The notes below the pieces were generated by a model that saw only the letters and a program-made list of their open reading frames with translations, was not told where the DNA came from and made no database searches. Of a stretch of 64,000 nucleotides of DNA, positions 1 through 64,000 are shown one piece after another (positions within the stretch are counted from its first letter, which is position 1; each line of letters opens with the position of its first letter). The stretch is from Fuerstiella marisgermanici (GTDB taxonomy: Bacteria; Planctomycetota; Planctomycetia; Planctomycetales; Planctomycetaceae): contig NZ_CP017641.1 in the NCBI RefSeq assembly GCF_001983935.1, positions 7,490,001 through 7,554,000 of the forward strand. Direction: 5' to 3'. A program made the position numbers and the translations under genes.

Positions 1-586
1 ATCGCCCGTCTGTTTCATTGGTCACCGCCGCCGACACGTTGATTTGATCCAGGTCGACGATTGGTAGTGGTCGCCACGGAACGCTGAGTACAAATTCGGC
101 GTTCTGAATTTCCACAGCAAACGCTGGTTTGTCCTTGGTGGGGTCGCGGAAACTGTCGCCTTTCTGCTGTAGCTTGGGCGGCAGCTTGCCGTCGTCGTCC
201 AGACGGATCTGAATTTTCGGTTCGATCAGCGTGATTGTTCCGAGATCGCCGCCGTTGGTCATTAGGCCGAGGATCGTGCGAGACGTCCGGACTTCGCGGA
301 TGCTGACCTTCACCTGGCCGGTTTCATCTTCGAACACGACGTTCTGCATGCTGACGGGAGTCACCCAGCTTCCCGACGCGGCTCCGGAGGTCGCCTTCAC
401 ACCGTATTCGGCAAACCGCTCATTCAGCAGATTGTCGCGGTGAGCGGAATTCATGACGGCTGTGGGCAGAACGGTGAATCCGGAAAACAGCATGCCTCCC
501 AGGACCGTCGTCGCGACTGCCGCCCGCCGCCAGCGACGGCGGGTTTGAGCTGGTTCGAGCTGTGGTTTTTGCTGATCCATATCCAT
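1..586 (-). CDS. AsmA/TamB-like membrane-anchored protein, N-terminal part
   Basis: The minus strand is open from an ATG at 586 to the window edge, giving about 195 residues of a longer protein. It starts with a short Gln/Arg-rich cytoplasmic stretch (RRRWRRAA), then one membrane segment or signal anchor at about residues 22-42, then a periplasmic-type region with repeated short beta-like units such as VSIREVRTSRTILGLM and GTITLIEPKIQIRLDDDG. That layout is typical of AsmA- or TamB-like proteins, but the assignment rests on style rather than a diagnostic motif. The ATG at 580 is an alternative start. It is divergent from the DUF6807 gene at 874. Confidence 0.6.
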   Translation of the reverse strand, partial: MDMDQQKPQLEPAQTRRRWRRAAVATTVLGGMLFSGFTVLPTAVMNSAHRDNLLNERFAEYGVKATSGAASGSWVTPVSMQNVVFEDETGQVKVSIREVRTSRTILGLMTNGGDLGTITLIEPKIQIRLDDDGKLPPKLQQKGDSFRDPTKDKPAFAVEIQNAEFVLSVPWRPLPIVDLDQINVSAAVTNETDGR

Positions 587-873
587 GGCGCTGTTGTTTC
601 TGAGCGTTGCCGAACTAAGTGGCCGTGACTCTACGATGGAACCGTTTGTGGTTCGTGGAATGTCGCCGATCCTTCGCATATTGTATTTGCCACTCAAAAA
701 TAAGTCATTACTGAAGTTGCCAGCTTTCTGGCATCCTGGCGACCGCCTCGGTAGCATTTACTCGCCGTTTCGGCAGAAAACGAACCGAAAATGGCGATCG
801 CGTGTACACAACACACTGTGTTGCACATTTGATGCCCCGCCCAATAAATTCCAACCTTATAAGGCCCCTCTGT

Positions 874-1821
874 ATGAAAATCACCTCCTTCATGACCTGC
901 GCGAGCCTGCTTATTGGCTCAGTTGCGACATCGATTGCTCAGGACACAAAAGGCGTTTCCTTCCAGCGGAAATCGGACGGCGAACTTCAGATTTTGATCG
1001 ACGGCAAGAAGTTCGGCGTGCTGAATCACGGAAAAGAATGGAACAAGCCCTTCCTGTATCCGTTGTGGGCTCCCAACGGGAAAAACATTCTCCGCGAGAT
1101 CGTGCCAACCGCTGAGGATCAGGATTCGAAAACGGGGAAAGATCACTTTCACCATAAGGGTGTGTGGGTGGCCGTGGATTCGGTCAACGAAAAGAAGCTG
1201 AACTTCTGGCATGAGAAAGACAAAATCGTCAATCAGTCCGTCAAAGTGGCTGTCAGCGACGGCGTCGGTTCCCTGACGATGCACAACACCTGGATGGACG
1301 GTGATCAACCGCTGTTGCAGGAAACCACCGTCGCCACGTTTTATCCGGATCGTCTGGTCACTTACGACATCGAACTTGCCGCCGTCGATAAAGACGTCAC
1401 GTTCTACGATACTAAAGAAGGCTTCTTTGCTGTCCGAATTGCTCACACGATGCGCGAATCGGAAGGCGGTCACATCATCAATGCGGAAGGTCTGAATGGT
1501 TCGGCCGAATGCTGGGGCAAGCCGACTCCGTGGATTGATTACTACGGAGAAGTCGACGGAGCCACATGTGGCGTCACGTTGATGGATCACCCAAACAACT
1601 TCCGCAAATCCCGGTACCACGTTCGCAACTATGGCCTGTTTGGTATCAGCCCGTTTGGCCCCAAGATCTACAGCAACAAGACGGAACCGGAGTCACCTGT
1701 GGTGCTGTCGCCCGGTGAGAAGAACCTGAAGCTGACGTACGGCATGTATGTTCACGACGGTGATGTCAAAGAAGGCGGCGTTGCGAAAGCCTATCAGCAG
1801 TTCCTGAACGTCACGAAGTAA
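874..1821 (+). CDS. Secreted DUF6807 (PmoA-like) family protein
   Basis: A 315-residue protein with a cleavable signal peptide (residues 1 to about 23, ending SIAQ). The mature part carries the DUF6807 hallmarks: the PFLYPLWAPNGKN segment, the histidine cluster HFHHKG at residues 91-96, and a late NPxNFR-like block (HPNNFRKSRYHVRNYG). In planctomycetes this family usually sits in sugar- or glycoside-degradation loci; its reaction is not established. I chose the ATG at 874 because the signal peptide begins there; upstream in-frame codons add a sequence unlike a leader. A sulfatase follows after 28 bases, which suggests co-transcription and a shared role in breaking down an external polymer. 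Confidence 0.8.
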   Translation: MKITSFMTCASLLIGSVATSIAQDTKGVSFQRKSDGELQILIDGKKFGVLNHGKEWNKPFLYPLWAPNGKNILREIVPTAEDQDSKTGKDHFHHKGVWVAVDSVNEKKLNFWHEKDKIVNQSVKVAVSDGVGSLTMHNTWMDGDQPLLQETTVATFYPDRLVTYDIELAAVDKDVTFYDTKEGFFAVRIAHTMRESEGGHIINAEGLNGSAECWGKPTPWIDYYGEVDGATCGVTLMDHPNNFRKSRYHVRNYGLFGISPFGPKIYSNKTEPESPVVLSPGEKNLKLTYGMYVHDGDVKEGGVAKAYQQFLNVTK

Positions 1822-1849
1822 CCATTCCCCGTTTTATGGACTCTCGCTA

Positions 1850-3310
1850 ATGTTGCGTTCCGCGTGTCTCGCACTTTTTCTGGTCGCCCTGCCCTGCACT
1901 TTCACCAACGCTGCCGACGATCGGCCGAACATCGTGATCATCCTTTGCGATGACCTCGGCTTTGGTGATCTGGGCATCCATGGGCACCCGCACATTCAGA
2001 CACCCTTCATCGACTCGCTTGCCGATGAAGGGCTTCGTTTCACCAGCTTCTATTCGACTGCGCCGGTCTGTTCGCCTTCGCGAGTCGGTCTGTTGACGGG
2101 CCGCAGTCCGAATCGAGCTGGCGTGTACGACTGGATCCCGGAAGCTCGCACGCCAAGGCCGGATGCCCGCGAGCAGGTGCATATGAAGAAGGACGAAGTG
2201 ACGATTGCTCAGCTGTTGAAAAAGGGCGGTTATGCCACATGCATGGCGGGCAAGTGGCACTGCAACGCGGCGTTCAACAGTCCCGATCAGCCTCAGCCCG
2301 GAGACGCCGGATTCGATCACTGGATGGCAACGCAAAACAACGCGGCGCCTTCGCACCAGGACCCCGTCAACTATGTTCGCAACGGCAAGCCAGTCGGGAA
2401 GATCGAAGGCTTCAGTTGTCAAATTGCTACCGACGAAGCCACCGGCTGGATGGCACAGCACGTTAAGAATAATCCGGAGCAGCCTTTCTTCATCTACCTG
2501 CCGTTCCACGAACCGCACGAACCTGTGGCGTCACCGCCGGCACTGGTAAAGCAGTATGAAAGCGTCACTTGGCACCCGGACCAGGCCCAGTATTACGCCA
2601 ACGTCCACAACGTTGACCTCGCAGTTGGCAAAGTGGTGAAGGCGCTTGAAAACGCCGGAGTACGCGACAACACACTCATCGTGTTTACAGCAGACAACGG
2701 CCCTGAAACACTTAACCGTTACCGATCTGCCAACCGAAGCTGGGGGATCACGGCTCATTTGCGAGGCATGAAGCTGCACACGCATGACGGCGGTTTTCAC
2801 GTGGCGGGAATCTTCAATTGGCCGAAAGGTATCAAACCTGGTCAAGTCACAGATACAGTCGGATCGGCTCTCGACCTGCTACCCACGGCCTGTGATCTTG
2901 CAGGCGTTGACCTTCCCGCAGAACGAAAACTTGACGGGATCAGCCTGAAGCCACTCTTCGAATCCGGCACCATGAACACGCCCGCCCGGTCACTCGTCTG
3001 GGCGTATTACAACGGCATCAACGACGCTCGCGTGGCAATGAGACACGGACAGTGGAAAGTGCTGGCTCGGCTAAACGGTGGCAACTTCCCCAAACGACAA
3101 AACCTCACGCCGACCACACTGGCCGAAGCCAAAGCGGCAAAACTTACCGACTTCGAAATCTACAACATCGACACTGACCCCGGCGAAATTTCGAACCTAG
3201 CCGGTCGAGGCGTCGCGGAAGAGACGCAACTTATCAAGCAGATCAAAACCGGCTACGCCGAACTCGTCGACGATTCGCCAGCGTGGACGCCCGTCACGAA
3301 ATCGAAATAG
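1850..3310 (+). CDS. Secreted arylsulfatase A-like sulfatase
   Basis: A 486-residue exported sulfatase of the alkaline-phosphatase fold. After a signal peptide (to about residue 21) it has the calcium-binding Asp pair D34-D35 (ILCDDLGFGD), the formylglycine signature C-S-P-S-R with Cys74 as the residue to be oxidised, the GKWHC block at about residue 137, and the late metal-site motif FTADNGPE. Such enzymes hydrolyse sulfate esters, often on marine polysaccharides. It needs a formylglycine-generating enzyme, which is not encoded here. It lies between DUF6807 and an isochorismatase-ThuA fusion. The substrate cannot be read from the sequence. Confidence 0.92.
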   Translation: MLRSACLALFLVALPCTFTNAADDRPNIVIILCDDLGFGDLGIHGHPHIQTPFIDSLADEGLRFTSFYSTAPVCSPSRVGLLTGRSPNRAGVYDWIPEARTPRPDAREQVHMKKDEVTIAQLLKKGGYATCMAGKWHCNAAFNSPDQPQPGDAGFDHWMATQNNAAPSHQDPVNYVRNGKPVGKIEGFSCQIATDEATGWMAQHVKNNPEQPFFIYLPFHEPHEPVASPPALVKQYESVTWHPDQAQYYANVHNVDLAVGKVVKALENAGVRDNTLIVFTADNGPETLNRYRSANRSWGITAHLRGMKLHTHDGGFHVAGIFNWPKGIKPGQVTDTVGSALDLLPTACDLAGVDLPAERKLDGISLKPLFESGTMNTPARSLVWAYYNGINDARVAMRHGQWKVLARLNGGNFPKRQNLTPTTLAEAKAAKLTDFEIYNIDTDPGEISNLAGRGVAEETQLIKQIKTGYAELVDDSPAWTPVTKSK

Positions 3311-3386
3311 GCGCGGCGAGCCGAGGACGTAAGTTCTCTGGTTAGTTTCTGCACTACTGCCATCACGCTTTCGAAAGAATTGCGAT

Positions 3387-4934
3387 ATGCCCGCCCGCGT
3401 CCTCATCCTCTTTTCCATCGCTTGCTGTTGCCTTCTTTCTCAGCAAGCCCATTCCGCAGACCTGAGCCTCAACACACGTTCCCGCACGGAAACCGCTGAC
3501 GAAACCGGGCGTTTCCATTCACTCACGAAACCCACGACCTGGCAGGCCGAACAAACGGCGATCGTCGTCTGTGACATGTGGGACAAACACTGGTGTCCGA
3601 CAGCCACAGAACGAGTGGGCCAGATGGTGCCGCGGATGAATGAAGTCATCACGGCCGCTCGCCAAAAGGGTGTGCTGATCATTCACTGCCCCAGCAATAC
3701 GCTCGACTTTTACAAAGACACGCCGCAACGCAAGCTGGCGATGGCCGCTCCGAAAGTGGACACGAAAATCCCGCTGCAGGGCTGGTGTCATCTGGACAAG
3801 TCGATCGAAGGCGCTGCTCTACCCATCGACGATTCCGACGGTGGTTGCGACTGCGAAGAGCCGTTTACGAAAAATTATCGAGCGTGGACGCGTCAGCACC
3901 CGGGCATCACCATCGCGTATAACGACGCCATCACCGACAGCGCCGAAGCGTTTTATCTGATGAAGCAGCGTGGCATCACCAACGTGATTGTCATGGGAGT
4001 CCACACCAACATGTGCGTGCTGGGCCGCCCGTTTTCGATTCGTCAGATGGTGCAGCAGGGACAAAACGTGGTCCTCATGCGAGACATGACGGACACGATG
4101 TACAACCCGAAGATGGCTCCGTTCGTCAGCCACTTTACCGGCACGGATCTGGTGGTGAATCACATCGAACAGTATTGGTGCCCCACGATTCTCAGCACCG
4201 ACATCATCGGCGGCGAAGAATTCCGTTTCCCCGCCGACAAACGCAAGCACCTTGTCGTGCTGTGTGCGGAACAGGAATACCGCACCAACGAATCGCTGCC
4301 AAAGTTCGCGAAAGAGCAGCTCGGCCATGACTTCCGAGTCACCTTCGTATGGGACGACGCCAACGATCGCAGCAACCTGCCGGGCATTGAAGCCGTCGCT
4401 GATGCCGACGTGCTGCTGGTCAGCGTCCGCCGTCGCACACTTCCCGCGAGCCAACTGAAGTTCGTGAAAGACTTCGTCGCCGCCGGAAAACCGGTCGTCG
4501 GAATTCGCACGGCCAGTCACGCATTCTGTTTGCGAGGCAAGGAACCGGAAGCGGGATTGGAAAACTGGACGGATTTCGACAAAGACGTTTTCGGAGGCAA
4601 CTACACGAACCATCACGGCAACGGTCCGAAGACCACGATTGCGGTTCCACCAGACCTTCCGCAGCCATTCGCAAACGCACTCAAGGGCATCGCCGTGGGC
4701 AAACTGGTCGGCAACGGTTCGCTTTATAGAGTTAGCCCGCTGGCTGAAACCACATCGCCAGTCTTGATAGGCAGCATCCCCAACGCCGACGCAGAACCCA
4801 TCGCCTGGTTCAACAAGCGAGCCGACGGCGGCACCAGTTTCTACACATCGCTGGGCCACATCGACGACTTCGCCAACCCGGAATTCCAGAAGCTAATGAC
4901 GCAGGTCCTTCGATCGATCAGTCAGGCCAACTGA
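3387..4934 (+). CDS. Secreted isochorismatase-like hydrolase fused to a ThuA-like domain
   Basis: A 515-residue protein with a signal peptide (to about residue 23) and two domains. Residues about 55-260 are isochorismatase/cysteine-hydrolase-like, with Asp63 in VVCDMWD and the nucleophile Cys210 in GVHTNMC. Residues about 290-512 resemble ThuA (glutamine-amidotransferase-like fold), with VVGIRTASHAF, NHHGNGPKT and the terminal TSLGHIDDFANPEF block. ThuA domains are linked to sugar use; the N-terminal half would hydrolyse an amide or ester. The signal peptide places both outside the cytoplasm. It is the third gene of the run that starts with DUF6807. The combined function is inferred, not known. 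Confidence 0.82.
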   Translation: MPARVLILFSIACCCLLSQQAHSADLSLNTRSRTETADETGRFHSLTKPTTWQAEQTAIVVCDMWDKHWCPTATERVGQMVPRMNEVITAARQKGVLIIHCPSNTLDFYKDTPQRKLAMAAPKVDTKIPLQGWCHLDKSIEGAALPIDDSDGGCDCEEPFTKNYRAWTRQHPGITIAYNDAITDSAEAFYLMKQRGITNVIVMGVHTNMCVLGRPFSIRQMVQQGQNVVLMRDMTDTMYNPKMAPFVSHFTGTDLVVNHIEQYWCPTILSTDIIGGEEFRFPADKRKHLVVLCAEQEYRTNESLPKFAKEQLGHDFRVTFVWDDANDRSNLPGIEAVADADVLLVSVRRRTLPASQLKFVKDFVAAGKPVVGIRTASHAFCLRGKEPEAGLENWTDFDKDVFGGNYTNHHGNGPKTTIAVPPDLPQPFANALKGIAVGKLVGNGSLYRVSPLAETTSPVLIGSIPNADAEPIAWFNKRADGGTSFYTSLGHIDDFANPEFQKLMTQVLRSISQAN

Positions 4935-5456
4935 TATCTGGGGCCACGCATTTGTGTCTGCTCCCAGGTGGTATCCGAGTGTGCAGGACAAACGCTACGG
5001 CGCAGCTCCGGCAGCGCGTTGCCCCGGAAAAACGCAAACAGGTGCGAGCTATCCGCCTGCGTCCAAGACTCCGCCAAATGACTTTCAAAGAACTCGTATT
5101 GCACACCGTTTGCCTGGTCCGCCCTACCTCAACTGTTGATAACCAGATGTGAAAGGGCGTCAACACGCCGCACAAGTGTTTTTCGCTAATTGTCAGGCGG
5201 CCGAAACCCGGCGGCCACGACCTTGTGGCGTAGCGACAGAACGGTGATACTCAAGGTCAATGGCGTGTGCGGAGTCGCGGTCTACGGTGCGACATTTGTA
5301 AGACTCATAATTCGGGCGAGAGCGGTGATGGCCGTGTTGGTCTCTCAGAGAGTCGGATCGCGGAAGACCAGAATTTCGGACGACTTATTCGGGCTGATCC
5401 GACGGAAATCGAAAAACTTGGATTCCGTTATGAGTGCCGTTTGCCAGGGGACAGTG
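4935..5456 (+). other. Intergenic region without a recognised gene
   Basis: About 520 bases between the isochorismatase-ThuA gene and the DUF1559 gene. Short reading frames run through it in several directions, but none has a family motif, leader or convincing ribosome site. In-frame codons continue upstream of the DUF1559 start to 5190, but the translated stretch looks non-coding. Confidence 0.5.
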
Positions 5457-6545
5457 ATGCGACGCAGCAAGGCTTCAGGGTTCACGCTGATCGAACTGCT
5501 GGTGACGATTTCGATCATTGCCATTTTGATCGCGTTGTTGTTACCCGCCGTGCAACAGGCTCGTGAGGCCGCTCGCCGAACCCAGTGCCGCAACAATCTC
5601 AAGCAGCTTGGTCTCGCCCTGCACAACTACCACGACGTGCATCGGTGTTTTCCAATGGGCGGCATGGGCGTGGACAATCCCCGACTCACAAGCGCACAGG
5701 CGATACGTGGGTTTTCCTGGGGCTGCTACCTCTTGCCGTACTTGGAACAGGATGCCCTCTACGCGGCCATCGATTTCAATCAACCGAGTTTTCTTGTTGG
5801 GTTTCCGGATCCACTCGCAAACGTCGAGAATGACAATGAAAAGTTGATGTCAACTACCGTAAAATCGTTTCGTTGTCCTTCTGATTACAGAGCCAGTCAC
5901 GTCACTGACGACGAACGCCCGCCACGGCGATTTTGGGAGAACATCGCTACAGCGAGCTATGTGGGGAACTTCGGGACTAACGGTTTAGTCATGGCTGCGA
6001 ACGGTAGAACGAATGTGTCGTGGCCTGAAGTGTTCAAATTCACGGTGCATTCAATACCTCAGATTCCGCACCATGCAATGAACAGTCGGGGAACGGGGCC
6101 ATTTTTCACGAACAGCAGCATGCGTCTGAGATCTGTGGCGGACGGCACCAGTATGACTGTATTCGTTGGAGAACGGCATGGGCACGAATGCGAGTCGAAG
6201 ATAACGACATACACGCTGTCTCGAACGTTTTGGGGAATGGCGCAGCGGCTAGGTGATGTCCTTAGCAGCGGTTACTACCGCCCGAACGCCTGCCCCGTCG
6301 GAGTCGACCCCGGCACAACAGGCAAGATCTGCAAAGGCCCGATGACCAGCGTGCATACCGGCGGCCTGCAGGTATTGCTCATGGATGGTTCCGTCCGCTT
6401 CATCAACGACAGCATCGACAGCGCCGAGGAAGCGGAGATCGACGCAATTCCAGACATGAGAAACGCGGCTCAACGTCAGGCGGTCTACGGAGTCTGGCAG
6501 GCTATCTGCGACATGAACGACGGCACCGTTGTGGGCGAATTTTGA
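5457..6545 (+). CDS. DUF1559 protein with type IV pilin-like N-terminus
   Basis: A 362-residue protein with a prepilin-type leader and cleavage motif (GFTLIELLV at residues about 8-16), a hydrophobic alpha-1 helix ([16 protein letters not shown]) and the [23 protein letters not shown] block that marks DUF1559. Near the C-terminus is the family H-x9-DG box ([12 protein letters not shown]). This family is massively expanded in planctomycetes and is thought to form surface pseudopilin-like structures; the exact role is unknown. I chose the ATG at 5457 because AGGGG lies six bases upstream; an in-frame ATG at 5430 has no such site. It appears to stand alone. Confidence 0.9.
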   Translation: [362 protein letters not shown]

Positions 6546-6701
6546 TCTGAGCGGACGGAGTTACTCGCCAACGAACGCTCTTGCCGCCTGCTGGGTGCGA
6601 TCGCGTGTGTGACTCGGCGCTACTGCAACTGGTTCTGAGACCTTGTTGATTGCATTATACTGCCGTTCGTACCGTCACCATATTCTACCAGGACTGAACC
6701 T

Positions 6702-8171
6702 ATGATCGGCTTTTGTCTATTGACCGCTGCGCTTTTCACGGCAGCGCCTGAAGTGTTTCATGCTCAGGGAGAAATGGCGGGGGAAGTGACATCGACGAGT
6801 GTGATTCTTCAATCACGACTCACGTCCGTAGCGAAGCTGACCGATGGCGACGTTCCGGGAACAAGCGGAGTGGCCCGCTTCGAACTGTCTGAGAGCGACG
6901 ACTTTGGCTCATCACGTACAACCGACTGGTTGAAGGCCGCGCCGGAGAATGATTTCATCGTGAAGGTCCAGGTGAAGGGACTCAAACCGGCGACTCAGTA
7001 CTATTATCGCCTGATCTTTGGCTCCGATCGCGACTCGGTTCAGACCGGGGAGACCTGCTCTTTCCGAACGCTGCAGGGGCGAGACGGGACGGATGAGGTG
7101 AGCTTCGTGGTGGTGACAGGAATGAACTACATGTCGTTTCACTATGGAAAGGTTAAAGAGGGAAAACGAACCGGGGTTGGGGCGTATGAGGGCGATGACA
7201 AGCAAGAAGGATTTCCGGCACTCGCGACCATCGCGAAGATGAAACCGGACTTCTTCGTCGGAACAGGCGACAACGTTTACTACGACAGCCACGACGACCG
7301 GGAAGCCACTGAGCTCAGAGATCTGCGTCGGAAATGGCACGAACAATTCGTCCAGCCGCGGTTCGTCAAACTTTTCCGGCACGTGCCCACCTACTGGGAA
7401 AAGGACGATCATGACCACCGCTTCAACGACTGCGATCGGGAAGGAAATCGCAAGCCGTTAAGTGACCTGGGAATTCAGACGTTTCGTCAACAGGTGCCGG
7501 TCGTCGATCCGCTTGATCCCGAAGCGAAGACGTACCGAACCTATCGCGTGAACCAACATCTCCAGATCTGGCTCGTCGAAGGTCGTGATTATCGCAGCCC
7601 CAACAGAATGCCCGATGGTCCGGACAAGACGCTTTGGGGAGCGGACCAGATTGCGTGGTTAAAGCAGACGCTGCGGGAAAGCGACGCCACGTGGAAACTG
7701 CTGATCTCGCCAACGCCCATGGTGGGGCCCGATGACGCATATAAGCGAGACAATCATACGAATCACAAAGGCTTTCGTCACGAAGGCCGCGCATTCTTTG
7801 ACTGGATCAAACAACAGCGACTCGACAGGAAAGGCTTCCACGTGATTTGCGGCGATCGACACTGGCAGTACCACTCCATCGATCCGACGGGAATCGAGGA
7901 GTTTTCCAGTGGTGCACTCGTGGATTCCAACTCACGCCTCGGCCGCGACCCGGGCGATCCCAAATCCACGGACCCGGATGCGAAGATCAAACAACTGCAC
8001 ACGCAAACGGAAGCCTCGGGAGGATTCCTGAAAGTCACCGTGCAGGACAACGGTGACATTCGGTTTGAGTTTTTCGACGAAAATGGTGAGAGGCTCTATC
8101 GTGTCGTCAAGCCTGTGTGGAGGCACAAAGCGGAAGGCGGACAGCCGGATAAAGTGGAGGCTTCTCGCTAA
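6702..8171 (+). CDS. PhoD-like alkaline phosphatase/phosphodiesterase
   Basis: A 489-residue secreted metallophosphoesterase of the PhoD type. A short leader (to about residue 22) is followed by a fibronectin-like N-terminal domain (the GLKPATQYYYRLIFG block) and the catalytic domain with VGTGDNVYYD, the YWEKDDHDHRFND metal-ligand block, WLKQTL and the late HVICGDRHWQ motif. PhoD enzymes release phosphate from phosphoesters outside the cytoplasm. Its stop codon overlaps the stop codon of the convergent beta-helix gene (TAA at 8169-8171 against TAG read from 8170-8168), so transcripts of the two genes must be complementary at their 3' ends. Confidence 0.88.
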   Translation: MIGFCLLTAALFTAAPEVFHAQGEMAGEVTSTSVILQSRLTSVAKLTDGDVPGTSGVARFELSESDDFGSSRTTDWLKAAPENDFIVKVQVKGLKPATQYYYRLIFGSDRDSVQTGETCSFRTLQGRDGTDEVSFVVVTGMNYMSFHYGKVKEGKRTGVGAYEGDDKQEGFPALATIAKMKPDFFVGTGDNVYYDSHDDREATELRDLRRKWHEQFVQPRFVKLFRHVPTYWEKDDHDHRFNDCDREGNRKPLSDLGIQTFRQQVPVVDPLDPEAKTYRTYRVNQHLQIWLVEGRDYRSPNRMPDGPDKTLWGADQIAWLKQTLRESDATWKLLISPTPMVGPDDAYKRDNHTNHKGFRHEGRAFFDWIKQQRLDRKGFHVICGDRHWQYHSIDPTGIEEFSSGALVDSNSRLGRDPGDPKSTDPDAKIKQLHTQTEASGGFLKVTVQDNGDIRFEFFDENGERLYRVVKPVWRHKAEGGQPDKVEASR

Positions 8172-10603
8172 CTCTGTTCCGCAATCTGCTCGGATTCCAG
8201 GGCATGGTGACTTTTGAGCATAGAGATGAATGCTGGCTGCAGTTCCGTCTTCTGTTGCTGCAGATACGCCAGCATCTCCCGGCCTAGTGCCGTGTTGGAC
8301 TGGTGATGCCGCACGCGTTTGTTGATTTGCACAATCTCCATCTGGTCAAACAAGTCAGGGCGTACTCCGGCCTTCGTCCGAGCCGCATGAAAAACGCAGT
8401 CGCTGAAGTGAGCTCCGTCGATGGCATTGAGTCGGTAAATCGGTTTGTTTTCTTCGCTGATTTGAGGTGCAAAACGGCAACGAGCGAATGTGAGGGCACC
8501 ACACAATTCGTCGTCCATTCCTGCGGCAAACCGATCGACCGTACAATCCTGCAGCGTTGCGTCCGCGCTGCTGGCTCCCAGGAACACACAAAGTTGACGG
8601 CAGTTGACAAAGCGAATCGTGGGGTACAGAGCGAATTCGTCGGCGTAGTCCTGCTGAGTTGACGATCCAAGCTGGAAATGAACGTGCTCCGCTGTATCCG
8701 GAGCTGCCGGTTCGATGGATTCCAAACGAATGTTTTCAAACAACATTTCGCAATTGAATCCGGCGTCCGGTCGAGCGTGGTCTCGCTCGCGATCCAGCCG
8801 GTAGTTTCCAGGGGCGAAGATTCGGATCAGTCGAACACCTTCATCCCGCCTGACAACGTCCACGTTGCGGACAGTGATGCGGCGTGGAAAGAAGTGCCGG
8901 CTGTTGTCTTTGTTTTGCGAGAACTTCGCGATCTGAAACATCCACACCGGAGAATTAGAATCGGGGGCGGCCGTGAAATCGAACTGAAAGTTCTCCACCG
9001 TGACCGATCGAGCGCAGCCAATCGGATAGCCATAGTCTGCCGCATCCGGATGGCTGTAGATCACGTTGACCGATCCGTTGCTCACCGGCATCAGTTTGCA
9101 GTTGCGAATGGAGATGTCCCCATCCCATTTGCCCCCGAAGTCTCGTCGCAGATTCAGAAAGCGGTTGCCCGTTTGTTCCGTGTTTTCGATGGTCAGGTCA
9201 CCACCTCCGGTCACTGAGATTCCCCGGAGCCCGATCTGACTGTCCTGAATTGTCAGGTTCCAGCAATGGAAGTGGACATCCACACGGTTCAGACGACATT
9301 GCTGGATTCGAAAATTCTTGTTTAGGTTGGTGCCAAACACGCCCCAGTGCAAACGCGTCCCTTCGGCGGTGAGATTTCGGAAGGTGCAGTTCAGCATTCT
9401 GTTGCCGCTGATTCCATACGTGCCCGCTCCCACTCGCTTTTTGGGATCTTTGCGGTTCTGTTCCCACGGGATCAGGCGGATATTTTCCAGCGTCACATTG
9501 TAGACGCCAGTGAGCGTGTAGAATCCGGAGCGTGGTTCCATAGAAGCATCATGCTTACCGGGTTCCAGGCCGACCCACTGATTCTGAATGATCGTGCGGC
9601 TGCGTTCCACGCGAAACCCGTTGGAGTAGTACCCTGTATATTTTTCGCCCGGGTTGTCGCCGGACAGATAGAATCCGCCTCCGCTAATGATCAGAAAACT
9701 GTCGTCGCAAGGTGTGGCGACCAGTTTGGTGTAGTCTTTGAACGACCACGCGATGTCTCCCAGAATCCGTCCGTCCTCTTCGACATAGAACAGTTCTTCA
9801 CGGTCCCATGATTGTCCGGAATAGCGATCTCCGGAGCGGAAGCCGATCTGGTCATTTTCATCGGCAATACTGATCAAGCAGTTTCGATAGTCGGCCAGTT
9901 CCGGGATGTGGTGAACTCCTGGCTTCAAGTGCTGCAGCAGCGATTCTTTTTGTTCGTCATCCAGTTCGATGGCCTGGCGTTCCTGCTGGCTGGAGACGGC
10001 AAAGCGAGGAATACGCTTTCTGTTGAATCGTTCATCAATGTGAAAGATCGTGTTGCCCCATTCCACATTTGTACGGATGGGGATGGCCGTCGTTTTGGTA
10101 ATCCAGAATTCGCCGCTTGTTTGTACGACGGGCAACTGATGTTGATTGGCGAAGCGATGGGCGGCTTTGATCGAGACGCCGTCATCGTCGGTGCCGTTTC
10201 CCTGAGCTCCAAACATCCGGTAGTTGACTGAATTTCCCGGCACCAGATTCGCGTGTCGTCCACCTTTGAGCTCACGACTGTGAGAGAAGTCATCTTCAGG
10301 CTTGTCAGCCACGACAGAATAAACCGCGCCGCCACCATCTCCCGGAGCATGGAATCCCAGAGTCTGAATCACGTCACCTGGTTGCAGGTCCTCCGCCTGC
10401 TGCATGTGTTTGATCGACTGAAACTGTCGCGTGGGGCGGAATGCCTCGGCGTTCGTTTCCGAGGTCTCCTGTACGGCAGCGGCCAGCGAACGTGAACCGT
10501 GTGCTCCGACAGCTCCGACAGCTCCGGCGGCTCCGGCAGCAGCCAGGGCGGTCAATACGTTGCGGCGATCCACCGGTTGAGAGTGTTGCATTTGGGAATT
10601 CAT
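8168..10603 (-). CDS. Tat-exported right-handed beta-helix (pectate-lyase-like) protein
   Basis: An 811-residue protein with a twin-arginine-type leader (DRRNVLTALAAAGAAGA) and alanine-rich h-region. The mature protein starts with a pectate-lyase superfamily entry block (GDVIQTLGFHAPGDGGGAVYSV, then NYRMFGAQGNGTDDD, residues about 75-145) and continues with many short beta-helix coils rich in NCTFRNL- or IQDSQIGL-like units. Such proteins bind or cleave polysaccharides. No catalytic residues can be assigned with confidence. The ATG at 10591 is an alternative start. It converges on and slightly overlaps the PhoD-like gene. Confidence 0.8.
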   Translation of the reverse strand: MNSQMQHSQPVDRRNVLTALAAAGAAGAVGAVGAHGSRSLAAAVQETSETNAEAFRPTRQFQSIKHMQQAEDLQPGDVIQTLGFHAPGDGGGAVYSVVADKPEDDFSHSRELKGGRHANLVPGNSVNYRMFGAQGNGTDDDGVSIKAAHRFANQHQLPVVQTSGEFWITKTTAIPIRTNVEWGNTIFHIDERFNRKRIPRFAVSSQQERQAIELDDEQKESLLQHLKPGVHHIPELADYRNCLISIADENDQIGFRSGDRYSGQSWDREELFYVEEDGRILGDIAWSFKDYTKLVATPCDDSFLIISGGGFYLSGDNPGEKYTGYYSNGFRVERSRTIIQNQWVGLEPGKHDASMEPRSGFYTLTGVYNVTLENIRLIPWEQNRKDPKKRVGAGTYGISGNRMLNCTFRNLTAEGTRLHWGVFGTNLNKNFRIQQCRLNRVDVHFHCWNLTIQDSQIGLRGISVTGGGDLTIENTEQTGNRFLNLRRDFGGKWDGDISIRNCKLMPVSNGSVNVIYSHPDAADYGYPIGCARSVTVENFQFDFTAAPDSNSPVWMFQIAKFSQNKDNSRHFFPRRITVRNVDVVRRDEGVRLIRIFAPGNYRLDRERDHARPDAGFNCEMLFENIRLESIEPAAPDTAEHVHFQLGSSTQQDYADEFALYPTIRFVNCRQLCVFLGASSADATLQDCTVDRFAAGMDDELCGALTFARCRFAPQISEENKPIYRLNAIDGAHFSDCVFHAARTKAGVRPDLFDQMEIVQINKRVRHHQSNTALGREMLAYLQQQKTELQPAFISMLKSHHALESEQIAEQS

Positions 10604-11262
10604 CGGGGTGTTTCTGTTCCGGTTCAGGTTGGCGACTGCCGTTGTTGGGGCATGTCTGTTTTTGAACCAGGTAGTGTGAACAGTCCGGCTCGGTTTTCAA
10701 CCGCTCAATCGGTCGCCCCGCCCCAGGCAGCTTCGCTGGGCGAGCGTTCATCATCGTGAGGCGTTTTCCGCGTTTTCCGAGCCCACCATGTCATCGCATC
10801 ATTCGAATTCAGTGCAGCAGTTTCCCATTTGTTGTGGACGGTTCGGGCTCGTGGGAAACAGTCGTCAAAGTCCGAACCCCCGAGGTTCAGGCAGCGGGGC
10901 TCGATGTTCGGCATCGATCACGGCCGCGATGAAAAGCCCAAATCGAAAAAATACAGCCGTTTCAGTGCCGCACCTTCAGTTCGGGCTTCCTGAACAAAGG
11001 CTTGTGAGCTTCGGCTGAACGTGTTCTTCGCCAACCTTCGCCGTCCAATTCACCTCACACCCACGCTATCCCCACGTCGTGCGCCAAGCGAAATCAAAGC
11101 CTCACGTGTTATGCCCGAGCGTTTTAAGTGCCCTTGGATGTGACGCATCGACTCAAACAACGGAACCGCTTCCTGCCACCTTTTACCCCTACCGTACCAA
11201 CGCTCCCATGGTTAGGCTGACGCTGGATACGGTTCGTTCTGTGTGACGATTGCCAGAAGTTG
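10604..11262. other. Gene-poor region upstream of the beta-helix gene
   Basis: Roughly 660 bases with no convincing gene. It should contain the promoter of the minus-strand beta-helix gene. It carries one partial copy of a dispersed repeat at 10814-10861, listed separately. The remaining short frames have no leader, motif or ribosome site. Confidence 0.45.
10814..10861 (+). repeat. Dispersed repeat A, short copy
   Basis: A 48-base sequence that shares its core (TTTGTTGTGGACGGTTCGG) with longer copies at 24171 and 26798. Its ends form a hairpin: CAGTTTCCCA pairs with the later TGGGAAACAG with one mismatch. Only the first half of the family unit is present here. Confidence 0.75.
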
Positions 11263-11376
11263 TTTAACCCGTAGCCGAAGGCGCAGGCGTCTTCTCTTCG
11301 GCATCAATGAGTCTTCAGCTTCCGCAACACCAGACCCGCCCCAAGCATCGCCTGCGCCTTCGGCTGCGGGTTAAAC
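11263..11376. repeat. Inverted repeat of about 28 bp arms
   Basis: The left arm at 11263-11289 begins GTTTAACCCG; the right arm at 11349-11376 ends CGGGTTAAAC. They are complementary apart from one mismatch and one single-base gap, with a loop of 59 bases. It lies just beyond the 3' end of the minus-strand small secreted protein gene (11411), so it could act as a transcription end or be a REP-like or MITE-like element. There is no T-tract. Confidence 0.7.
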
Positions 11377-11410
11377 GATCTCCTGACCCCGCCGGCGGAA
11401 TCGACGGCGT

Positions 11411-11839
11411 CTATTCCTTGATTCTTGACGCTTTAAATGTCCAGTTATCGCCCTTTCCGTCCGTGAAAATTCCGCTCCATTCTCCAAGCTTGTCCAACGA
11501 TAACGTCGCGGTCCCTTTCATTTTTAGCATCCGTTTATTCTCTTTTGTGAACACTCTGAAATCGTCGACGTCAATACGTGTCTTCTTACCGTTTGGGCTG
11601 TTCCGGCCTACTTTTTTTGAAAACTCGGGATCTGATGGAGTGTCTTTCTGAAACAGGACATGATTCGACACCCGGAACTGGCCAACCAGTACTTTCGCGG
11701 GTGTCTGCTTCTTTGACATCCTGAACCTCCAGACAGCACCATCGAAGTTGTCTTGAGCGGTCGCGATCGAAACGCAGCACACCGCGAAGAAGACGCACAG
11801 CCCAGGCTTTGCCGCATTCTGTATCGAAAGAGATTTCAT
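11411..11839 (-). CDS. Small secreted protein of unknown function
   Basis: A 142-residue protein with a signal peptide at about residues 1-28 (PGLCVFFAVCCVSIATAQ). The mature part is short, basic and beta-rich, with a GEWSGIFTDGKGDNWTF segment near the end. I recognise no family. The composition suggests a small lipocalin-like or planctomycete-specific exported domain, but that is a guess. It lies alone between a hairpin-forming repeat and an empty region. The start is supported by the leader, not by a strong ribosome site. Confidence 0.65.
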   Translation of the reverse strand: MKSLSIQNAAKPGLCVFFAVCCVSIATAQDNFDGAVWRFRMSKKQTPAKVLVGQFRVSNHVLFQKDTPSDPEFSKKVGRNSPNGKKTRIDVDDFRVFTKENKRMLKMKGTATLSLDKLGEWSGIFTDGKGDNWTFKASRIKE

Positions 11840-12261
11840 TCTGTCGTTTCATTCATGAGATGGTGTTGAACCGGAAGTTATCTATCGCTCGGCCACTGGC
11901 CGAAAGCCTGTGATCAGCCACGGCAGGTCAGGCTTCGCCGACGCTGCAAGTTGAGAAGAAAAGGTCAAGCATTACAAGTTCAGGCAGGGGCGCAAAAGGC
12001 TGCTTTCCAGTGGCCTGAATCGCAGGTCTTGGTTGTGTTTTCCATGACGATGGCTGCCGTCGTTAATCAGGCGGCCAACCGCAAATTGCACGATCAGTCG
12101 ATTTAAGACGAGTCGATCTGACTGGTGCCTATTGAGGTTCGTCCGGGGCGAGGGTTTGGGGGGCGTAACAAAGACCCCGAATTTACTGTAACACAAACTC
12201 AGAATCTCCGCTTTGAGTTCAGGTGACTATTCCCTGAACCTTCAATCTGGAGAGATGCAAA
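11840..12261. other. Intergenic region between two divergent genes
   Basis: About 420 bases between the small secreted protein (minus) and the RTX-like protein (plus). It must contain both promoters. GGAGAG at 12249-12254 is a plausible ribosome site for the ATG at 12262. No gene or repeat was recognised. Confidence 0.45.
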
Positions 12262-13224
12262 ATGTTTGGAAAAAGCAAGAAGTCGCGACGGCAGGCAAAA
12301 CACGTGGTGACGTCCGGTTGTGTGCAATCCCTGGAAGAACGTCGACTAATGACGGGTGACGTTAAGGTCCTTCTCAGTTCGACGGACAGCCGCGACCTGG
12401 TCATTAATGGCGACAACTCATCGAACGATATTTTGATCGAAGAAGTCGGCATCGACCGTATTCGCGTCACTGGACAAAACGGAACGCGAATCAACGGTGG
12501 GATGCGCCCGGTAACGCTGACCGTGACTGATGATGTTAACGTCAACATGAATGGTGGAGATGACAGTGTTACGATACGAAATTTGAATCTCGACAACGCC
12601 TACCACAATGACCTGAACATCAACCTTGGGAGCGGGCGTGACACGCTCAACATTGAGGCTACGGATGTGGCTCGACATGTAAATGCCAAGGGTGGCGACG
12701 GAAACGACTATCTCGGCTTCCGTGAGATCCATGTCGGTGATCTGTTGGTTGATGGTGAATATGGCGACGATAGGTTTAGGTTGAATGAGGTGGTTGCCGA
12801 CGCGTCGGTGACGCTGGATGGTGGAGAAGACTGGGACAGTTTCGAAGTCCGTGACAGCGTTGTTGGAAACGATTTGATCGTCACCGGCGATTCCGGTGAT
12901 GACAGAGTGTTTATTGACGCGATTGACGTCGCGGACGACATTCGCGTCAATCTGGGATCGGGAGATGACGACGTCAACATCTACAGTAGTGACGCAGACG
13001 ACATCTCGGTTGTTGGCGGAACGGGTGATGACTCAGTCGGTCTGAGCTACAACGATGTTGTCGACCAGCTCTATGTCAGCCTCGGTGCTGGCAACGATGA
13101 TCTGTATTTCCCAAGCAATAGTGTCGGACGCCACTATTTCGACGGTGGCACGGGCCGGGACACGTGGTACTCAGGCATCGCAAGCTATTTTTGGTCGTGG
13201 GTGAATTTCTACAACTTTGAGTAG
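12262..13224 (+). CDS. RTX-like calcium-binding repeat protein with LEPR-XLL-like leader
   Basis: A 320-residue acidic protein. Residues 1-35 are basic and contain LEERRLMTG, close to the LEPR-XLL motif found at the start of many large planctomycete surface proteins. The rest is a chain of roughly 20-25-residue units ending in glycine/aspartate turns such as NGGDDSV, GSGRDTL, GGDGNDYL, GDSGDDRV, GSGDDDV, GGTGDDSV and GAGNDDL. These match the calcium-binding turns of RTX/hemolysin-type parallel beta-rolls. It is probably exported and folds on meeting calcium. The tail is aromatic (YFWSWVNFYNFE). No catalytic domain is present. Confidence 0.75.
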   Translation: MFGKSKKSRRQAKHVVTSGCVQSLEERRLMTGDVKVLLSSTDSRDLVINGDNSSNDILIEEVGIDRIRVTGQNGTRINGGMRPVTLTVTDDVNVNMNGGDDSVTIRNLNLDNAYHNDLNINLGSGRDTLNIEATDVARHVNAKGGDGNDYLGFREIHVGDLLVDGEYGDDRFRLNEVVADASVTLDGGEDWDSFEVRDSVVGNDLIVTGDSGDDRVFIDAIDVADDIRVNLGSGDDDVNIYSSDADDISVVGGTGDDSVGLSYNDVVDQLYVSLGAGNDDLYFPSNSVGRHYFDGGTGRDTWYSGIASYFWSWVNFYNFE

Positions 13225-13368
13225 TAATCGATCGGCAGGATACGACGCCTGAGTACCATCGCTTCTCTGGCGTCGTCTGCCCGGCGGCGCTTTATGTGCA
13301 AAGTTCCTTGTACGTCCGACGGAATTGCAAACGGAAATTTTTGACGTTATTCGATTCAGCAGTTGCGG

Positions 13369-13426
13369 TAGGTCAGGCTGTGCCTGACGCGTTTGTGGCT
13401 CGGTGCGTCAGGCAAAGCCTGACCTA
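13369..13426. repeat. GGTCAGGC palindromic repeat, copy 1
   Basis: The arms TAGGTCAGGC...CTGACGC (13369-13390) and GCGTCAGGC...CCTGACCTA (13405-13426) are complementary over 22 bases with at most two mismatches, around a 14-base loop GTTTGTGGCTCGGT. The same unit recurs at 15137-15193 and, degraded, near 16211. It resembles REP-type palindromes. Confidence 0.8.
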
Positions 13427-13601
13427 CGGCTACTCGTGGACGCCCATCGACTTCTCTCCTCATCGTTGCCGGCAATGATAACGTCCTTCCCGCCGGCAGC
13501 TCACGAAAGACTCCGGCCCTGGCGGGGAATTGCGGGCTGCTCGCATTTGGTCCGCACAGCGGACCCTTGTATCTTTGGCGATTGTCTGTGATAGATGGAA
13601 C

Positions 13602-14714
<1,113 letters not shown>

Positions 14715-14720
14715 AATCGA

Positions 14721-14793
14721 GCCCCATCCTTCGTCACCGTCACCTCAGCCGTCACAATCATGCGGTTGAGGTGACGGCGGCGGAGGATGGGGC
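14721..14793 (+). other. Long hairpin directly after the IS110 recombinase
   Basis: The 30-base arm at 14721-14750 (starts GCCCCATCCTTCG) pairs with 14764-14793 (ends GGAGGATGGGGC) at about 26 of 30 positions, around a 13-base loop. It starts seven bases after the recombinase stop. It may be a terminator shared with the convergent gene at 14872, an end structure of the element, or, if this is an IS1111-type element, part of a 3' bridge RNA. There is no T-tract. Confidence 0.65.
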
Positions 14794-14871
14794 GACCCCA
14801 AACCGTCAAAGCAACAACTGTAAGTCATTTCCAGAAAACTCACTTGAATCTCAAGACAGTCGCTACTTGCT

Positions 14872-15087
14872 TCATTTTTTCGGAACTGGCGTCCAGCTTC
14901 CAATTGGAACTGCAAACTCCTCATGGGCACATTCCATGGCCATTTCCAGGGTGTCCTGCAGGTAATCGTAGGTCGACTTGTCGGTGCTGTCAGCATAACG
15001 AATAACGTAGAATCCAACGTCGGATTCGGGGACAATTTCGTAGCGGTGGTGGGCGTGATGCGCGATGTGGGTTGTGCCGGATTGCAT
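14872..15087 (-). CDS. Small cytosolic protein, unknown function
   Basis: A 71-residue protein from an ATG at 15087. It is His-rich at the start (THIAHHAHHRYE), then has a compact alpha/beta part with FYVIRYADSTDKS and a helix TYDYLQDTLEMAMECAHEEF. I do not recognise the family. The frame stays open upstream to 15213, but that part translates a GGTCAGGC palindrome and is not likely to belong to the protein. The gene converges on the IS110 recombinase. Confidence 0.5.
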   Translation of the reverse strand: MQSGTTHIAHHAHHRYEIVPESDVGFYVIRYADSTDKSTYDYLQDTLEMAMECAHEEFAVPIGSWTPVPKK

Positions 15088-15136
15088 TGGTCGACGACGC
15101 TGTAAAGATCGCAATTCGTGATTGAGTTCGCTATGT

Positions 15137-15193
15137 GAGGTCAGGCTTTGCCCGACGCGTTTGTGGCTCGGTTCGTCAGGCAAAGCCTGACCT
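15137..15193. repeat. GGTCAGGC palindromic repeat, copy 2
   Basis: The arms at 15137-15157 and 15174-15193 (CGTCAGGCAAAGCCTGACCT) are complementary with one mismatch, and the loop again reads GTTTGTGGCTCGGT. Same family as the copy at 13369. Confidence 0.8.
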
Positions 15194-15402
15194 ACGGCTA
15201 CTGAAAACCGCATGGCCGTTGCTGGTCACCTCCACGCCCACGGTGATCAGGCATCGCATTCTGCCCAAACTCTCGAGGCCATCGCCTCACACGAAGTGGA
15301 ATGGCGACCCGGCAGATCGTTCCCACGAAACACCAGCTCAGCCGCCAGGAAACGTAAAAAACAAGCGACCCCAAACACCCGCAAAACAAAACAAATACAA
15401 GC

Positions 15403-16026
15403 TTAGTTCCATTGTGCACAGCCTGATCTACGCCTACTTCCGCGCCGGCGCATCCTTCGATACAAGCACACGGGCACAGCGAAAAACAAAAGAAAAGCTG
15501 AAGACGGTTCCGGGACAGGTGATGCACTTACTTCAACAACACCGAACGGTAAATCAGCTCCTGGGTCAGTAAAAATGTCGTGCCACAGTGATGGAGCACC
15601 CCAGTTTGCGAACATGCCAACCCAATCTTCGCCCGCATGACCGCTCGCTGGTTCACCTGGCGCAAAGTTAGAATATGGAGAAATCTCACCACTTGCCCAA
15701 ATGAAATCGCCTTCTGCTACATGATCGCTTAGCCCGATCCACAACGAAATTTTGTTCCGTACAGGAAGATTGTTTTGTATTGCGTAGTTTTCAGCTACCG
15801 CCGAGAACGTGTTGAACACAAAATCGTTTTCCGCCTGTGAGTTGATGGTAGCCAGATGCCCACCGAGCGTGACAGCCTCGGCCTCTGCGTCTAACCACCA
15901 TTTTGTGCCGTCAGCGTCGAGCAAATGATACGTATTCCCACCGAACTGAGCGGTGTGGATAATGCCAGCGTCGAGATTTTTCGAACTCGATGCGAACAAA
16001 ATGGCAATAAAGATGAACCGAATCAT
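15403..16026 (-). CDS. C-type lectin-like PEP-CTERM protein
   Basis: A 207-residue exported protein. A signal peptide (MIRFIFIAILFASSS) is followed by a C-type lectin-like fold: WLDAEAEAVTLGGHLATINSQAENDFV, then WIGLSDHVAEGDFIWASGE and YSNFAPGEPASGHAGEDWVGM. The C-terminus carries the PEP-CTERM sorting signal (VPEPSSAFLLFF, then basic YRRMRRRGSRRR), expected to be processed by an exosortase. It probably binds sugar at the surface. I chose the ATG at 16026, where the leader begins; an in-frame ATG at 16074 adds 16 residues. No exosortase lies in the window. Confidence 0.85.
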   Translation of the reverse strand: MIRFIFIAILFASSSKNLDAGIIHTAQFGGNTYHLLDADGTKWWLDAEAEAVTLGGHLATINSQAENDFVFNTFSAVAENYAIQNNLPVRNKISLWIGLSDHVAEGDFIWASGEISPYSNFAPGEPASGHAGEDWVGMFANWGAPSLWHDIFTDPGADLPFGVVEVSASPVPEPSSAFLLFFAVPVCLYRRMRRRGSRRRSGCAQWN

Positions 16027-16362
16027 TTTCCAATCCACAAATATAATAAAAGGAAAACACGTGTCTTGGAGCATTCTACTGCATCACGCATGTCACAAAT
16101 AGGGGCGGTACGGGGATATACCACACTCGACAATCCTAGGTGGAGTCACCATACAACCACTCGGCGTGGTTCGCAAGGTTGCAGTTTTGTTTGGTTATAA
16201 TGTAGTTATAGATAGGTCAGGCTTTGGCCAATGGAATCAAGGCTTCGTAGGTCAGGCTCCTTGGATAGACCGGAGACATTGGTGACACCCGTTGTGGTGT
16301 TAAAGGTTATTGTTCTAAGGTTTGTTTGACTTGGGATGAAGGAGTCGGGATCGCCCGCCACT
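16027..16362. other. Intergenic region, degraded palindrome only
   Basis: About 340 bases between the lectin gene and the end of the interrupted minus-strand gene. A degraded GGTCAGGC unit lies at about 16211-16260 (GGTCAGGCTTTGGCC, then TAGGTCAGGC). No other gene or structure was recognised. Confidence 0.45.
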
Positions 16363-16549
16363 TCACGATGGCGATTGCAACCCGCGTTGGCGAATTGCGG
16401 CTTCAACCTCTGCCGCAAGAGAAACAAGCACATCTCTTACGTCAGGCGTCGCGAAATCGATGATCTCCCCTGACGGCATTTGTAGCCATGCTGCGGCGTA
16501 AAGACGTGCAATCGTTTTTTCACGTTCACTTGGTTGCACAGTCCCAGGG

Positions 16550-16559
16550 TATGCAGTGC
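16550..16559. repeat. Target site duplication, left copy
   Basis: TATGCAGTGC, identical to 17817-17826 on the other side of the ISAs1-family element. A 10-bp duplication fits this family. Confidence 0.85.
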
Positions 16560-17816
16560 TAGGCGGATTGCGCGACATTGGATAAGATGGTATAGATGGC
16601 AACCTTCAGTGTCAGTGTGATGTTTCACGCTGCTATGTGTGCTGAAATGTTTGAGCCGCGAAAGGATTCCTGCCATGCCTTTGTCCACCAGTTTTGTCGA
16701 TCATTTCTCTGATGTTACGGATCCAAGGCGCGGTGAGCCGGTCTATCCGCTTCAAAATATTCTGTTCATTGCAGTCTGTGCTGTGATCAGTGGCGCGGAT
16801 GATTTTGTCGCGATTGCGAAGTTTGGCAGAACGAAACGAGATTGGTTTGCGAAGTATCTCGATCTGTCCGCAGGGATTCCGTCGCACGATCGTTTCAACG
16901 CCATCCTCGCTCTGATTCGTCCTGCAGAATTTGAAAAGTGCTTACTGAATTGGATCACTTCTCTGCAGAAAATCAGTGACGGACAAATCATCGCGATCGA
17001 TGGTAAGACACTCCGTCGCAGCTATGACAAAGCCAGTGGCAAGTCGGCCATCCACATGGTCAGTGCATGGGCCACAGCCAATCATATCAGTCTCGGGCAA
17101 GTCGTCGTCGATGCGAAGAGTAATGAGATTACGGCGATTCCCAAACTGCTGGAATTGATCGAGGTTTCCGGTGCTTTAGTGACGATTGACGCCATGGGTT
17201 GCCAAACGGAAATCGCGTCGAAGATTGTCGACGCAGAGGCGGACTATTGTCTTGCCGCGAAAGGCAATCAGCCCACGCTACACGCAGGTCTTGTCGCGTT
17301 CTTCGCCGACCATTTGGAAGATGACTTTGCACGCTGTCCGGTGCGACGATTTGAAACGAAAGAAAACACCGGCGGCCGCGAAGATTTGCGACAGTATCTG
17401 ATCTGTCGTGCGCCGGAGGATCTTCCGGACGCACATCGCTGGAAGAACCTGAAGGCGATCGGGATCGCGATCAACAACACTCTCCGCGACGGCAAAATGT
17501 GCATCGGCATCCGCTATTACATTTTAAGCCGTTATGTCTCCGGCCGTCGTTTCGCCGAAGCTGTGCGGAGCCATTGGGGTGTCGAGAACAATTTGCATTG
17601 GCAACTGGACGTCACTTTCCAGGAAGATCAATCGAGGATCCGTAAAGGCCACGCAGACATGAACTTCAGCATCCTTCGCCGCACGGCGTTGAGTCTTCTG
17701 AAAAACGAATCCACAGCCAAGGTGGGGATCAAAAACAAAAGACTCAATGCTGCCTGGGATGAGACATACCTCGCGAAAGTCCTGTTCGGCAAATGACTTA
17801 GCGTGCAATCCCCCTG
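16560..17816 (+). mobile_element. ISAs1-family insertion sequence, 1257 bp
   Basis: The ends are defined by the 10-bp direct repeat TATGCAGTGC (16550-16559 and 17817-17826). The terminal inverted repeats are imperfect: TAGGCGGATTGCGCG on the left and CAGGGGGATTGCACG on the right (read inward), 12 of 15 matching. It contains a single transposase gene in the plus direction. The exact duplication and the clean split of a host gene suggest a fairly recent insertion. Confidence 0.88.
16675..17796 (+). CDS. ISAs1-family DDE transposase
   Basis: A 373-residue transposase. It opens with the family N-terminal block (FVDHFSDVTDPRRGEPVYPLQNILFIAVCAVISGADDF) and has the catalytic triad: Asp in AIDGKTLRRSYDKA, Asp in VTIDAMGCQTEIA, and Glu in HWGVENNLHWQLDVTFQED. 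The length is normal and the frame intact, so the enzyme is probably functional. I chose the ATG at 16675 because AAAGGAT lies seven bases upstream; an in-frame ATG at 16639 adds 12 residues outside the family start. The gene fills nearly the whole element. Confidence 0.92.
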   Translation: MPLSTSFVDHFSDVTDPRRGEPVYPLQNILFIAVCAVISGADDFVAIAKFGRTKRDWFAKYLDLSAGIPSHDRFNAILALIRPAEFEKCLLNWITSLQKISDGQIIAIDGKTLRRSYDKASGKSAIHMVSAWATANHISLGQVVVDAKSNEITAIPKLLELIEVSGALVTIDAMGCQTEIASKIVDAEADYCLAAKGNQPTLHAGLVAFFADHLEDDFARCPVRRFETKENTGGREDLRQYLICRAPEDLPDAHRWKNLKAIGIAINNTLRDGKMCIGIRYYILSRYVSGRRFAEAVRSHWGVENNLHWQLDVTFQEDQSRIRKGHADMNFSILRRTALSLLKNESTAKVGIKNKRLNAAWDETYLAKVLFGK

Positions 17817-17826
17817 TATGCAGTGC
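17817..17826. repeat. Target site duplication, right copy
   Basis: TATGCAGTGC, matching 16550-16559. It lies within the coding sequence of the interrupted minus-strand gene. Confidence 0.85.
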
Positions 17827-18262
17827 CGATTGCGTCGAAGGCATCGGCCACCCACGCTTGCACGGCATTGCCAACTGCAACGTGAGTGTCGCATGACTTT
17901 GCAAACAACTGGCCACGACGAAGTTTGTCCGTTGCAGTCTGGTAGTGACCTGCCTTTTGTTCGATTGCCTTGGTTCTAATGAATCGGTGCCAGTAGTAGT
18001 GGAGCGCGCCAGACTTTGCCGTGAAAGACAAAGGCAGTTCCGTGGCAGTGGGCGCTGATGATAATGATGATGGCGGTTGTGGGGCGACGGACTCGACCTC
18101 AAGATTGCGATTACCTGGCTCTGCCGGTACCGACGCGAGCGTCGTCTTTGGCGTTGAAAGCCTAGCCCATCGGAGGACTGAGTGGCGTTGGTCTGGAAAC
18201 AGCCATGCGAGGAACGTCGCGAGAATACTTAGTGCCCCAAGAAGTAGTCCGAACTCTTGCAT

Positions 18263-18822
18263 GGATTGTGTAAGCTGCTTTGATGGTCGCGGTATAACAA
18301 TCTAGTCATTGGGTCAGTTCACCGGGATAAAACTCATACTGCCGGATAATTCCAGTGACGATTGTATTTTATCTCGGGTTGGGGGGTGCCGCAAGGACAC
18401 CCAAGTGTAGGCCGGTGTGAGACATGAAATCCCGGTGGCCGGCGGTTGGTGATACGGCGTTGGGAGGACAATGAGCTTGGCGATTTTCCGCCCGAACGCT
18501 GGTTGACAGAAGCCGCCTATCACCCCCGAACAGGTAATTGAATTCTTACAGCCGCTGCTGGTTCCGGTACTCCGGCCTGGCAGCGACTGCAGGGTGTGCG
18601 AGCGGTCGAAGCCTGTCGTGAGCTGGCTTTGGGCCCGTCGCAGCCCTGAGCCGAACGCGAGAATTTTTCGTACTCGGGACAATTTTTGCCCTTCGATCTA
18701 TCCCGGAACGGCCAGCGTCGCGTACATATCTGCATGCTTCGCACAGTTGACGAAGGCAATGGACCAAAGTCGGTCGGTGGTGTTCCCGACGGCTCGTCTG
18801 TTGCACTTCGGTCCGGCGAAGA
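18263..18822 (+). other. Intergenic region before the ligase/peptidase cluster
   Basis: About 560 bases between the interrupted minus-strand gene and the C39-like peptidase gene. Open frames cross it, but none shows a leader, family motif or ribosome site. It should contain the promoter of the plus-strand cluster and that of the interrupted gene. Confidence 0.45.
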
Positions 18823-19578
18823 ATGCGAACCGCATTGATGCACCACAACCTCCCGTTGGAGATGACTCGGCAGCCGGACGACTTCACGTGCGGCCCCACC
18901 TGTTTGCAGGCGATCTATCGCTACTATGGCGACGATCTGCCGCTGACGTCTTTGATTGAAGACGTTCCCACGTTCACCGACGGCGGTACGCTGGCCGTGA
19001 TGCTCGGCTGTGACGCATTGACGCGCGGCTATGAAGCGACCATCTACACCTTCAACCTTCAGGTGTTTGATCCCAGCTGGTTTGGCAGCAGTCGCGTCGA
19101 CCTGGCGGAACGGTTGATGGGTCAGAAAGCGGTCCGCCAGAATCCGAAGCTGATCACGGCGTGTGATGCGTACATTGAGTTTCTGAACCGTGGCGGATCG
19201 ATCCGGATGCAGGATCTGAACGGCACGTTGATCCGCAAATACCTGAAGCGGTCGATCCCCATTCTTACCGGCCTGAGTGCCACATACCTGTACAGCGAAT
19301 CGCGTGAGATTGCGGAAACTTCGACGCCGGACGATCTTCGTGGCACACCCAGCGGCCACTTTGTGGTGTTGTCGGGGTTTGATGGGGTAGAACGAACGGT
19401 GCAGGTGTCGGACCCTTTTTTGCCAAACCCGCTTTCTCAGGGACATCAGTACGAAGTGCCGCTGGATCGAGCCATCTGTTCGATTCTATTGGGGATCATG
19501 ACCTACGACGCAAACCTGCTGATCATTCGTCCCCGTGATCCGCAACATCATTTCTTCCAGGGAACGGAACAGCGTTAA
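18823..19578 (+). CDS. C39-like (papain-fold) cysteine peptidase of the RimK/GCS2 cluster
   Basis: A 251-residue cytosolic protein with a C39-type triad: Cys23 in QPDDFTCGPTCLQAIYRYYG, His179 in SGHFVVLSGFD and Asp197 in VSDPF. Peptidases of this type occur beside RLAN/RimK ATP-grasp ligases and probably trim or recycle the ligase product. There is no leader. In-frame ATGs at 18838 and 18862 are alternative starts, and no strong ribosome site decides between them. The stop overlaps the next start as TAATG at 19576-19580, so translation of the two genes is coupled. The substrate is unknown. Confidence 0.8.
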   Translation: MRTALMHHNLPLEMTRQPDDFTCGPTCLQAIYRYYGDDLPLTSLIEDVPTFTDGGTLAVMLGCDALTRGYEATIYTFNLQVFDPSWFGSSRVDLAERLMGQKAVRQNPKLITACDAYIEFLNRGGSIRMQDLNGTLIRKYLKRSIPILTGLSATYLYSESREIAETSTPDDLRGTPSGHFVVLSGFDGVERTVQVSDPFLPNPLSQGHQYEVPLDRAICSILLGIMTYDANLLIIRPRDPQHHFFQGTEQR

Positions 19579-21053
19579 TGACAGCATTGATTGTGACGTC
19601 GGATGCGCGAGACTGGCCATTCGACATCTCCGGAGTCGACGTGGTGGACGCGTGGACGTATCTGACGTCTCCGGAATTCGGCAACGCTCGCCGAACCACG
19701 CGAGTCTTCAATCTGTGCCGCAGTTATCGCTACCAGAGTACAGGCTATTACGTGTCGTTGCTGGCGGAAGCGCGCGGGCACAAGCCGCTTCCCGGTGTGA
19801 CAACACTTCAGGACCTGAAGACTCGGTCGATGATCCGGCTGGTGTCGGACGAACTGGATGAACTGATTCAGAAAAGTCTGGCTCCGCTACAGTCGTCCGA
19901 ATTTACACTCAGCGTCTATTTCGGCCGCAACCTGGCTCAGCGATATGATCGATTAAGCCTGCATCTTTTCAATCAGTTTCCGGTGCCGCTGTTGCGGGCT
20001 GAGTTCATCAAACGTGACGAAACATGGCAGATCCGGCGGATCAAAGCTTTGTCTGGCGCGGACGTGCCAGCGAACCACACGGAATTCGTGACGGAGGCCG
20101 CTCAACGCTATTTCGGTGGCCGCAGCACCTCAGTGAAGGTTCGGAAACGCACGCGATTTGACCTCGCCATCCTGCACGATCCGCTCGAAAAAGATAACGC
20201 TCCGTCCGACGAAGCCGCGTTGAAGAAGTTTCTGAAGGCGGCCGAGAAGGCAGAAATCAACGCCGAATTACTCACGAAGGACGACTTCGGGCGGCTGCTG
20301 GAATTTGATGCGTTGTTCATCCGCGAAACCACGGCGGTCAATCATCACACCTACCGGTTCGCTCGCCGAGCGGCCAGTGAAGGCATGATTGTGATCGACG
20401 ATCCGGTGTCGATTTTGCGGTGTACGAACAAAGTTTATCTGGCGGAACTGCTCACTCGTCACAAGATCCCGATCCCCCGCACGGTGCTGCTGCATCGCGA
20501 AAACGCGGACAGCATCGCGGCAGAGTTGGGGTTTCCGTGCGTCATCAAAAAGCCGGACAGCGCGTTTTCGCAGGGCGTGGTGAAGATTAAGTCTGAAGAC
20601 GAATTGCGTGAGCAGTTGCCGAAGTTCTTTGATGAATCGGAATTGCTTGTGGCTCAGGAATTCCTGCCGACCGACTTCGACTGGCGTATCGGGGTGCTCG
20701 ACAATAAGCCGCTGTTTGCCTGCCGCTACTTTATGGCGCGAGGTCACTGGCAGATTATTCGCCAGGAACGCGCCGGAGCGGGCCGCTACGGAAAGACCGA
20801 AACCGTTCCGGTCGAACTCGCCCCGCGCAAGGCGGTCGACGTCGCCGTGAAGGCGGCGAACCTGATCGGCAACGGGTTGTACGGAGTCGACGTGAAGGAA
20901 ACGGCGAATGGTTTTCATGTGATCGAAGTCAACGACAACCCCAACATTGATGCCGGAGCCGAAGATGCTCTGCTAAAGGACGAACTGTACAGCCGAATTA
21001 TGGACGTCTTTGTGCGTCGCATCGAAGCAGCAAAGGCGCGGAATCATGACTGA
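19578..21053 (+). CDS. RimK-like ATP-grasp ligase with RLAN N-terminal domain
   Basis: A 491-residue protein. Residues about 1-185 match the RLAN domain that precedes some RimK ligases (ALIVTSDARDWPF, then TRVFNLCRSYRYQSTGYYVSLLAEARGHKPLP). Residues about 200-485 are an ATP-grasp domain: FIRETTAVNHHTYRFAR, then VIKKPDSAFSQGVVKI for nucleotide binding and GVDVKETANGFHVIEVNDNPNID for metal binding. Such enzymes add amino acids to a peptide or small acceptor using ATP. It overlaps the peptidase stop and precedes a GCS2 ligase. The acceptor and amino acid are not readable from the sequence. Confidence 0.88.
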   Translation: MTALIVTSDARDWPFDISGVDVVDAWTYLTSPEFGNARRTTRVFNLCRSYRYQSTGYYVSLLAEARGHKPLPGVTTLQDLKTRSMIRLVSDELDELIQKSLAPLQSSEFTLSVYFGRNLAQRYDRLSLHLFNQFPVPLLRAEFIKRDETWQIRRIKALSGADVPANHTEFVTEAAQRYFGGRSTSVKVRKRTRFDLAILHDPLEKDNAPSDEAALKKFLKAAEKAEINAELLTKDDFGRLLEFDALFIRETTAVNHHTYRFARRAASEGMIVIDDPVSILRCTNKVYLAELLTRHKIPIPRTVLLHRENADSIAAELGFPCVIKKPDSAFSQGVVKIKSEDELREQLPKFFDESELLVAQEFLPTDFDWRIGVLDNKPLFACRYFMARGHWQIIRQERAGAGRYGKTETVPVELAPRKAVDVAVKAANLIGNGLYGVDVKETANGFHVIEVNDNPNIDAGAEDALLKDELYSRIMDVFVRRIEAAKARNHD

Positions 21054-21081
21054 TCGATTGCAGGTGAAACACTCGGCTTCT

Positions 21082-21132
21082 ACCTCCCCCAAGCGAAGCG
21101 CGAGGGGGAGGTCGGACAAGCGGAGCAATGTC
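21082..21132 (+). repeat. Palindromic insert between the rimK-like and GCS2 genes
   Basis: Two adjacent hairpins: ACCTCCCCC (21082-21090) pairs perfectly with GGGGGAGGT (21104-21112), and CGGACA pairs with TGTCCG at 21113-21132. The rest of the gap up to about 21240 is also GC-rich and repeat-like. It looks like a REP-type insertion in an otherwise tight gene cluster. Confidence 0.7.
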
Positions 21133-21272
21133 CGGGAGGGGGTTCGTGCGCTGCCGATGGCGGTCTGCACACTCGACCCTACCCCGAACTTGCTGCGCTC
21201 GTTCGACCCCGCCTGCAATGAATTGCCGGAGGGGGGCGCGGGCTGTCGTTTTGGGGAGTCAACTGCAAACCG

Positions 21273-22529
21273 ATGAGCGACATAACTCAGTCAATTACTT
21301 CGCTGCACCTGTTCGAAGCCTTCGGCGTCGAAATTGAGTACATGATTGCTGACCGTTCGACGCTGGACGTGTGTCCGATCGCTGACAAGCTGATCGAAGC
21401 GGAGTGTGGTTCGATTCAGGATGAGATCACGCTCGGCGACCTGGCATGGTCGAACGAGCTGGCTTTGCATGTCATTGAACTCAAGACAGCGTTGCCCGCG
21501 CCTTCGTTGACTGGGTTGTCTCAAGTGTTTCAGGACCATGTCGGCCGAATCAACGGTCACTTGAAAGGCCAGAACGCGACGTTGCTTCCGTCGGCGATGC
21601 ATCCGTGGATGAATCCAGCCACAGAAATGCAGCTTTGGCCACATGGTTACAGCGAGGTCTACGAAGCCTTCGACCGGATCTTTGACTGCACCGGACACGG
21701 CTGGGCGAATTTGCAAAGTGTGCACCTGAATTTGCCGTTCTGCGGAGACGAAGAATTCGGGCGATTGCATGCGGCGGTTCGGCTGGTGCTGCCGCTACTG
21801 CCTGGCCTTGCGGCGTCGTCGCCGCTGATGGACGGGCGGCCATCGGGGATGCTGGATACCAGACTCGACGTCTATCGGTCCAATGCCCGCCGCGTGCCGT
21901 TGGTGTCCGGGCACGTGATTCCTGAACAAGCGTTTACCGAAGCAGACTATCGTCGGCTGATTTTTGAACCGATGTTTCAGCAGATCGCCCCGCTGGATCC
22001 GGACGGTATTCTTCAGGACGAATTCCTGAACGCGCGTGGTGCGATTGCGAGGTTCGATCGGGGTTCGATCGAAATTCGAGTGATCGACGTGCAGGAATGT
22101 CCGGCGGCGGACCTTGCGATTTTGCAGGCCACGGTGGCGGTGCTGAAAGCCTTGACGGAAGAACGCTGGAGTCGACTTGCTGAACAGCAGGCCGTCGAAG
22201 TGGAACCTCTGTTCCGGATTTTGCGCGACGCCATCCGTGTGGGGCACGACGCGGTGATTGACAACGCAGCTTATCTGAGTCTCTTCGGATTTCGAAAGTC
22301 GTCAGCCAGCGTCGGCGAATTGTGGCGGCATCTGATAGACTGCACTTCGCCGGAAACGGATGCAGCCACGGCGACGGCTCTGGATGTGATTCTGGACGAA
22401 GGTCCGCTGGCTGCCAGAATCCTGAAACGGTTGCACGGCAATACATCGCATGAAGAAACGGCGAACGTCTATCGCGACCTGGCGAACTGCCTGACTGGCG
22501 GGCGGCCGTTTTCGTCGGACGTGAATTAA
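21273..22529 (+). CDS. GCS2-family carboxylate-amine ligase
   Basis: A 418-residue protein of the glutamate-cysteine ligase type 2 family. It begins with FEAFGVEIEYMIADRSTLDV, where the two Glu residues bind metal, and continues with NELALHVIELKT, the MHPWMNP block and RGSIEIRVIDVQECP. GCS2 enzymes join the amine of one amino acid to a carboxylate with ATP. In this cluster it probably makes or extends the same conjugate as the RimK-like ligase. Its ATG overlaps the TGA of a small frame that runs through the preceding repeat (ATGA at 21273-21276). Codons further upstream do not look coding. Confidence 0.85.
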   Translation: MSDITQSITSLHLFEAFGVEIEYMIADRSTLDVCPIADKLIEAECGSIQDEITLGDLAWSNELALHVIELKTALPAPSLTGLSQVFQDHVGRINGHLKGQNATLLPSAMHPWMNPATEMQLWPHGYSEVYEAFDRIFDCTGHGWANLQSVHLNLPFCGDEEFGRLHAAVRLVLPLLPGLAASSPLMDGRPSGMLDTRLDVYRSNARRVPLVSGHVIPEQAFTEADYRRLIFEPMFQQIAPLDPDGILQDEFLNARGAIARFDRGSIEIRVIDVQECPAADLAILQATVAVLKALTEERWSRLAEQQAVEVEPLFRILRDAIRVGHDAVIDNAAYLSLFGFRKSSASVGELWRHLIDCTSPETDAATATALDVILDEGPLAARILKRLHGNTSHEETANVYRDLANCLTGGRPFSSDVN

Positions 22530-22611
22530 CGCTAATTTTCAGGTGCGACGATCTGCAAGCAGTTAGCGGTCCGAACCTGTTCCATTCACCAACACGCCAC
22601 ACAGAAATTAC

Positions 22612-24171
22612 ATGGAAACCATCGACCTTAAAGACCACGAATGGAAAACTGTTCTGCGACCGCTGTCCATCGACGACTTCGATGAACTGATCGCAATGCA
22701 GCTTGCCTGTTTTCCCGGCATGCACCCGTGGGAACGCGACCAGATTGAAAGTCAGTTGCAGCACTTTCCGGACGGTCAAATGGTCATCGAAATCGAAGGC
22801 AAGCTGGCGGCATCCAGTTGCAGTCTGATTTTGAACTACGACGTCAACATGGAGTGGCACGACTGGAAAAAGGTGGCGGACGAAGGCTACATCCGCAACC
22901 ACAATCCCAAAGGCGACACTCTGTATGGCATCGAAATTATGGTGCATCCGGAATTTCGAGGGATGAAGCTGGCGCGGCGATTATATGACGCTCGCAAAGA
23001 ACTGTGCCGCGAAAAGAATCTGGCGAGAATCATCGTGGCCGGGCGACTGCCGGGTTACGGCAAACACGCCGATGATATGACGGCTCGCGAATACGTCGAA
23101 GGTGTTGTTGACAAAACACTGTACGACCCGGTTCTGACGGCTCAGATTTCCAATGGCTTCGCGCTGCAGGGACTGATCCCAAATTACTTTCCGTCTGATT
23201 CGGCCAGTCGCGGTTACGCATCGTTTTTGGAATGGCGGAATCTTGACTACGTCAAGGGGGCCAAGCGGCGTTTTCTGAGTGCCACGGAACTGGTTCGTAT
23301 CGCGGCCGTTCAGTATCAGATGCGAACAATCAAAGACTTCAGCGACTTCGCTCAGCAGTGCGAATTCTTCATCGACACGGCCAGCGAATACAAGAGCGAC
23401 TTCGTCCTGTTTCCCGAACTGCACACGACTCAGCTGCTGTCCTGCATTCCCGAACTGCGTCCTGGCGAGGCGGCTCGTAAGCTGGCGGAATTCACGCCGC
23501 AGTATCTGGACTTCTACACCGAAATGGCGGTGAAGTATCACGTGAACATCATTGGCGGTTCACAGTTCGTGATGGAAGACGAGGCGTTGTACAACGTGTC
23601 GTACCTGTTTCGCCGCGACGGAACTCTTGAGAAGCAGGAAAAGATTCACATCACTCCCAGCGAACGCAAGTGGTGGGGCGTGACTCCGGGGCGCAAGGTC
23701 AACGTGTTTGAAACAGACTGCGGCACCGTTGCGATTCTGATTTGCTACGACATCGAATTTCCGGAACTGGTCCGCATCGCGGCGGCCAAGGGAGCTCAGA
23801 TTGTCTTTGTGCCGTTCAACACCGACACGCGGCACGGCTATTTGCGAGTCCGAAACTGCGCGATGGCTCGCTGCGTGGAAAATCACGTCTACGTCGCCGT
23901 GGCCGGCTGTACGGGCAACCTTCCATTCGTGGAAAACAGCGATATTCACTACGCTCAATCAGCCATTTTTACGCCTGCTGATGCTGAGTTCGCTCGCGAC
24001 GCCATCGCGGCCGAAAGCAATGCCAACATCGAAACGCTGATTATTCACGACGTCGATGTGGAGCAGTTGCGACGGCACAAAGAAACGGGCAGCGTGCAGA
24101 ACTGGAACGACCGGCGCAAGGATCTGTACAAGGTGGTCTATCAGGAAGACGGCCACGAATTTTCGGTTTAG
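22612..24171 (+). CDS. GNAT acetyltransferase fused to a carbon-nitrogen hydrolase (nitrilase)
   Basis: A 519-residue bifunctional protein. Residues about 14-215 are GNAT-like, with the acetyl-CoA segment [19 protein letters not shown]. Residues about 228-510 are a nitrilase-superfamily hydrolase with the triad Glu269 (FPELHTT), Lys344 (KIHITPSE) and Cys378 ([10 protein letters not shown]). The hydrolase would cleave an amide; the GNAT half may acetylate or act as an amidoligase-like partner. This fusion fits known RLAN/RimK gene neighbourhoods. Its TAG stop at 24169-24171 coincides with the first bases of a dispersed repeat, so the original C-terminus may have differed slightly. Confidence 0.88.
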
Positions 24172-24273
24172 AGCAGTTTCCCATTTGTCGTGGACGGTCC
24201 GGGCTCGTGGAAATCAGCCTTCATCGTGCGAAACGCTTGTTCCGCGGCTACCGGTCAGCGAGGTTCGCTGTAG
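24171..24273 (+). repeat. Dispersed repeat A, long copy 1
   Basis: About 103 bases starting GAGCAGTTTCCC and running through a core shared with 10814 and 26798 (GTCGTGGACGGTCCGGGCTC), then CGAAACGCTTGTTCCGCGGC. It ends in a hairpin CAGCGA-GGT-TCGCTG. The start overlaps the stop codon of the GNAT-nitrilase gene. Confidence 0.8.
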
Positions 24274-24482
24274 CACGAGGTTGTATGTCGAAATGTGAGC
24301 GGGCTGTGGCGGCTTTCGGTAGCTGATTCTCTGCGTTTTCGTTGCCGCAGCACGTTTTCAGGTGGCTGCGCCGAATTCTCGGCCGACGATCGTCACGCGC
24401 TATTGCGGGCACAGTCTTGCGATATCCGCCATCGTCGAATCTGTTACAGTCCGGTGCGAGTTGCCCACCTGACTGCTCTCTT

Positions 24483-24740
24483 AGAACCCCTAACAAGACC
24501 TGTGTGGCCGCGTTGTGACGACAGTTGTCGAGATGCAAGGAAAAGTGACGAGGCGACAGATGTCGTCGAGGAGCGCTGACGCCGCAGATCGGCTGCTGTC
24601 GTCGCAACCCTCCGGGCCGCTTGTGTTTCCGCCTCAGGCGGCGTCGTTCGTCGTCGACGACATTTGTCGCCTCCTCCTCACTTCTTGCCTGAAACGAAAC
24701 CACAAACGTCGCGGCTCACACAGGTTTTGTTAGGGGTTCT
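24483..24740. repeat. 258-bp foldback (MITE-like) element, copy 1
   Basis: The ends AGAACCCCTAACAAGACCTG and the reverse complement AGAACCCCTAACAAAACCTG form near-perfect terminal inverted repeats, flanked by TT(A) and TAA. Inner segments are also complementary, for example GAGGCGACAGATGTCG against TGTCGCCTCC, so the whole unit can fold back on itself. A second copy of exactly the same length lies at 49389-49646. It encodes no transposase. It ends nine bases before the start codon of the MFS gene. Confidence 0.85.
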
Positions 24741-24749
24741 TAATCATTC

Positions 24750-26171
24750 ATGCCTTCCAACCCGCCAGACGATCCATTGGATTCCACCTTGAAGGCTGAG
24801 CCTGCGCCGCCTGCTGAAACGCTTGTCATCCCTCACGCCGCGCCAATTATTGTGGCGGGATGTCTGGGCATGGTTTACACGCAACTGGTGTTGTGCCCGG
24901 CCGGAATCGAACTGATTCGGCAATACGGAGGCACTGGTTATCACGTTGGGATCTTCGGTGCGATTCCGACGTTGATGCTGTTTTTGCAATTCTTCTCCGC
25001 CGTCGTGGCCAATCACCTGACCTATCGGCGCGGGCTTTGGATGACGGTTTCGTTCGTCCAGCGAATCACGCTGCTGCCCATTGCACTTGGCCCATTCTTG
25101 TTTCCGGACGTCAGCGGCCGTGTTTGGCTGTGGTTGTATCTGGGCCTGGCTGTGGCGAATCATGGGCTCATTCACTTTGCGTCGCCCTTGTGGATGTCGT
25201 GGATGGGTGACTATCTGCCGCGCCGCGGACTCAGTCAGTTTTGGGGAACGCGCCATGTGTGGATGCAGTGGGCAGGGGCGGCGGGTTTGTTGTTTGCGTC
25301 GGTTTTGCTGAAGGCTTATGCCGACGATATTGTGACCGCTTTTGCAGTCTTGATGACCATTGCCGCTGTTCTCGGTGTGATTGATATCACCATGTTCTGG
25401 TGGGTTTCCGAACCTCCAGTAACAAAGATTCCAGCAACCAGCATCGCTCGCGTACTGGCCGAACCGTTCCGCAATCGTGGCTTTCGATCGTTCATACGCT
25501 TTATGTGCTTCTGGCATTTTGCGGCGATGGTGGGAGCTCCGTTTATCAGCCTGTTTCTGTTGTCCGAGGTCGGCATGAGTCTGTCGCAGCTTATGCTGCT
25601 GTGGGTGTTTTGCTGGGTGGGCGGAGCGACCTGTGCAGGTCGGTTTGGCAGACTGGCCGCACGATTCGGACACAAGCCGATTCTGGTGATGTGTACGGCG
25701 CTGAAGTCGACGAACATGATCGCCTTGATTCTGATTCCGCTCGAACCGTCGGTGGCCTTTGCGGTTCTGGTCCCCGTCTTCTTTATTGACTCAATCCTGA
25801 ATGCGGGCTTTGCAGTCGCCACCAATGGATTTCTGTTAACTCAGTCACCGTCCGGCAACCGCACGATGTTTATCGCGTCGGGCACAGCGGTCGCGGGACT
25901 GGTGGGCGGCGTCACGTCGATCGCGTGTGGAGCTCTGCTGGCCGCTGTCCCCAACGGTGCGGTCCTGGCTGGCCAGCCGTTTGGCGGGTTTCAGACATTG
26001 TTCCTGGTCAGCGCGCTGCTGCGATTCGCCTCTGTTCTGCTGGTGATTCGTATTCGAGAACCGGAAGCTCACGGTACCCGGTTTGTCGTCTCGCAGCTTA
26101 TCGGAGCGTCACCGTTAAGAATGGTGCGGTTTCCGGTGGGGCTATTTCGAAGTATCGACCCAGACGAATAG
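24750..26171 (+). CDS. MFS transporter
   Basis: A 473-residue integral membrane protein with about 12 hydrophobic segments, beginning after a Pro-rich cytosolic tail (APIIVAGCLGMVYTQLVLCPAG). The segment GRFGRLAARFGHKPILVM looks like the MFS loop 2-3/8-9 signature. It is a secondary transporter of unknown substrate. It could export the product of the upstream ligase cluster, but a 580-base repeat region separates them, so this is only a suggestion. The ATG at 24750 is preceded by the end of a foldback element, whose AGGGG at 24732-24736 is the nearest purine-rich stretch. Confidence 0.8.
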   Translation: MPSNPPDDPLDSTLKAEPAPPAETLVIPHAAPIIVAGCLGMVYTQLVLCPAGIELIRQYGGTGYHVGIFGAIPTLMLFLQFFSAVVANHLTYRRGLWMTVSFVQRITLLPIALGPFLFPDVSGRVWLWLYLGLAVANHGLIHFASPLWMSWMGDYLPRRGLSQFWGTRHVWMQWAGAAGLLFASVLLKAYADDIVTAFAVLMTIAAVLGVIDITMFWWVSEPPVTKIPATSIARVLAEPFRNRGFRSFIRFMCFWHFAAMVGAPFISLFLLSEVGMSLSQLMLLWVFCWVGGATCAGRFGRLAARFGHKPILVMCTALKSTNMIALILIPLEPSVAFAVLVPVFFIDSILNAGFAVATNGFLLTQSPSGNRTMFIASGTAVAGLVGGVTSIACGALLAAVPNGAVLAGQPFGGFQTLFLVSALLRFASVLLVIRIREPEAHGTRFVVSQLIGASPLRMVRFPVGLFRSIDPDE

Positions 26172-26433
26172 GTGCGTTTGACATCGCGAGTGTCGGGCAG
26201 ACTTATGGCGGGGGATGGAACGGTTAGGCGCTACGGCGCCACAGACCGCAGAGTTTTCCAAAACCGAACCACCGACAGTTGGCTGATCAAACTGGTCGGA
26301 TCGCCGCATTTGCCAGCGCCTGATTCCGCGTGCTGTCGGCACAATTCGAGGGTAGCAATCTCCCGTAGTCACGTCGCCGATTGCCTACTTCGGCGGGCGG
26401 GAGTTGCAGCAATGCCCTGGAAAAGGAATGGCT

Positions 26434-26730
26434 ATGAAAACAATCAAAAAACTGAATCCTGTTCATCGATCGACGCCTCGTGAATCATTTCGAGTCTGGC
26501 TTCGACCACTTGGGTTCGCCTGGAAAATTCATGTCGAAGGTCGAGCTCAGGCTGCATGGCTAAAACAGCAGCTTGTCGAACACAACTGCGTCTGCACCAA
26601 GCTCACATTCGTTTGGAATAACAAAGCGTTAGGGTTTCGCTGCCTTTCAGAAAATCAGCATCAAAAGGATTCTGTCGAACGGTTGCTGCGTTCACTGCCA
26701 CAGGCGCGGATCCAAATTGATCCGGCGTGA
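26434..26730 (+). CDS. Small hypothetical protein
   Basis: A 98-residue basic protein from the ATG at 26434, which follows AAGGA by eight bases. It contains a compact segment with IHVEGRAQAAWLKQQLVEHNC and FRCLSENQHQKDSVERLLRSLP, which looks like a small alpha/beta domain. It has no leader or membrane segment. I do not recognise the family. It lies alone between the MFS gene and a dispersed repeat. Confidence 0.5.
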   Translation: MKTIKKLNPVHRSTPRESFRVWLRPLGFAWKIHVEGRAQAAWLKQQLVEHNCVCTKLTFVWNNKALGFRCLSENQHQKDSVERLLRSLPQARIQIDPA

Positions 26731-26797
26731 TGACGGCGGCCTGCGACGTAAGTCACCTGGAACTTGACCCGGGCGAGAGGGAGTCTGGCTTTTTCTA

Positions 26798-26900
26798 GAG
26801 CAGTTTACCGTTTGTCGTGGACGGTTCGGGCTCGTGGCAAACAGCATTCATAGTACGAAACGCTTGTTCCGCAGCCACAAGCCAGCGTGACACGCTGTAA
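26798..26900 (+). repeat. Dispersed repeat A, long copy 2
   Basis: About 103 bases starting GAGCAGTTTACCG, with the shared core GTCGTGGACGGTTCGGGCTC and CGAAACGCTTGTTCCGCAGC. It ends in a hairpin CAGCGTG-A-CACGCTG. The stem sequence differs from the copy at 24171 (CAGCGA/TCGCTG) but pairing is kept. It lies 110 bases before the ABC transporter genes. Confidence 0.8.
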
Positions 26901-27010
26901 AAGCCGGACTTCCCGTTGCGGGAACCAGTTGTTTGAAGCGACTTCGCCTGAAGGTGCATGTACGATGCGGTGGTGGAAATTAGATTCTCACTGCCGCATT
27001 AGCTTCGCCT

Positions 27011-27817
27011 GTGAAACCGTCGTCTGCCAAACTATCAATCTCCGACCTTCGCTTCCGGTTTGCCGCTGACGGTCCGGATGTGCTTCACGTGCCGCAATTG
27101 ACGGTTCCGAATGGTCAATTCGTGAGCATCCTCGGTTCGTCCGGTTGCGGCAAGTCGACCCTGTTAAGACTTATTGCCGGACTGCTGAACCCGGGCCACG
27201 GCACACTCTTTCCGACTCCGACTCCGAATGCCGATTCGCAGCGCCAACATGGCGACGTTGGCATGGTCTTTCAGAGTGCAAATCTGGTCCCATGGCGGAC
27301 TGCCCGTCAAAACGTGCTGCTGCCGGCCGAACTTGGCCGAACTCGCGTTTCGGTCAGCGATGAACGGCTCTCCTCGCTGTTCCGGCTTGTCGGTCTGCGC
27401 GAACAGGATACGCACAAACGATCTTCTGCATTGTCCGGCGGCATGCAAATGCGAGTCTCTCTTGCCCGAGCGCTTGTGCTGCAACCGTCTCTGTTGTTGA
27501 TGGACGAACCGTTTGCGGCGCTGGACGATCTGCTGCGGATGCAGTTGGAAGAAGACGTTCGCCGGATTCACCACGAACGGTCGCTGACGACGGTTTTGGT
27601 CACTCACAACATTCAGGAAGCCGTCTTCATGAGTGACCGGGTGGTGGTGCTTGGCGGCCAGCCTTCAAGTATCCAGGCGGATATTGAAGTTTCACTGCCT
27701 TCGGATCGAGACTGGCAGCTTCGCGCAAACTCAGCTTTTCACGAGCTTGTAAATACCGTGACGGAAGCTCTGCACGCGACAAGTGGCGATCGTACGGCGG
27801 CCGAGGTGTCGTTATGA
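27011..27817 (+). CDS. ABC transporter ATP-binding protein (nitrate/sulfonate/taurine type)
   Basis: A 268-residue ATPase. It has Walker A GSSGCGKSTLLR, a Q-loop (MVFQSANLVPWRTARQN), the signature LSGGMQMRVSLARAL, Walker B LLLMDEPFAALD and the H-loop VTHNIQEAVFMSDRV. The wording is typical of the SsuB/TauB/ThiZ group, which imports sulfonates, taurine, nitrate or pyrimidine precursors. It starts at a GTG (27011). The stop overlaps the next start as ATGA at 27814-27817, so it is coupled to the permease. Confidence 0.9.
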   Translation: MKPSSAKLSISDLRFRFAADGPDVLHVPQLTVPNGQFVSILGSSGCGKSTLLRLIAGLLNPGHGTLFPTPTPNADSQRQHGDVGMVFQSANLVPWRTARQNVLLPAELGRTRVSVSDERLSSLFRLVGLREQDTHKRSSALSGGMQMRVSLARALVLQPSLLLMDEPFAALDDLLRMQLEEDVRRIHHERSLTTVLVTHNIQEAVFMSDRVVVLGGQPSSIQADIEVSLPSDRDWQLRANSAFHELVNTVTEALHATSGDRTAAEVSL

Positions 27818-28620
27818 AGGTAGGCGGCTTTGACGTGAAATCCGCAGCGTTGCTCGTCGCGGCTCCGCTCTGCGTACTGATCTGTTCGCTGAGTCTGTGG
27901 CAGCTTGTCGTCTGGGCTCGCGATATTTCCATCATCGTGGTGCCGTCGCCAATTGACGTTGCCAGGGCTCTGTACGAACACCGGGCCATGCTGTCCGAAG
28001 CCTGCTGGCAAACGGCGAAAGCGGCTATGACGGGTTTATTTGGCAGCTTTGTGATCGGCGTGCTCGGAGCGTTCGCGTTTTCGCAGTCTCGCATCATTCG
28101 CAGTGCGTTCTATCCGTACGCCATCCTGCTTCAGACGGTCCCAATTATCGCGCTTGCTCCCATCGTGGTGGTGTCGATCGGGCGAGGCTTCTACGGGATT
28201 GTGATTATCTCGACGATCATCAGCATCTTCCCGGTCATCACCAGCACGACGACGGGGCTGCTGCAGGTGGATGCGAATCTGCTGGAACTCTTTCGGCTCA
28301 ACAATGCGACTCGCTGGCAAACGCTATGGAAGCTCCGTCTTCCCAACGCCCTGCCCTACCTCATCAGCGGGCTTCGCATTGCGGGCGGAGCAGCCATCGT
28401 CGGCGCGATTGTCGGAGAATTTTTTGTGGGCGACGACGTGAAGGGGTTGGGCGTGCTAATCCAAAACAAGAGCGGCGGCTTCCAAACCGACGAACTCTAC
28501 GCGGCAGTCGTGGTTTCAACGTTGCTTGGTGTGGCCGCGTTTGTGACCGTGACCGTCGTCGGCGAATGGATTCTACGACGATTTTTGGGCATGAGTTTGA
28601 GCGGCGTAAGTCAGCGGTAG
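27814..28620 (+). CDS. ABC transporter permease (SsuC/TauC type)
   Basis: A 268-residue membrane protein with about six hydrophobic segments and the permease EAA-like motif (LFRLNNATRWQTLWKLRLPNALPYLISGLRIAGGAAIVGAIVGEFF) at about residues 152-210. It is the partner of the ATPase gene it overlaps by four bases. No substrate-binding protein gene lies on either side, so the binding protein is encoded elsewhere or the importer is specialised. Confidence 0.9.
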   Translation: MKVGGFDVKSAALLVAAPLCVLICSLSLWQLVVWARDISIIVVPSPIDVARALYEHRAMLSEACWQTAKAAMTGLFGSFVIGVLGAFAFSQSRIIRSAFYPYAILLQTVPIIALAPIVVVSIGRGFYGIVIISTIISIFPVITSTTTGLLQVDANLLELFRLNNATRWQTLWKLRLPNALPYLISGLRIAGGAAIVGAIVGEFFVGDDVKGLGVLIQNKSGGFQTDELYAAVVVSTLLGVAAFVTVTVVGEWILRRFLGMSLSGVSQR

Positions 28621-28913
28621 GCGAATCATCACGTAAAAGTTTGATTAAAAAGCCAACGCAGATCGGCCGGGAACTCGTTCTGGAACTCACAACCGCTTCG
28701 CATATTGTTAAGCTACGCATTGCCAGCAGCGTGTTCGTCACTTGTGTTTTACGGACGGGAGGGTGCTGGCAGCCTGGGCCTCAGAAATACGTCCTCAATC
28801 ATTGTCCGCGCGTTCAGAAGAATTTTGAGATCACCCAATCCGGTTTGATTCGTCGCTGCGAGGACTGCGCAGACACAGCGACATGCGATGGCCGGAGCTG
28901 ATAGTTGTCAAAT

Positions 28914-29528
28914 ATGACTCCGAACAACGAATCCTTCGAAGGGGCGATTAACAAGATTGCGGTACGCAGTCTGATGGAGAATCGCCGGTCGATTAAGCCC
29001 GCCGACTTTTCCGATCAGCGAGTGCAGGATGAGATCGTTTGGCAGATGCTCAGCAACGCCAACTGGGCACCAACTCACGGCATGACCGAACCCTGGCGAT
29101 TCTTCGTCTATACCGACGCGGCAAAGCTGCGGTTGGGAAAGCGACTTGCGAAAATCTATGAGCAAATCACTACGCCGGAATTGAGGAAACCTGCCAAAGC
29201 CGAAAAGCTAATCGCCAATGCCGAACGATCTTCTCACCTGATCGTCATTGCCATGAAACGCCAGGCATCAGAGAAAATCCCGGAGATCGAAGAAGTGCAG
29301 GCGGTCGCCTGTGCCGTCCAGAATCTGCACCTGACGGCAACCGCGTTTGGAGTAGGAGGCTACTGGTCATCCGGCGCAGCCATCTGCAGCGAACAACTTC
29401 GAGACCACCTTGGACTCAGCAACAAGGACTGCGTCCTCGGCTTGTTTTACGTCGGCTACCCTAAAACCGAATGGCCAAAAGGCTGCCGAAGTCCGATCGA
29501 AGACAAGGTCGTCTGGCGGGCGGACTAG
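28914..29528 (+). CDS. Nitroreductase-family flavoprotein
   Basis: A 204-residue cytosolic protein of the FMN-dependent nitroreductase family. It has the N-terminal RRSIKPADF block (phosphate contact), NANWAPTHGMTEPWRFFV, and the C-terminal GVGGYWSSGAA and LGLFYVGYPKTEWP segments, the last being typical of the flavin site. Such enzymes reduce nitro compounds, quinones or related electrophiles using NAD(P)H. I chose the ATG at 28914; a TTG three codons earlier is less likely. It slightly precedes the cytochrome gene, whose open frame begins within it. Confidence 0.85.
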   Translation: MTPNNESFEGAINKIAVRSLMENRRSIKPADFSDQRVQDEIVWQMLSNANWAPTHGMTEPWRFFVYTDAAKLRLGKRLAKIYEQITTPELRKPAKAEKLIANAERSSHLIVIAMKRQASEKIPEIEEVQAVACAVQNLHLTATAFGVGGYWSSGAAICSEQLRDHLGLSNKDCVLGLFYVGYPKTEWPKGCRSPIEDKVVWRAD

Positions 29529-29617
29529 GTGATCTGTACGATGGCTTATTCCTGCCATCGCTGCGAATTCTACGGCCTCGACAGGCCACAGCGCGAAATT
29601 GTCCTCAGGCTGCTTCT

Positions 29618-30826
29618 TTGACGACGCAATCTAAAATTCTGGCCACAGGTATTGTCCTGACTGCAATGGCAATCGTCATCGTGGCCCTCTGGTTAGCCGA
29701 CGGCGCACCACCCTCGCCTCTTGTGCCCAACGGCCCTGCGCAACAGGTTGCGATTGAGGTCGATCCTTCTGACACGGGCGAACCGACCCCCTCGTACCAT
29801 CAGTTTGTTGGGCATATGACGTGTGCCGAATGCCATAGTGAAATTCATTCCGTTCATATTGCCACGCCGCATGCGAACACATTCGCTTCAACGTCCGAAT
29901 CGCCGATCGCACAGCAATTTTGCGGGCGTACCATGTCATCCGGTGGCAAGTATGGTACGTATGAGTATCAGTGTGACGATGAAGGGTTATTAGTCGATAT
30001 TCAGGAACGCCGAGACGGGCGCCTGTTTCCGCTGGAGTACGCAGTCGGGTCTGGAAAGCACGCTGTGACGTTTCTGACGCTGCTGCCCGACGGAGCCGAA
30101 ACCATCGGCGTCGAGCATCGCATGACATGGTTTCGAGCCAGTGGAGAATCCGGAATCACGCCGGGTCAAAACGCTGATGTCCCCGAACGAGCCGTCGATT
30201 TCTTTGGTAGGGTCTTTCGCGGCGAGGACATGCGCCGCTGCGTCAGTTGTCACGTCACGACCGGCCATATCGTACGCGGTCGAATCGAAAATCTGACTGC
30301 TGGCATTCATTGCGAACGTTGCCACGGGCCAGGCAAGGAACATGTCCAGGCAGCTGAGGACGATGACACAGCCGCCGCTACCGCTGCGATCCGCAGCAAA
30401 TGGTCAGGGGCTGACGAAGTTGCGATGTGCGGCGAATGCCACCGAATGCCCGACGATCTGGCGCCGGAACGGTTGAAACGGTACCCAAATTCTCTGGTTC
30501 GATTTCAGCCAGTCGGTCTGTTACGGAGTCGTTGCTTTACGGAATCCGCCGGGCGCATGAAGTGCACCACGTGCCACGATCCGCACGCACCCGTGGAATC
30601 TCGTTCTTTGGCGATGCAGCTGGATTCGTGTCGACAGTGTCACAGCAAACCCACCGAGACTCATTGCGCGGCCGGACACTCAGACGGCTGTATCAAGTGC
30701 CACATGCCGGCGATAGAATTGCTGCCCGGCATTTCATTTCACGATCACTGGATCCGAGTTCACGACAATGACGCTGCAGCCGATGGAAACGTCGATGATG
30801 ATGCTGGTCACGCTTCGGCACGGTGA
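29618..30826 (+). CDS. Membrane-anchored heptaheme c-type cytochrome
   Basis: An uncleaved or cleaved N-terminal hydrophobic segment (ILATGIVLTAMAIVIVALWLA) is followed by seven CxxCH heme motifs: CAECH, CVSCH, CERCH, CGECH, CTTCH, CRQCH and CIKCH. The first is at about residues 69-73. The spacing and the CHDPHAP block resemble the cytochrome c554/c-prime group. It would carry electrons outside the cytoplasmic membrane. The start is uncertain: the TTG at 29618 sits just before the membrane segment, while the ATG at 29471 overlaps the nitroreductase gene. It leads a run of four plus-strand genes up to 35338. Confidence 0.85.
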   Translation: MTTQSKILATGIVLTAMAIVIVALWLADGAPPSPLVPNGPAQQVAIEVDPSDTGEPTPSYHQFVGHMTCAECHSEIHSVHIATPHANTFASTSESPIAQQFCGRTMSSGGKYGTYEYQCDDEGLLVDIQERRDGRLFPLEYAVGSGKHAVTFLTLLPDGAETIGVEHRMTWFRASGESGITPGQNADVPERAVDFFGRVFRGEDMRRCVSCHVTTGHIVRGRIENLTAGIHCERCHGPGKEHVQAAEDDDTAAATAAIRSKWSGADEVAMCGECHRMPDDLAPERLKRYPNSLVRFQPVGLLRSRCFTESAGRMKCTTCHDPHAPVESRSLAMQLDSCRQCHSKPTETHCAAGHSDGCIKCHMPAIELLPGISFHDHWIRVHDNDAAADGNVDDDAGHASAR

Positions 30827-30840
30827 GGGAATTGTTTTGA

Positions 30841-32526
30841 ATGGTTGAATCAAATCCCCAAGACCCAGTCACTCCGGCGACTAAATGTCCCCCAAAATCG
30901 CGGCGGCGATGGATGTTTCGACTTGCTGCGGTACTGCTTGCATTGAGCTTTTTTCCCGTGACGGAAGTTGTTCTGCGGGCTCTGAACGTTGGCCGAAATG
31001 TCAACCTGGTGATCCCGATCGAAGACAATTTGCTCGCCACGACGGGCGACTTTACGCATCAGATAAACGGAATGGCGGACCTCGCGTTTTACGGGACGAC
31101 GGATCTTAGCGGCCCCGAAACTCGCCCATTCACACTGCCCCGTCCCGACAACACGTTTCGGATTGTCGTGGTCGGTGGTTCCACCGTCATCGGCTTTCCG
31201 TACGCGCCGGAATTCGCATTTCCTCGGCAGTTGGAAATGCAACTGGAACTCCAAAATCCCGGACTGGACGTCGAAGTCTTAAACGCCGGCATCACCGCGA
31301 TGAACAGTTTTGCCGTGAACGAACTGGTGGCTCAGTGCTTCGACGCGAAGCCAGATCTGGTTGTGATTCATACGGGGCACAACGAATTTTATGGCCCCGG
31401 CGGCCCTGCTTCGACGGCTTTTCAGCTTTCGCCGGAACTGATCCGGCAAACGTACCACTTTCGTCGGTGGAGGTCAGTTCAGATTGTTGCCGCTTTAAGT
31501 CCGCCGCCGGACAATGCCGGAGAAGATTTGCTAAATGTGTTGCCACGTCAGCTGAGTATTCCGCTGAATGGACCGGTCTACCTGCAGGCGAGAACGAACT
31601 ACGAATCCAACCTTCGCCGAATGATTAAAGCTTGCCGGAAGTCAGACACGCCGGTGCTGCTGACGACAGTGGCGTGCAATCTGAAGGACCAAAGCCCGTT
31701 GCTGGCCGAATGGCGAAACGAATCGATTGACGGGAAGGTCGAATGGGACAGTCTGTTGGCGGACGCAGCCCTATTGATTCAGCAACGTGACTATCACGCA
31801 GCGTTGAACGCGTTGGAACGGGCGAGCGACCTTGAGTCGGAACATGCGATGCTCAGTTATCGCCGCGGACAGTGCTACGATGGGTTGGGCGATGTCCAGC
31901 AGGCGTGGGCCGCGTTTTCTGAAGCTCGCGATCTGGATGCGTGTCGGTTTCGCATTCCATCAGAGTTCCACGAGATCGCGCGACGAGTTGCTGACGAGCA
32001 CCCTCACTGCCACTTTCTGGATTTGACAGCGGCGATGGTTGCGGACGGTTACTCCGATCCCCCGGGGTACAATCTTTTCCTGGAACACGTTCATTACAAC
32101 TTTGAAGGCCATCATTTGGTGGGGCGGCTGTTCGCAAAATTCATTCAGGAAAACATTCGATCTGGTCGTTGGAATAGTGATCGAGTTGCAAGTTCAAATG
32201 AAATGCAGAAGTCTCTCGGATTTCTGCCTGAAGATGATCTGGCGGCGACTTCATTTGCGATCGAGGTCTTGCAAACCGGTCCATTTGCGCAGACGGCTGA
32301 TCGGCAATCGCATATCGAATTCTTGACCCAGCGGGCGGGTCGGCTGTTTGAGCTTGTTCCCTCAGATCGGCGAGACGTCTTTGCTGAGTTGTCGCTGAAC
32401 CAGATGTCTGGCGCTTTACCTCAACATTTGCTGGCCGAATTCGAAGAACGAGGCAACAAGCAAGCGGTAGAATTGATGCGAAAATGCTGGAAACTGCGAA
32501 AGCCGTGGCTCCGAAATGTTCCTTAG
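30841..32526 (+). CDS. Membrane-anchored SGNH-hydrolase-like protein with TPR insert
   Basis: A 561-residue protein. After a basic cytosolic start and a membrane anchor (MFRLAAVLLALSFFPVTEVVL), it shows SGNH-type blocks: VVGGSTVIGFP (block I Ser), HTGHNEFYGPGG (block III Asn) and the late HVHYNFEGHHLVG (block V His). Between them a tetratricopeptide-like helical part lies at about residues 300-360 (QQRDYHAALNALERASDLE). SGNH enzymes cleave esters or transfer acyl groups. It starts 14 bases after the cytochrome stop. The substrate is unknown. Confidence 0.75.
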   Translation: MVESNPQDPVTPATKCPPKSRRRWMFRLAAVLLALSFFPVTEVVLRALNVGRNVNLVIPIEDNLLATTGDFTHQINGMADLAFYGTTDLSGPETRPFTLPRPDNTFRIVVVGGSTVIGFPYAPEFAFPRQLEMQLELQNPGLDVEVLNAGITAMNSFAVNELVAQCFDAKPDLVVIHTGHNEFYGPGGPASTAFQLSPELIRQTYHFRRWRSVQIVAALSPPPDNAGEDLLNVLPRQLSIPLNGPVYLQARTNYESNLRRMIKACRKSDTPVLLTTVACNLKDQSPLLAEWRNESIDGKVEWDSLLADAALLIQQRDYHAALNALERASDLESEHAMLSYRRGQCYDGLGDVQQAWAAFSEARDLDACRFRIPSEFHEIARRVADEHPHCHFLDLTAAMVADGYSDPPGYNLFLEHVHYNFEGHHLVGRLFAKFIQENIRSGRWNSDRVASSNEMQKSLGFLPEDDLAATSFAIEVLQTGPFAQTADRQSHIEFLTQRAGRLFELVPSDRRDVFAELSLNQMSGALPQHLLAEFEERGNKQAVELMRKCWKLRKPWLRNVP

Positions 32527-32625
32527 ATCACAAGCAAACGCTTCCGTGATCCAGTCCAGATTGACCACCACGAACTACCGCCTCGACCAGTCGTCTGTTT
32601 TCTATCTCTGCAAGGGAGTTTGGCA

Positions 32626-34329
32626 TTGTTGAACGCGCAAACCACAAAGTGGATCTCGGCACTGGTGGTTATCGTCTTGATGGGTTCCGGCACTGCTGAA
32701 TCGGCCGACGTGAAGTTTGCTGACGTTGCCAGTGAGCTGGGCGTTCGTTTTGTTCATAGCTCGCCGCAGTCGCCGCTGCGGCATATTCACCTGACAATGG
32801 GATCTGGTGTAGGTGTTGCCGACTTCGATCGCGACGGCTGGCCCGACTTGTACTTCGCTCAGGGGCAGCCGTGGGACGAGGGGCATGTAGCCGAGTCTGG
32901 TGCTGTGGACGAATTATTCCGCAACCAGTTGTTTCGTGCTGAACGTAAGGCATTCTCGCAGGTCGCGGACTTCACCACGGTGGCCTCCGGAGCGTTCGGC
33001 ATGGGGGTCGCTGTCGGCGATTCCAACAACGACGGGTTCCCCGATCTGTACGTTTCACGGTTCGGTGCCGACTGGTTGTTACTAAACAACGGTGACGGCA
33101 CGTTTTCGAAATCGGCTGCCTCACTGCCCAATTCCACTGCTGGCTACTGCGCCAGTTGCACGTGGACTGAGGTCAATGGTGATGGGGTTCCAGATCTGTT
33201 CATCACGCGGTACGTCAGAATCTCGGAGTCTGAATATCCCGTTTGTGCGGATACTGCAACGGGGCTGCCGATCGTCTGTCAGCCTCAGAAGTATGCGGCG
33301 CTCTCAGACGTGCTGCTTGTCGGCGACGGCTATGGGGAGTTCGCTGATTCTTCGGAAGCCTCTGGTTTGAATTCCGTCTCAGCGGCACCAGGACTTGCGG
33401 TGGTTTCGCATGACTGCGACAGCGATGGCGATCTGGACATTCTGGTCGCTAACGACGCTGTGCCAAACCACCTGTGGATCAATGACGGAACCGGTCAGTT
33501 CGAAGAAAGCGGTCTGATCGCTGGGGTCGCCGTCAACAGTAAAGGGTTGCGCGAAGCTGGCATGGGAATAGCGGTTGGGGACGCCACGGGAAACGGGCGA
33601 GCCGACTTTGTCGTCACCAACTATTTTGCGGAAACCAATACATTCTATCGCAACGAAGGTTATGGACTCTTCCACGATGTGTCAGACGAGATTGGCGTCG
33701 GTGCGCCCAGCCGCAGTCGACTTGCATTCGGCGTCAATTTTCTGGACGCGGATGGCGACGGCGATCTGGATCTATTTGTCGCCAACGGACATATCCACGA
33801 CCGGTTGCAGGAGCTCGGCCGCAATATTCCTTATCGCCAGCCACCTCAGTTGCTGACGTTCGATGCCGGGCGATACACGGACGTTTCCGAATCCGTCGGC
33901 ACCACGTTTCAAAAGCCTCGTCTTGGCCGCGGCTCCGCAACGCTCGACTTCAACCGCGACGGCCGCACTGATGTGATCATGACCGATCTTGGCGGCAGCC
34001 CGGCGTTGTTTCAAAACCAAACCCCGCAACTGGGCCGACAAGTTCGCATCCGAATTGTGGGCCGAACGGCTGCCAGAGACGCGGTCAGCACGCGTGTTAA
34101 GTTTCTTGCCGGTGAAATGGCATTGGGCGTGCGTTTCGTTGACGGAAGCAGTAGCTATCTGTCGACCAGCGAACAAGTGATTACGTTTTCGGCTGCACCA
34201 CCGTCACAAGTGGACCGCGTTGAGGTACAATGGCCAACCGGTTCAGTCCAAACGGTCGCGATTTCCCCAACCACGACCGAAGTCACGGTGGTGGAAGGCG
34301 TCGAGCAACCGTTTGCGATGTCTCAATAA
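32626..34329 (+). CDS. FG-GAP/VCBS repeat protein with ASPIC/UnbV C-terminus
   Basis: A 567-residue secreted protein of the CRTAC1 type. A leader (WISALVVIVLMGSGTAESA) is followed by beta-propeller repeats with calcium-binding turns such as DFDRDGWPDLYFA, DSNNDGFPDLYVS, DSDGDLDILVA, DADGDGDLDLFVA and DFNRDGRTDVI. The C-terminal ASPIC/UnbV domain is seen in VDRVEVQWPTGSVQTVA. It is probably an adhesion or scaffold protein outside the cell. I chose the TTG at 32626 because AAGGGAG lies seven bases upstream. Confidence 0.85.
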   Translation: MLNAQTTKWISALVVIVLMGSGTAESADVKFADVASELGVRFVHSSPQSPLRHIHLTMGSGVGVADFDRDGWPDLYFAQGQPWDEGHVAESGAVDELFRNQLFRAERKAFSQVADFTTVASGAFGMGVAVGDSNNDGFPDLYVSRFGADWLLLNNGDGTFSKSAASLPNSTAGYCASCTWTEVNGDGVPDLFITRYVRISESEYPVCADTATGLPIVCQPQKYAALSDVLLVGDGYGEFADSSEASGLNSVSAAPGLAVVSHDCDSDGDLDILVANDAVPNHLWINDGTGQFEESGLIAGVAVNSKGLREAGMGIAVGDATGNGRADFVVTNYFAETNTFYRNEGYGLFHDVSDEIGVGAPSRSRLAFGVNFLDADGDGDLDLFVANGHIHDRLQELGRNIPYRQPPQLLTFDAGRYTDVSESVGTTFQKPRLGRGSATLDFNRDGRTDVIMTDLGGSPALFQNQTPQLGRQVRIRIVGRTAARDAVSTRVKFLAGEMALGVRFVDGSSSYLSTSEQVITFSAAPPSQVDRVEVQWPTGSVQTVAISPTTTEVTVVEGVEQPFAMSQ

Positions 34330-34342
34330 GGAAGACTTCCGG

Positions 34343-35338
34343 ATGCGGCGAATCCTTTCGATTGTGATGTGCCTGGTCGTTGTTGTCGCCGCCATCGCTG
34401 CGTACGCACTCAGAGGCGGCGGAGAGCAAACTCGTGAAGCTGGCCTTCTGGCGCTGCGGCACGGGGATTACGCGGCAGCGTTCGAACAATTGGAATCGCA
34501 CCTCGCAGAAAAGCCTGACGATGCCGCTACGCGACAAATTTTGGCAGATGCGTATGTCCAGCAACAGTTGTTTGGCAAAGCGGTCGATCACTACGCGGTG
34601 TTAAGTGAAAGTTCGGCAGGTGATTTATCGTTGCGGCGAAAGCTGGCTGCTGCTGCATTGAGTGCAGGACGCGACGGGTTGGCGGAGGACATTCTAAAGG
34701 ATCTTTGGGAATCTCAGCCGCAGGATTTCGGAGTCAACCTGGCACTCGGTGAACTGTATTTTAAAACGGGGCGTGCGGCCGATGCGATTCCGTTTATTGA
34801 AACCTGCATCGCTCAGCGGCCTCAGCGAGCCCAAAGTTATCTGCTGCTGGCCGATGCGTTGGATGCAGCCAACCGCGATCAGGAGATGATCGCCCCACTG
34901 AAAACATGCATCCGCCTCGAACCAGACAACGCAGTCGCTCATGCCAATCTGGCTCACGCGTATCAGGCTGCCGGGCACTCGACGGATGCGATTGTCGAAG
35001 CCGAATGGTGTTTGCATCGGAACCCGGACCTGACGTCGGTTCGGTTGATCTTAGCGAAAGCTCAGCGAGACAGCGGCGAATTCGACGCAGCTCTGCAGAA
35101 CGCGGAGCACATCCTCGCGGCGGAGCCTTCCAATCTCGACGCGGCTCTGTTGGCTGCCGAGTTGTTGTTTTTTCAGGGGAAGGGTGAGTCCGTATTCGAC
35201 AGGCTGATCGGTTTCTACGACGCACACAAAAACAGCAGACCGCTGATAAACCAACTCATGCGCGCGGCCGCAGCGCGGCAGGACCGAGAAGCGATGGAGA
35301 AATTTCGCACAGAACTTGAGCGTTTGCTGGCGCAGTGA
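34343..35338 (+). CDS. Membrane-anchored tetratricopeptide (TPR) protein
   Basis: A 331-residue protein with one N-terminal membrane segment (ILSIVMCLVVVVAAIAAYAL) and about seven to eight TPR-like helix pairs, for example ALRHGDYAAAFEQLESHLAEKPDD and ALGELYFKTGRAADAIPFIETCI. TPR arrays hold protein complexes together. The ATG at 34343 follows AAGGAAG at 34328-34334 by eight bases. It is the last gene of the cytochrome-SGNH-VCBS-TPR run and starts 13 bases after the VCBS stop. Confidence 0.85.
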   Translation: MRRILSIVMCLVVVVAAIAAYALRGGGEQTREAGLLALRHGDYAAAFEQLESHLAEKPDDAATRQILADAYVQQQLFGKAVDHYAVLSESSAGDLSLRRKLAAAALSAGRDGLAEDILKDLWESQPQDFGVNLALGELYFKTGRAADAIPFIETCIAQRPQRAQSYLLLADALDAANRDQEMIAPLKTCIRLEPDNAVAHANLAHAYQAAGHSTDAIVEAEWCLHRNPDLTSVRLILAKAQRDSGEFDAALQNAEHILAAEPSNLDAALLAAELLFFQGKGESVFDRLIGFYDAHKNSRPLINQLMRAAAARQDREAMEKFRTELERLLAQ

Positions 35339-35486
35339 TGCGGTGCCCCGGGCCTTCGCCAGTGAAATTCCAAAACGACGCATGACGAGCCTGCCATTTC
35401 CGTCTATGCTGTAAACAATCCCGCCGGCATTCTTTTGCCACACGCCCCCCCTGCTGTCTTCACCTGTTACCTCCCCGGAGTTGGTC

Positions 35487-38400
35487 ATGTCTATGCGAGC
35501 CATTCGCATCCTGGTGCTGTCCGCTTTTTGCCTTGCGACGATCCCAGTCTCGCGGGCAAGCGACGACGTTGACTACCTGACGCAGATCAAACCGCTGCTG
35601 GAAGCCAAGTGCTACGCGTGTCATGGTGCGTTGAAGCAGGAGGGAAGGCTTCGACTCGAAACGCTGTCTCTGATGACAGAAGGTGGTGACAGCGGCGCGG
35701 CGCTGGTCGCGCGAGATGCGGCGGGAAGTTTGATCCTGGAACGTGTGACGGCGGACGAAGACTACCGCATGCCGCCCGCTGACGAGGGATCCGCTTTGAA
35801 GCCGGATGAAATCGCATTGCTGCGCCGCTGGATCGAACAGGGGGCCGTGGCTCCTGAGGAACCGGTTCCGGATTCACCAACGGCTCATTGGGCGTTCCAA
35901 AGAATCGAGCGGCCTGCCGTTCCTGCGTCTTCCAGACCCGGCGAAAGCGGGACGGGCGACAACAAGCCGGCACGGGCAGCTTCACACGCAAATCCTATCG
36001 ACGCACTGCTTGGCGCGAAACACGCAGAACTTAATTTGCAGCCGCAACAGCCGGCGGAACGCAGCCTGCTGATTCGCCGAGTCTACCTGGACTTGATCGG
36101 GCTGCCTCCTTCGCTGGAACAACTTCACGACGAACGACCATACGGACGGATCGTCGATGAACTTCTGGCGAGTCCCCATCATGGCGAACGTTGGGGGCGG
36201 CATTGGATGGATGTGTGGCGATATTCCGATTGGTACGGCCTTGGTGCTCAGCTGCGGTACAGTCAAAAACACATGTGGCGTTGGCGCGACTGGATTGTGA
36301 ATTCGCTGAATGATGACAAAGGCTACGACCGCATGATTCAGGAAATGCTGGCGGGCGATGAACTCGATCCAGACAATCCCGACGTCGTCGCGGGCACCGG
36401 CTTTCTGGCCCGTAACTATTACCTGTTCAATCGCACGACATGGCTGGATCAGACGATCGAACATACGGGCAAGGCATTTCTGGGACTGACCATGAACTGC
36501 TGCAAATGCCATGACCACAAATACGATCCGCTCAGTCATGTGGACTACTACAACTTCCGAGCCATCTTCGAACCTCACCAGGTGCGCCTCGACCCCGTTC
36601 CCGGTGTCACAAACTTCGAGAAGGACGGTCTGCCTCGCGTGTTCGACGATCACCTGGATGCCGAAACGTTTTTGCACAAGAAGGGCGACCCTTCCAAGCC
36701 AGACAAAGACATCACCATCACTCCGCACGTGCCTGCGATCCTGGCCAGTTTCCAGCCAGAGATTCAACCCGTCGAATTACCGCCCGTGGCGTACGCTCCG
36801 GCTGTCCGCGACTACGTGCAGCAGGATTTCCTGAACACTGCTGACGCGGCGATTTCATCTGCAGAAAAGGAACTCGCTGCCGCCAAAAAAACGTTGGCAA
36901 TGTCGCCGGCGGAAAAAGCGGCGAGTGAAGAATCGACGACTGCAGAATTCGCCTTCACCGACAAGTTCGATCAGCCGAACCCGGAGGCCTGGGACATTGT
37001 CGGCAAAGGCTGGGAATACCGCGACGGGGCGTTGCTGCAAACTACGGCTACACGCGATGTTGAGTTCGCTCGGTTTAAACATCCACTCCCGCGCGACTTC
37101 GAAGTGTCGTGTCAGTTTACGACGACTGGCGGATCAACTTACAAGTCAGTGACATTTCGGTTTGATGAATCCGAGGACCGAAAATACGCCAACTATGTCT
37201 ATGCGAGTGCTCACGGTCCCGGCCCCAAGGTTCAGGTGGCTTACACGCGAGATGGTTCGCAAAATTATCCCGGTGATGGGCGAGTAGCAAAGCCGATCAA
37301 AGTGGGTGAGGTGCAAACTTTAAAGTTTGCCGTCCGAAACAATCTGGTCAACGTTTGGTGGAACGGTGAATTCGCATTGGCTTATGCGGTCCCTGATCGC
37401 CAGCCGGAAGGCCATTTGAGTCTTTCCGGTTTCGACGCCACTGTTGCGTTTGATTCCATCGACATACGTACGTTGCCCGCTGATGCGGAACTCACGCCGC
37501 CAAAAAACAAGGTGGCTCCATCACCGAAAGATGCCGCCACTGCCGTGAAGATCGCTGAAGCGAAACTTAAAGCAGCCAAGGCTCACCGTGCATCCCTGGA
37601 TGCCACCATCGCCGCCGAAAAAGCAAAGTACGATTCGCCTGACATGGCCGATGACGCTAAGAAATCGCTCGCCATCACTGCCGCTCGACTTGAAGCCGAA
37701 TCTGACCTCGCCACGGCCACCTATGAACGCGCCGCTGCGGGCGCCGATACGAAAAAGATCAACGCCGCTGAAGCCAAAATCGTAGCCGCGAAGAAGAAGC
37801 TGGCCGACGCCGACAGCGGATCGTACACGGCGCTGCGAGCTTCGTTTAAGGCGCTCGAAACGCCGGAGCACAAAGAGCCCGATTACCCGACTGTTTATCC
37901 ATCAACCAGTACCGGTCGACGACTGGCTTTGGCGCGGTGGATGACGTCACGAGACAACCCGCTGACGGCGCGAGTCGCCGTGAATCATGTCTGGATGAGA
38001 CACTTTGGGACGCCGCTGGTGGAATCCGTATTCGACTTTGGTCTGCGGGCAGGCAAACCTTTGCACGCCGATGTGCTGGACTATCTGGCGGTAGAATTCA
38101 TCGAATCCGGCTACAGTTTCAAACACCTGCACCGTCTGATTGTGACGTCTGAAGCGTACCAGCGAAGTTCGGCAACGTTGATGGCGGACGATTCCACGTT
38201 GAAGGCTGATCCCGGTAACAAGTATTACTGGCGCATGAATGTTCGCCGTATGGAATCGCAGGTCGTGCGTGACGCCTTGCTTCAACTTTCCGGGACACTC
38301 GACCCGCAACTCGGTGGGCCTTCAGTGTCAGTAGGAAATGCGAGCAAACGCCGCAGTCTGTACTTTAAGCACTCGCGTGACGACCAGGACAAGTTCCTCA

Positions 38401-38762
38401 CAATGTTCGACGACGCTGACTTGTTGCAATGCTACCGTCGAAGTGAAAGCATCGTTCCTCAGCAGGCTCTGGCCCTTGCGAACAGCAAGCTGTCGATGAC
38501 TCAGGCAGAACTCATTGCGGCCCGGATTTCTCAAAATGTTTCGTCAGCCGATAACGTCGGTTTCGTGAACACCGCGATCGAAACGCTGCTTTGCAGAACA
38601 GCGACGGACGATGAGCAAACCGCGTGTTTGGAATTCTGTGTTCAGTTGCAGAGCCTGCTACGTCAGAACGAGGCAGTCGTTGATGCCGAAGTCTCTTCCC
38701 GAGTTCGCACACGCCTGATCCACAGTTTATTGAACCACAACGACTTCGTTTCCGTTCGTTAG
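35487..38762 (+). CDS. PSCyt1/DUF1549/DUF1553 planctomycete cytochrome protein with inserted sugar-hydrolase-like domain
   Basis: A 1091-residue exported protein. A leader (to about residue 24) is followed by the PSCyt1 heme domain with CYACH at residues 42-46, then DUF1549 (VYLDLIGLPPSLEQ, ERWGRHWMDVWRYSD, TMNCCKCHDHKYDPL). An inserted beta-sandwich domain at about 490-650 (WEYRDGALLQTTATRDVEF) resembles the 3-keto-disaccharide-hydrolase/DUF1080 fold. A long Ala/Lys-rich coiled coil follows (about 670-800), and DUF1553 ends the protein (RLALARWMTSRDNPLTARVAVNHVW). The ATG at 35487 follows CGGAG. Its DUF1501 partner is directly downstream. Confidence 0.88.
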   Translation: MSMRAIRILVLSAFCLATIPVSRASDDVDYLTQIKPLLEAKCYACHGALKQEGRLRLETLSLMTEGGDSGAALVARDAAGSLILERVTADEDYRMPPADEGSALKPDEIALLRRWIEQGAVAPEEPVPDSPTAHWAFQRIERPAVPASSRPGESGTGDNKPARAASHANPIDALLGAKHAELNLQPQQPAERSLLIRRVYLDLIGLPPSLEQLHDERPYGRIVDELLASPHHGERWGRHWMDVWRYSDWYGLGAQLRYSQKHMWRWRDWIVNSLNDDKGYDRMIQEMLAGDELDPDNPDVVAGTGFLARNYYLFNRTTWLDQTIEHTGKAFLGLTMNCCKCHDHKYDPLSHVDYYNFRAIFEPHQVRLDPVPGVTNFEKDGLPRVFDDHLDAETFLHKKGDPSKPDKDITITPHVPAILASFQPEIQPVELPPVAYAPAVRDYVQQDFLNTADAAISSAEKELAAAKKTLAMSPAEKAASEESTTAEFAFTDKFDQPNPEAWDIVGKGWEYRDGALLQTTATRDVEFARFKHPLPRDFEVSCQFTTTGGSTYKSVTFRFDESEDRKYANYVYASAHGPGPKVQVAYTRDGSQNYPGDGRVAKPIKVGEVQTLKFAVRNNLVNVWWNGEFALAYAVPDRQPEGHLSLSGFDATVAFDSIDIRTLPADAELTPPKNKVAPSPKDAATAVKIAEAKLKAAKAHRASLDATIAAEKAKYDSPDMADDAKKSLAITAARLEAESDLATATYERAAAGADTKKINAAEAKIVAAKKKLADADSGSYTALRASFKALETPEHKEPDYPTVYPSTSTGRRLALARWMTSRDNPLTARVAVNHVWMRHFGTPLVESVFDFGLRAGKPLHADVLDYLAVEFIESGYSFKHLHRLIVTSEAYQRSSATLMADDSTLKADPGNKYYWRMNVRRMESQVVRDALLQLSGTLDPQLGGPSVSVGNASKRRSLYFKHSRDDQDKFLTMFDDADLLQCYRRSESIVPQQALALANSKLSMTQAELIAARISQNVSSADNVGFVNTAIETLLCRTATDDEQTACLEFCVQLQSLLRQNEAVVDAEVSSRVRTRLIHSLLNHNDFVSVR

Positions 38763-38843
38763 TGTGCTGCCCCAGTGCAGACACATTAGCCAGCTGCGGG
38801 CGAGAGGCCTGCGAGCGAACCGTATACCAGTGAGATTCGAATA

Positions 38844-40316
38844 ATGAGCGATTTTCAATTAGCCACCGGAGCAGAAAGCTTCAGCCGCAGTCGCCGCAGC
38901 ATGCTCATGAATTCCAGCCTCGGCTTCGGATCGTTGGCGCTACACTCGCTGTTGCAAAAGGACGGCTTCGGTGCGGAAGCTCTGCATGGAAGCGGCGTCC
39001 CCAGCGGATTAGCGCACCTTGCTCCGAAGGCAAAGAGCGTCATCTGGATGTTCATGCGCGGTGGCGTGAGTCACATGGAGAGCTTCGATCCCAAGCCCGC
39101 GTTAACTAAGTATGCCGGGGTTTCGATTCCCGATTCGCCGTTCGCAAGTGTGATGACGTCTGAACGACTTAAGCGTGTACGAGTTGTGGTTGTCAATGAT
39201 GCCAATGGCCAGCAGCGGAACAAGCTTTATCCGCTGCAGGTCGGCTTCAAAAAGTACGGAAAAAGTGGGATTGAGGTCAGCGACTGGTTCCCTCATATCG
39301 GTTCCGTCATCGACGACATCTCAGTCGTCCGATCGATGTGGACCACGGACGACAACCACGGTGCTCAGGTGCAGTTCCATTCCGGTCGCCACATGCTGGA
39401 TCCTCGTGTTCCCACGATTGGAGCATGGATCACGTGGGGCCTGGGAACTTTGAACGAAAACCTGCCTCAGTTCATTGCCATGGGGCCGCGATTTTTCGAT
39501 CGCCGAGACGGCCATTACCTGGGGCCGGCGTACGATTCGGTGGAACTAAAAGTCGATCCGAAGAACCCGCTGGACTTCGCCAAGCCCGAGGCAGAAATTA
39601 TGGCGGAAGAACAACGGCTAAGCTTCGACCTGGTCAACCGACTGAATCGTCTGACGGCGGCTCGCTATCCCAACGATGCCGCTCTGGACGCTCGCATCAA
39701 GAGCTATGAGTTGGCCTTCCGCATGCAGTCGGCCGTTCCCAACGTCATCGACTTTGCGTCCGAAACCGAAGCCACGAAGAATCTGTATGGGTTCGATCAG
39801 AAAGAAACGCGTCCCTTTGGCGAGCAGCTTCTGGCCGCTCGACGATTTGTGGAGAAAGGCGTCCGCTTCATCCAGATTCAGCACGGTGCCGGAGCTGCCG
39901 GAGCGTGGGATCAGCATTCCAACTTAAAGGCCAAACACTCCGAACTGTCGATGCAGGTCGATCGTCCCATTTCGGGACTCATTCGAGACCTCAAACAGCG
40001 CGGCTTATTGGACGAAACGCTGGTGGTGTTTGCCACCGAGTTCGGGCGGACACCGGGTTCGCAGGGTGCCAACGGCCGCGATCACCATCCGTACGGATTC
40101 AGTGTTTGGATGGCGGGCGGTGGGCTAAAAGGCGGAGTCGCTCACGGCACCACAGACGAAATCGGTTTTCATGCCGTTGAGAATCCGCACTACGTCACTG
40201 ACGTTCATGCGACGATTCTGAAACAGCTTGGCCTGAACAATCACCGCATGGAAGTGCCGGGGCACAAGCGTCTGGAACAGGACTACGGTGCCGCGATTGA
40301 CGATATTATCGCGTAG
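38844..40316 (+). CDS. DUF1501 family protein
   Basis: A 490-residue exported protein with a Tat-like start ([19 protein letters not shown]). Family blocks are [44 protein letters not shown], and the late [35 protein letters not shown]1501 belongs to the alkaline-phosphatase-like superfamily and is almost always paired with PSCyt1/DUF1549/DUF1553 genes in planctomycetes, as here (82-base gap). It is thought to act in periplasmic polysaccharide degradation, but its reaction is not established. Confidence 0.9.
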
Positions 40317-40485
40317 CGAGCCTGCTCGGGCGTGCAGAGACGCGGCTATTCCGAACTGTCAACCGGCGATTTCGGCCGCTCAGCTGCTGACTTCGGTGCG
40401 CGCCGAGATCGGTATTTCAGCGATCACCGGTTAGCGATTACATTTCCCGCCACGCCAATTTGTCTGGACAATGCAGGAAATGAAG

Positions 40486-41064
40486 ATGAGCCCCCTATTG
40501 CCCCGAACGACGCTGCTGACTGTCTGCGCCGTGTTTTCCATTGGATGCGCGAGCGGCGAGAAGAACCTGCAATCGGGATTGACCGATCGGGCAGGTGAAC
40601 CGGTTGTCGACAGCCAGGGCGACGCTTCTGTTCAGACAGCTTCGTATTCAGAATCAAACGTCGTAACTTTCACCGACAAAGAATCGCTGCGCCTGCGCAC
40701 CGGCGCGGTGGACAGCAACCACCCGACAAAATTCAGCCGCACTGGTTCCGGCCTGCAGTATCGGATTCTAAGAAAAGGCAAAGGTCGTAGACCGACGGCG
40801 AGCGACGCGGTGACGGTGAACTATCGCGGCTGGTTGGACAATGGCCGGGAATTCGACAGTTCTTATGAACGTGGTGAGCCGATTTCGTTTCCGCTGAACG
40901 GCGTCGTGGCGGGGTGGACCGAAGGCATGCAACTGGTGGGTGAAGGCGGCATGATCGAACTCTGGGTTCCGTCTCGCCTGGGCTACGGTTCGCGAGGTTC
41001 AGGACCTGCAGTGCCGCCGTACGCTGATCTGCATTTCGTGGTGGAATTGCTGAAGGTCAATTAG
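40486..41064 (+). CDS. FKBP-type peptidyl-prolyl isomerase lipoprotein
   Basis: A 192-residue protein with a lipoprotein leader ending in the lipobox FSIGC (Cys at about residue 20 from this start), a 70-residue disordered linker, and a C-terminal FKBP domain: YRILRKGKGRRPTASDAVTVNYRGWLDNGREFDSSYERG, then VVAGWTEGMQLVGEGG and the ending LHFVVELLKVN. It would catalyse proline cis-trans isomerisation as a folding helper in the periplasm. ATGs at 40471 and 40480 are alternatives; AGGAA six bases upstream favours 40486. Confidence 0.85.
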   Translation: MSPLLPRTTLLTVCAVFSIGCASGEKNLQSGLTDRAGEPVVDSQGDASVQTASYSESNVVTFTDKESLRLRTGAVDSNHPTKFSRTGSGLQYRILRKGKGRRPTASDAVTVNYRGWLDNGREFDSSYERGEPISFPLNGVVAGWTEGMQLVGEGGMIELWVPSRLGYGSRGSGPAVPPYADLHFVVELLKVN

Positions 41065-41095
41065 AGATTGCTGATTGCTCGATTGTCCAGGTTGC

Positions 41096-42403
41096 TTACG
41101 GAAACAGGGTGCTCAGTTTTTGCACGGCCAGCACTCCGAACAGCCCCAACGTAAGTATCAGAATCAGAGCACTGCCTCGGCCATTGCGAAAGCCACTTTG
41201 TCTTGCCAGATTTGTCGCAGGCAAGACCAGCAGCGATAACGCAAACATCGGCAGGAAAAGTGCCCCGGTGACGCCTGCCGTTTTTTGAACATAGGCGAGC
41301 GAATACGGCAGGCACAAAGCCGGGACAGTCCCCAGCAGGATCAGCACGACGAAGTACGTGCGTCCGGGACTCAGTGAATCAAATTTCGCGTCGCCCTGCC
41401 CCGGCAGCATTTGAGCAATCAAGGCTGGCACACTCTGCCACACGCCAAGCAGGCTGCTAAAGACAGCGCCCCAAGCGCCGAAGCGAAACATCCAGCCCGC
41501 GAAAACGCCAAACGTGGGCAGGCTGTTCTGCATATCGTCCGCCAGCCGCGTGATCAGGTTCGCTCCTTTTAAACTTGGATCAACCGGCAGGCGACTTCCT
41601 AAAATCACCATTCCGATACCGAACATCGCCGTCATCAAATAGCCGGCCGCCAGGTCGATACGGCATGCTTTCAAAGATGCAGCATCCAACCGGCCCTTCT
41701 CGCGAATCCAGTTGCCGTAGCACAGCATGGTCACCGTGCCACCGACGCCTGCCATGAGCGTTAGCGTCCAGGCGACTCCCTTCCCGTCTGCATGAGGAAT
41801 CTTCGGGATCAGCAAGCCTCGAATGACGTCCAGCCATTCCGGTGCGCTTAGCATCGCAACAACTAATACGGTGACGAACATCAATCCGATGCAGACAGCC
41901 ATTAAGCGTTCGAACAGCCAGAACCCGCCCAGTCGTACAAGAACGATGGCGGCAACACTGTGCAGGCAGCCATGTACGATGCGGCCGAAGGCTGGTTCTC
42001 CGATCGGTAGAATTGCCTGTGCGCATTCGCCACAGGCCGACATCAGCATCCCGCCGATGCAAAATGACCACACGGCGAGGTAAGCCAAAAACAGATATCG
42101 CACGATCGCCGGAGTGGATCGAAAAACGCCGTCGGTAAGACTGGTGCGAGTGCTCAATTGCCATCGAGCCAGTCCTTCGCACAGCACATACTTCAATAGG
42201 GCGCCGACGAGTACGACCCACAGCACCGTCACCTTCAGCAGTGCACCAGCGAGTGCGCCGCCCGCGAGGTCGCCCGCTCCAACGCCGGTTGCGGCAACCA
42301 GAATGCCCGGGCCGAGCACCTGCAACCAGCCTGTTTCCGCGCTAGAAGCCTGTGAATCCGCTTTCGCAGAGGGCGGCTGGTGAGGATCAACTTCTGACTG
42401 CAA
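41096..42403 (-). CDS. Nramp-family-like membrane transporter lacking canonical metal motifs
   Basis: A 435-residue protein with about 11 membrane segments. The first resembles Nramp TM1 (LGPGILVAATGVGAGDLAGGALAGA), but the metal-binding D-P-G-N is replaced by GVGAGDLAG. The TM6 segment (GGTVTMLCYGNWIREKG) keeps Nramp-like context but has LCY where M-P-H is expected. Such divergent members may move other ions or small molecules. It probably does not transport manganese or iron in the usual way. No partner gene is obvious; the next minus gene upstream starts at 43378. Confidence 0.8.
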   Translation of the reverse strand: MQSEVDPHQPPSAKADSQASSAETGWLQVLGPGILVAATGVGAGDLAGGALAGALLKVTVLWVVLVGALLKYVLCEGLARWQLSTRTSLTDGVFRSTPAIVRYLFLAYLAVWSFCIGGMLMSACGECAQAILPIGEPAFGRIVHGCLHSVAAIVLVRLGGFWLFERLMAVCIGLMFVTVLVVAMLSAPEWLDVIRGLLIPKIPHADGKGVAWTLTLMAGVGGTVTMLCYGNWIREKGRLDAASLKACRIDLAAGYLMTAMFGIGMVILGSRLPVDPSLKGANLITRLADDMQNSLPTFGVFAGWMFRFGAWGAVFSSLLGVWQSVPALIAQMLPGQGDAKFDSLSPGRTYFVVLILLGTVPALCLPYSLAYVQKTAGVTGALFLPMFALSLLVLPATNLARQSGFRNGRGSALILILTLGLFGVLAVQKLSTLFP

Positions 42404-42457
42404 AACAACGAGTCCCTTTTGGCTTCGCGCCCTGGGGTGAATTCCGACCTGCTGCGG

Positions 42458-43378
42458 TTACCTGTCAAATTGCACGCCGACCGGCGTCACTAGCTCGACA
42501 CGATCGGGAACAGGCGGGCTGGGAATTACGGGCCCCCTAAACACTCTCGGCAGTGTCAAGCTTCCGGGTTTGACCTCGGTTGCGGTGGCAGGCCGAAAGC
42601 TCAGAAAGTTGTTAGCCCGGCGGTACGCAAGCGTCAGCGTGGGCGCTGCGTCGTCCGCAAACCGGACCGTTTCGCAGTGACCAAAGTAATCCATCACGAC
42701 ATTGACATTGTCGGGCACTGGCGGCACCTGGCGACTTAGGTATTCGAGCGCTTCGCTAAGTTCTGCGATGCGGCATAGGACCTGGTCAACCGCGATCGAA
42801 GCGCGTGGGTTCCGTTTACGTAGTTCCTCGAAAAAGTAAGATCGAACGCGGGACGAATATTCGTCCTGCAATTTCACGTGTTCGCCCACGCAAAATATTC
42901 CGTCGACAATCTGAGTGACTCGCAAATCGTCAGCCGGTGCGTCTCGCCGCCAGCAGCGAATGATATCTTCCACTGTCGACTGCTGACACTGACCGAAATA
43001 GCCGCCCAGAGAGATCAAATGGCGGACACACGTTACGTCCAGGTCGATATTGCCGACGTCGGATGAGATATACGCGGTTGGCCGCCAGTCTGAATAGAGG
43101 TACATCCACGCCGGGTTTTTGTCGTTGAACCGGTCGTGCAAGTACACAACGGGTAATCCTTCCGCCTTCATCGTCGCAACAACTTGCGAGACGGCGGGCT
43201 GAGTTAACAGCAGCGGGTCAAAGTGCTGGGAACTGTGCGTCACGATCGCCAACGTCGGCTGAGTAATCAGGACGTTTTGCGGTTCCGTGAACGTAGGCTT
43301 CCAGTCACGCGGCTCAAACGTTTCCGCGTTTGGCAGCCGCAGCGTGGCGACGGCAATGGTGATGAGTAGAACGGTCAT
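42458..43378 (-). CDS. Exported protein of unknown function
   Basis: A 306-residue protein with a possible short leader (MTVLLITIAVATLRLPNAE). The body contains blocks resembling a Rossmann-like or isochorismatase-like core (TLAIVTHSSQHFD, then EGLPVVYLHDRFND and LISLGGYFGQC) but no full set of catalytic residues that I can name. It starts at an ATG (43378) preceded by CGGAA. Its start overlaps the stop of a short frame at 43375-43599 as ATGA, which suggests coupled translation if that frame is real. The Nramp-like gene lies 54 bases downstream. Confidence 0.65.
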   Translation of the reverse strand: MTVLLITIAVATLRLPNAETFEPRDWKPTFTEPQNVLITQPTLAIVTHSSQHFDPLLLTQPAVSQVVATMKAEGLPVVYLHDRFNDKNPAWMYLYSDWRPTAYISSDVGNIDLDVTCVRHLISLGGYFGQCQQSTVEDIIRCWRRDAPADDLRVTQIVDGIFCVGEHVKLQDEYSSRVRSYFFEELRKRNPRASIAVDQVLCRIAELSEALEYLSRQVPPVPDNVNVVMDYFGHCETVRFADDAAPTLTLAYRRANNFLSFRPATATEVKPGSLTLPRVFRGPVIPSPPVPDRVELVTPVGVQFDR

Positions 43379-43599
43379 GAAAAATTCCGGCGAGGAGACG
43401 TCGCGTGCACGCCCACAAACAGGCTGCCTCCGTGCCACTGGCCCTTTTCAGCAAAGTACCAGCGCAGACTCAACTCGTGAATAGGTGTTGACGGATGCGT
43501 GACGCATTTCATCGGAAAACTCATCGCTCCGGATTGCCCGCCGTCAAACATTCCGCATTTTGGCGTGGGGCCACTTTGAACCACGGTATCTCTCGTCAA
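43375..43599 (-). CDS. Possible small upstream gene
   Basis: A 74-residue frame from a TTG at 43599 (or 58 residues from an ATG at 43551). Its TGA overlaps the ATG of the next minus gene (ATGA at 43378-43375), a typical sign of coupling. The translated sequence (ELSLRWYFAEKGQWHGGSLFVG) has no known motif. It may be non-coding; the overlap is the main support. Confidence 0.3.
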   Translation of the reverse strand: MTRDTVVQSGPTPKCGMFDGGQSGAMSFPMKCVTHPSTPIHELSLRWYFAEKGQWHGGSLFVGVHATSPRRNFS

Positions 43600-43735
43600 G
43601 TGGTTCGCCCGCTAGCCCAGTCGAAGTTACATTGACCTCAGAGAATTTTCGCCGAGCGTCTGATGAAAGCCAGGGGCGGCGAACGAATTCCGTTGCCACG
43701 CCTGTCGTCCGCACTCCTTAGGGAGATGATTCTCA

Positions 43736-45184
43736 ATGCTTCTGCGATTTCTTTTTCTAAGCCTCGCTCTTCAGATCATGGCGGATGCTGACGAGCGGCC
43801 CAACATTATCTTCCTAATGGCGGACGACCAGGCCACGTACTCGATGGGCTGCTACGACACGCCGGGCGCGAAGACGCCAAACCTGGACCAACTGGCCGAC
43901 GATGGAATCGTGTTTGACGCTCACTACGTCACGACCGCCATCTGCATGGCCAGCCGAGCCAGCGTGATGACTGGAATGTTCGAATACAAGACCGGCTGCA
44001 ATTTCGAACACGGAGCCTTAATGTGCGAACACTGGTTGAAGACATATCCAGTGCTGCTGCGAGATGCCGGCTATCGAACTGCCTTCGCCGGCAAGTTCGG
44101 CTTTGAGGTGACCGAAAAGGTTGGTGGGAAAGGTGAACTGCCTGACACGGACTTCGACGTTTGGGGTGGTGGTCCCGGCCAGACGTCGTATGCCACGAAG
44201 AAGAACAAGTCGATGGCGAAGTACGTCGACCAGTTCCCTCATTCGACCTTGTCCTACGGTGCGTTTGGCCGCGATTTTGTCACCGATTCGGCGAAGGAGG
44301 ATCGGCCCTTTTGTTTGTCCATCAGTTTCAAGGCACCTCACCACCCCGTGCAGCCGGATCCGAAGTTCGACGGTGTGTTTCGAGGAATGACGTTTTCGAA
44401 GCCGGGTAACTTCGGCCGCGAACTCGGCGAACATTTCAGCCTGCAAAGTCGTCAGGGACGACAGTACGAACGTTTTCACAGTTGGAAGTACAGCTCGAAT
44501 TACGACGAGGTTTTCGCAAAGTACTTTCAGCAAATTTACGCCATTGACGTTGCCGTCGGCATGATTCGCGACGCGGTGGCCGCTGCCAACGTGAAAGACA
44601 ATACGGTTATCATCTACACATCCGACAATGGTTTCATGAACGGATCTCATGGCTACGGCAGCAAGGTGTTACCGTACGAGGAATCTTCGCGTGTGCCGTT
44701 GCTGATGTACGATCCGCGTCACTCGAATAGCGGCAAGCAACTGCGTTGCAAATCGCTGACCGGCAACGTCGACTTTGCTCCCACAATGCTTGAACTGGCA
44801 GAGGTGCCGATTCCGGAGAACATGGATGGCCGGAGCCTGCTGTCGTTGTACGACAATCCTGCGGCCGAAACCCACACCGCTCTGCCGTTGATTAACGTGT
44901 GGGGGCCGGAAGAGGTCTACAGTTTCGGGGCGGTGACGAAAGACTGGAAGTACGTCTACTGGCCGTATGCCGAAGGCGACTTCGAGCCAACCGAAGAACT
45001 ATTCTATCTTCGGTCGGACAGGCTGGAATTGAGCAATCTGTCTGCCGATGCAGATCACGAGCCGCAGCTGGACAGCATGCGAAAAATCTACGACCAGCAG
45101 GTGCAACACTGGCAGGCGAATGCGGTGCCGTACCACAACTATCAGAAGTTCGGCACGTTCTTCAAAAGAGTTCGCAACAAGTAG
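43736..45184 (+). CDS. Secreted sulfatase (C-M-A-S-R type)
   Basis: A 482-residue exported sulfatase. A leader (to about residue 17) is followed by [19 protein letters not shown] with the metal-binding Asp30-Asp31, and the formylglycine signature C-M-A-S-R with Cys70, where Ala replaces the more common Pro. Later blocks are [10 protein letters not shown] and [18 protein letters not shown] with the late metal ligands. The sequence is only distantly like the sulfatases at 1850 and 50486, which suggests a different substrate. GGGAG lies ten bases before the ATG. It appears to be a single gene. Confidence 0.9.
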
Positions 45185-45196
45185 CGCGGAGGGATG

Positions 45197-46288
45197 TTAC
45201 GTGTTGAACAGGAAGTGGCAAATGTCGCCATCCTTCATCACGTATTCTTTGCCTTCCACTCGCAGCTTTCCTGCGGCGCGAATTTCCTTTTCGCTCTTGT
45301 ATTCTTCGAGTGCTGCCAGTGTATAGACCTCACAGCGAATGAAGCCTTTTTCGAAGTCTGTGTGAATCACACCAGCGGCCTGTGGAGCTGTTGCACCGAT
45401 GGGGATTGTCCACCCACGGACTTCTTTCTCGCCAGCCGTGAAGTAGCTCTGCAGTCCGAGCGTACGATACGCCGCGCGAGCCACTGTTCCCAGCGCGGGT
45501 TCCTCCAGCCCGACAGACTCCAGCATTTCGGCTCGGTCGGCTTCATCCAGTTCTGATAGCTCAGCTTCGAACTTCGCGCAAACCGGCACCACTTCTGCAC
45601 CGACCTTTGCTGCGTGTTCACGCACTTTCTGGACCAACGGTCCGTTGCCAGGGACGTCGTCTTCGTCGACATTGGCAATGTACAGAACCGGTTTGGCGGT
45701 CATCAGTCCAAGACCGCGAACGATCTTCGCTTCGTCGGGAGTGAACTCCAGCGTCCGCAGCAGGTTCCCTTCGTCCGCATGAGCACTGCATCGCTTGATG
45801 ACTTCAACCCGTACTTTGGCTTCCTTATCGCCGCTGCGAGCCGCTCGTTCCGCTTTGGGCAGAGCGTTTGTAAGCGTTTCCAGATCGGCCAGCAGAAGTT
45901 CAGTCTCGATGACTTCGATGTCTGAGATAGGGTTGACGTCGCCGGACACGTGAGTCACGTCTTCGTCTTCAAAGCAGCGGACGACTTGAAGCACGGCGTC
46001 GACTTCACGAATGTGACTCAGGAACTTGTTTCCCAGCCCTTCGCCTTTGCTGGCTCCTTCCACAATCCCGGCGATATCAACCAGTTTCAGGATCGCAGGA
46101 ATGATCTTCTGCGGCGGGATATACTTTGTGATCGTGTCCAGCCGACTGTCGGGAACGCTCACGATGCCTTCGTTCGGTTCAATCGTGCAGAACGGATAAT
46201 TGGCACTTGCCGCCGCCCCGGAACACGTCAGGGCGTTAAACAGAGTACTCTTGCCAACATTCGGGAGACCGACAATTCCGGCTTCCAT
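45197..46288 (-). CDS. ychF: Ribosome-binding GTPase/ATPase YchF
   Basis: A 363-residue protein, the usual length for this family. G1 is [15 protein letters not shown]3 lies in [22 protein letters not shown], and the nucleotide-specificity block is NVDED instead of NKxD, as expected for YchF/OLA1 which prefers ATP. A coiled insert is followed by the TGS-like C-terminal domain with [34 protein letters not shown]. It binds ribosomes and takes part in stress responses. It is convergent with the sulfatase gene (12-base gap). Confidence 0.95.
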
Positions 46289-46399
46289 GACTGTGATTCC
46301 ATCTGGTGCGTATTGAACTTCGCCAAACTGTTTTGACGGCGCGGAATATTAACGAACGGGATGCCGGTTAGAAACACGTGAGTCGGCCATTCCGAAGAT

Positions 46400-47038
46400 T
46401 CAGACGGCTTGTGGCTCATCCTTATCAGGATCGTCGGTCGCTGGCCCTTCGATTTCTGACTGCATCGCTTCTTCGGCCGCGCGTGCCATCCGGAAAACGT
46501 CACCTCGAGCGTATACGGCCCGTCGTTTGCGTATCCCGGCCGCCAGCTCAATGACACCGGCACGCGCACATCTGACAAAGCCCAAAGTGGCGCAAGTCCC
46601 CAACAGTAGTGCGACGCCCGCGTAAACCGGCCATCCGTGCCACAATCCACTCTGAATTTTCTGAGCCCGTTCGCCTTCGATGCCCCGTTGTTTTTGAAAG
46701 GCCGTGTATTCCGCTCGTTCGTCCTTTAGGTTTTCACGCCACACTGCTGGGTCGATGTTAAAATCCTTGACACTGCGAACAATCAGCCCGGCGGGCATCA
46801 CGTGGGTGAATATCAGCGTCGCACCAACAAAAACAGTAGACCCCACCAGCAGGATGGGCACCAGAATCGTTGTGAGGTAATTCAGTATGGCCGCTCGTTC
46901 GCGACGATAGCGATTGTCAGACCAACTGCCGTCCAGGCGGTAGCAGTTGGCCCGCACCATTCTCCAGCCCTCCGCGGGCAGGCTGCAGGCGACGATACAC
47001 GTGCAGACAACGATGGATGCAAACATTCCCAACAGCAC
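46400..47038 (-). CDS. Membrane protein of unknown function
   Basis: A 212-residue protein with three hydrophobic segments: near the start (GMFASIVVCTCIVACSL), at about 53-80 (LTTILVPILLVGSTVFVGATLIF) and at about 130-150 (VYAGVALLLGTCATLGFV). A charged extracytoplasmic loop and an acidic C-terminal tail follow. I recognise no family. I chose the GTG at 47038 because GGGAG lies seven bases upstream; the ATG at 47026 is an alternative. Confidence 0.65.
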   Translation of the reverse strand: MLLGMFASIVVCTCIVACSLPAEGWRMVRANCYRLDGSWSDNRYRRERAAILNYLTTILVPILLVGSTVFVGATLIFTHVMPAGLIVRSVKDFNIDPAVWRENLKDERAEYTAFQKQRGIEGERAQKIQSGLWHGWPVYAGVALLLGTCATLGFVRCARAGVIELAAGIRKRRAVYARGDVFRMARAAEEAMQSEIEGPATDDPDKDEPQAV

Positions 47039-47131
47039 GGCGATTCTCCCGCTTCAGAGCATCGTCCGTGACGCGAATCAGTTCGCTGAGTATGACGTAC
47101 GGGGTGTGGTCTGTCACTCCGTAAGCTGGAA

Positions 47132-48178
47132 TTACGTCTCTATGCCGAGCATTACAGAATTCAGCCCGCTACCGATTCCCAGCAGCGCGAGCTTCGTTCC
47201 GGCGGGTGGCGGATCCTGTTCCAGGCCCATCGCCAAAGCCATCGGCAGCGCGACGGCTCCTGTATTGCCGAACCGTTCAACCGTGGGGAAATCAAGATGG
47301 GGGTCCAGCTCAAGAGTTTCCATCAGCAGGTTGCGATGCTGTTTGCCCACCTGGTGAGTGAACACGCGATCCACGTCGGCGTTACTCCATGACAGTTCTT
47401 GCTTCGTGTTCTGCCATGTCCGTTCGGCCAGAGCGATTCCCGCATGAAGAAGGGCTTCCGAATCGGTTTCCATGCGCGGCCGGCTGTCGCCATGAACGTC
47501 CGCCTCAACGCCACCTGCACACAGGTTGTGTCCGGACGTGTCGGACAGGACCGAACCGCCCAGCAGACGCCGATGCTGCTGACTCAAGCTTTCATGGCAC
47601 AGCACAATCGCCGCGCTGCCCGAACCGATTGTGAGCGACGCGAAGGCCGACTTGATCGACTTTCGAGTCAATGTTTGGTCCTTCAGCAGGCTGTCGATGG
47701 TGCCTTCGACCAGCCCACGGCCAGTTTCTGTGCCGACGACGACGCCCGCTTTGATCCGGCCCAGTTCGATCATGTCGGCAATCAACAGCATGCCGTTCAG
47801 CAGACCAAGACATGCATTGCTGACGTCCATCACGACGCATTCGTCCGGCAGGCCGGCACCTGCATGAACGCCCGCGGCAGTTGCGGGTTCCATTTGATCG
47901 CGACACACTGATCCATGAAGCAATGCGCCGAAGCTGGCGGGATCGATGCCGGATTGTTCCACCGCCATTCTCGCGGTGGCGACGCTGATGTGTCCCGGCA
48001 GAGTTCCCGGATCGTAGAAGCGTCGCTCCTGAATGCCAGTCATCAATTCCAAGCGGCCAAACGGCAGACTCAACCGTTCGTACACGGGGGCGAGTTGCCG
48101 TTCCACTTCGTCGGAAGTGACAACATTCGGCGGTGGGTTGGAGACCACCGTTTCCACACAGACGTGCTGATAACGCAT
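47132..48178 (-). CDS. FabH/OleA-like 3-oxoacyl-ACP synthase III family protein
   Basis: A 348-residue thiolase-fold enzyme with the Cys-His-Asn triad: Cys in [11 protein letters not shown], His in FTHQVGKQH and Asn in [13 protein letters not shown]. Its early block ([21 protein letters not shown]) and the spacing suit the OleA-like branch, which joins two fatty acyl chains, as much as true FabH, which starts fatty acid synthesis. No acyl carrier protein, OleB, OleC or OleD gene lies nearby. The ATG at 48178 fits the family start. It appears to be a single gene. Confidence 0.85.
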
Positions 48179-48302
48179 AATTGGGGACGGCCGCTAGCGA
48201 GGCCGGTGCCTCAGACCATTCGAGCGACCGCTCGGAAACGCTTCCACTGGTCGCTTTGAAAACCGGACTCAAAAAGAACAAGTTTCGTTTGGACGTGCTT
48301 AG

Positions 48303-49307
48303 CTAGCTCTTGGACGCTCGCAAGCTGCCGTCTCGATACGCATCCGCCATCGATTTTGGAATCTCGGATTCCGCCAGCACGACTTCCGCCTGATGTTCCT
48401 GAGTCAGCGCTTTCATTTCCTGTTCGCGAGCCACAGCCTGAGCGCGGCGTTCTTCGGCCTTCGCGCGGGCGATGCGGACGTCTGCTTCGGCCTGGTCGGC
48501 TTGTAGTCGAGCTCCCACATTGTCGCCGACGTCGATGTCCGCGATGTCGATGGAGACGATTTCGTACGCTGTTTGAGAGTCCAGGCCCTTGTCCAAGACA
48601 GCCTTGGCAATCAGCATCGGATTGGCGAGAACTTCCTTATGAGTCTCGCACGAACCGATGGCAGAAACGATGCCTTCGCCCACGCGTGCGATGATGGTTT
48701 CTTCTGTGGCACCACCCACTAACTGTCCGAGGTTGGTTCGCACGGTGACGCGAGCTCGCGCCTTCAGCTGAATACCGTCGCGAGCCACACCGTCCAGCGT
48801 CGATCGGCCGTGGCGTGTGACGTCAGGACAGTCGATGACTTTTGTCTTCACGCTGGTCTGAACGGCTTCCAGCACGTTGCGGCCGGCAAGATCGATGGCG
48901 GCCGCCGTGTTCCAGTCGAGGTCAATTTTTGCACGATGAGCGGCGATCATGGAACGCACGATGATCGGCACGTTTCCGCCGGCCAGATAGTGAGATTCCA
49001 TGGCGTTGGTCGTGACGCCCTGCAGGCCAGCCTGAACGGCCATAATGCGAGAATCCACAATCACCTGCGGATTCACTTTCTTAAGCTTCATGACGACCAT
49101 CTGAACCGGTCCGACCATGGCACCGGACATAAACGCCCGAAACCACAGCGACGCCACCGACGCAAACATGCCGAAGAAGATCAGGAAAAAGAAACCGAAG
49201 ATGACAAGGAAGCCAATCAACAGCATCGTTGTAAAGCTGATGCCACCGCCTTCGGCTTCCGCCTGAGCGAACTGCATGAGGTGCGGAATCATTTGAACGA
49301 TTGTCAT
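48303..49307 (-). CDS. floA: Flotillin-like protein FloA
   Basis: A 334-residue protein with a membrane hairpin near the start ([26 protein letters not shown]), then the FloA core: [42 protein letters not shown], and [39 protein letters not shown], which is a coiled coil. FloA organises lipid microdomains. I chose the ATG at 49307 because GAGGAAG lies five bases upstream; an earlier in-frame start at 49337 adds ten residues. A 258-bp foldback element begins 81 bases upstream. Confidence 0.92.
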
Positions 49308-49388
49308 CGACACTTCCTCGGTTTCCGGTTTCATCAAAACTGTTGACGGCCCTCAATTGTAGAGAGGCACCCACGCATTCCGCAACTT

Positions 49389-49646
49389 AGAACCTATCCG
49401 AGAACTTGGGAGGGCACGTTGTGACGCCAGTGGTCGAGATGCAAGGAAGAGTGACGAGTCGACAAATGTCGTCGAGGAATGATGACGCCGCAGATCGGCT
49501 GCTGTCGTCGCAACCCTTCGGGACGCTTGTGGTTAAGCATCCGGCTGCGTCATTCGTCGTCGACGACATTTGTCGTCTCCTCTTCTTTCCTTGTATGAAA
49601 CGTAACTGCAAACGTCGTGGCTCTCCCAGGTTGTCGGATGGGTTCT
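49389..49646. repeat. 258-bp foldback (MITE-like) element, copy 2
   Basis: Same length and inner sequence as the copy at 24483 (shared GCCGCAGATCGGCTGCTGTC and TTCGTCGTCGACGACATTTG). The ends differ: AGAACCTATCCGAGAACTTG on the left and the reverse complement AGAACCCATCCGACAACCTG on the right, still complementary to each other. It lies between the divergent floA and RidA genes, so it occupies much of their shared promoter region. Confidence 0.85.
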
Positions 49647-49810
49647 AATCCACCGTCCCGAGTTGAGTTCCGTTGAACGCACCGCTCAACCCGATATCAT
49701 CGGCCTTCCGACGTGACGGTTCCTGACCACAACGTCGCCCGTTTTACGCCGGATCAGCAGAATTGCCGAATTCCGGCGTCCCACCTTCAATTCGTCCTGG
49801 AAACGAAAAT

Positions 49811-50272
49811 ATGAGCTACGAAGCGCGTATCGCTGAACTCGGCCTGACTCTCCCTGAGGCCCCTCCGGCTGGCGGCACCTACAGCCCGGTCCTCGTCGTC
49901 AACGGCATGGCCTACGTTTCCGGTCAGGGCCCCGTCGGCCCGGACGGTAACTACCTGACCGGTCGAGTCGGCGACGACCTGACCGAAGAAGAAGGCGTCG
50001 CTGCCGCACGAGTTGTCGGCCTCACAATGCTGGCCACCATCAAAGCTCAGCTGGGCAGTCTCGACAAAGTGAAACGCGTCGTGAAGGTGCTGGGCATGGT
50101 CAACAGCACGCCGGATTTCAAGACGCACCCGAAAGTGATCAACGGTTTCAGCGACCTGATGGTCGAAGTCTTCGGCGAAAACGGCCGAGCCGCCCGCAGT
50201 GCCGTCGGCATGGGCTCACTCCCCGGCAACATCCCGGTCGAAGTCGAAGCGATTCTGGAACTTGAAGATTAA
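49811..50272 (+). CDS. RidA/YjgF-family protein
   Basis: A 153-residue protein of the RidA (YjgF/UK114) family, with GTYSPVLVVNGMAYVSGQGPV near the start, DKVKRVVKVLGMVNSTPDF in the middle, and the RAARSAVGMGSLPGNIPVEVEAI block that includes the usual catalytic-site Arg region. RidA proteins deaminate reactive enamines or imines; this longer, YjgH/YER057-like version lacks some typical residues, so its activity is uncertain. I chose the ATG at 49811; the in-frame codons before it lie in the leader region. Confidence 0.88.
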   Translation: MSYEARIAELGLTLPEAPPAGGTYSPVLVVNGMAYVSGQGPVGPDGNYLTGRVGDDLTEEEGVAAARVVGLTMLATIKAQLGSLDKVKRVVKVLGMVNSTPDFKTHPKVINGFSDLMVEVFGENGRAARSAVGMGSLPGNIPVEVEAILELED

Positions 50273-50485
50273 CGGGGGCGGAGCGGGCGGCGTCGGATTC
50301 TTCGCGGCTCTTTGCGTTTCCCAATTGCTCCCCGTCGGGCGTTTTGTGAGGCCTCGCAGAGGGCTGCGGAGTTGAGCCGGACGTTCGATGTCGTTGTCCC
50401 TCTTGCGTATTTTGCTTCTACGTGCCTGATGGCTGCGATTCTATGCAGTTCCGCACTGTGGATGACGGCTTCCGGGGTGCTCCGC

Positions 50486-51964
50486 TCACTTCACCACGCC
50501 GTGTCGTTTAAAATGTTGCTGAAACCAGGCATTGACTGCGCCGCTTTGGGTTGATGGATGGTACCCCGCATTGTGTTTTGGCAACTCACGGCGGAATCGT
50601 GCGAGGATGTCTGGCGGTGTGTCGGAGGTTGCGAGGTTGTTCCATTCGTTGAGATCTGCCTCGTGATCGTAGAGTTCCTCCGTGCCGTCTTCGTAGTGGA
50701 TGTAGCGGTGGCGTTTTGATCGCAGCGAATGGTTGTCCTTTGCGTAGGTCGTCGAGATGGCGAACCGCCAGTCGGTGACTGTTTGGTTGAGGATCGGCAC
50801 GAGGCTGGTGCCTTCATTGGACGTTTTTGCGGGCAGATGGCAAAGTTGCGTGAGGGTTGGGTAGAGGTCGACAAGTCCGACCGGTAAATCAGAACGCACC
50901 GCGGCGGAAGAACCGGGGCGCAAGATGATTAGCGGCACGCGAGTCGATTCTTCCCATAGGCTGTGTTTGGAGACTCGGTCCTTTTCGCCGAGGTGGTATC
51001 CGTGATCGCTGAACAGCACGATGATCGTGTTGTCCGCGTGACGACTTTCTGCCAGCGACTTAAGCACGCGTCCTACCTGATGATCGACGAATGCCGTACA
51101 GGCCAGATACGCCTGCACGCACAACCGAAATTGCTCGTTATTGTTCCGCTGCAGAAAATCGAGTGTTGGGTACTTTGGCAGTTCGTGGATTGCGCGGCTG
51201 ATGGCAGGCACGTCATTAAGGTCGTCTGTTCGAACAGCAGGTAGCTGGACTTCGTTCAGCGGGAACATGTCGAACCACTTCTGCGGCACATAGAACGGCA
51301 CATGCGGGCGAATGAATCCGACTGCCATGAAGAACGGTTTTTCACGCGGCGTTGCGAGCTGTTGTTCAGCCCAGGAGGCCGCCTTGTCGTCGGGCATTTT
51401 GCTGTCGGTGTTAGGAAAGGCACCCCAGTCTGTTTGAGTCCCCGTCCAGGCAACGTCTGGAAGGTGGTAGTTAAAGCGACGCCCGTTCTTCGGTTTCGGG
51501 CCGAAGTTATCCCACTTGCCGCCGTAGGTTTGAAACGCGAGCGTGTCCGGATACCCATGACAGATCTTACCGACGGCCAGCGTTTCGTAGCCGTGTTCCG
51601 CAAAGTATTGCGGCAGCAACTTGCCATGAAAATTCACGGTGTCTTGCTGCATGTCTTTGCGGTTAGGCTGGTTGTAGACGCCGGTTGAATACGGGTATCG
51701 GCCCGACAGCAGGCACGCTCGCGATGGCCCGCAAATTGGCCCCTGGCAATGAGCGTTCGTGAACAACACGCCGCGACTTGCAAGAGCATCAATGTTCGGA
51801 GTTTTCGCCTGAGGATGCCCGCCAAGGCAACCGACCCAGTCATTGAGATCGTCGATGGCAATGAGTAGTACGTTGGGCGGCGGATCGTCTGCGCGGACGA
51901 CGGCACATTCATTCAGGCAGAATACTGCCAGGTTGAAGGCCAAACACTTCGTTAGGCGACTCAT
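50486..51964 (-). CDS. Secreted iduronate-2-sulfatase-like sulfatase
   Basis: A 492-residue exported sulfatase. A leader (to about residue 25) is followed by NVLLIAIDDLNDWVGCLGGHPQAKTPNID with the metal-binding Asp pair, and the formylglycine signature C-G-P-S-R with Cys78. Later blocks LFSDHGYHLGEKDRVSKHSLWEESTRVPLI are typical of the iduronate-2-sulfatase branch, which cleaves 2-O-sulfate from uronic acids. I chose the ATG at 51964, where the leader begins; upstream codons overlap the hydrolase gene. The alpha/beta hydrolase gene stops just upstream at 51987, so the two are likely one operon. Confidence 0.92.
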   Translation of the reverse strand: MSRLTKCLAFNLAVFCLNECAVVRADDPPPNVLLIAIDDLNDWVGCLGGHPQAKTPNIDALASRGVLFTNAHCQGPICGPSRACLLSGRYPYSTGVYNQPNRKDMQQDTVNFHGKLLPQYFAEHGYETLAVGKICHGYPDTLAFQTYGGKWDNFGPKPKNGRRFNYHLPDVAWTGTQTDWGAFPNTDSKMPDDKAASWAEQQLATPREKPFFMAVGFIRPHVPFYVPQKWFDMFPLNEVQLPAVRTDDLNDVPAISRAIHELPKYPTLDFLQRNNNEQFRLCVQAYLACTAFVDHQVGRVLKSLAESRHADNTIIVLFSDHGYHLGEKDRVSKHSLWEESTRVPLIILRPGSSAAVRSDLPVGLVDLYPTLTQLCHLPAKTSNEGTSLVPILNQTVTDWRFAISTTYAKDNHSLRSKRHRYIHYEDGTEELYDHEADLNEWNNLATSDTPPDILARFRRELPKHNAGYHPSTQSGAVNAWFQQHFKRHGVVK

Positions 51965-51986
51965 GATATTGCTTTGGTCAAAAAGT

Positions 51987-53897
51987 TTACGGCCGCTGTT
52001 TGTTGGGCGCGTTGTCGATCCAGCGCAAGTTGCGAAATTCGGGCGGTTGCCCCTTCCAATTCCTGCCCACGATTTTCGATGGGGTAGAATCGCCACGTGC
52101 GGGGCGGAGCCGTTCTGCGTCGCTGAGTTTTAACTCGCGAATATCTTTCCAACCTGGCAGAGAATCGCCCGCGAGGTTTCGAAAATCCTTCGAAGCAAAA
52201 GTGACGTCCTGCCATGCGTCGCCCTTTTCGACGTCAGCAATGGCGGCGTATCCGTCGATCATGATGACCAGCTTATTGGGTTGTTGTGACCGGACCTGCA
52301 GGCTTAGCTTCGCGTTGTCGGGCGCACGCCATTGACCATCGTAGACTTTGTGAGTTGCTCGGGGCCACTCTGCGGGTTTGTACGAGAACCATTCTTTTTG
52401 CCAGTCATCGGCGAAGTCTTCAATCACCAGACTCTGATTTAGAGTGGCCTTCACGGACGCAGCCTTCAGCTGTTCTGGTGAAGCTGTGTCGAGTACCGAA
52501 GACACGTTAAACGTTTTTGCCGTGTAGATGCCGTAATAGTAGCCCGCACCTGAGACCGGGCCGTCCAGACCATACGTCACATTGGCGTAAACCCACAGAG
52601 GTTGGTCGACGGTGGTCACCGGCAACGTGGCAGTCCATGTTCCATCCGACAGACTTGCAGCAGCGTGTCGCCAGAAACGATTCGTCGTGTTCTCTCGATC
52701 GGAATTCGTTTCAGTCGCCTTTCCGTGTTGTGTATAGAACACGTCGATAGTCTCAATGTGGCGAGACGTATCTGGTTTGATCAAAATCGAAGGAATGCCG
52801 TCGTCGTTTGCAAGCTGCAGACTTGTTTCCGGCGTTTTGGGGAAGTCGAACGAATTCTTCAGTTGCTGATCAAACCATAACAGCGTCGCAACTTCGTATT
52901 CGGCTGAGTCCTGGTGATTGTGATGCGGAGAACAGGTGACTCGCCAGTCATCACTTTTGATTCCGTTGACAGCTCGCGGAAGATCGCCGATGCGACCGTG
53001 AAAATCGTTGGCCGGGCTAAGAAAAATGATCGGGCACGCAATTTGTTTCAGGCTGACGTTGTCGCAAATTGTCGAAACAAAGATGTCGCTTGCGTTGTCG
53101 CGATCGCTCATACCGCCACACGATGGTGCGGCCGCTTTCACTCGCGAGTCAACCGCTGTCATCACTGTTAATTTGCCACCCATTGAGTGCCCATAAACGC
53201 CAAGCCTGTCGGGATCAACTTCGGGCTGTTGCTCCAGAAATGTGAGTGCCCGTCGAGCCGCCACTGCGCAGAGGAACCACGGGCTGTTGCGCGGCGATTC
53301 CACGTCATCAATCGTCCAGGGCCAGGGCTTCGCTGACGGAAAGTTGTTCTTTGGGTTTCGGCAGGGAGCATGGTAGCCATCGACGGCGCCCCAGTCGGTT
53401 GTGAGTTTGTGGTTCGGGGCATCCGTTTTTTCGCCCCAGAAGAGTTTCACTTCCGCCGGGCCGACGCGATAGCCGGGGGCTGAAATTCTTCCGACCCAGG
53501 CGATCGAAACTGTGGCATAGCCGCGTTTCGCGTTCATCAGGCACGCTCGATGATCTGCGTACTGGCCACCTCCGTGAATCTGGACAAGGCCGGGGTGTTT
53601 TTTAATGCGATTGTCGGTGCCGGCCGGGAAGCCGTAGATGGCCGCCAACGTGGCTTTCTGCCCTTTGAACACGCCAATGTGAAACCGCACGATGCGCAGG
53701 ACGACTCCGTCTTCTTCCCATTCCTGCAGTAGTTCGACGTCGAGTGGCTCGGCTCGCGGATCAAAGCCTGACCACATTTCTTCGAAGTTGGCTGGAGCCG
53801 TGCCGTTTGTGAGTGCCGGCAGAGTGTCTTCCGCAGCAGCCTCGCTACCGAAGTACGTCGCGGGCAACAGCGTCAGTGCGAACAGAAATCTAAGCAT
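51987..53897 (-). CDS. Secreted alpha/beta hydrolase (acetyl esterase-like) with C-terminal beta domain
   Basis: A 636-residue exported protein. A leader (to about residue 21) precedes an alpha/beta hydrolase domain with HGGGQYADHRACLMNAKRGYATVSI, the nucleophile in VYGHSMGG (Ser), SPANDFHG (acid) and SPHHNHQDS (His). It resembles acetylxylan-esterase-like and dienelactone-hydrolase-like families. A C-terminal half with beta-rich segments (residues about 370-620) may bind a polymer. It starts the run with the sulfatase gene, 22 bases apart, which suggests joint deacetylation and desulfation of a polysaccharide. The substrate is inferred only. Confidence 0.85.
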   Translation of the reverse strand: MLRFLFALTLLPATYFGSEAAAEDTLPALTNGTAPANFEEMWSGFDPRAEPLDVELLQEWEEDGVVLRIVRFHIGVFKGQKATLAAIYGFPAGTDNRIKKHPGLVQIHGGGQYADHRACLMNAKRGYATVSIAWVGRISAPGYRVGPAEVKLFWGEKTDAPNHKLTTDWGAVDGYHAPCRNPKNNFPSAKPWPWTIDDVESPRNSPWFLCAVAARRALTFLEQQPEVDPDRLGVYGHSMGGKLTVMTAVDSRVKAAAPSCGGMSDRDNASDIFVSTICDNVSLKQIACPIIFLSPANDFHGRIGDLPRAVNGIKSDDWRVTCSPHHNHQDSAEYEVATLLWFDQQLKNSFDFPKTPETSLQLANDDGIPSILIKPDTSRHIETIDVFYTQHGKATETNSDRENTTNRFWRHAAASLSDGTWTATLPVTTVDQPLWVYANVTYGLDGPVSGAGYYYGIYTAKTFNVSSVLDTASPEQLKAASVKATLNQSLVIEDFADDWQKEWFSYKPAEWPRATHKVYDGQWRAPDNAKLSLQVRSQQPNKLVIMIDGYAAIADVEKGDAWQDVTFASKDFRNLAGDSLPGWKDIRELKLSDAERLRPARGDSTPSKIVGRNWKGQPPEFRNLRWIDNAPNKQRP

Positions 53898-53914
53898 TCA
53901 AAGGGCGCTTTACT

Positions 53915-54697
53915 TCAAAATGGAAACGTTTCATCCACCGACGAATCGGCAAGCTGAACCAGAAATCCGGACAGTCGCTCAACAATCACCTGCATCAGCT
54001 GTTCGCCCTTGGCTGCGGTGGCGGGATGAGGATTGCCGGATCCGGTATTCGACGTCAGCAGGTGCCACGGTCGCGTGATGCTCACCCAGCCGTTGTTGAT
54101 GGCGTCAAACCGAGTCGCTCTGACCGCTCCATCATCTGCCGCGATCGTGCCATCGTCATTCTTCAGAACGAAGTCATTGAAGAACGCGAGACCTAACGCG
54201 GTCTCCATTTCGCCCGCATGATCGCCTGCCTCTTCGAAGATTGTCTTCTGCACGTCGGCCGTGATTCCCCGAAACCAGTCGCACAGAAAAATCTGCACCG
54301 GCCTCTTGCCATGTAGTTCTCGCAGTAGCGGCTTGAATTCGTTTCCGCCGTGGCTGTTGACAATCATCAACTTGCGAATGCCGTGCCCTTCCAGCGAATC
54401 CACCAGGTCTTTGATGACCAGTCCCAGCGTCGACGGATTGACATTCATCGACAGCCGACACTGTGACTGGTTGGTTTCAGTGCCGTACGGAATGGCGGGC
54501 AGCATCACAACCTTAGCGCCGCTGTTCCACGCAGCTTCGCAAACGCGCGAACCGATGGCTTCTGCCTGAAACGTATCCGTGCCGTAGGGCAGATGCAGGT
54601 TGTGAGGCTCGGTCGCTCCCATGGGCAAGACGGCAACTTTGTAGTCGCAGTCTTTCACATGAGTAAAATTCGTTTCCGCAAGAATGTAAGGTCGCAC
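53915..54697 (-). CDS. Creatininase-family amidohydrolase
   Basis: A 260-residue protein with the family metal ligands: Glu in PMGATEPHNLHLPYGTDTFQ (with the later Asp), His in VNSHGGNEFKPLL and Glu in GDHAGEMETAL. It belongs with creatinine amidohydrolase and the related enzymes of riboflavin/F420 and mycofactocin metabolism, and would hydrolyse a cyclic or linear amide. It starts at a GTG (54697) preceded by GAAGG. It lies 17 bases upstream of the hydrolase gene, so it may lead that operon. Confidence 0.88.
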   Translation of the reverse strand: MRPYILAETNFTHVKDCDYKVAVLPMGATEPHNLHLPYGTDTFQAEAIGSRVCEAAWNSGAKVVMLPAIPYGTETNQSQCRLSMNVNPSTLGLVIKDLVDSLEGHGIRKLMIVNSHGGNEFKPLLRELHGKRPVQIFLCDWFRGITADVQKTIFEEAGDHAGEMETALGLAFFNDFVLKNDDGTIAADDGAVRATRFDAINNGWVSITRPWHLLTSNTGSGNPHPATAAKGEQLMQVIVERLSGFLVQLADSSVDETFPF

Positions 54698-54937
54698 GCC
54701 GTAATGCCTTCAAGGGATGGTTGCTGATTAGCTGATCGGCAAATCATAAAGCATCCTGAAGCTGCAGACTACGACCGAGCGAAAGCCGCACAGTTCGCCT
54801 GGCGATACCGGTGCCGGTCGTCGGTCGTGGCTGCAAAGTTTCGGTCAGGAAGGCGGCGCACGCCTGTGGCGATTGAACGGCGGTTGCCTGCCAAAGCCTT
54901 CGGCTACGTTTGAGTTCTCAGCTTGAAGGCGAGTGCA

Positions 54938-56632
54938 TCACTCAGCCATTTGCGGTCGTTGTGGGCGATCGGGACGTTTGTCTTCGCCTCGACCTCGGTA
55001 GCCACCACCACCACCACCACCGCGGCCTCCTCGACCACCACCGAACAGCGACCCAATTCCGCTACGGAATTCTTCGGCGGAAATCGCTTTGTCGCCGTCT
55101 TTGTCCAGCGTTTTTAGGCGGTCGGCCATTCGGTTGCCTTCCAGTTCGTCTTCGGTGACCTTTTGGTCTTTGTTGGCGTCCAGCCCATTGAACATGCTCA
55201 TCGGATCGAACCGCCCTGCCCCGCCGCGACCTCCTTCTCGCCGTCCGCCGCCGCCTGGGCGAGTCCCGGATGCCGCCGGCGTATCATCTGCTGCTGCGAC
55301 AACTGCCTCATCGGGGGCGACTGTTTCACCCTTGTCAGCGACGCAGTACAAGTGTTTCGAACCGCGAATGATCATCCTGCCATCACTGATCGCAGGCGTT
55401 CCTCCGAATGATTCTTTGTCGGATGTGAGCTTGTTGACAGCGATCTGCTTTGCTTCGTTGGCAAGGTCAAACACAAACATTTGCCCGCTGCCATTCAGGT
55501 AGAAGAGTCGATCGCCTGCAACAACGGGAGACGGATAGTCGAGCGATCCAAAGCGGCCGCCAGTTGCTTGTACTCCCTGCAAGCGAACCTGCTTGAGCTT
55601 TTTTCCTGAGGTCTCGTCAACGATTGTCATCACGCCGCGAGCGACTACGTATAGCTTGCCGTCGTGAGCCACGGGCGAGCCGAAGCTGGCCGTTTCGCTT
55701 CCTGTCCATGCTGTGTTGCTGTCCGAGATGTCGCCCTTGCCTCCGGCATCCAGCGCAATGCTACCGCCGCCGCGACCCGTGAATGCGAATACGCGTTTGC
55801 CGTTTTGGACGAGGCTTGCATGTGCCTGTTCAGCGCCCGTGGCTTTTGCGAACCACCGCAGCTTGCCGCTGTTTGGGTCAAGGCCCCACATTTCTTTCGG
55901 CACGCATAGAACAAGATCGGTTCGGCCATCTTCGACCTGCACAAGCGACGGAGTGCCCCACATGCCGTCGAGTCCTTCCGCTTCCTGTCGCCAGAGTTCC
56001 TTACCGGTTGTTTTGTCGAATCCGATGATGGACTGACTTTCGGCCGATGCCGTCACGATCAAAGTGTTGTCGTGCAATACCGGACTGGACGACGATCCCC
56101 ACTTTGTTGGATCTGACTCTTTACCAACTTCCGCCTGCCACAGTTTTTCGCCGTCCAGATTAAAGGCATGCACACCGCTCTTCCCAAAGAAGGCGTACAC
56201 ATTTTTGCCATCGGAAACGGGTGTGTGAGAGGCATAACCGTGGGCAGTCACGCCGATTCCTGTGTAGGGATCCTCTGGTAAAGCAGCCTTCACATCCGCC
56301 TGCCAGAGTTTCTCTCCGGATTGGATGTCCACACAGACGAGATGCCGCATTAGATTTTCGATGTCGCCGGGATCTTCCTGAGTCAGTCCGTATCCGGAAT
56401 AGCAGGTCACGAAAACCTTGTTGCCAACAACGATGGGGCTCGAAACGCCGGGGCCTGGAAGAGGCAACTTCCACGTGAGGTTAGCCTTGGGCGACCAGCG
56501 TGTCGGTAGCGAATCAGAATCCGCGGCGACGCCAGATCCGTCGCTTCCACGAAACGCGGCCCAGTCGGCGGCGTGAGCAATTGATCCGGAACAGGCCAGC
56601 AAGACGAACGCTGTGAGACGAAGCAGGGGCAT
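54938..56632 (-). CDS. Secreted PQQ-like beta-propeller protein with EF-hands
   Basis: A 564-residue exported protein. A leader (to about residue 21) precedes a PQQ-like propeller with repeated blades (WRQEAEGLDGMWGTPSLVQV, LDPNSGKLRWFAKATG, LYVVARGVMTIVDETSGKKL). The C-terminal part is disordered and Gly/Arg-rich, and holds two EF-hand loops: DANKDQKVTEDE and DKDGDKAISAEE. It ends in a poly-glycine stretch (GGGRGGRGGGGGGG). There is no clear catalytic site, so it is probably a structural or binding protein. I chose the ATG at 56632, where the leader starts; 56671 is an alternative. Confidence 0.85.
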   Translation of the reverse strand: MPLLRLTAFVLLACSGSIAHAADWAAFRGSDGSGVAADSDSLPTRWSPKANLTWKLPLPGPGVSSPIVVGNKVFVTCYSGYGLTQEDPGDIENLMRHLVCVDIQSGEKLWQADVKAALPEDPYTGIGVTAHGYASHTPVSDGKNVYAFFGKSGVHAFNLDGEKLWQAEVGKESDPTKWGSSSSPVLHDNTLIVTASAESQSIIGFDKTTGKELWRQEAEGLDGMWGTPSLVQVEDGRTDLVLCVPKEMWGLDPNSGKLRWFAKATGAEQAHASLVQNGKRVFAFTGRGGGSIALDAGGKGDISDSNTAWTGSETASFGSPVAHDGKLYVVARGVMTIVDETSGKKLKQVRLQGVQATGGRFGSLDYPSPVVAGDRLFYLNGSGQMFVFDLANEAKQIAVNKLTSDKESFGGTPAISDGRMIIRGSKHLYCVADKGETVAPDEAVVAAADDTPAASGTRPGGGGRREGGRGGAGRFDPMSMFNGLDANKDQKVTEDELEGNRMADRLKTLDKDGDKAISAEEFRSGIGSLFGGGRGGRGGGGGGGYRGRGEDKRPDRPQRPQMAE

Positions 56633-56794
56633 AGTGTGGCTCGCAAATAAAGTGAGTGGTCCTGCAGGCATACGCTTACCATACTAACTGCCGTTTAGAT
56701 CATGCTACCAACAGCAGGCAATTTGGTCGTTCTTCCACAGCACTTTGACTTACCTGCGAGTAAGCTTTCAGCAACTGGGCCAACTGCGAAGCAC

Positions 56795-57280
56795 TCAATT
56801 CAGTGACCAGAACCCATAGTTCAGCAACGCCGCAAAGCTGACCCACGCCAGGTAGGGAAGCAGCAGCAAAGCTGCGGTGGTTGAGTGCCGCCGAAACAGC
56901 GTGACCGTGCAGGCGATGGCGAGCCACAGCAGGCTAATATCCACCAAGGCAAGGTCTGGTCGATGCATTCCAAAGAACAACACCGACCAGATCGAATTCA
57001 GGATCAACTGAACGAAAAATGCCGTCAATGCGGCCGCCTTGCCGGGGCCTGGCTTTGATGTCCAGACAAGCCATCCGGACACCGCCATCATTAAATACAA
57101 AACAGTCCAGACCGGGCCGAAAACCCAGTTCGGCGGTGCGTAACTGGGGCGTACAAGTGTCTTATACCATCCGTCTGGCGGGAAGAGCGCGCCAATTGCT
57201 GAGGCACCGAAGCACAGCACGATGAATCCGACAAGTGACGCCCAGCGTCGCTGGACGCCGGTCTGAATTGGTTCGTTCAT
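56795..57280 (-). CDS. TspO/MBR family membrane protein
   Basis: A 161-residue protein with five membrane helices and the family motifs WYKTLVRPSYAPPNWVFGPVWTVLYLMMA, FVQLILNSIWSVLFF and YLAWVSFAALLNYGFWSLN. TspO binds porphyrins and sterol-like ligands and acts in tetrapyrrole-linked stress responses. I chose the ATG at 57280 because GGAG lies five bases upstream. It is ten bases downstream of the ferritin-like gene, so the two share a transcript. Confidence 0.92.
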   Translation of the reverse strand: MNEPIQTGVQRRWASLVGFIVLCFGASAIGALFPPDGWYKTLVRPSYAPPNWVFGPVWTVLYLMMAVSGWLVWTSKPGPGKAAALTAFFVQLILNSIWSVLFFGMHRPDLALVDISLLWLAIACTVTLFRRHSTTAALLLLPYLAWVSFAALLNYGFWSLN

Positions 57281-57290
57281 TGAAACTCCA

Positions 57291-57752
57291 TCACGCCTGT
57301 TTTTCGTACTCAGCAAGGTAGCCCACAAAATTGCGGCGGTGCTCTTCTTCGTCGGCGAGCGACTGGATACACAGGTCCTGAGTCACGTAGTCGATGCCGT
57401 CGCACAGTTTGATGAGTTTGTTGTATTGAGTGATTGCACCATTTTCCGCGTCGATCACGCCCTTGATGACGGACACAACGTCGGTGTTGTCAGCAGTGGG
57501 CTGCAGCGTTGCCTGAGCAGATTTGAAGTCGGCACTGCCGGGCACTGTGCCTCCGATCGTTTTGATGCGGCGAGCCAGATTTTGGGCGTGGGTGAGTTCT
57601 TCCAGCACGTCTGCCTGCAGCGCCTTCTTGATCTCTTCTGCGCGCACGCCGTCGAGATTGATTGAATTCGAGATGTAGTTGGTGACCGTCTCGATCTCCA
57701 TCCAGTACGCGACCTTCAACTCTTCAATAATTTGTTCCTGAACTTCCGACAT
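57291..57752 (-). CDS. Ferritin-like four-helix protein
   Basis: A 153-residue all-helical protein. It has ferritin-like metal ligands in VAYWMEIETVTNYISNSINL, LEELTHAQNLARRIKTIGG, DAENGAITQYNKLIKLCDG and LADEEEHRRNFVGYLAEY, which gives the Glu/Glu-x2-His arrangement of a diiron site. It could store iron or act as a rubrerythrin-like detoxifier. GAAGG lies eight bases before the ATG. The gene is directly upstream of tspO. Confidence 0.85.
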   Translation of the reverse strand: MSEVQEQIIEELKVAYWMEIETVTNYISNSINLDGVRAEEIKKALQADVLEELTHAQNLARRIKTIGGTVPGSADFKSAQATLQPTADNTDVVSVIKGVIDAENGAITQYNKLIKLCDGIDYVTQDLCIQSLADEEEHRRNFVGYLAEYEKQA

Positions 57753-57867
57753 GTTTGACCTTCTTTCTAAATTTTACCTGCCTGACACTTCATCGTCAGT
57801 CGACAGGAGGACCTCACGATTTGCCTTCACGCTCGACGATCGATGCGTGAAACAGCTTACAAGTACT

Positions 57868-59343
57868 CTAAATGTTTTCGGGTTGGGGCACGAACGTCTC
57901 GCTGGCTCCCGCTTCCGCGACTCTTCGCAGCATTCCGGCGAAAATGAACTGGTGCAGAGGCCAGATGGAATACCAATAGACGATTCCAAACAGGCCGACC
58001 GGATCGAACATCGCTGTTTGAGTGATGCTGGACCCTGAGTCAGTAGGCGTTACCACAAATTCCAGCCACGCCCGCCCCGGCAACCGCATTTCGGCATAGA
58101 GTCTTAGAATTCGAGGAGCTTCGATCTTCTCGACTCGCCAACAATCGAGCGTGTCGCCCACGTGGAGTTCCACAGGGTGCCTTCGTCCTCGTCTGAGCCC
58201 CGGCCCGCCGACCAGCAGATCCAGGAAGCCGCGGATCCGCCAAAGAAAGTTCCCGTAGTACCACCCCGTCTTGCCGCCAATGCGTTGGATAGGGGCAAAC
58301 GCTTGTTCGGGGCTACTGCTGACGGCCATCGTCCGGCAGTCAACCAACCGATTGCCAAACTGCTCGCCTCCGAAGCGACGCAGGGCCATCGACGATGAAA
58401 CAGCGTCCTGCCAGCGAGTCGTTGCGAACTCCTGATCCTCTTTGGAAAGAGCTCGCTGTATTGCTGCCGACAGAGACATTGGTTTCAGCGCGAAGGCATC
58501 CATTGCCGAATTGTCGTGGACGACGGTTGGATTCTTCAGGCTTTCAACCAGCTTGCGACCTATCGTCGCGTACACCGGCGTGACCAATCCCAGCCACAGA
58601 CTGGACAGTCGGGCGGAAAGGAACGGCACCGGAATCATCAGCCGCTTTAATCCGCGTTGCCGAGCGTACTCACGCATCAGGTCGCCGTACGAAACCTGAT
58701 CCGGGCCCCCGATTTCATAAATTTGGCTTTCCCCCTGTTCGTGGTCAAGAGCCTGCGAGAGGTAAGCCAGCACATCTTCAATTGCGATGGGCTGAGCTGC
58801 CGTGGAAACCCACTTCGGGCAAATCATGACCGGCAGCTTTTGGACGAGGGACCGTATTAATTCGAACGAGAGGCTTCCGGAACCAATGATGATTGACGCG
58901 CGAAACTCGATCACCTGAGCCCCGGATTCCCTCAGTACGTTGCCGACTTCGTGGCGACTTCGCAGATGCTTTGATAAAGATTCATCCTCGTCGCCCAGAC
59001 CCCCGAGATACACGATTCGTTGAACGCTGGCTGCTTTCGCAGCTTGAGCGAAGTTCCGAGCGGCCGCGCGGTCCTGGTCTTCAAAGTCTTCACCACTACC
59101 CATGGAATGAATCAGGTAGTAGGCCGTATCGATTCCTTCCAGTGCCTTCGCGAGCGTGGCTGGCTTGGTCACGTCGCCTTCAACGATGTCAATTCCCTCA
59201 CCGGCGCGGAGCCGAAGGTAATCTGGTTTGCGGGCCATGAGCCGAAGATGAATCTCCGGAATCCTGTCCTTCAGCAATGGAACCAGGCGGCCCCCGACGT
59301 AACCGGTGCCGCCCGTGATCAGAATTTTGCGAACTGAGTTCAT
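57868..59343 (-). CDS. NAD(P)-binding epimerase with DUF2867 domain
   Basis: A 491-residue protein. Residues about 1-270 are an atypical short-chain dehydrogenase with ILITGGTGYVGGRLVPLL (nucleotide-binding Gly motif), DIVEGDVTKPATLAKALEGIDTAYYLIHSMGSG and the YEIGGPDQVSYGDLM block. Residues about 320-485 are DUF2867-like, with GWYYGNFLWRIRGFLD, DCWRVEKIEAPRILRLYAEMRLPGRAWLEF and FGIVYWYSIWPLHQFIF. The enzyme's substrate is not known. The ATG at 59343 fits the Rossmann start. It is a single gene. Confidence 0.88.
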   Translation of the reverse strand: MNSVRKILITGGTGYVGGRLVPLLKDRIPEIHLRLMARKPDYLRLRAGEGIDIVEGDVTKPATLAKALEGIDTAYYLIHSMGSGEDFEDQDRAAARNFAQAAKAASVQRIVYLGGLGDEDESLSKHLRSRHEVGNVLRESGAQVIEFRASIIIGSGSLSFELIRSLVQKLPVMICPKWVSTAAQPIAIEDVLAYLSQALDHEQGESQIYEIGGPDQVSYGDLMREYARQRGLKRLMIPVPFLSARLSSLWLGLVTPVYATIGRKLVESLKNPTVVHDNSAMDAFALKPMSLSAAIQRALSKEDQEFATTRWQDAVSSSMALRRFGGEQFGNRLVDCRTMAVSSSPEQAFAPIQRIGGKTGWYYGNFLWRIRGFLDLLVGGPGLRRGRRHPVELHVGDTLDCWRVEKIEAPRILRLYAEMRLPGRAWLEFVVTPTDSGSSITQTAMFDPVGLFGIVYWYSIWPLHQFIFAGMLRRVAEAGASETFVPQPENI

Positions 59344-59423
59344 TGCTCCATTGCGATTCCAAACGCCTCTGCGCTAATTCTTGAAGATTGACTGTCGGCT
59401 TATCAAACGGCGGCTTGCGTCAG

Positions 59424-59729
59424 TCAGCTTAAGTGAAGCCGAGCATTTCGAACACCGAACAGCCGCAACAGCATCGAATCGTTTTCGATGCCGAGGGAAA
59501 TCAGCTTACGGCTCGGTGTTCTTACGACCAATGTCAGTCCGACAGTCTGCAACAGCCCCGAAAGTTCGGAGAGGCGTTTCTTCCTCCAGGCGAGACGCCG
59601 TAGTTGTCTCATTACTCGGTAGACCGAAGTCAGCGATGGGACCTCCACGACGATGTCGCTTCCATCTCCGCAGACAGTGACCTGCTGGTCACCGATGTCG
59701 ACTTTCACGTCGCAGCAAACGCCCAGCAT
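59424..59729 (-). CDS. Small conserved protein, unknown function
   Basis: A 101-residue protein. It opens with a beta-rich part (VKVDIGDQQVTVCGDGSDIVVEVP), then a basic helix (YRVMRQLRRLAWRKKRLSELSGLL) and another beta part. I do not recognise the family. The ATG at 59729 lies 11 bases after the stop of the next small gene, so the two are probably co-transcribed. An in-frame ATG at 59795 overlaps that gene and is less likely. Confidence 0.55.
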   Translation of the reverse strand: MLGVCCDVKVDIGDQQVTVCGDGSDIVVEVPSLTSVYRVMRQLRRLAWRKKRLSELSGLLQTVGLTLVVRTPSRKLISLGIENDSMLLRLFGVRNARLHLS

Positions 59730-59740
59730 GCGTCGGGCGG

Positions 59741-59947
59741 TCAACTGGCTGCTCCGCTGCGAGTCGTGACACGAATCGCTCCGTTCAGTTTCCACTGAGC
59801 GTGTTTTGCATCAGAGCTGGTGCTGCTGGGCACCCCCAGCTGGAAATCGTCGAAGTTGTATGCGATCTCCGCATTGCGTTCGGTAAGTCGGTCGTAGAGG
59901 CCAATTGCAAGTTCCGGCCATGTTTTTGTATCGGTGCCATCTGTCAT
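59741..59947 (-). CDS. Small planctomycete-type protein, unknown function
   Basis: A 68-residue protein (TWPELAIGLYDRLTERNAEI, then FQLGVPSSTSSDAKHAQWKLNGAIRV). From memory, similar short proteins with GLYDRLT and HAxWKLNG blocks occur across planctomycetes; their role is unknown. It lies directly upstream of the 101-residue gene. Confidence 0.65.
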   Translation of the reverse strand: MTDGTDTKTWPELAIGLYDRLTERNAEIAYNFDDFQLGVPSSTSSDAKHAQWKLNGAIRVTTRSGAAS

Positions 59948-60624
59948 AGCTCGTCGTTCCTTTTTGAATCTAATGTCTGGGTGTAAGAAACCGAACCAGT
60001 TCTAGACGGGCTTCGGCAGGTTTCCATCGTGAATCATTCAGGAAATGAGCTGGCTGCCGCTTTAACCGCTTGTCGGCCTATCGCGATGGACGCTGTGCGG
60101 CGAATCGAGCGTCCCGCGAAGGTTGCGGCAGCCGCATTTTGGTTCACGTAACAGCAGCCGATATTGGCACTCCACAGCAGACAGCCTGCTCTGCCCGACC
60201 AACATCCTCGGCCGAACGAAGCAACGTCCGAACGCTGATTGGCGCGACCGATTCCAGACCCGCCCGCTGACATTCCAGGTGACGCGGTGATTGCAGGCCT
60301 TCAAGAGATTGCTCCTTTCACCGTTGTCGGGGTGACAGAAGGACTTGAACAGCCAGCCGACAGACGCTTTCCCTTAAAGCTGCTCAGGTTGCAGCCGTTC
60401 AGGTTGCAGCCGTTCAGGTTTCAATAGTTCAGGTTTCAACAGTGCATCGAAGCGGTCGCTCACATTGCCCGAACGCTGTCGGCGTCGTTCCATTCTGAGC
60501 TCTTTGCAAATTTTCCGTGGTCGACGTCAACGAGGGCTCTACAAACTGCCATCGATCGAAACAACAGCGTTCCCTCACACACAACTCAAAACATTTATCT
60601 CCCAAAACGTCAAGGAAAAGAACA
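59948..60624. other. Intergenic region with a short tandem repeat
   Basis: About 680 bases upstream of the FAS1 gene. The only clear feature is a 15-base tandem repeat at 60385-60444, listed separately. The sequence AAGGAAAAGAACA before the ATG at 60625 is a good ribosome site. No gene was recognised; short frames in both directions look random. Confidence 0.5.
60385..60444 (+). repeat. 15-bp tandem repeat, four units
   Basis: CAGGTTGCAGCCGTT twice, then CAGGTTTCAATAGTT and CAGGTTTCAACAGTG. The first two units are identical. It lies about 180 bases before the FAS1 gene and could be a regulator-binding array or a simple expansion. Confidence 0.8.
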
Positions 60625-61620
60625 ATGAAGAAGCTCATCGCACTGACGGCAATCGCCACATTCGCGGCAACTGCCAACGCCGGACGGAAATGTAACGGTA
60701 CTGTTGTCCGATCTGGTCAACCGTGTCAGCAATCGCGCGTCACGTACATCACCACAACCTCGCGGCCAGTCGCCGCTCGCCCCGTCGCCGCACACGCCGC
60801 TCCAGCGTCAGACATTGTTGATACCGCAGTCGCTGCCGGCTCATTCAAGACTTTAGTCGCAGCCGTCAAGGCTGCGGGACTTGTGGAAACACTGAAGGGT
60901 GACGGACCTTTCACTGTCTTCGCCCCCACAGATGCCGCTTTTGCAAAACTGCCGAAGGGCACCGTCGAAAACCTGCTGAAGCCAGAGAACAAGGCTAAGC
61001 TGCAAGCAGTGTTGACCTACCACGTTGTCGCTGGCAAGGTGAAGGCAGCCGATGTGGTGAAGTTGACTGGTGCTGCAACGGTCCAGGGGCAGCAGGTCGA
61101 CATCAAGGTTGCTGATGGCAAAGTCACAGTCGACGGTGCCAACGTCATCAAAACAGACATCGAAACGTCGAATGGCGTAATTCACGTGATCGACAGCGTG
61201 CTTCTGCCAGCTGATAAAGATATCGTCGAAACCGCCGTGAGTGCCGGTTCATTCAACACACTCGTTGCGGCAGTGAAGGCTGCTGGCCTTGTCGACACGT
61301 TGAAAAGTGAAGGCCCCTTCACCGTCTTTGCTCCAACCGACGAAGCATTCGCCAAGCTTCCGAAAGGGACCGTTGAGAACCTGCTGAAGCCGGAGAACAA
61401 GGACAAGCTGGTCGCCGTGCTGACCTACCATGTCGTGGCTGGCAAAGTTATGGCGAGCGATGTCGTGAAACTTTCCTCGGCCAAAACTGTCAACGGCAAA
61501 ATGGCCTCAATCAAGGTTTCTGATGGTGCCGTGATGGTTGATGGAGCCAACGTTGTGGCGACGGACATCGAAACCAGTAACGGCGTGATCCACGTCATCG
61601 ACAGTGTGATCCTTCCGTAG
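60625..61620 (+). CDS. Secreted protein with two FAS1 (fasciclin) domains
   Basis: A 331-residue protein with a signal peptide ([19 protein letters not shown]), a short Arg/Ala linker, and two FAS1 domains at about residues 60-194 and 197-331. Each has the family H1 block ([17 protein letters not shown] or [17 protein letters not shown]) and the H2 block ending [10 protein letters not shown]. The two domains are very alike, including shared [12 protein letters not shown], which suggests a recent duplication or gene conversion. FAS1 proteins mediate adhesion. AAGGAAAAG precedes the ATG, and a strong terminator follows the gene. Confidence 0.93.
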
Positions 61621-61646
61621 TTCAGCAAACAACTCAAACACCTTCA

Positions 61647-61682
61647 GGGGCGGTCGGATACATCCGACCGCCCCTTTTTTTT
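61647..61682 (+). terminator. Rho-independent terminator of the FAS1 gene
   Basis: GGGGCGGTCGG (61647-61657) pairs perfectly with CCGACCGCCCC (61664-61674) around a short loop, followed by eight T residues. It starts 26 bases after the FAS1 stop. Confidence 0.92.
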
Positions 61683-61779
61683 GTCTTCATCAGCGAACGA
61701 TTGGTCACGAAGTCCGTTCGATATCCACAAATTTTGGCTGCCATCAGCGAAACTTATCGTCGCTTCAGCCCCGTCGGCG

Positions 61780-63318
61780 TCATTCTCGCAATTCGGCCGC
61801 CCGGTCGCGTATCTCTGACATCTCGCCGGGTTTGCTACGCATCTTCTCGAGGTTCTTGATCGGGAATTTCATCCGTGGATTGTCCTTGAGTAAATCAAAG
61901 TGGCGATCGAGGAATTCCCAATAGAGTGTCGTAAACGGACAGGCATCGTCTCCGACTCGCTTCTTGTAGTCGAATCGACAGCTCTTGCAGAAATCGCTCA
62001 TCTTGTTGATGTAGTTTCCGCTGCTGCAATATGGTTTCGTCCCCACGATGCCGCCGTCCCCGAACTGACTCATCCCCAGAGTGTTCGGCAAAGAGACCCA
62101 ATCGATCGCATCGACGTACATCGCCATGTGCCATTCGTGAAACAGTCGCGGACGAACGCCCCACAGTTGAGCGAAATTGCCCAGCACCATCAGGCGGTGG
62201 ATATGGTGCGAATAACCGTGATCGATGACGTGCTGCATCGATTGTTTGACGCAGTTCATTTCCGTTTCGCCGTCCCAGAAAAACGACGGCAAGTCACGCT
62301 GGTGGTCGAAGTGATTTAGTTCCAGATACTCAGGCATCTTCAGCCAGTACACGCCACGGATGAACTCTCGCCAGCCCAGGATCTGCCTTACAAAACCTTC
62401 CACGCTGTTTAGTGGAGCATTGCCAATGCGGTACGCTTCGACGGCGGCGTCTACGCACTCCCGGGGATTCAGCAGCTTCATGTTCAGCGGGGCGGAAAGG
62501 CGCGAGTGATACAGAAACGCTTCATCCGTCCACATGGCATCTTCCCACTTGCCAAAGTCGGGCAGAATGTTGTCGATGAAGTGATTCAGAAAAGACTTCG
62601 CCTGCCTGCGCGTTACTGGCAACGTGAAGTGGTCGAGGCTACCCGGATGCTCTTTAAAACGGTGCTGAACCAAATCGATCACATCCTTTGTGATCGCGTC
62701 CAGTCGAAAGTTCTTCGGTTTTGGCAACGCCTCAGGTCCGGACCGGCCAAAGCTTTTGCGATTGTCGTGATCGAAATTCCATTGGCCACCTTCCGGCTGC
62801 CGGTCATCTTCCATCAGAATGTCGTGCTTCTTTCGCAGGTCGCGGTAGAAGTATTCCAACTGCAACGTTTTGCGGTCGTCGGCATATTCTGCGAACTCGT
62901 CCCGCGTACAGTAAAAGTGCCGATCGAGGCGGATCTCCAATTCGATTCCGAGTTCCGCCACGCAGTCCTTTAATTGCGTTTGCACTCGCAGATCACCCGG
63001 TTGTACGACCACCAACCGCTCCGGTTTCAGCCGCTCGACGTCTTTCTCCAGCACCTCCGCGAACGTGCGTCCTCGATCTTTCGACGGCTGCCGCTGTAGC
63101 TCGTGATATTCGACCGTGCGATCCTTCTTTCGCAGCTCATCCCGGAAGTGCCGCATCGCCGACAGGAACATTGCGATCCGAAGTTTGTGGCACCACACAT
63201 GAGTCGTCTCCGTGTCGACTTCCGCCATCCAGACAACGTCGTTGTCGGCATCAAAGTCGTCGTGGGCCGCTGATGCATGGTCGAGCTGATCGCCAAGGAC
63301 GAGGACTAGATTTCTCAT
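61780..63318 (-). CDS. FeS-BCP type (6-4) photolyase/cryptochrome-like protein
   Basis: A 512-residue flavoprotein of the iron-sulfur bacterial cryptochrome/photolyase group. It opens with [17 protein letters not shown] and has the late FAD-binding part [22 protein letters not shown]. Four cysteines are at 356, 444, 447 and 460 (DFCKSC and DDACP), the spacing (88, 3, 13) known for the 4Fe-4S cluster of Agrobacterium PhrB. Such enzymes repair UV (6-4) photoproducts using light. The length is normal. It lies alone, opposite the FAS1 gene. Confidence 0.93.
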
Positions 63319-63351
63319 CAGCTTTCTTTGGGTGCTATGGCCGCTATGGGG

Positions 63352-63804
63352 CTACCGAGTGTGTCGTGCAATTACGTCAGCTCTTGTCAGTATCTTCACC
63401 AACCAAGGATTGACATTCAACCTGTCCGTTGTTTGCCCCGAAAGCACCTCTTCGCTGGTTAGCCAGCGGAGATTTCTGTTCAGTTCCACTGAAGCCATTC
63501 CCAACTTGCCGTAGAGGTCGACCACGTAAAATTCGACGGTCGATCCGGTGTCGCTCGTGGATGTCTCTGATGGTATTTCCATGTGGAGACGAGCCATGCT
63601 GGAAATGATGTAGTCCTTGCTCTGCCGCAGGTTGAGTAGCCACGCGATCTCGCGGTCCAGCGATTCGCGAGACGATTCGTTTTCGAGGCGCTCTGTCCAA
63701 ACGAAATCATAGAAATTGCGGCCAGCGTGCCAATATGTCAGCCACAGGTTTTCCAATTGTTGAGGGTGCCGCAACAGGGCCACCGATTGGTGCAGGTCTG
63801 GCAT
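63352..63804 (-). CDS. Hypothetical cytosolic protein
   Basis: A 150-residue protein with no leader or membrane segment. It has a Trp/Tyr-rich helical first half (NLWLTYWHAGRNFYDFVWTERL) and a possible amphipathic segment (ASVELNRNLRWLTSEEVL). I do not recognise the family. GGA lies nine bases before the ATG. It lies 33 bases upstream of the photolyase start and may share its transcript. Confidence 0.6.
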   Translation of the reverse strand: MPDLHQSVALLRHPQQLENLWLTYWHAGRNFYDFVWTERLENESSRESLDREIAWLLNLRQSKDYIISSMARLHMEIPSETSTSDTGSTVEFYVVDLYGKLGMASVELNRNLRWLTSEEVLSGQTTDRLNVNPWLVKILTRADVIARHTR

Positions 63805-64000
63805 CGTTAGAATCCATATTTAAACCCGAGCAGTCAGCAGCAGCACGAGCGCCCTGCTGGCGACGACGTTGGATCGCGGAAGAAACATTCCGCCCGATAT
63901 TACTCCATTGTGCGGCAGACGAGAGTCAGTACAAGGATTCCTCGCCCAGACCAGGCAATCGTTCGAATCCAGTTTGTGGCGACCAGTTTGTGATATGCGG

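Follow-up and report, generated by a model that had tools for sequence, protein, structure and literature searches.

A fold-back repeat of Fuerstiella marisgermanici is very probably an IS5-type MITE with two sets of ends and one interior

The initial annotation of a 64,000-nucleotide stretch of the Fuerstiella marisgermanici genome (the window; NZ_CP017641.1, positions 7,490,001 to 7,554,000) described two 258-bp fold-back units with a common interior and with terminal arms that differed between the copies yet stayed complementary within each, and proposed either a MITE moved by an unknown transposase or a structured RNA. What is this element, and how can its arms differ between copies and still pair within them? 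The units were found at 24483-24740 (copy 1) and 49389-49646 (copy 2), as described, and they did share their interior, with 81.8% identity across the element. The terminal arms did differ between the copies, while the complementarity within each was large but imperfect: the 16-base arm quoted in that annotation had a single wobble in copy 1, and in copy 2 three of its positions were imperfect. Predicted folds were very stable, at -143.8 kcal/mol for copy 1 (z -10.2) and -140.6 kcal/mol for copy 2 (z -10.9), and in neither case was any of 200 dinucleotide shuffles as good.

The first and last bases of each 258-bp unit turned out to be part of 3-bp flanks, leaving a mobile core of 256 bp that begins GAACC and ends GGTTC. 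The core of copy 1, placed by sequence, family search and alignment, occupies 24484-24739 on the plus strand, has the A-type end GAACCCCTAACAARACC, and lies between the left and right TTA of a target-site duplication (24481-24483 and 24740-24742, letters checked). That of copy 2, placed by sequence and alignment, occupies 49390-49645 on the plus strand and has the B-type ends GAACCTATCCGAGAACT and GAACCCATCCGACAACC; its left flank is TTA (49387-49389) and its right flank, unlike the left, is TAA (49646-49648, letters of both checked). The copies have 59% and 55% G+C in a window of 56%. Copy 1 is located between an ORF of 519 aa and one of 473 aa that starts at 24750, and copy 2 between two divergently oriented ORFs (344 and 169 aa). 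Upstream of copy 1, at 24170-24278, there is a repeat of about 100 bp from another small family, which recurs at 83-85% identity beside the MITE copies L012 and L016.

The description of copy 1 as one of two held for the window but not for the genome. A search of the single 8,920,478-bp contig of this genome (G000) with copy 1 identified 24 near-complete copies (L001-L024, including L016 of 251 bp and L023 of 222 bp) plus fragments, on both strands. Over the part that matched, 20 of the 24, copy 1 counted, had 96-100% identity to copy 1. Four of the 24 were inside predicted ORFs, as against 79% of points placed at random in these loci (ORFs for this count were picked by length only), and the other 20 lay between ORFs. 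Among 397 genomes searched with copy 1, at least 22 had any match and at least seven had a match across all 258 bases, namely the window's own genome and, at 84-87%, G005, G012, G053, G116, G150, and G161; these counts are lower bounds, the best places per genome being the ones scored. The ends, searched as an 18-base pattern with up to three mismatches, were abundant in relatives: 144 in G116, 82 in G012, and 70 in G053. A contig scan with the exact end pattern, from which the window's own genome may be excluded, gave 90 stretches, mostly in records titled Fuerstiella sp., Planctomyces sp., and Planctomycetaceae bacterium. Matches also occurred in records titled Kuenenia (a title taken as wrong, this probably being genome G150, from the window's family), Anaerolineales, and Chelatococcus. 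No title in a literature search named this element, subscription journals being outside its scope.

Analysis of the flanks was carried out on copies with both ends intact. Extension of the BLAST matches gave 86 places, and 42 of these were kept; the 44 dropped had a truncated or diverged end or an odd length, and included L002, L016, L021, and L023 of the window genome. The intact copies came from eight genomes: 20 from the window genome, eight from G116, five each from G053 and G150, and one each from G003, G005, G012, and G161. Identical 3-bp flanks were found in 23 of the 42, and TTA or TAA (TWA) stood at 68 of the 84 ends. Where both flanks were TWA (28 copies), they agreed in 22 and disagreed in six (p 0.004), which is not what ends carried by the element itself would give. 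A 4-bp duplication with the same core ends fitted only one of the 42. Nineteen copies, copy 2 among them, were without an identical 3-bp duplication.

The insertion was also visible at an unoccupied site. The copies at 3061922 and 2579939 (L006 and L007) were counted as one insertion event because of their common surroundings, which were found at three more places in the window genome without the element. With a single TTA kept, the flanks on either side of the copy at 3061922 were joined, and the resulting sequence aligned to the place at 3499774 through the junction; the sequence is CACC-TTA-GAGTG at the empty site and CACC-TTA-element-TTA-GAGTG at the filled one. The single TTA at 3499774 shows a clean insertion. 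At the other two of the three paralogous empty sites, ACA stood at the expected TTA spot.

Other repeats were seen beside two of the copies. A second, palindromic family, with many copies at 79-91% in the window genome, starts at or near the boundary of MITE L005, on its right (G000:C1:6022809 onward), and the edge of one may have been the insertion site of the other. To the right of MITE L003 (at about 636-687 of the query) lies a repeat of about 50 bases, with many occurrences in G000, G001, G004, and G007 and a single one in G005, that is perhaps a REP-like family of the genus.

A scan of the collected loci for end pairs led to L301, a decayed 876-bp IS5 element from the same genus with flanks TAA and TCA. 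A search with a fragment of L301 matched 186 of the 397 genomes, the window's own not among these. The two closest intact IS5 elements, L304 and L305, are both 901 bp long and encode an intact 268-aa transposase that matches NCBIfam NF033580 (transpos_IS5_3; E 2.7e-72 and 1.5e-70) and Pfam DUF4096 and DDE_Tnp_1. Their ends are GAACGCCTAACAAAACC, with a different last base in one of the four (the right end of L305), and their flanks are TAA on both sides. Compared with this 901-bp class, the ends of copy 1 differ at two of 17 bases on the left and one of 17 on the right, and MITE copy L022 has GAACGCCTAACAAAAC at both ends. In a scan of 30 IS5 loci, ten besides L304 had a top-scored end pair with equal TWA flanks, under a score that rewarded equal flanks and with ends that do not look alike in all ten pairs. 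Two DUF4096 matches (L300 and L302) were rejected as partners; they had no such end pair.

The B-type ends had a different relative. The end pattern of copy 2 was found in seven of the 397 genomes, including the window's own, and a 925-bp IS5 element in G071 (L372), which belongs to another genus of the family, has GAACCTATCCGAAAACC at both ends and TTA on both sides. Its transposase is intact (275 aa; NF033580, E 1.2e-68), and copy 2 differs from this class at two of 17 bases at each end. The IS1031-type subgroup of IS5 makes a TNA duplication; TWA is compatible with that pattern, and the partner elements may belong to this subgroup. The likeness of the MITE to the A-class IS elements stops at about base 17-18, and to judge by sequence comparison its interior is not derived from theirs by deletion.

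On the evidence of these end matches, the difference in arms between the copies is best read as reflecting two end classes, one for each of two IS5 transposases. Copies 1 and 2 have the same interior and different end classes, each near a different IS5 element from relatives, which explains why arms that do not match between the copies are still complementary within each. The initial annotation had taken the compensatory change in the arms as the signature of a conserved fold, and two end classes explain it better. The family links a planctomycete repeat to two IS5 transposases, with two end sets and one interior.

The 258-bp unit is, with little remaining doubt, a non-autonomous MITE of about 256 bp whose ends are bound by an IS5-family DDE transposase and which inserts at TWA; the family is new, and of a kind already known, the IS5-type MITE. 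The earlier proposal of a MITE is borne out by the copy number, the terminal inverted repeats, the 3-bp TWA duplications, the dispersed near-identical copies, the empty site, and the autonomous elements in relatives (L304, L305, and L372) with ends within one to two of 17 bases. The transposase would bind the terminal inverted repeats of about 17 bp and insert the MITE at TWA, duplicating 3 bp; the ends match, the target is duplicated, and an empty site exists, and an IS5 transposase would be what mobilises the element in trans. As to the transposase that was called unknown, the match of ends and duplication narrows it to the IS5 family, although none was found in the window genome.

Searches of the window genome with an IS5 protein query and with PF13340 gave no matches, nor did PF13612 and PF13586. 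PF01609 gave 65 matches, and 30 were fetched as loci. The 391-aa and 405-aa PF01609 families were rejected as movers; their ends are of the CAGGGGGATTGCAC and CAGGGCCAGCGC types, unrelated in seven pairwise comparisons. Ends were read for these two of the PF01609 families, the others being of 486-623 aa. With no matching IS5 transposase found in the window genome by these searches, its copies would be relics or dependent on a lost enzyme, and their present mobility there, given zero IS5 transposase matches, should be regarded as unproven. The 391-aa IS family, with more than ten copies in the genome, is represented in the window by a DDE_Tnp_1 transposase at 16978-17691; the 405-aa family is more abundant. 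At another locus (L062, G000:C1:7145000-7151500) a truncated MITE end lies beside an ORF at 2902-3288 on the minus strand, which presumably resembles the C-terminal part of an IS91-type transposase.

Shorter elements with such ends were also present. There were 34 of these, from 46 to 222 bp, and 21 had identical TWA flanks. Lengths of 139 bp (seven elements) and 122 bp (four) recurred, and a few elements (of 99, 101, and 164 bp) have other interiors. The native interior would not seem to be required for insertion, while in single cases deletion after insertion is possible. Two 164-bp elements in records titled uncultured Chelatococcus sp. (L239 and L247) have similar ends, TWA duplications, and a different hairpin interior; they form a sister MITE family with the same kind of ends. 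A pair of ends 1671 bp apart in L246, considered as one element, belonged to two separate MITEs.

Isolated ends in relatives were considered as ends of long autonomous elements and on measuring were mostly broken copies. Forty such regions among the matches listed were fetched, 20 from G053 and 20 from G116; 19 of those from G053 were measured, and those from G116 were judged by eye. One of the 19 (L172) was a two-ended element of 46 bp. Among the remaining 18 in G053 (loci L170-L189), 15 isolated ends break off after 23-189 matching bases, with either end retained, and three reach the end of the contig. The loss of one arm seems to be common among inserted palindromes, and L189, judged by eye, could be a short element whose second end is worn.

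The interior raised the question of the fold separately from that of the ends. Of 11 copies folded singly, eight were three-armed, with an outer stem and two hairpins (L022 of the window genome and L114, L115, L116, L117, L118, L119, and L137 of six others), and copy 1, copy 2, and L121 each formed one long hairpin. In copy 1 the outer stem is predicted to pair a 5' arm at 24483-24512 with a 3' arm at 24710-24740, and the three-armed consensus of the family would place the left internal hairpin at 24513-24607 and the right one at 24618-24708, all on the plus strand; in copy 1's own minimum-energy fold, part of the left hairpin pairs with the right arm instead.

Alignment of the 42 intact copies showed that 97.6% of the cells were paired in the three-armed consensus and that 29 of its 84 pairs had changed on both sides (147 cells), which none of 500 shuffles reached and which compares with 8-11 pairs (9-25 cells) for slid versions; the folds came from rows of this same alignment, a choice that works in their favour, and rows that are related do not count as independent. 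A three-armed structure derived from L137 had 93.3% of cells paired and 41 of 97 pairs changed on both sides. Restricted to 12 representatives and the inner 57 pairs, the count was 17 pairs changed on both sides versus 0-4 when slid. The long hairpin of copy 1 also scored well (92.9% paired; 21 of 81 pairs changed on both sides, in 72 cells; no match in 500 shuffles) and was rejected as the conserved fold, because 16 of the 21 two-sided changes were in the outer stem common to both folds. In its inter-arm helix (63-104/157-197) three of 37 pairs had changed on both sides and 13 departed by unpaired cells only. Covariation in the outer stem is expected from the matching of the two ends alone. 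Modeled in this way, the three-armed fold appears better supported than one long fold-back. The initial annotation had named a lack of covariation among genome-wide copies as grounds for refuting it, and this did not apply, for covariation was found. A conserved fold does exist, but it is three-armed, and the genuine paired changes are in the internal hairpins, to which that annotation had not pointed.

Within four genomes, which contribute 36 of the 42 rows, comparison with the genome consensus gave 98 one-sided changes, 54 of them pair-breaking, and eight two-sided changes. Between the consensus of the window genome and those of G116, G053, and G150 there were 13 one-sided and 19 two-sided changes, and 18 of the 19 were paired in both (Fisher p 3e-9 for the contrast, with no correction for shared ancestry). 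Under the L137 structure, one- to two-sided counts were 134 to 11 within genomes and 25 to 26 between them. Weaker contrasts were obtained for G053 versus G150 (4 to 1), G000 versus L024 (12 to 7), and G000 versus L022 (6 to 4). On the simplest view, the spreading lineage maintains the fold and settled copies lose it. The interior fold would be kept by paired changes between spreading lineages, and inserted copies would decay mostly uncompensated. Most likely the fold matters for propagation or results from arm-to-arm palindrome correction, rather than serving a host RNA; selection for propagation and correction both fit the data.

Correction of the palindrome by template switching from arm to arm during replication would yield paired changes with no selection at all. 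This explanation concerns only the interior, is compatible with the MITE reading, and is a serious though somewhat doubtful possibility. The element is a nested quasi-palindrome, its wobble states (below) have no consistent strand preference, and many copies are deletion derivatives or truncations, as palindromes would give; against this, eight two-sided versus 98 one-sided changes within genomes imply that correction is slow or tied to transposition. A more specific proposal, offered tentatively and judged unlikely as it stands, is that the three-armed fold is needed for multiplication, for example because the IS5 transposase, or replication, makes use of a cruciform or a single-stranded hairpin. 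Selection would then fall on the lineage as it spreads and not on each copy once inserted, and a single folded core could have exchanged the ends of one IS5 transposase for those of another.

The structured RNA of the initial annotation, dispersed and with its fold kept for a function in the host, fared poorly and is now quite improbable. Covariation in the internal hairpins across genera, the very stable fold, and the location of 20 of 24 copies between ORFs are what such an RNA might display. The plus strand also had the lower consensus energy (-108.2 versus -92.3 kcal/mol; single copies average 5 lower, sd 7). If one strand acted as RNA, G-U pairs would outnumber A-C pairs, and wobble states were therefore compared. 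The plus-strand consensus fold, chosen with G-U allowed, gave G-T in 228 cells and A-C in 21, whereas a fold with G-U disallowed gave G-T at 14 pair positions (24 cells) and A-C at 12 (14 cells). Along fixed diagonals, common G-T pairs number five in the base of the left hairpin, where common A-C pairs are lacking, and the upper left hairpin has three of each; in the right stem (columns 135-158) the balance is reversed, with four common A-C pairs and none of G-T, which appears beyond it. The left and right hairpins lean opposite ways, so there is no consistent one-strand G·U signature. Rfam had no match at gathering score across the whole window, the changes within genomes were mostly uncompensated, and the copies have target duplications and lie on both strands.

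Paired changes are usually taken as proof of an RNA. Here they occur in a mobile DNA palindrome, compensated between lineages and mostly uncompensated within genomes, and they counsel caution in calling such repeats RNAs from covariation alone.

REP- or REPIN-type palindromes moved by a RAYT (IS200-like) transposase are likewise palindromic, multi-copy, and mostly between ORFs, but IS200-type movement leaves no target duplication, and the 3-bp duplication with its empty site, the long ends near-identical to those of IS5, and the size of 258 bp make this origin extremely unlikely. The chance that the unit is a short protein-coding element is negligible: a frame of 66 aa is open from base 51 of copy 1, and in many copies to the terminal TAG, but variable columns fall evenly on the codon positions (37, 43, and 41), ATG is absent from six rows (all five from G053 among these), and others have frameshifts.

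Compared with known systems, the element is closest to the IS5-family elements that match NF033580: it shares the ends, within one to two of 17 bases, and the TWA duplication of the 901-bp and 925-bp elements, while having no transposase and nothing visible in common with them past base 17-18. ERIC, presumably the same as the enterobacterial RU-1, makes a TA duplication, versus TWA here. In the part of the source cited here, RU-1 (127 bp), RU-2, and RU-3 are small mobile intergenic sequences, as the present element is, and are likened to MITEs; they differ in size and host (PMC2759123). REPs and REPINs share its palindromic form, extragenic location, and high copy number; the portion of the literature cited for them gives REPs as 20-40 bp long and linked to tyrosine transposases (PMC3733652), whereas the present element has IS5-type ends and a target duplication. 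The MITEs of bacterial IS elements, as treated in the relevant part of a review (PMC10969869), are like it short and non-coding, with terminal inverted repeats, target duplications, many intergenic copies, and stable stem-loops. MITEs are described there as typically A+T-rich, and the present copies, at the G+C contents given above, differ from those reviewed in that part in composition, in combining one interior with two end classes, and in a three-armed fold found across genera.
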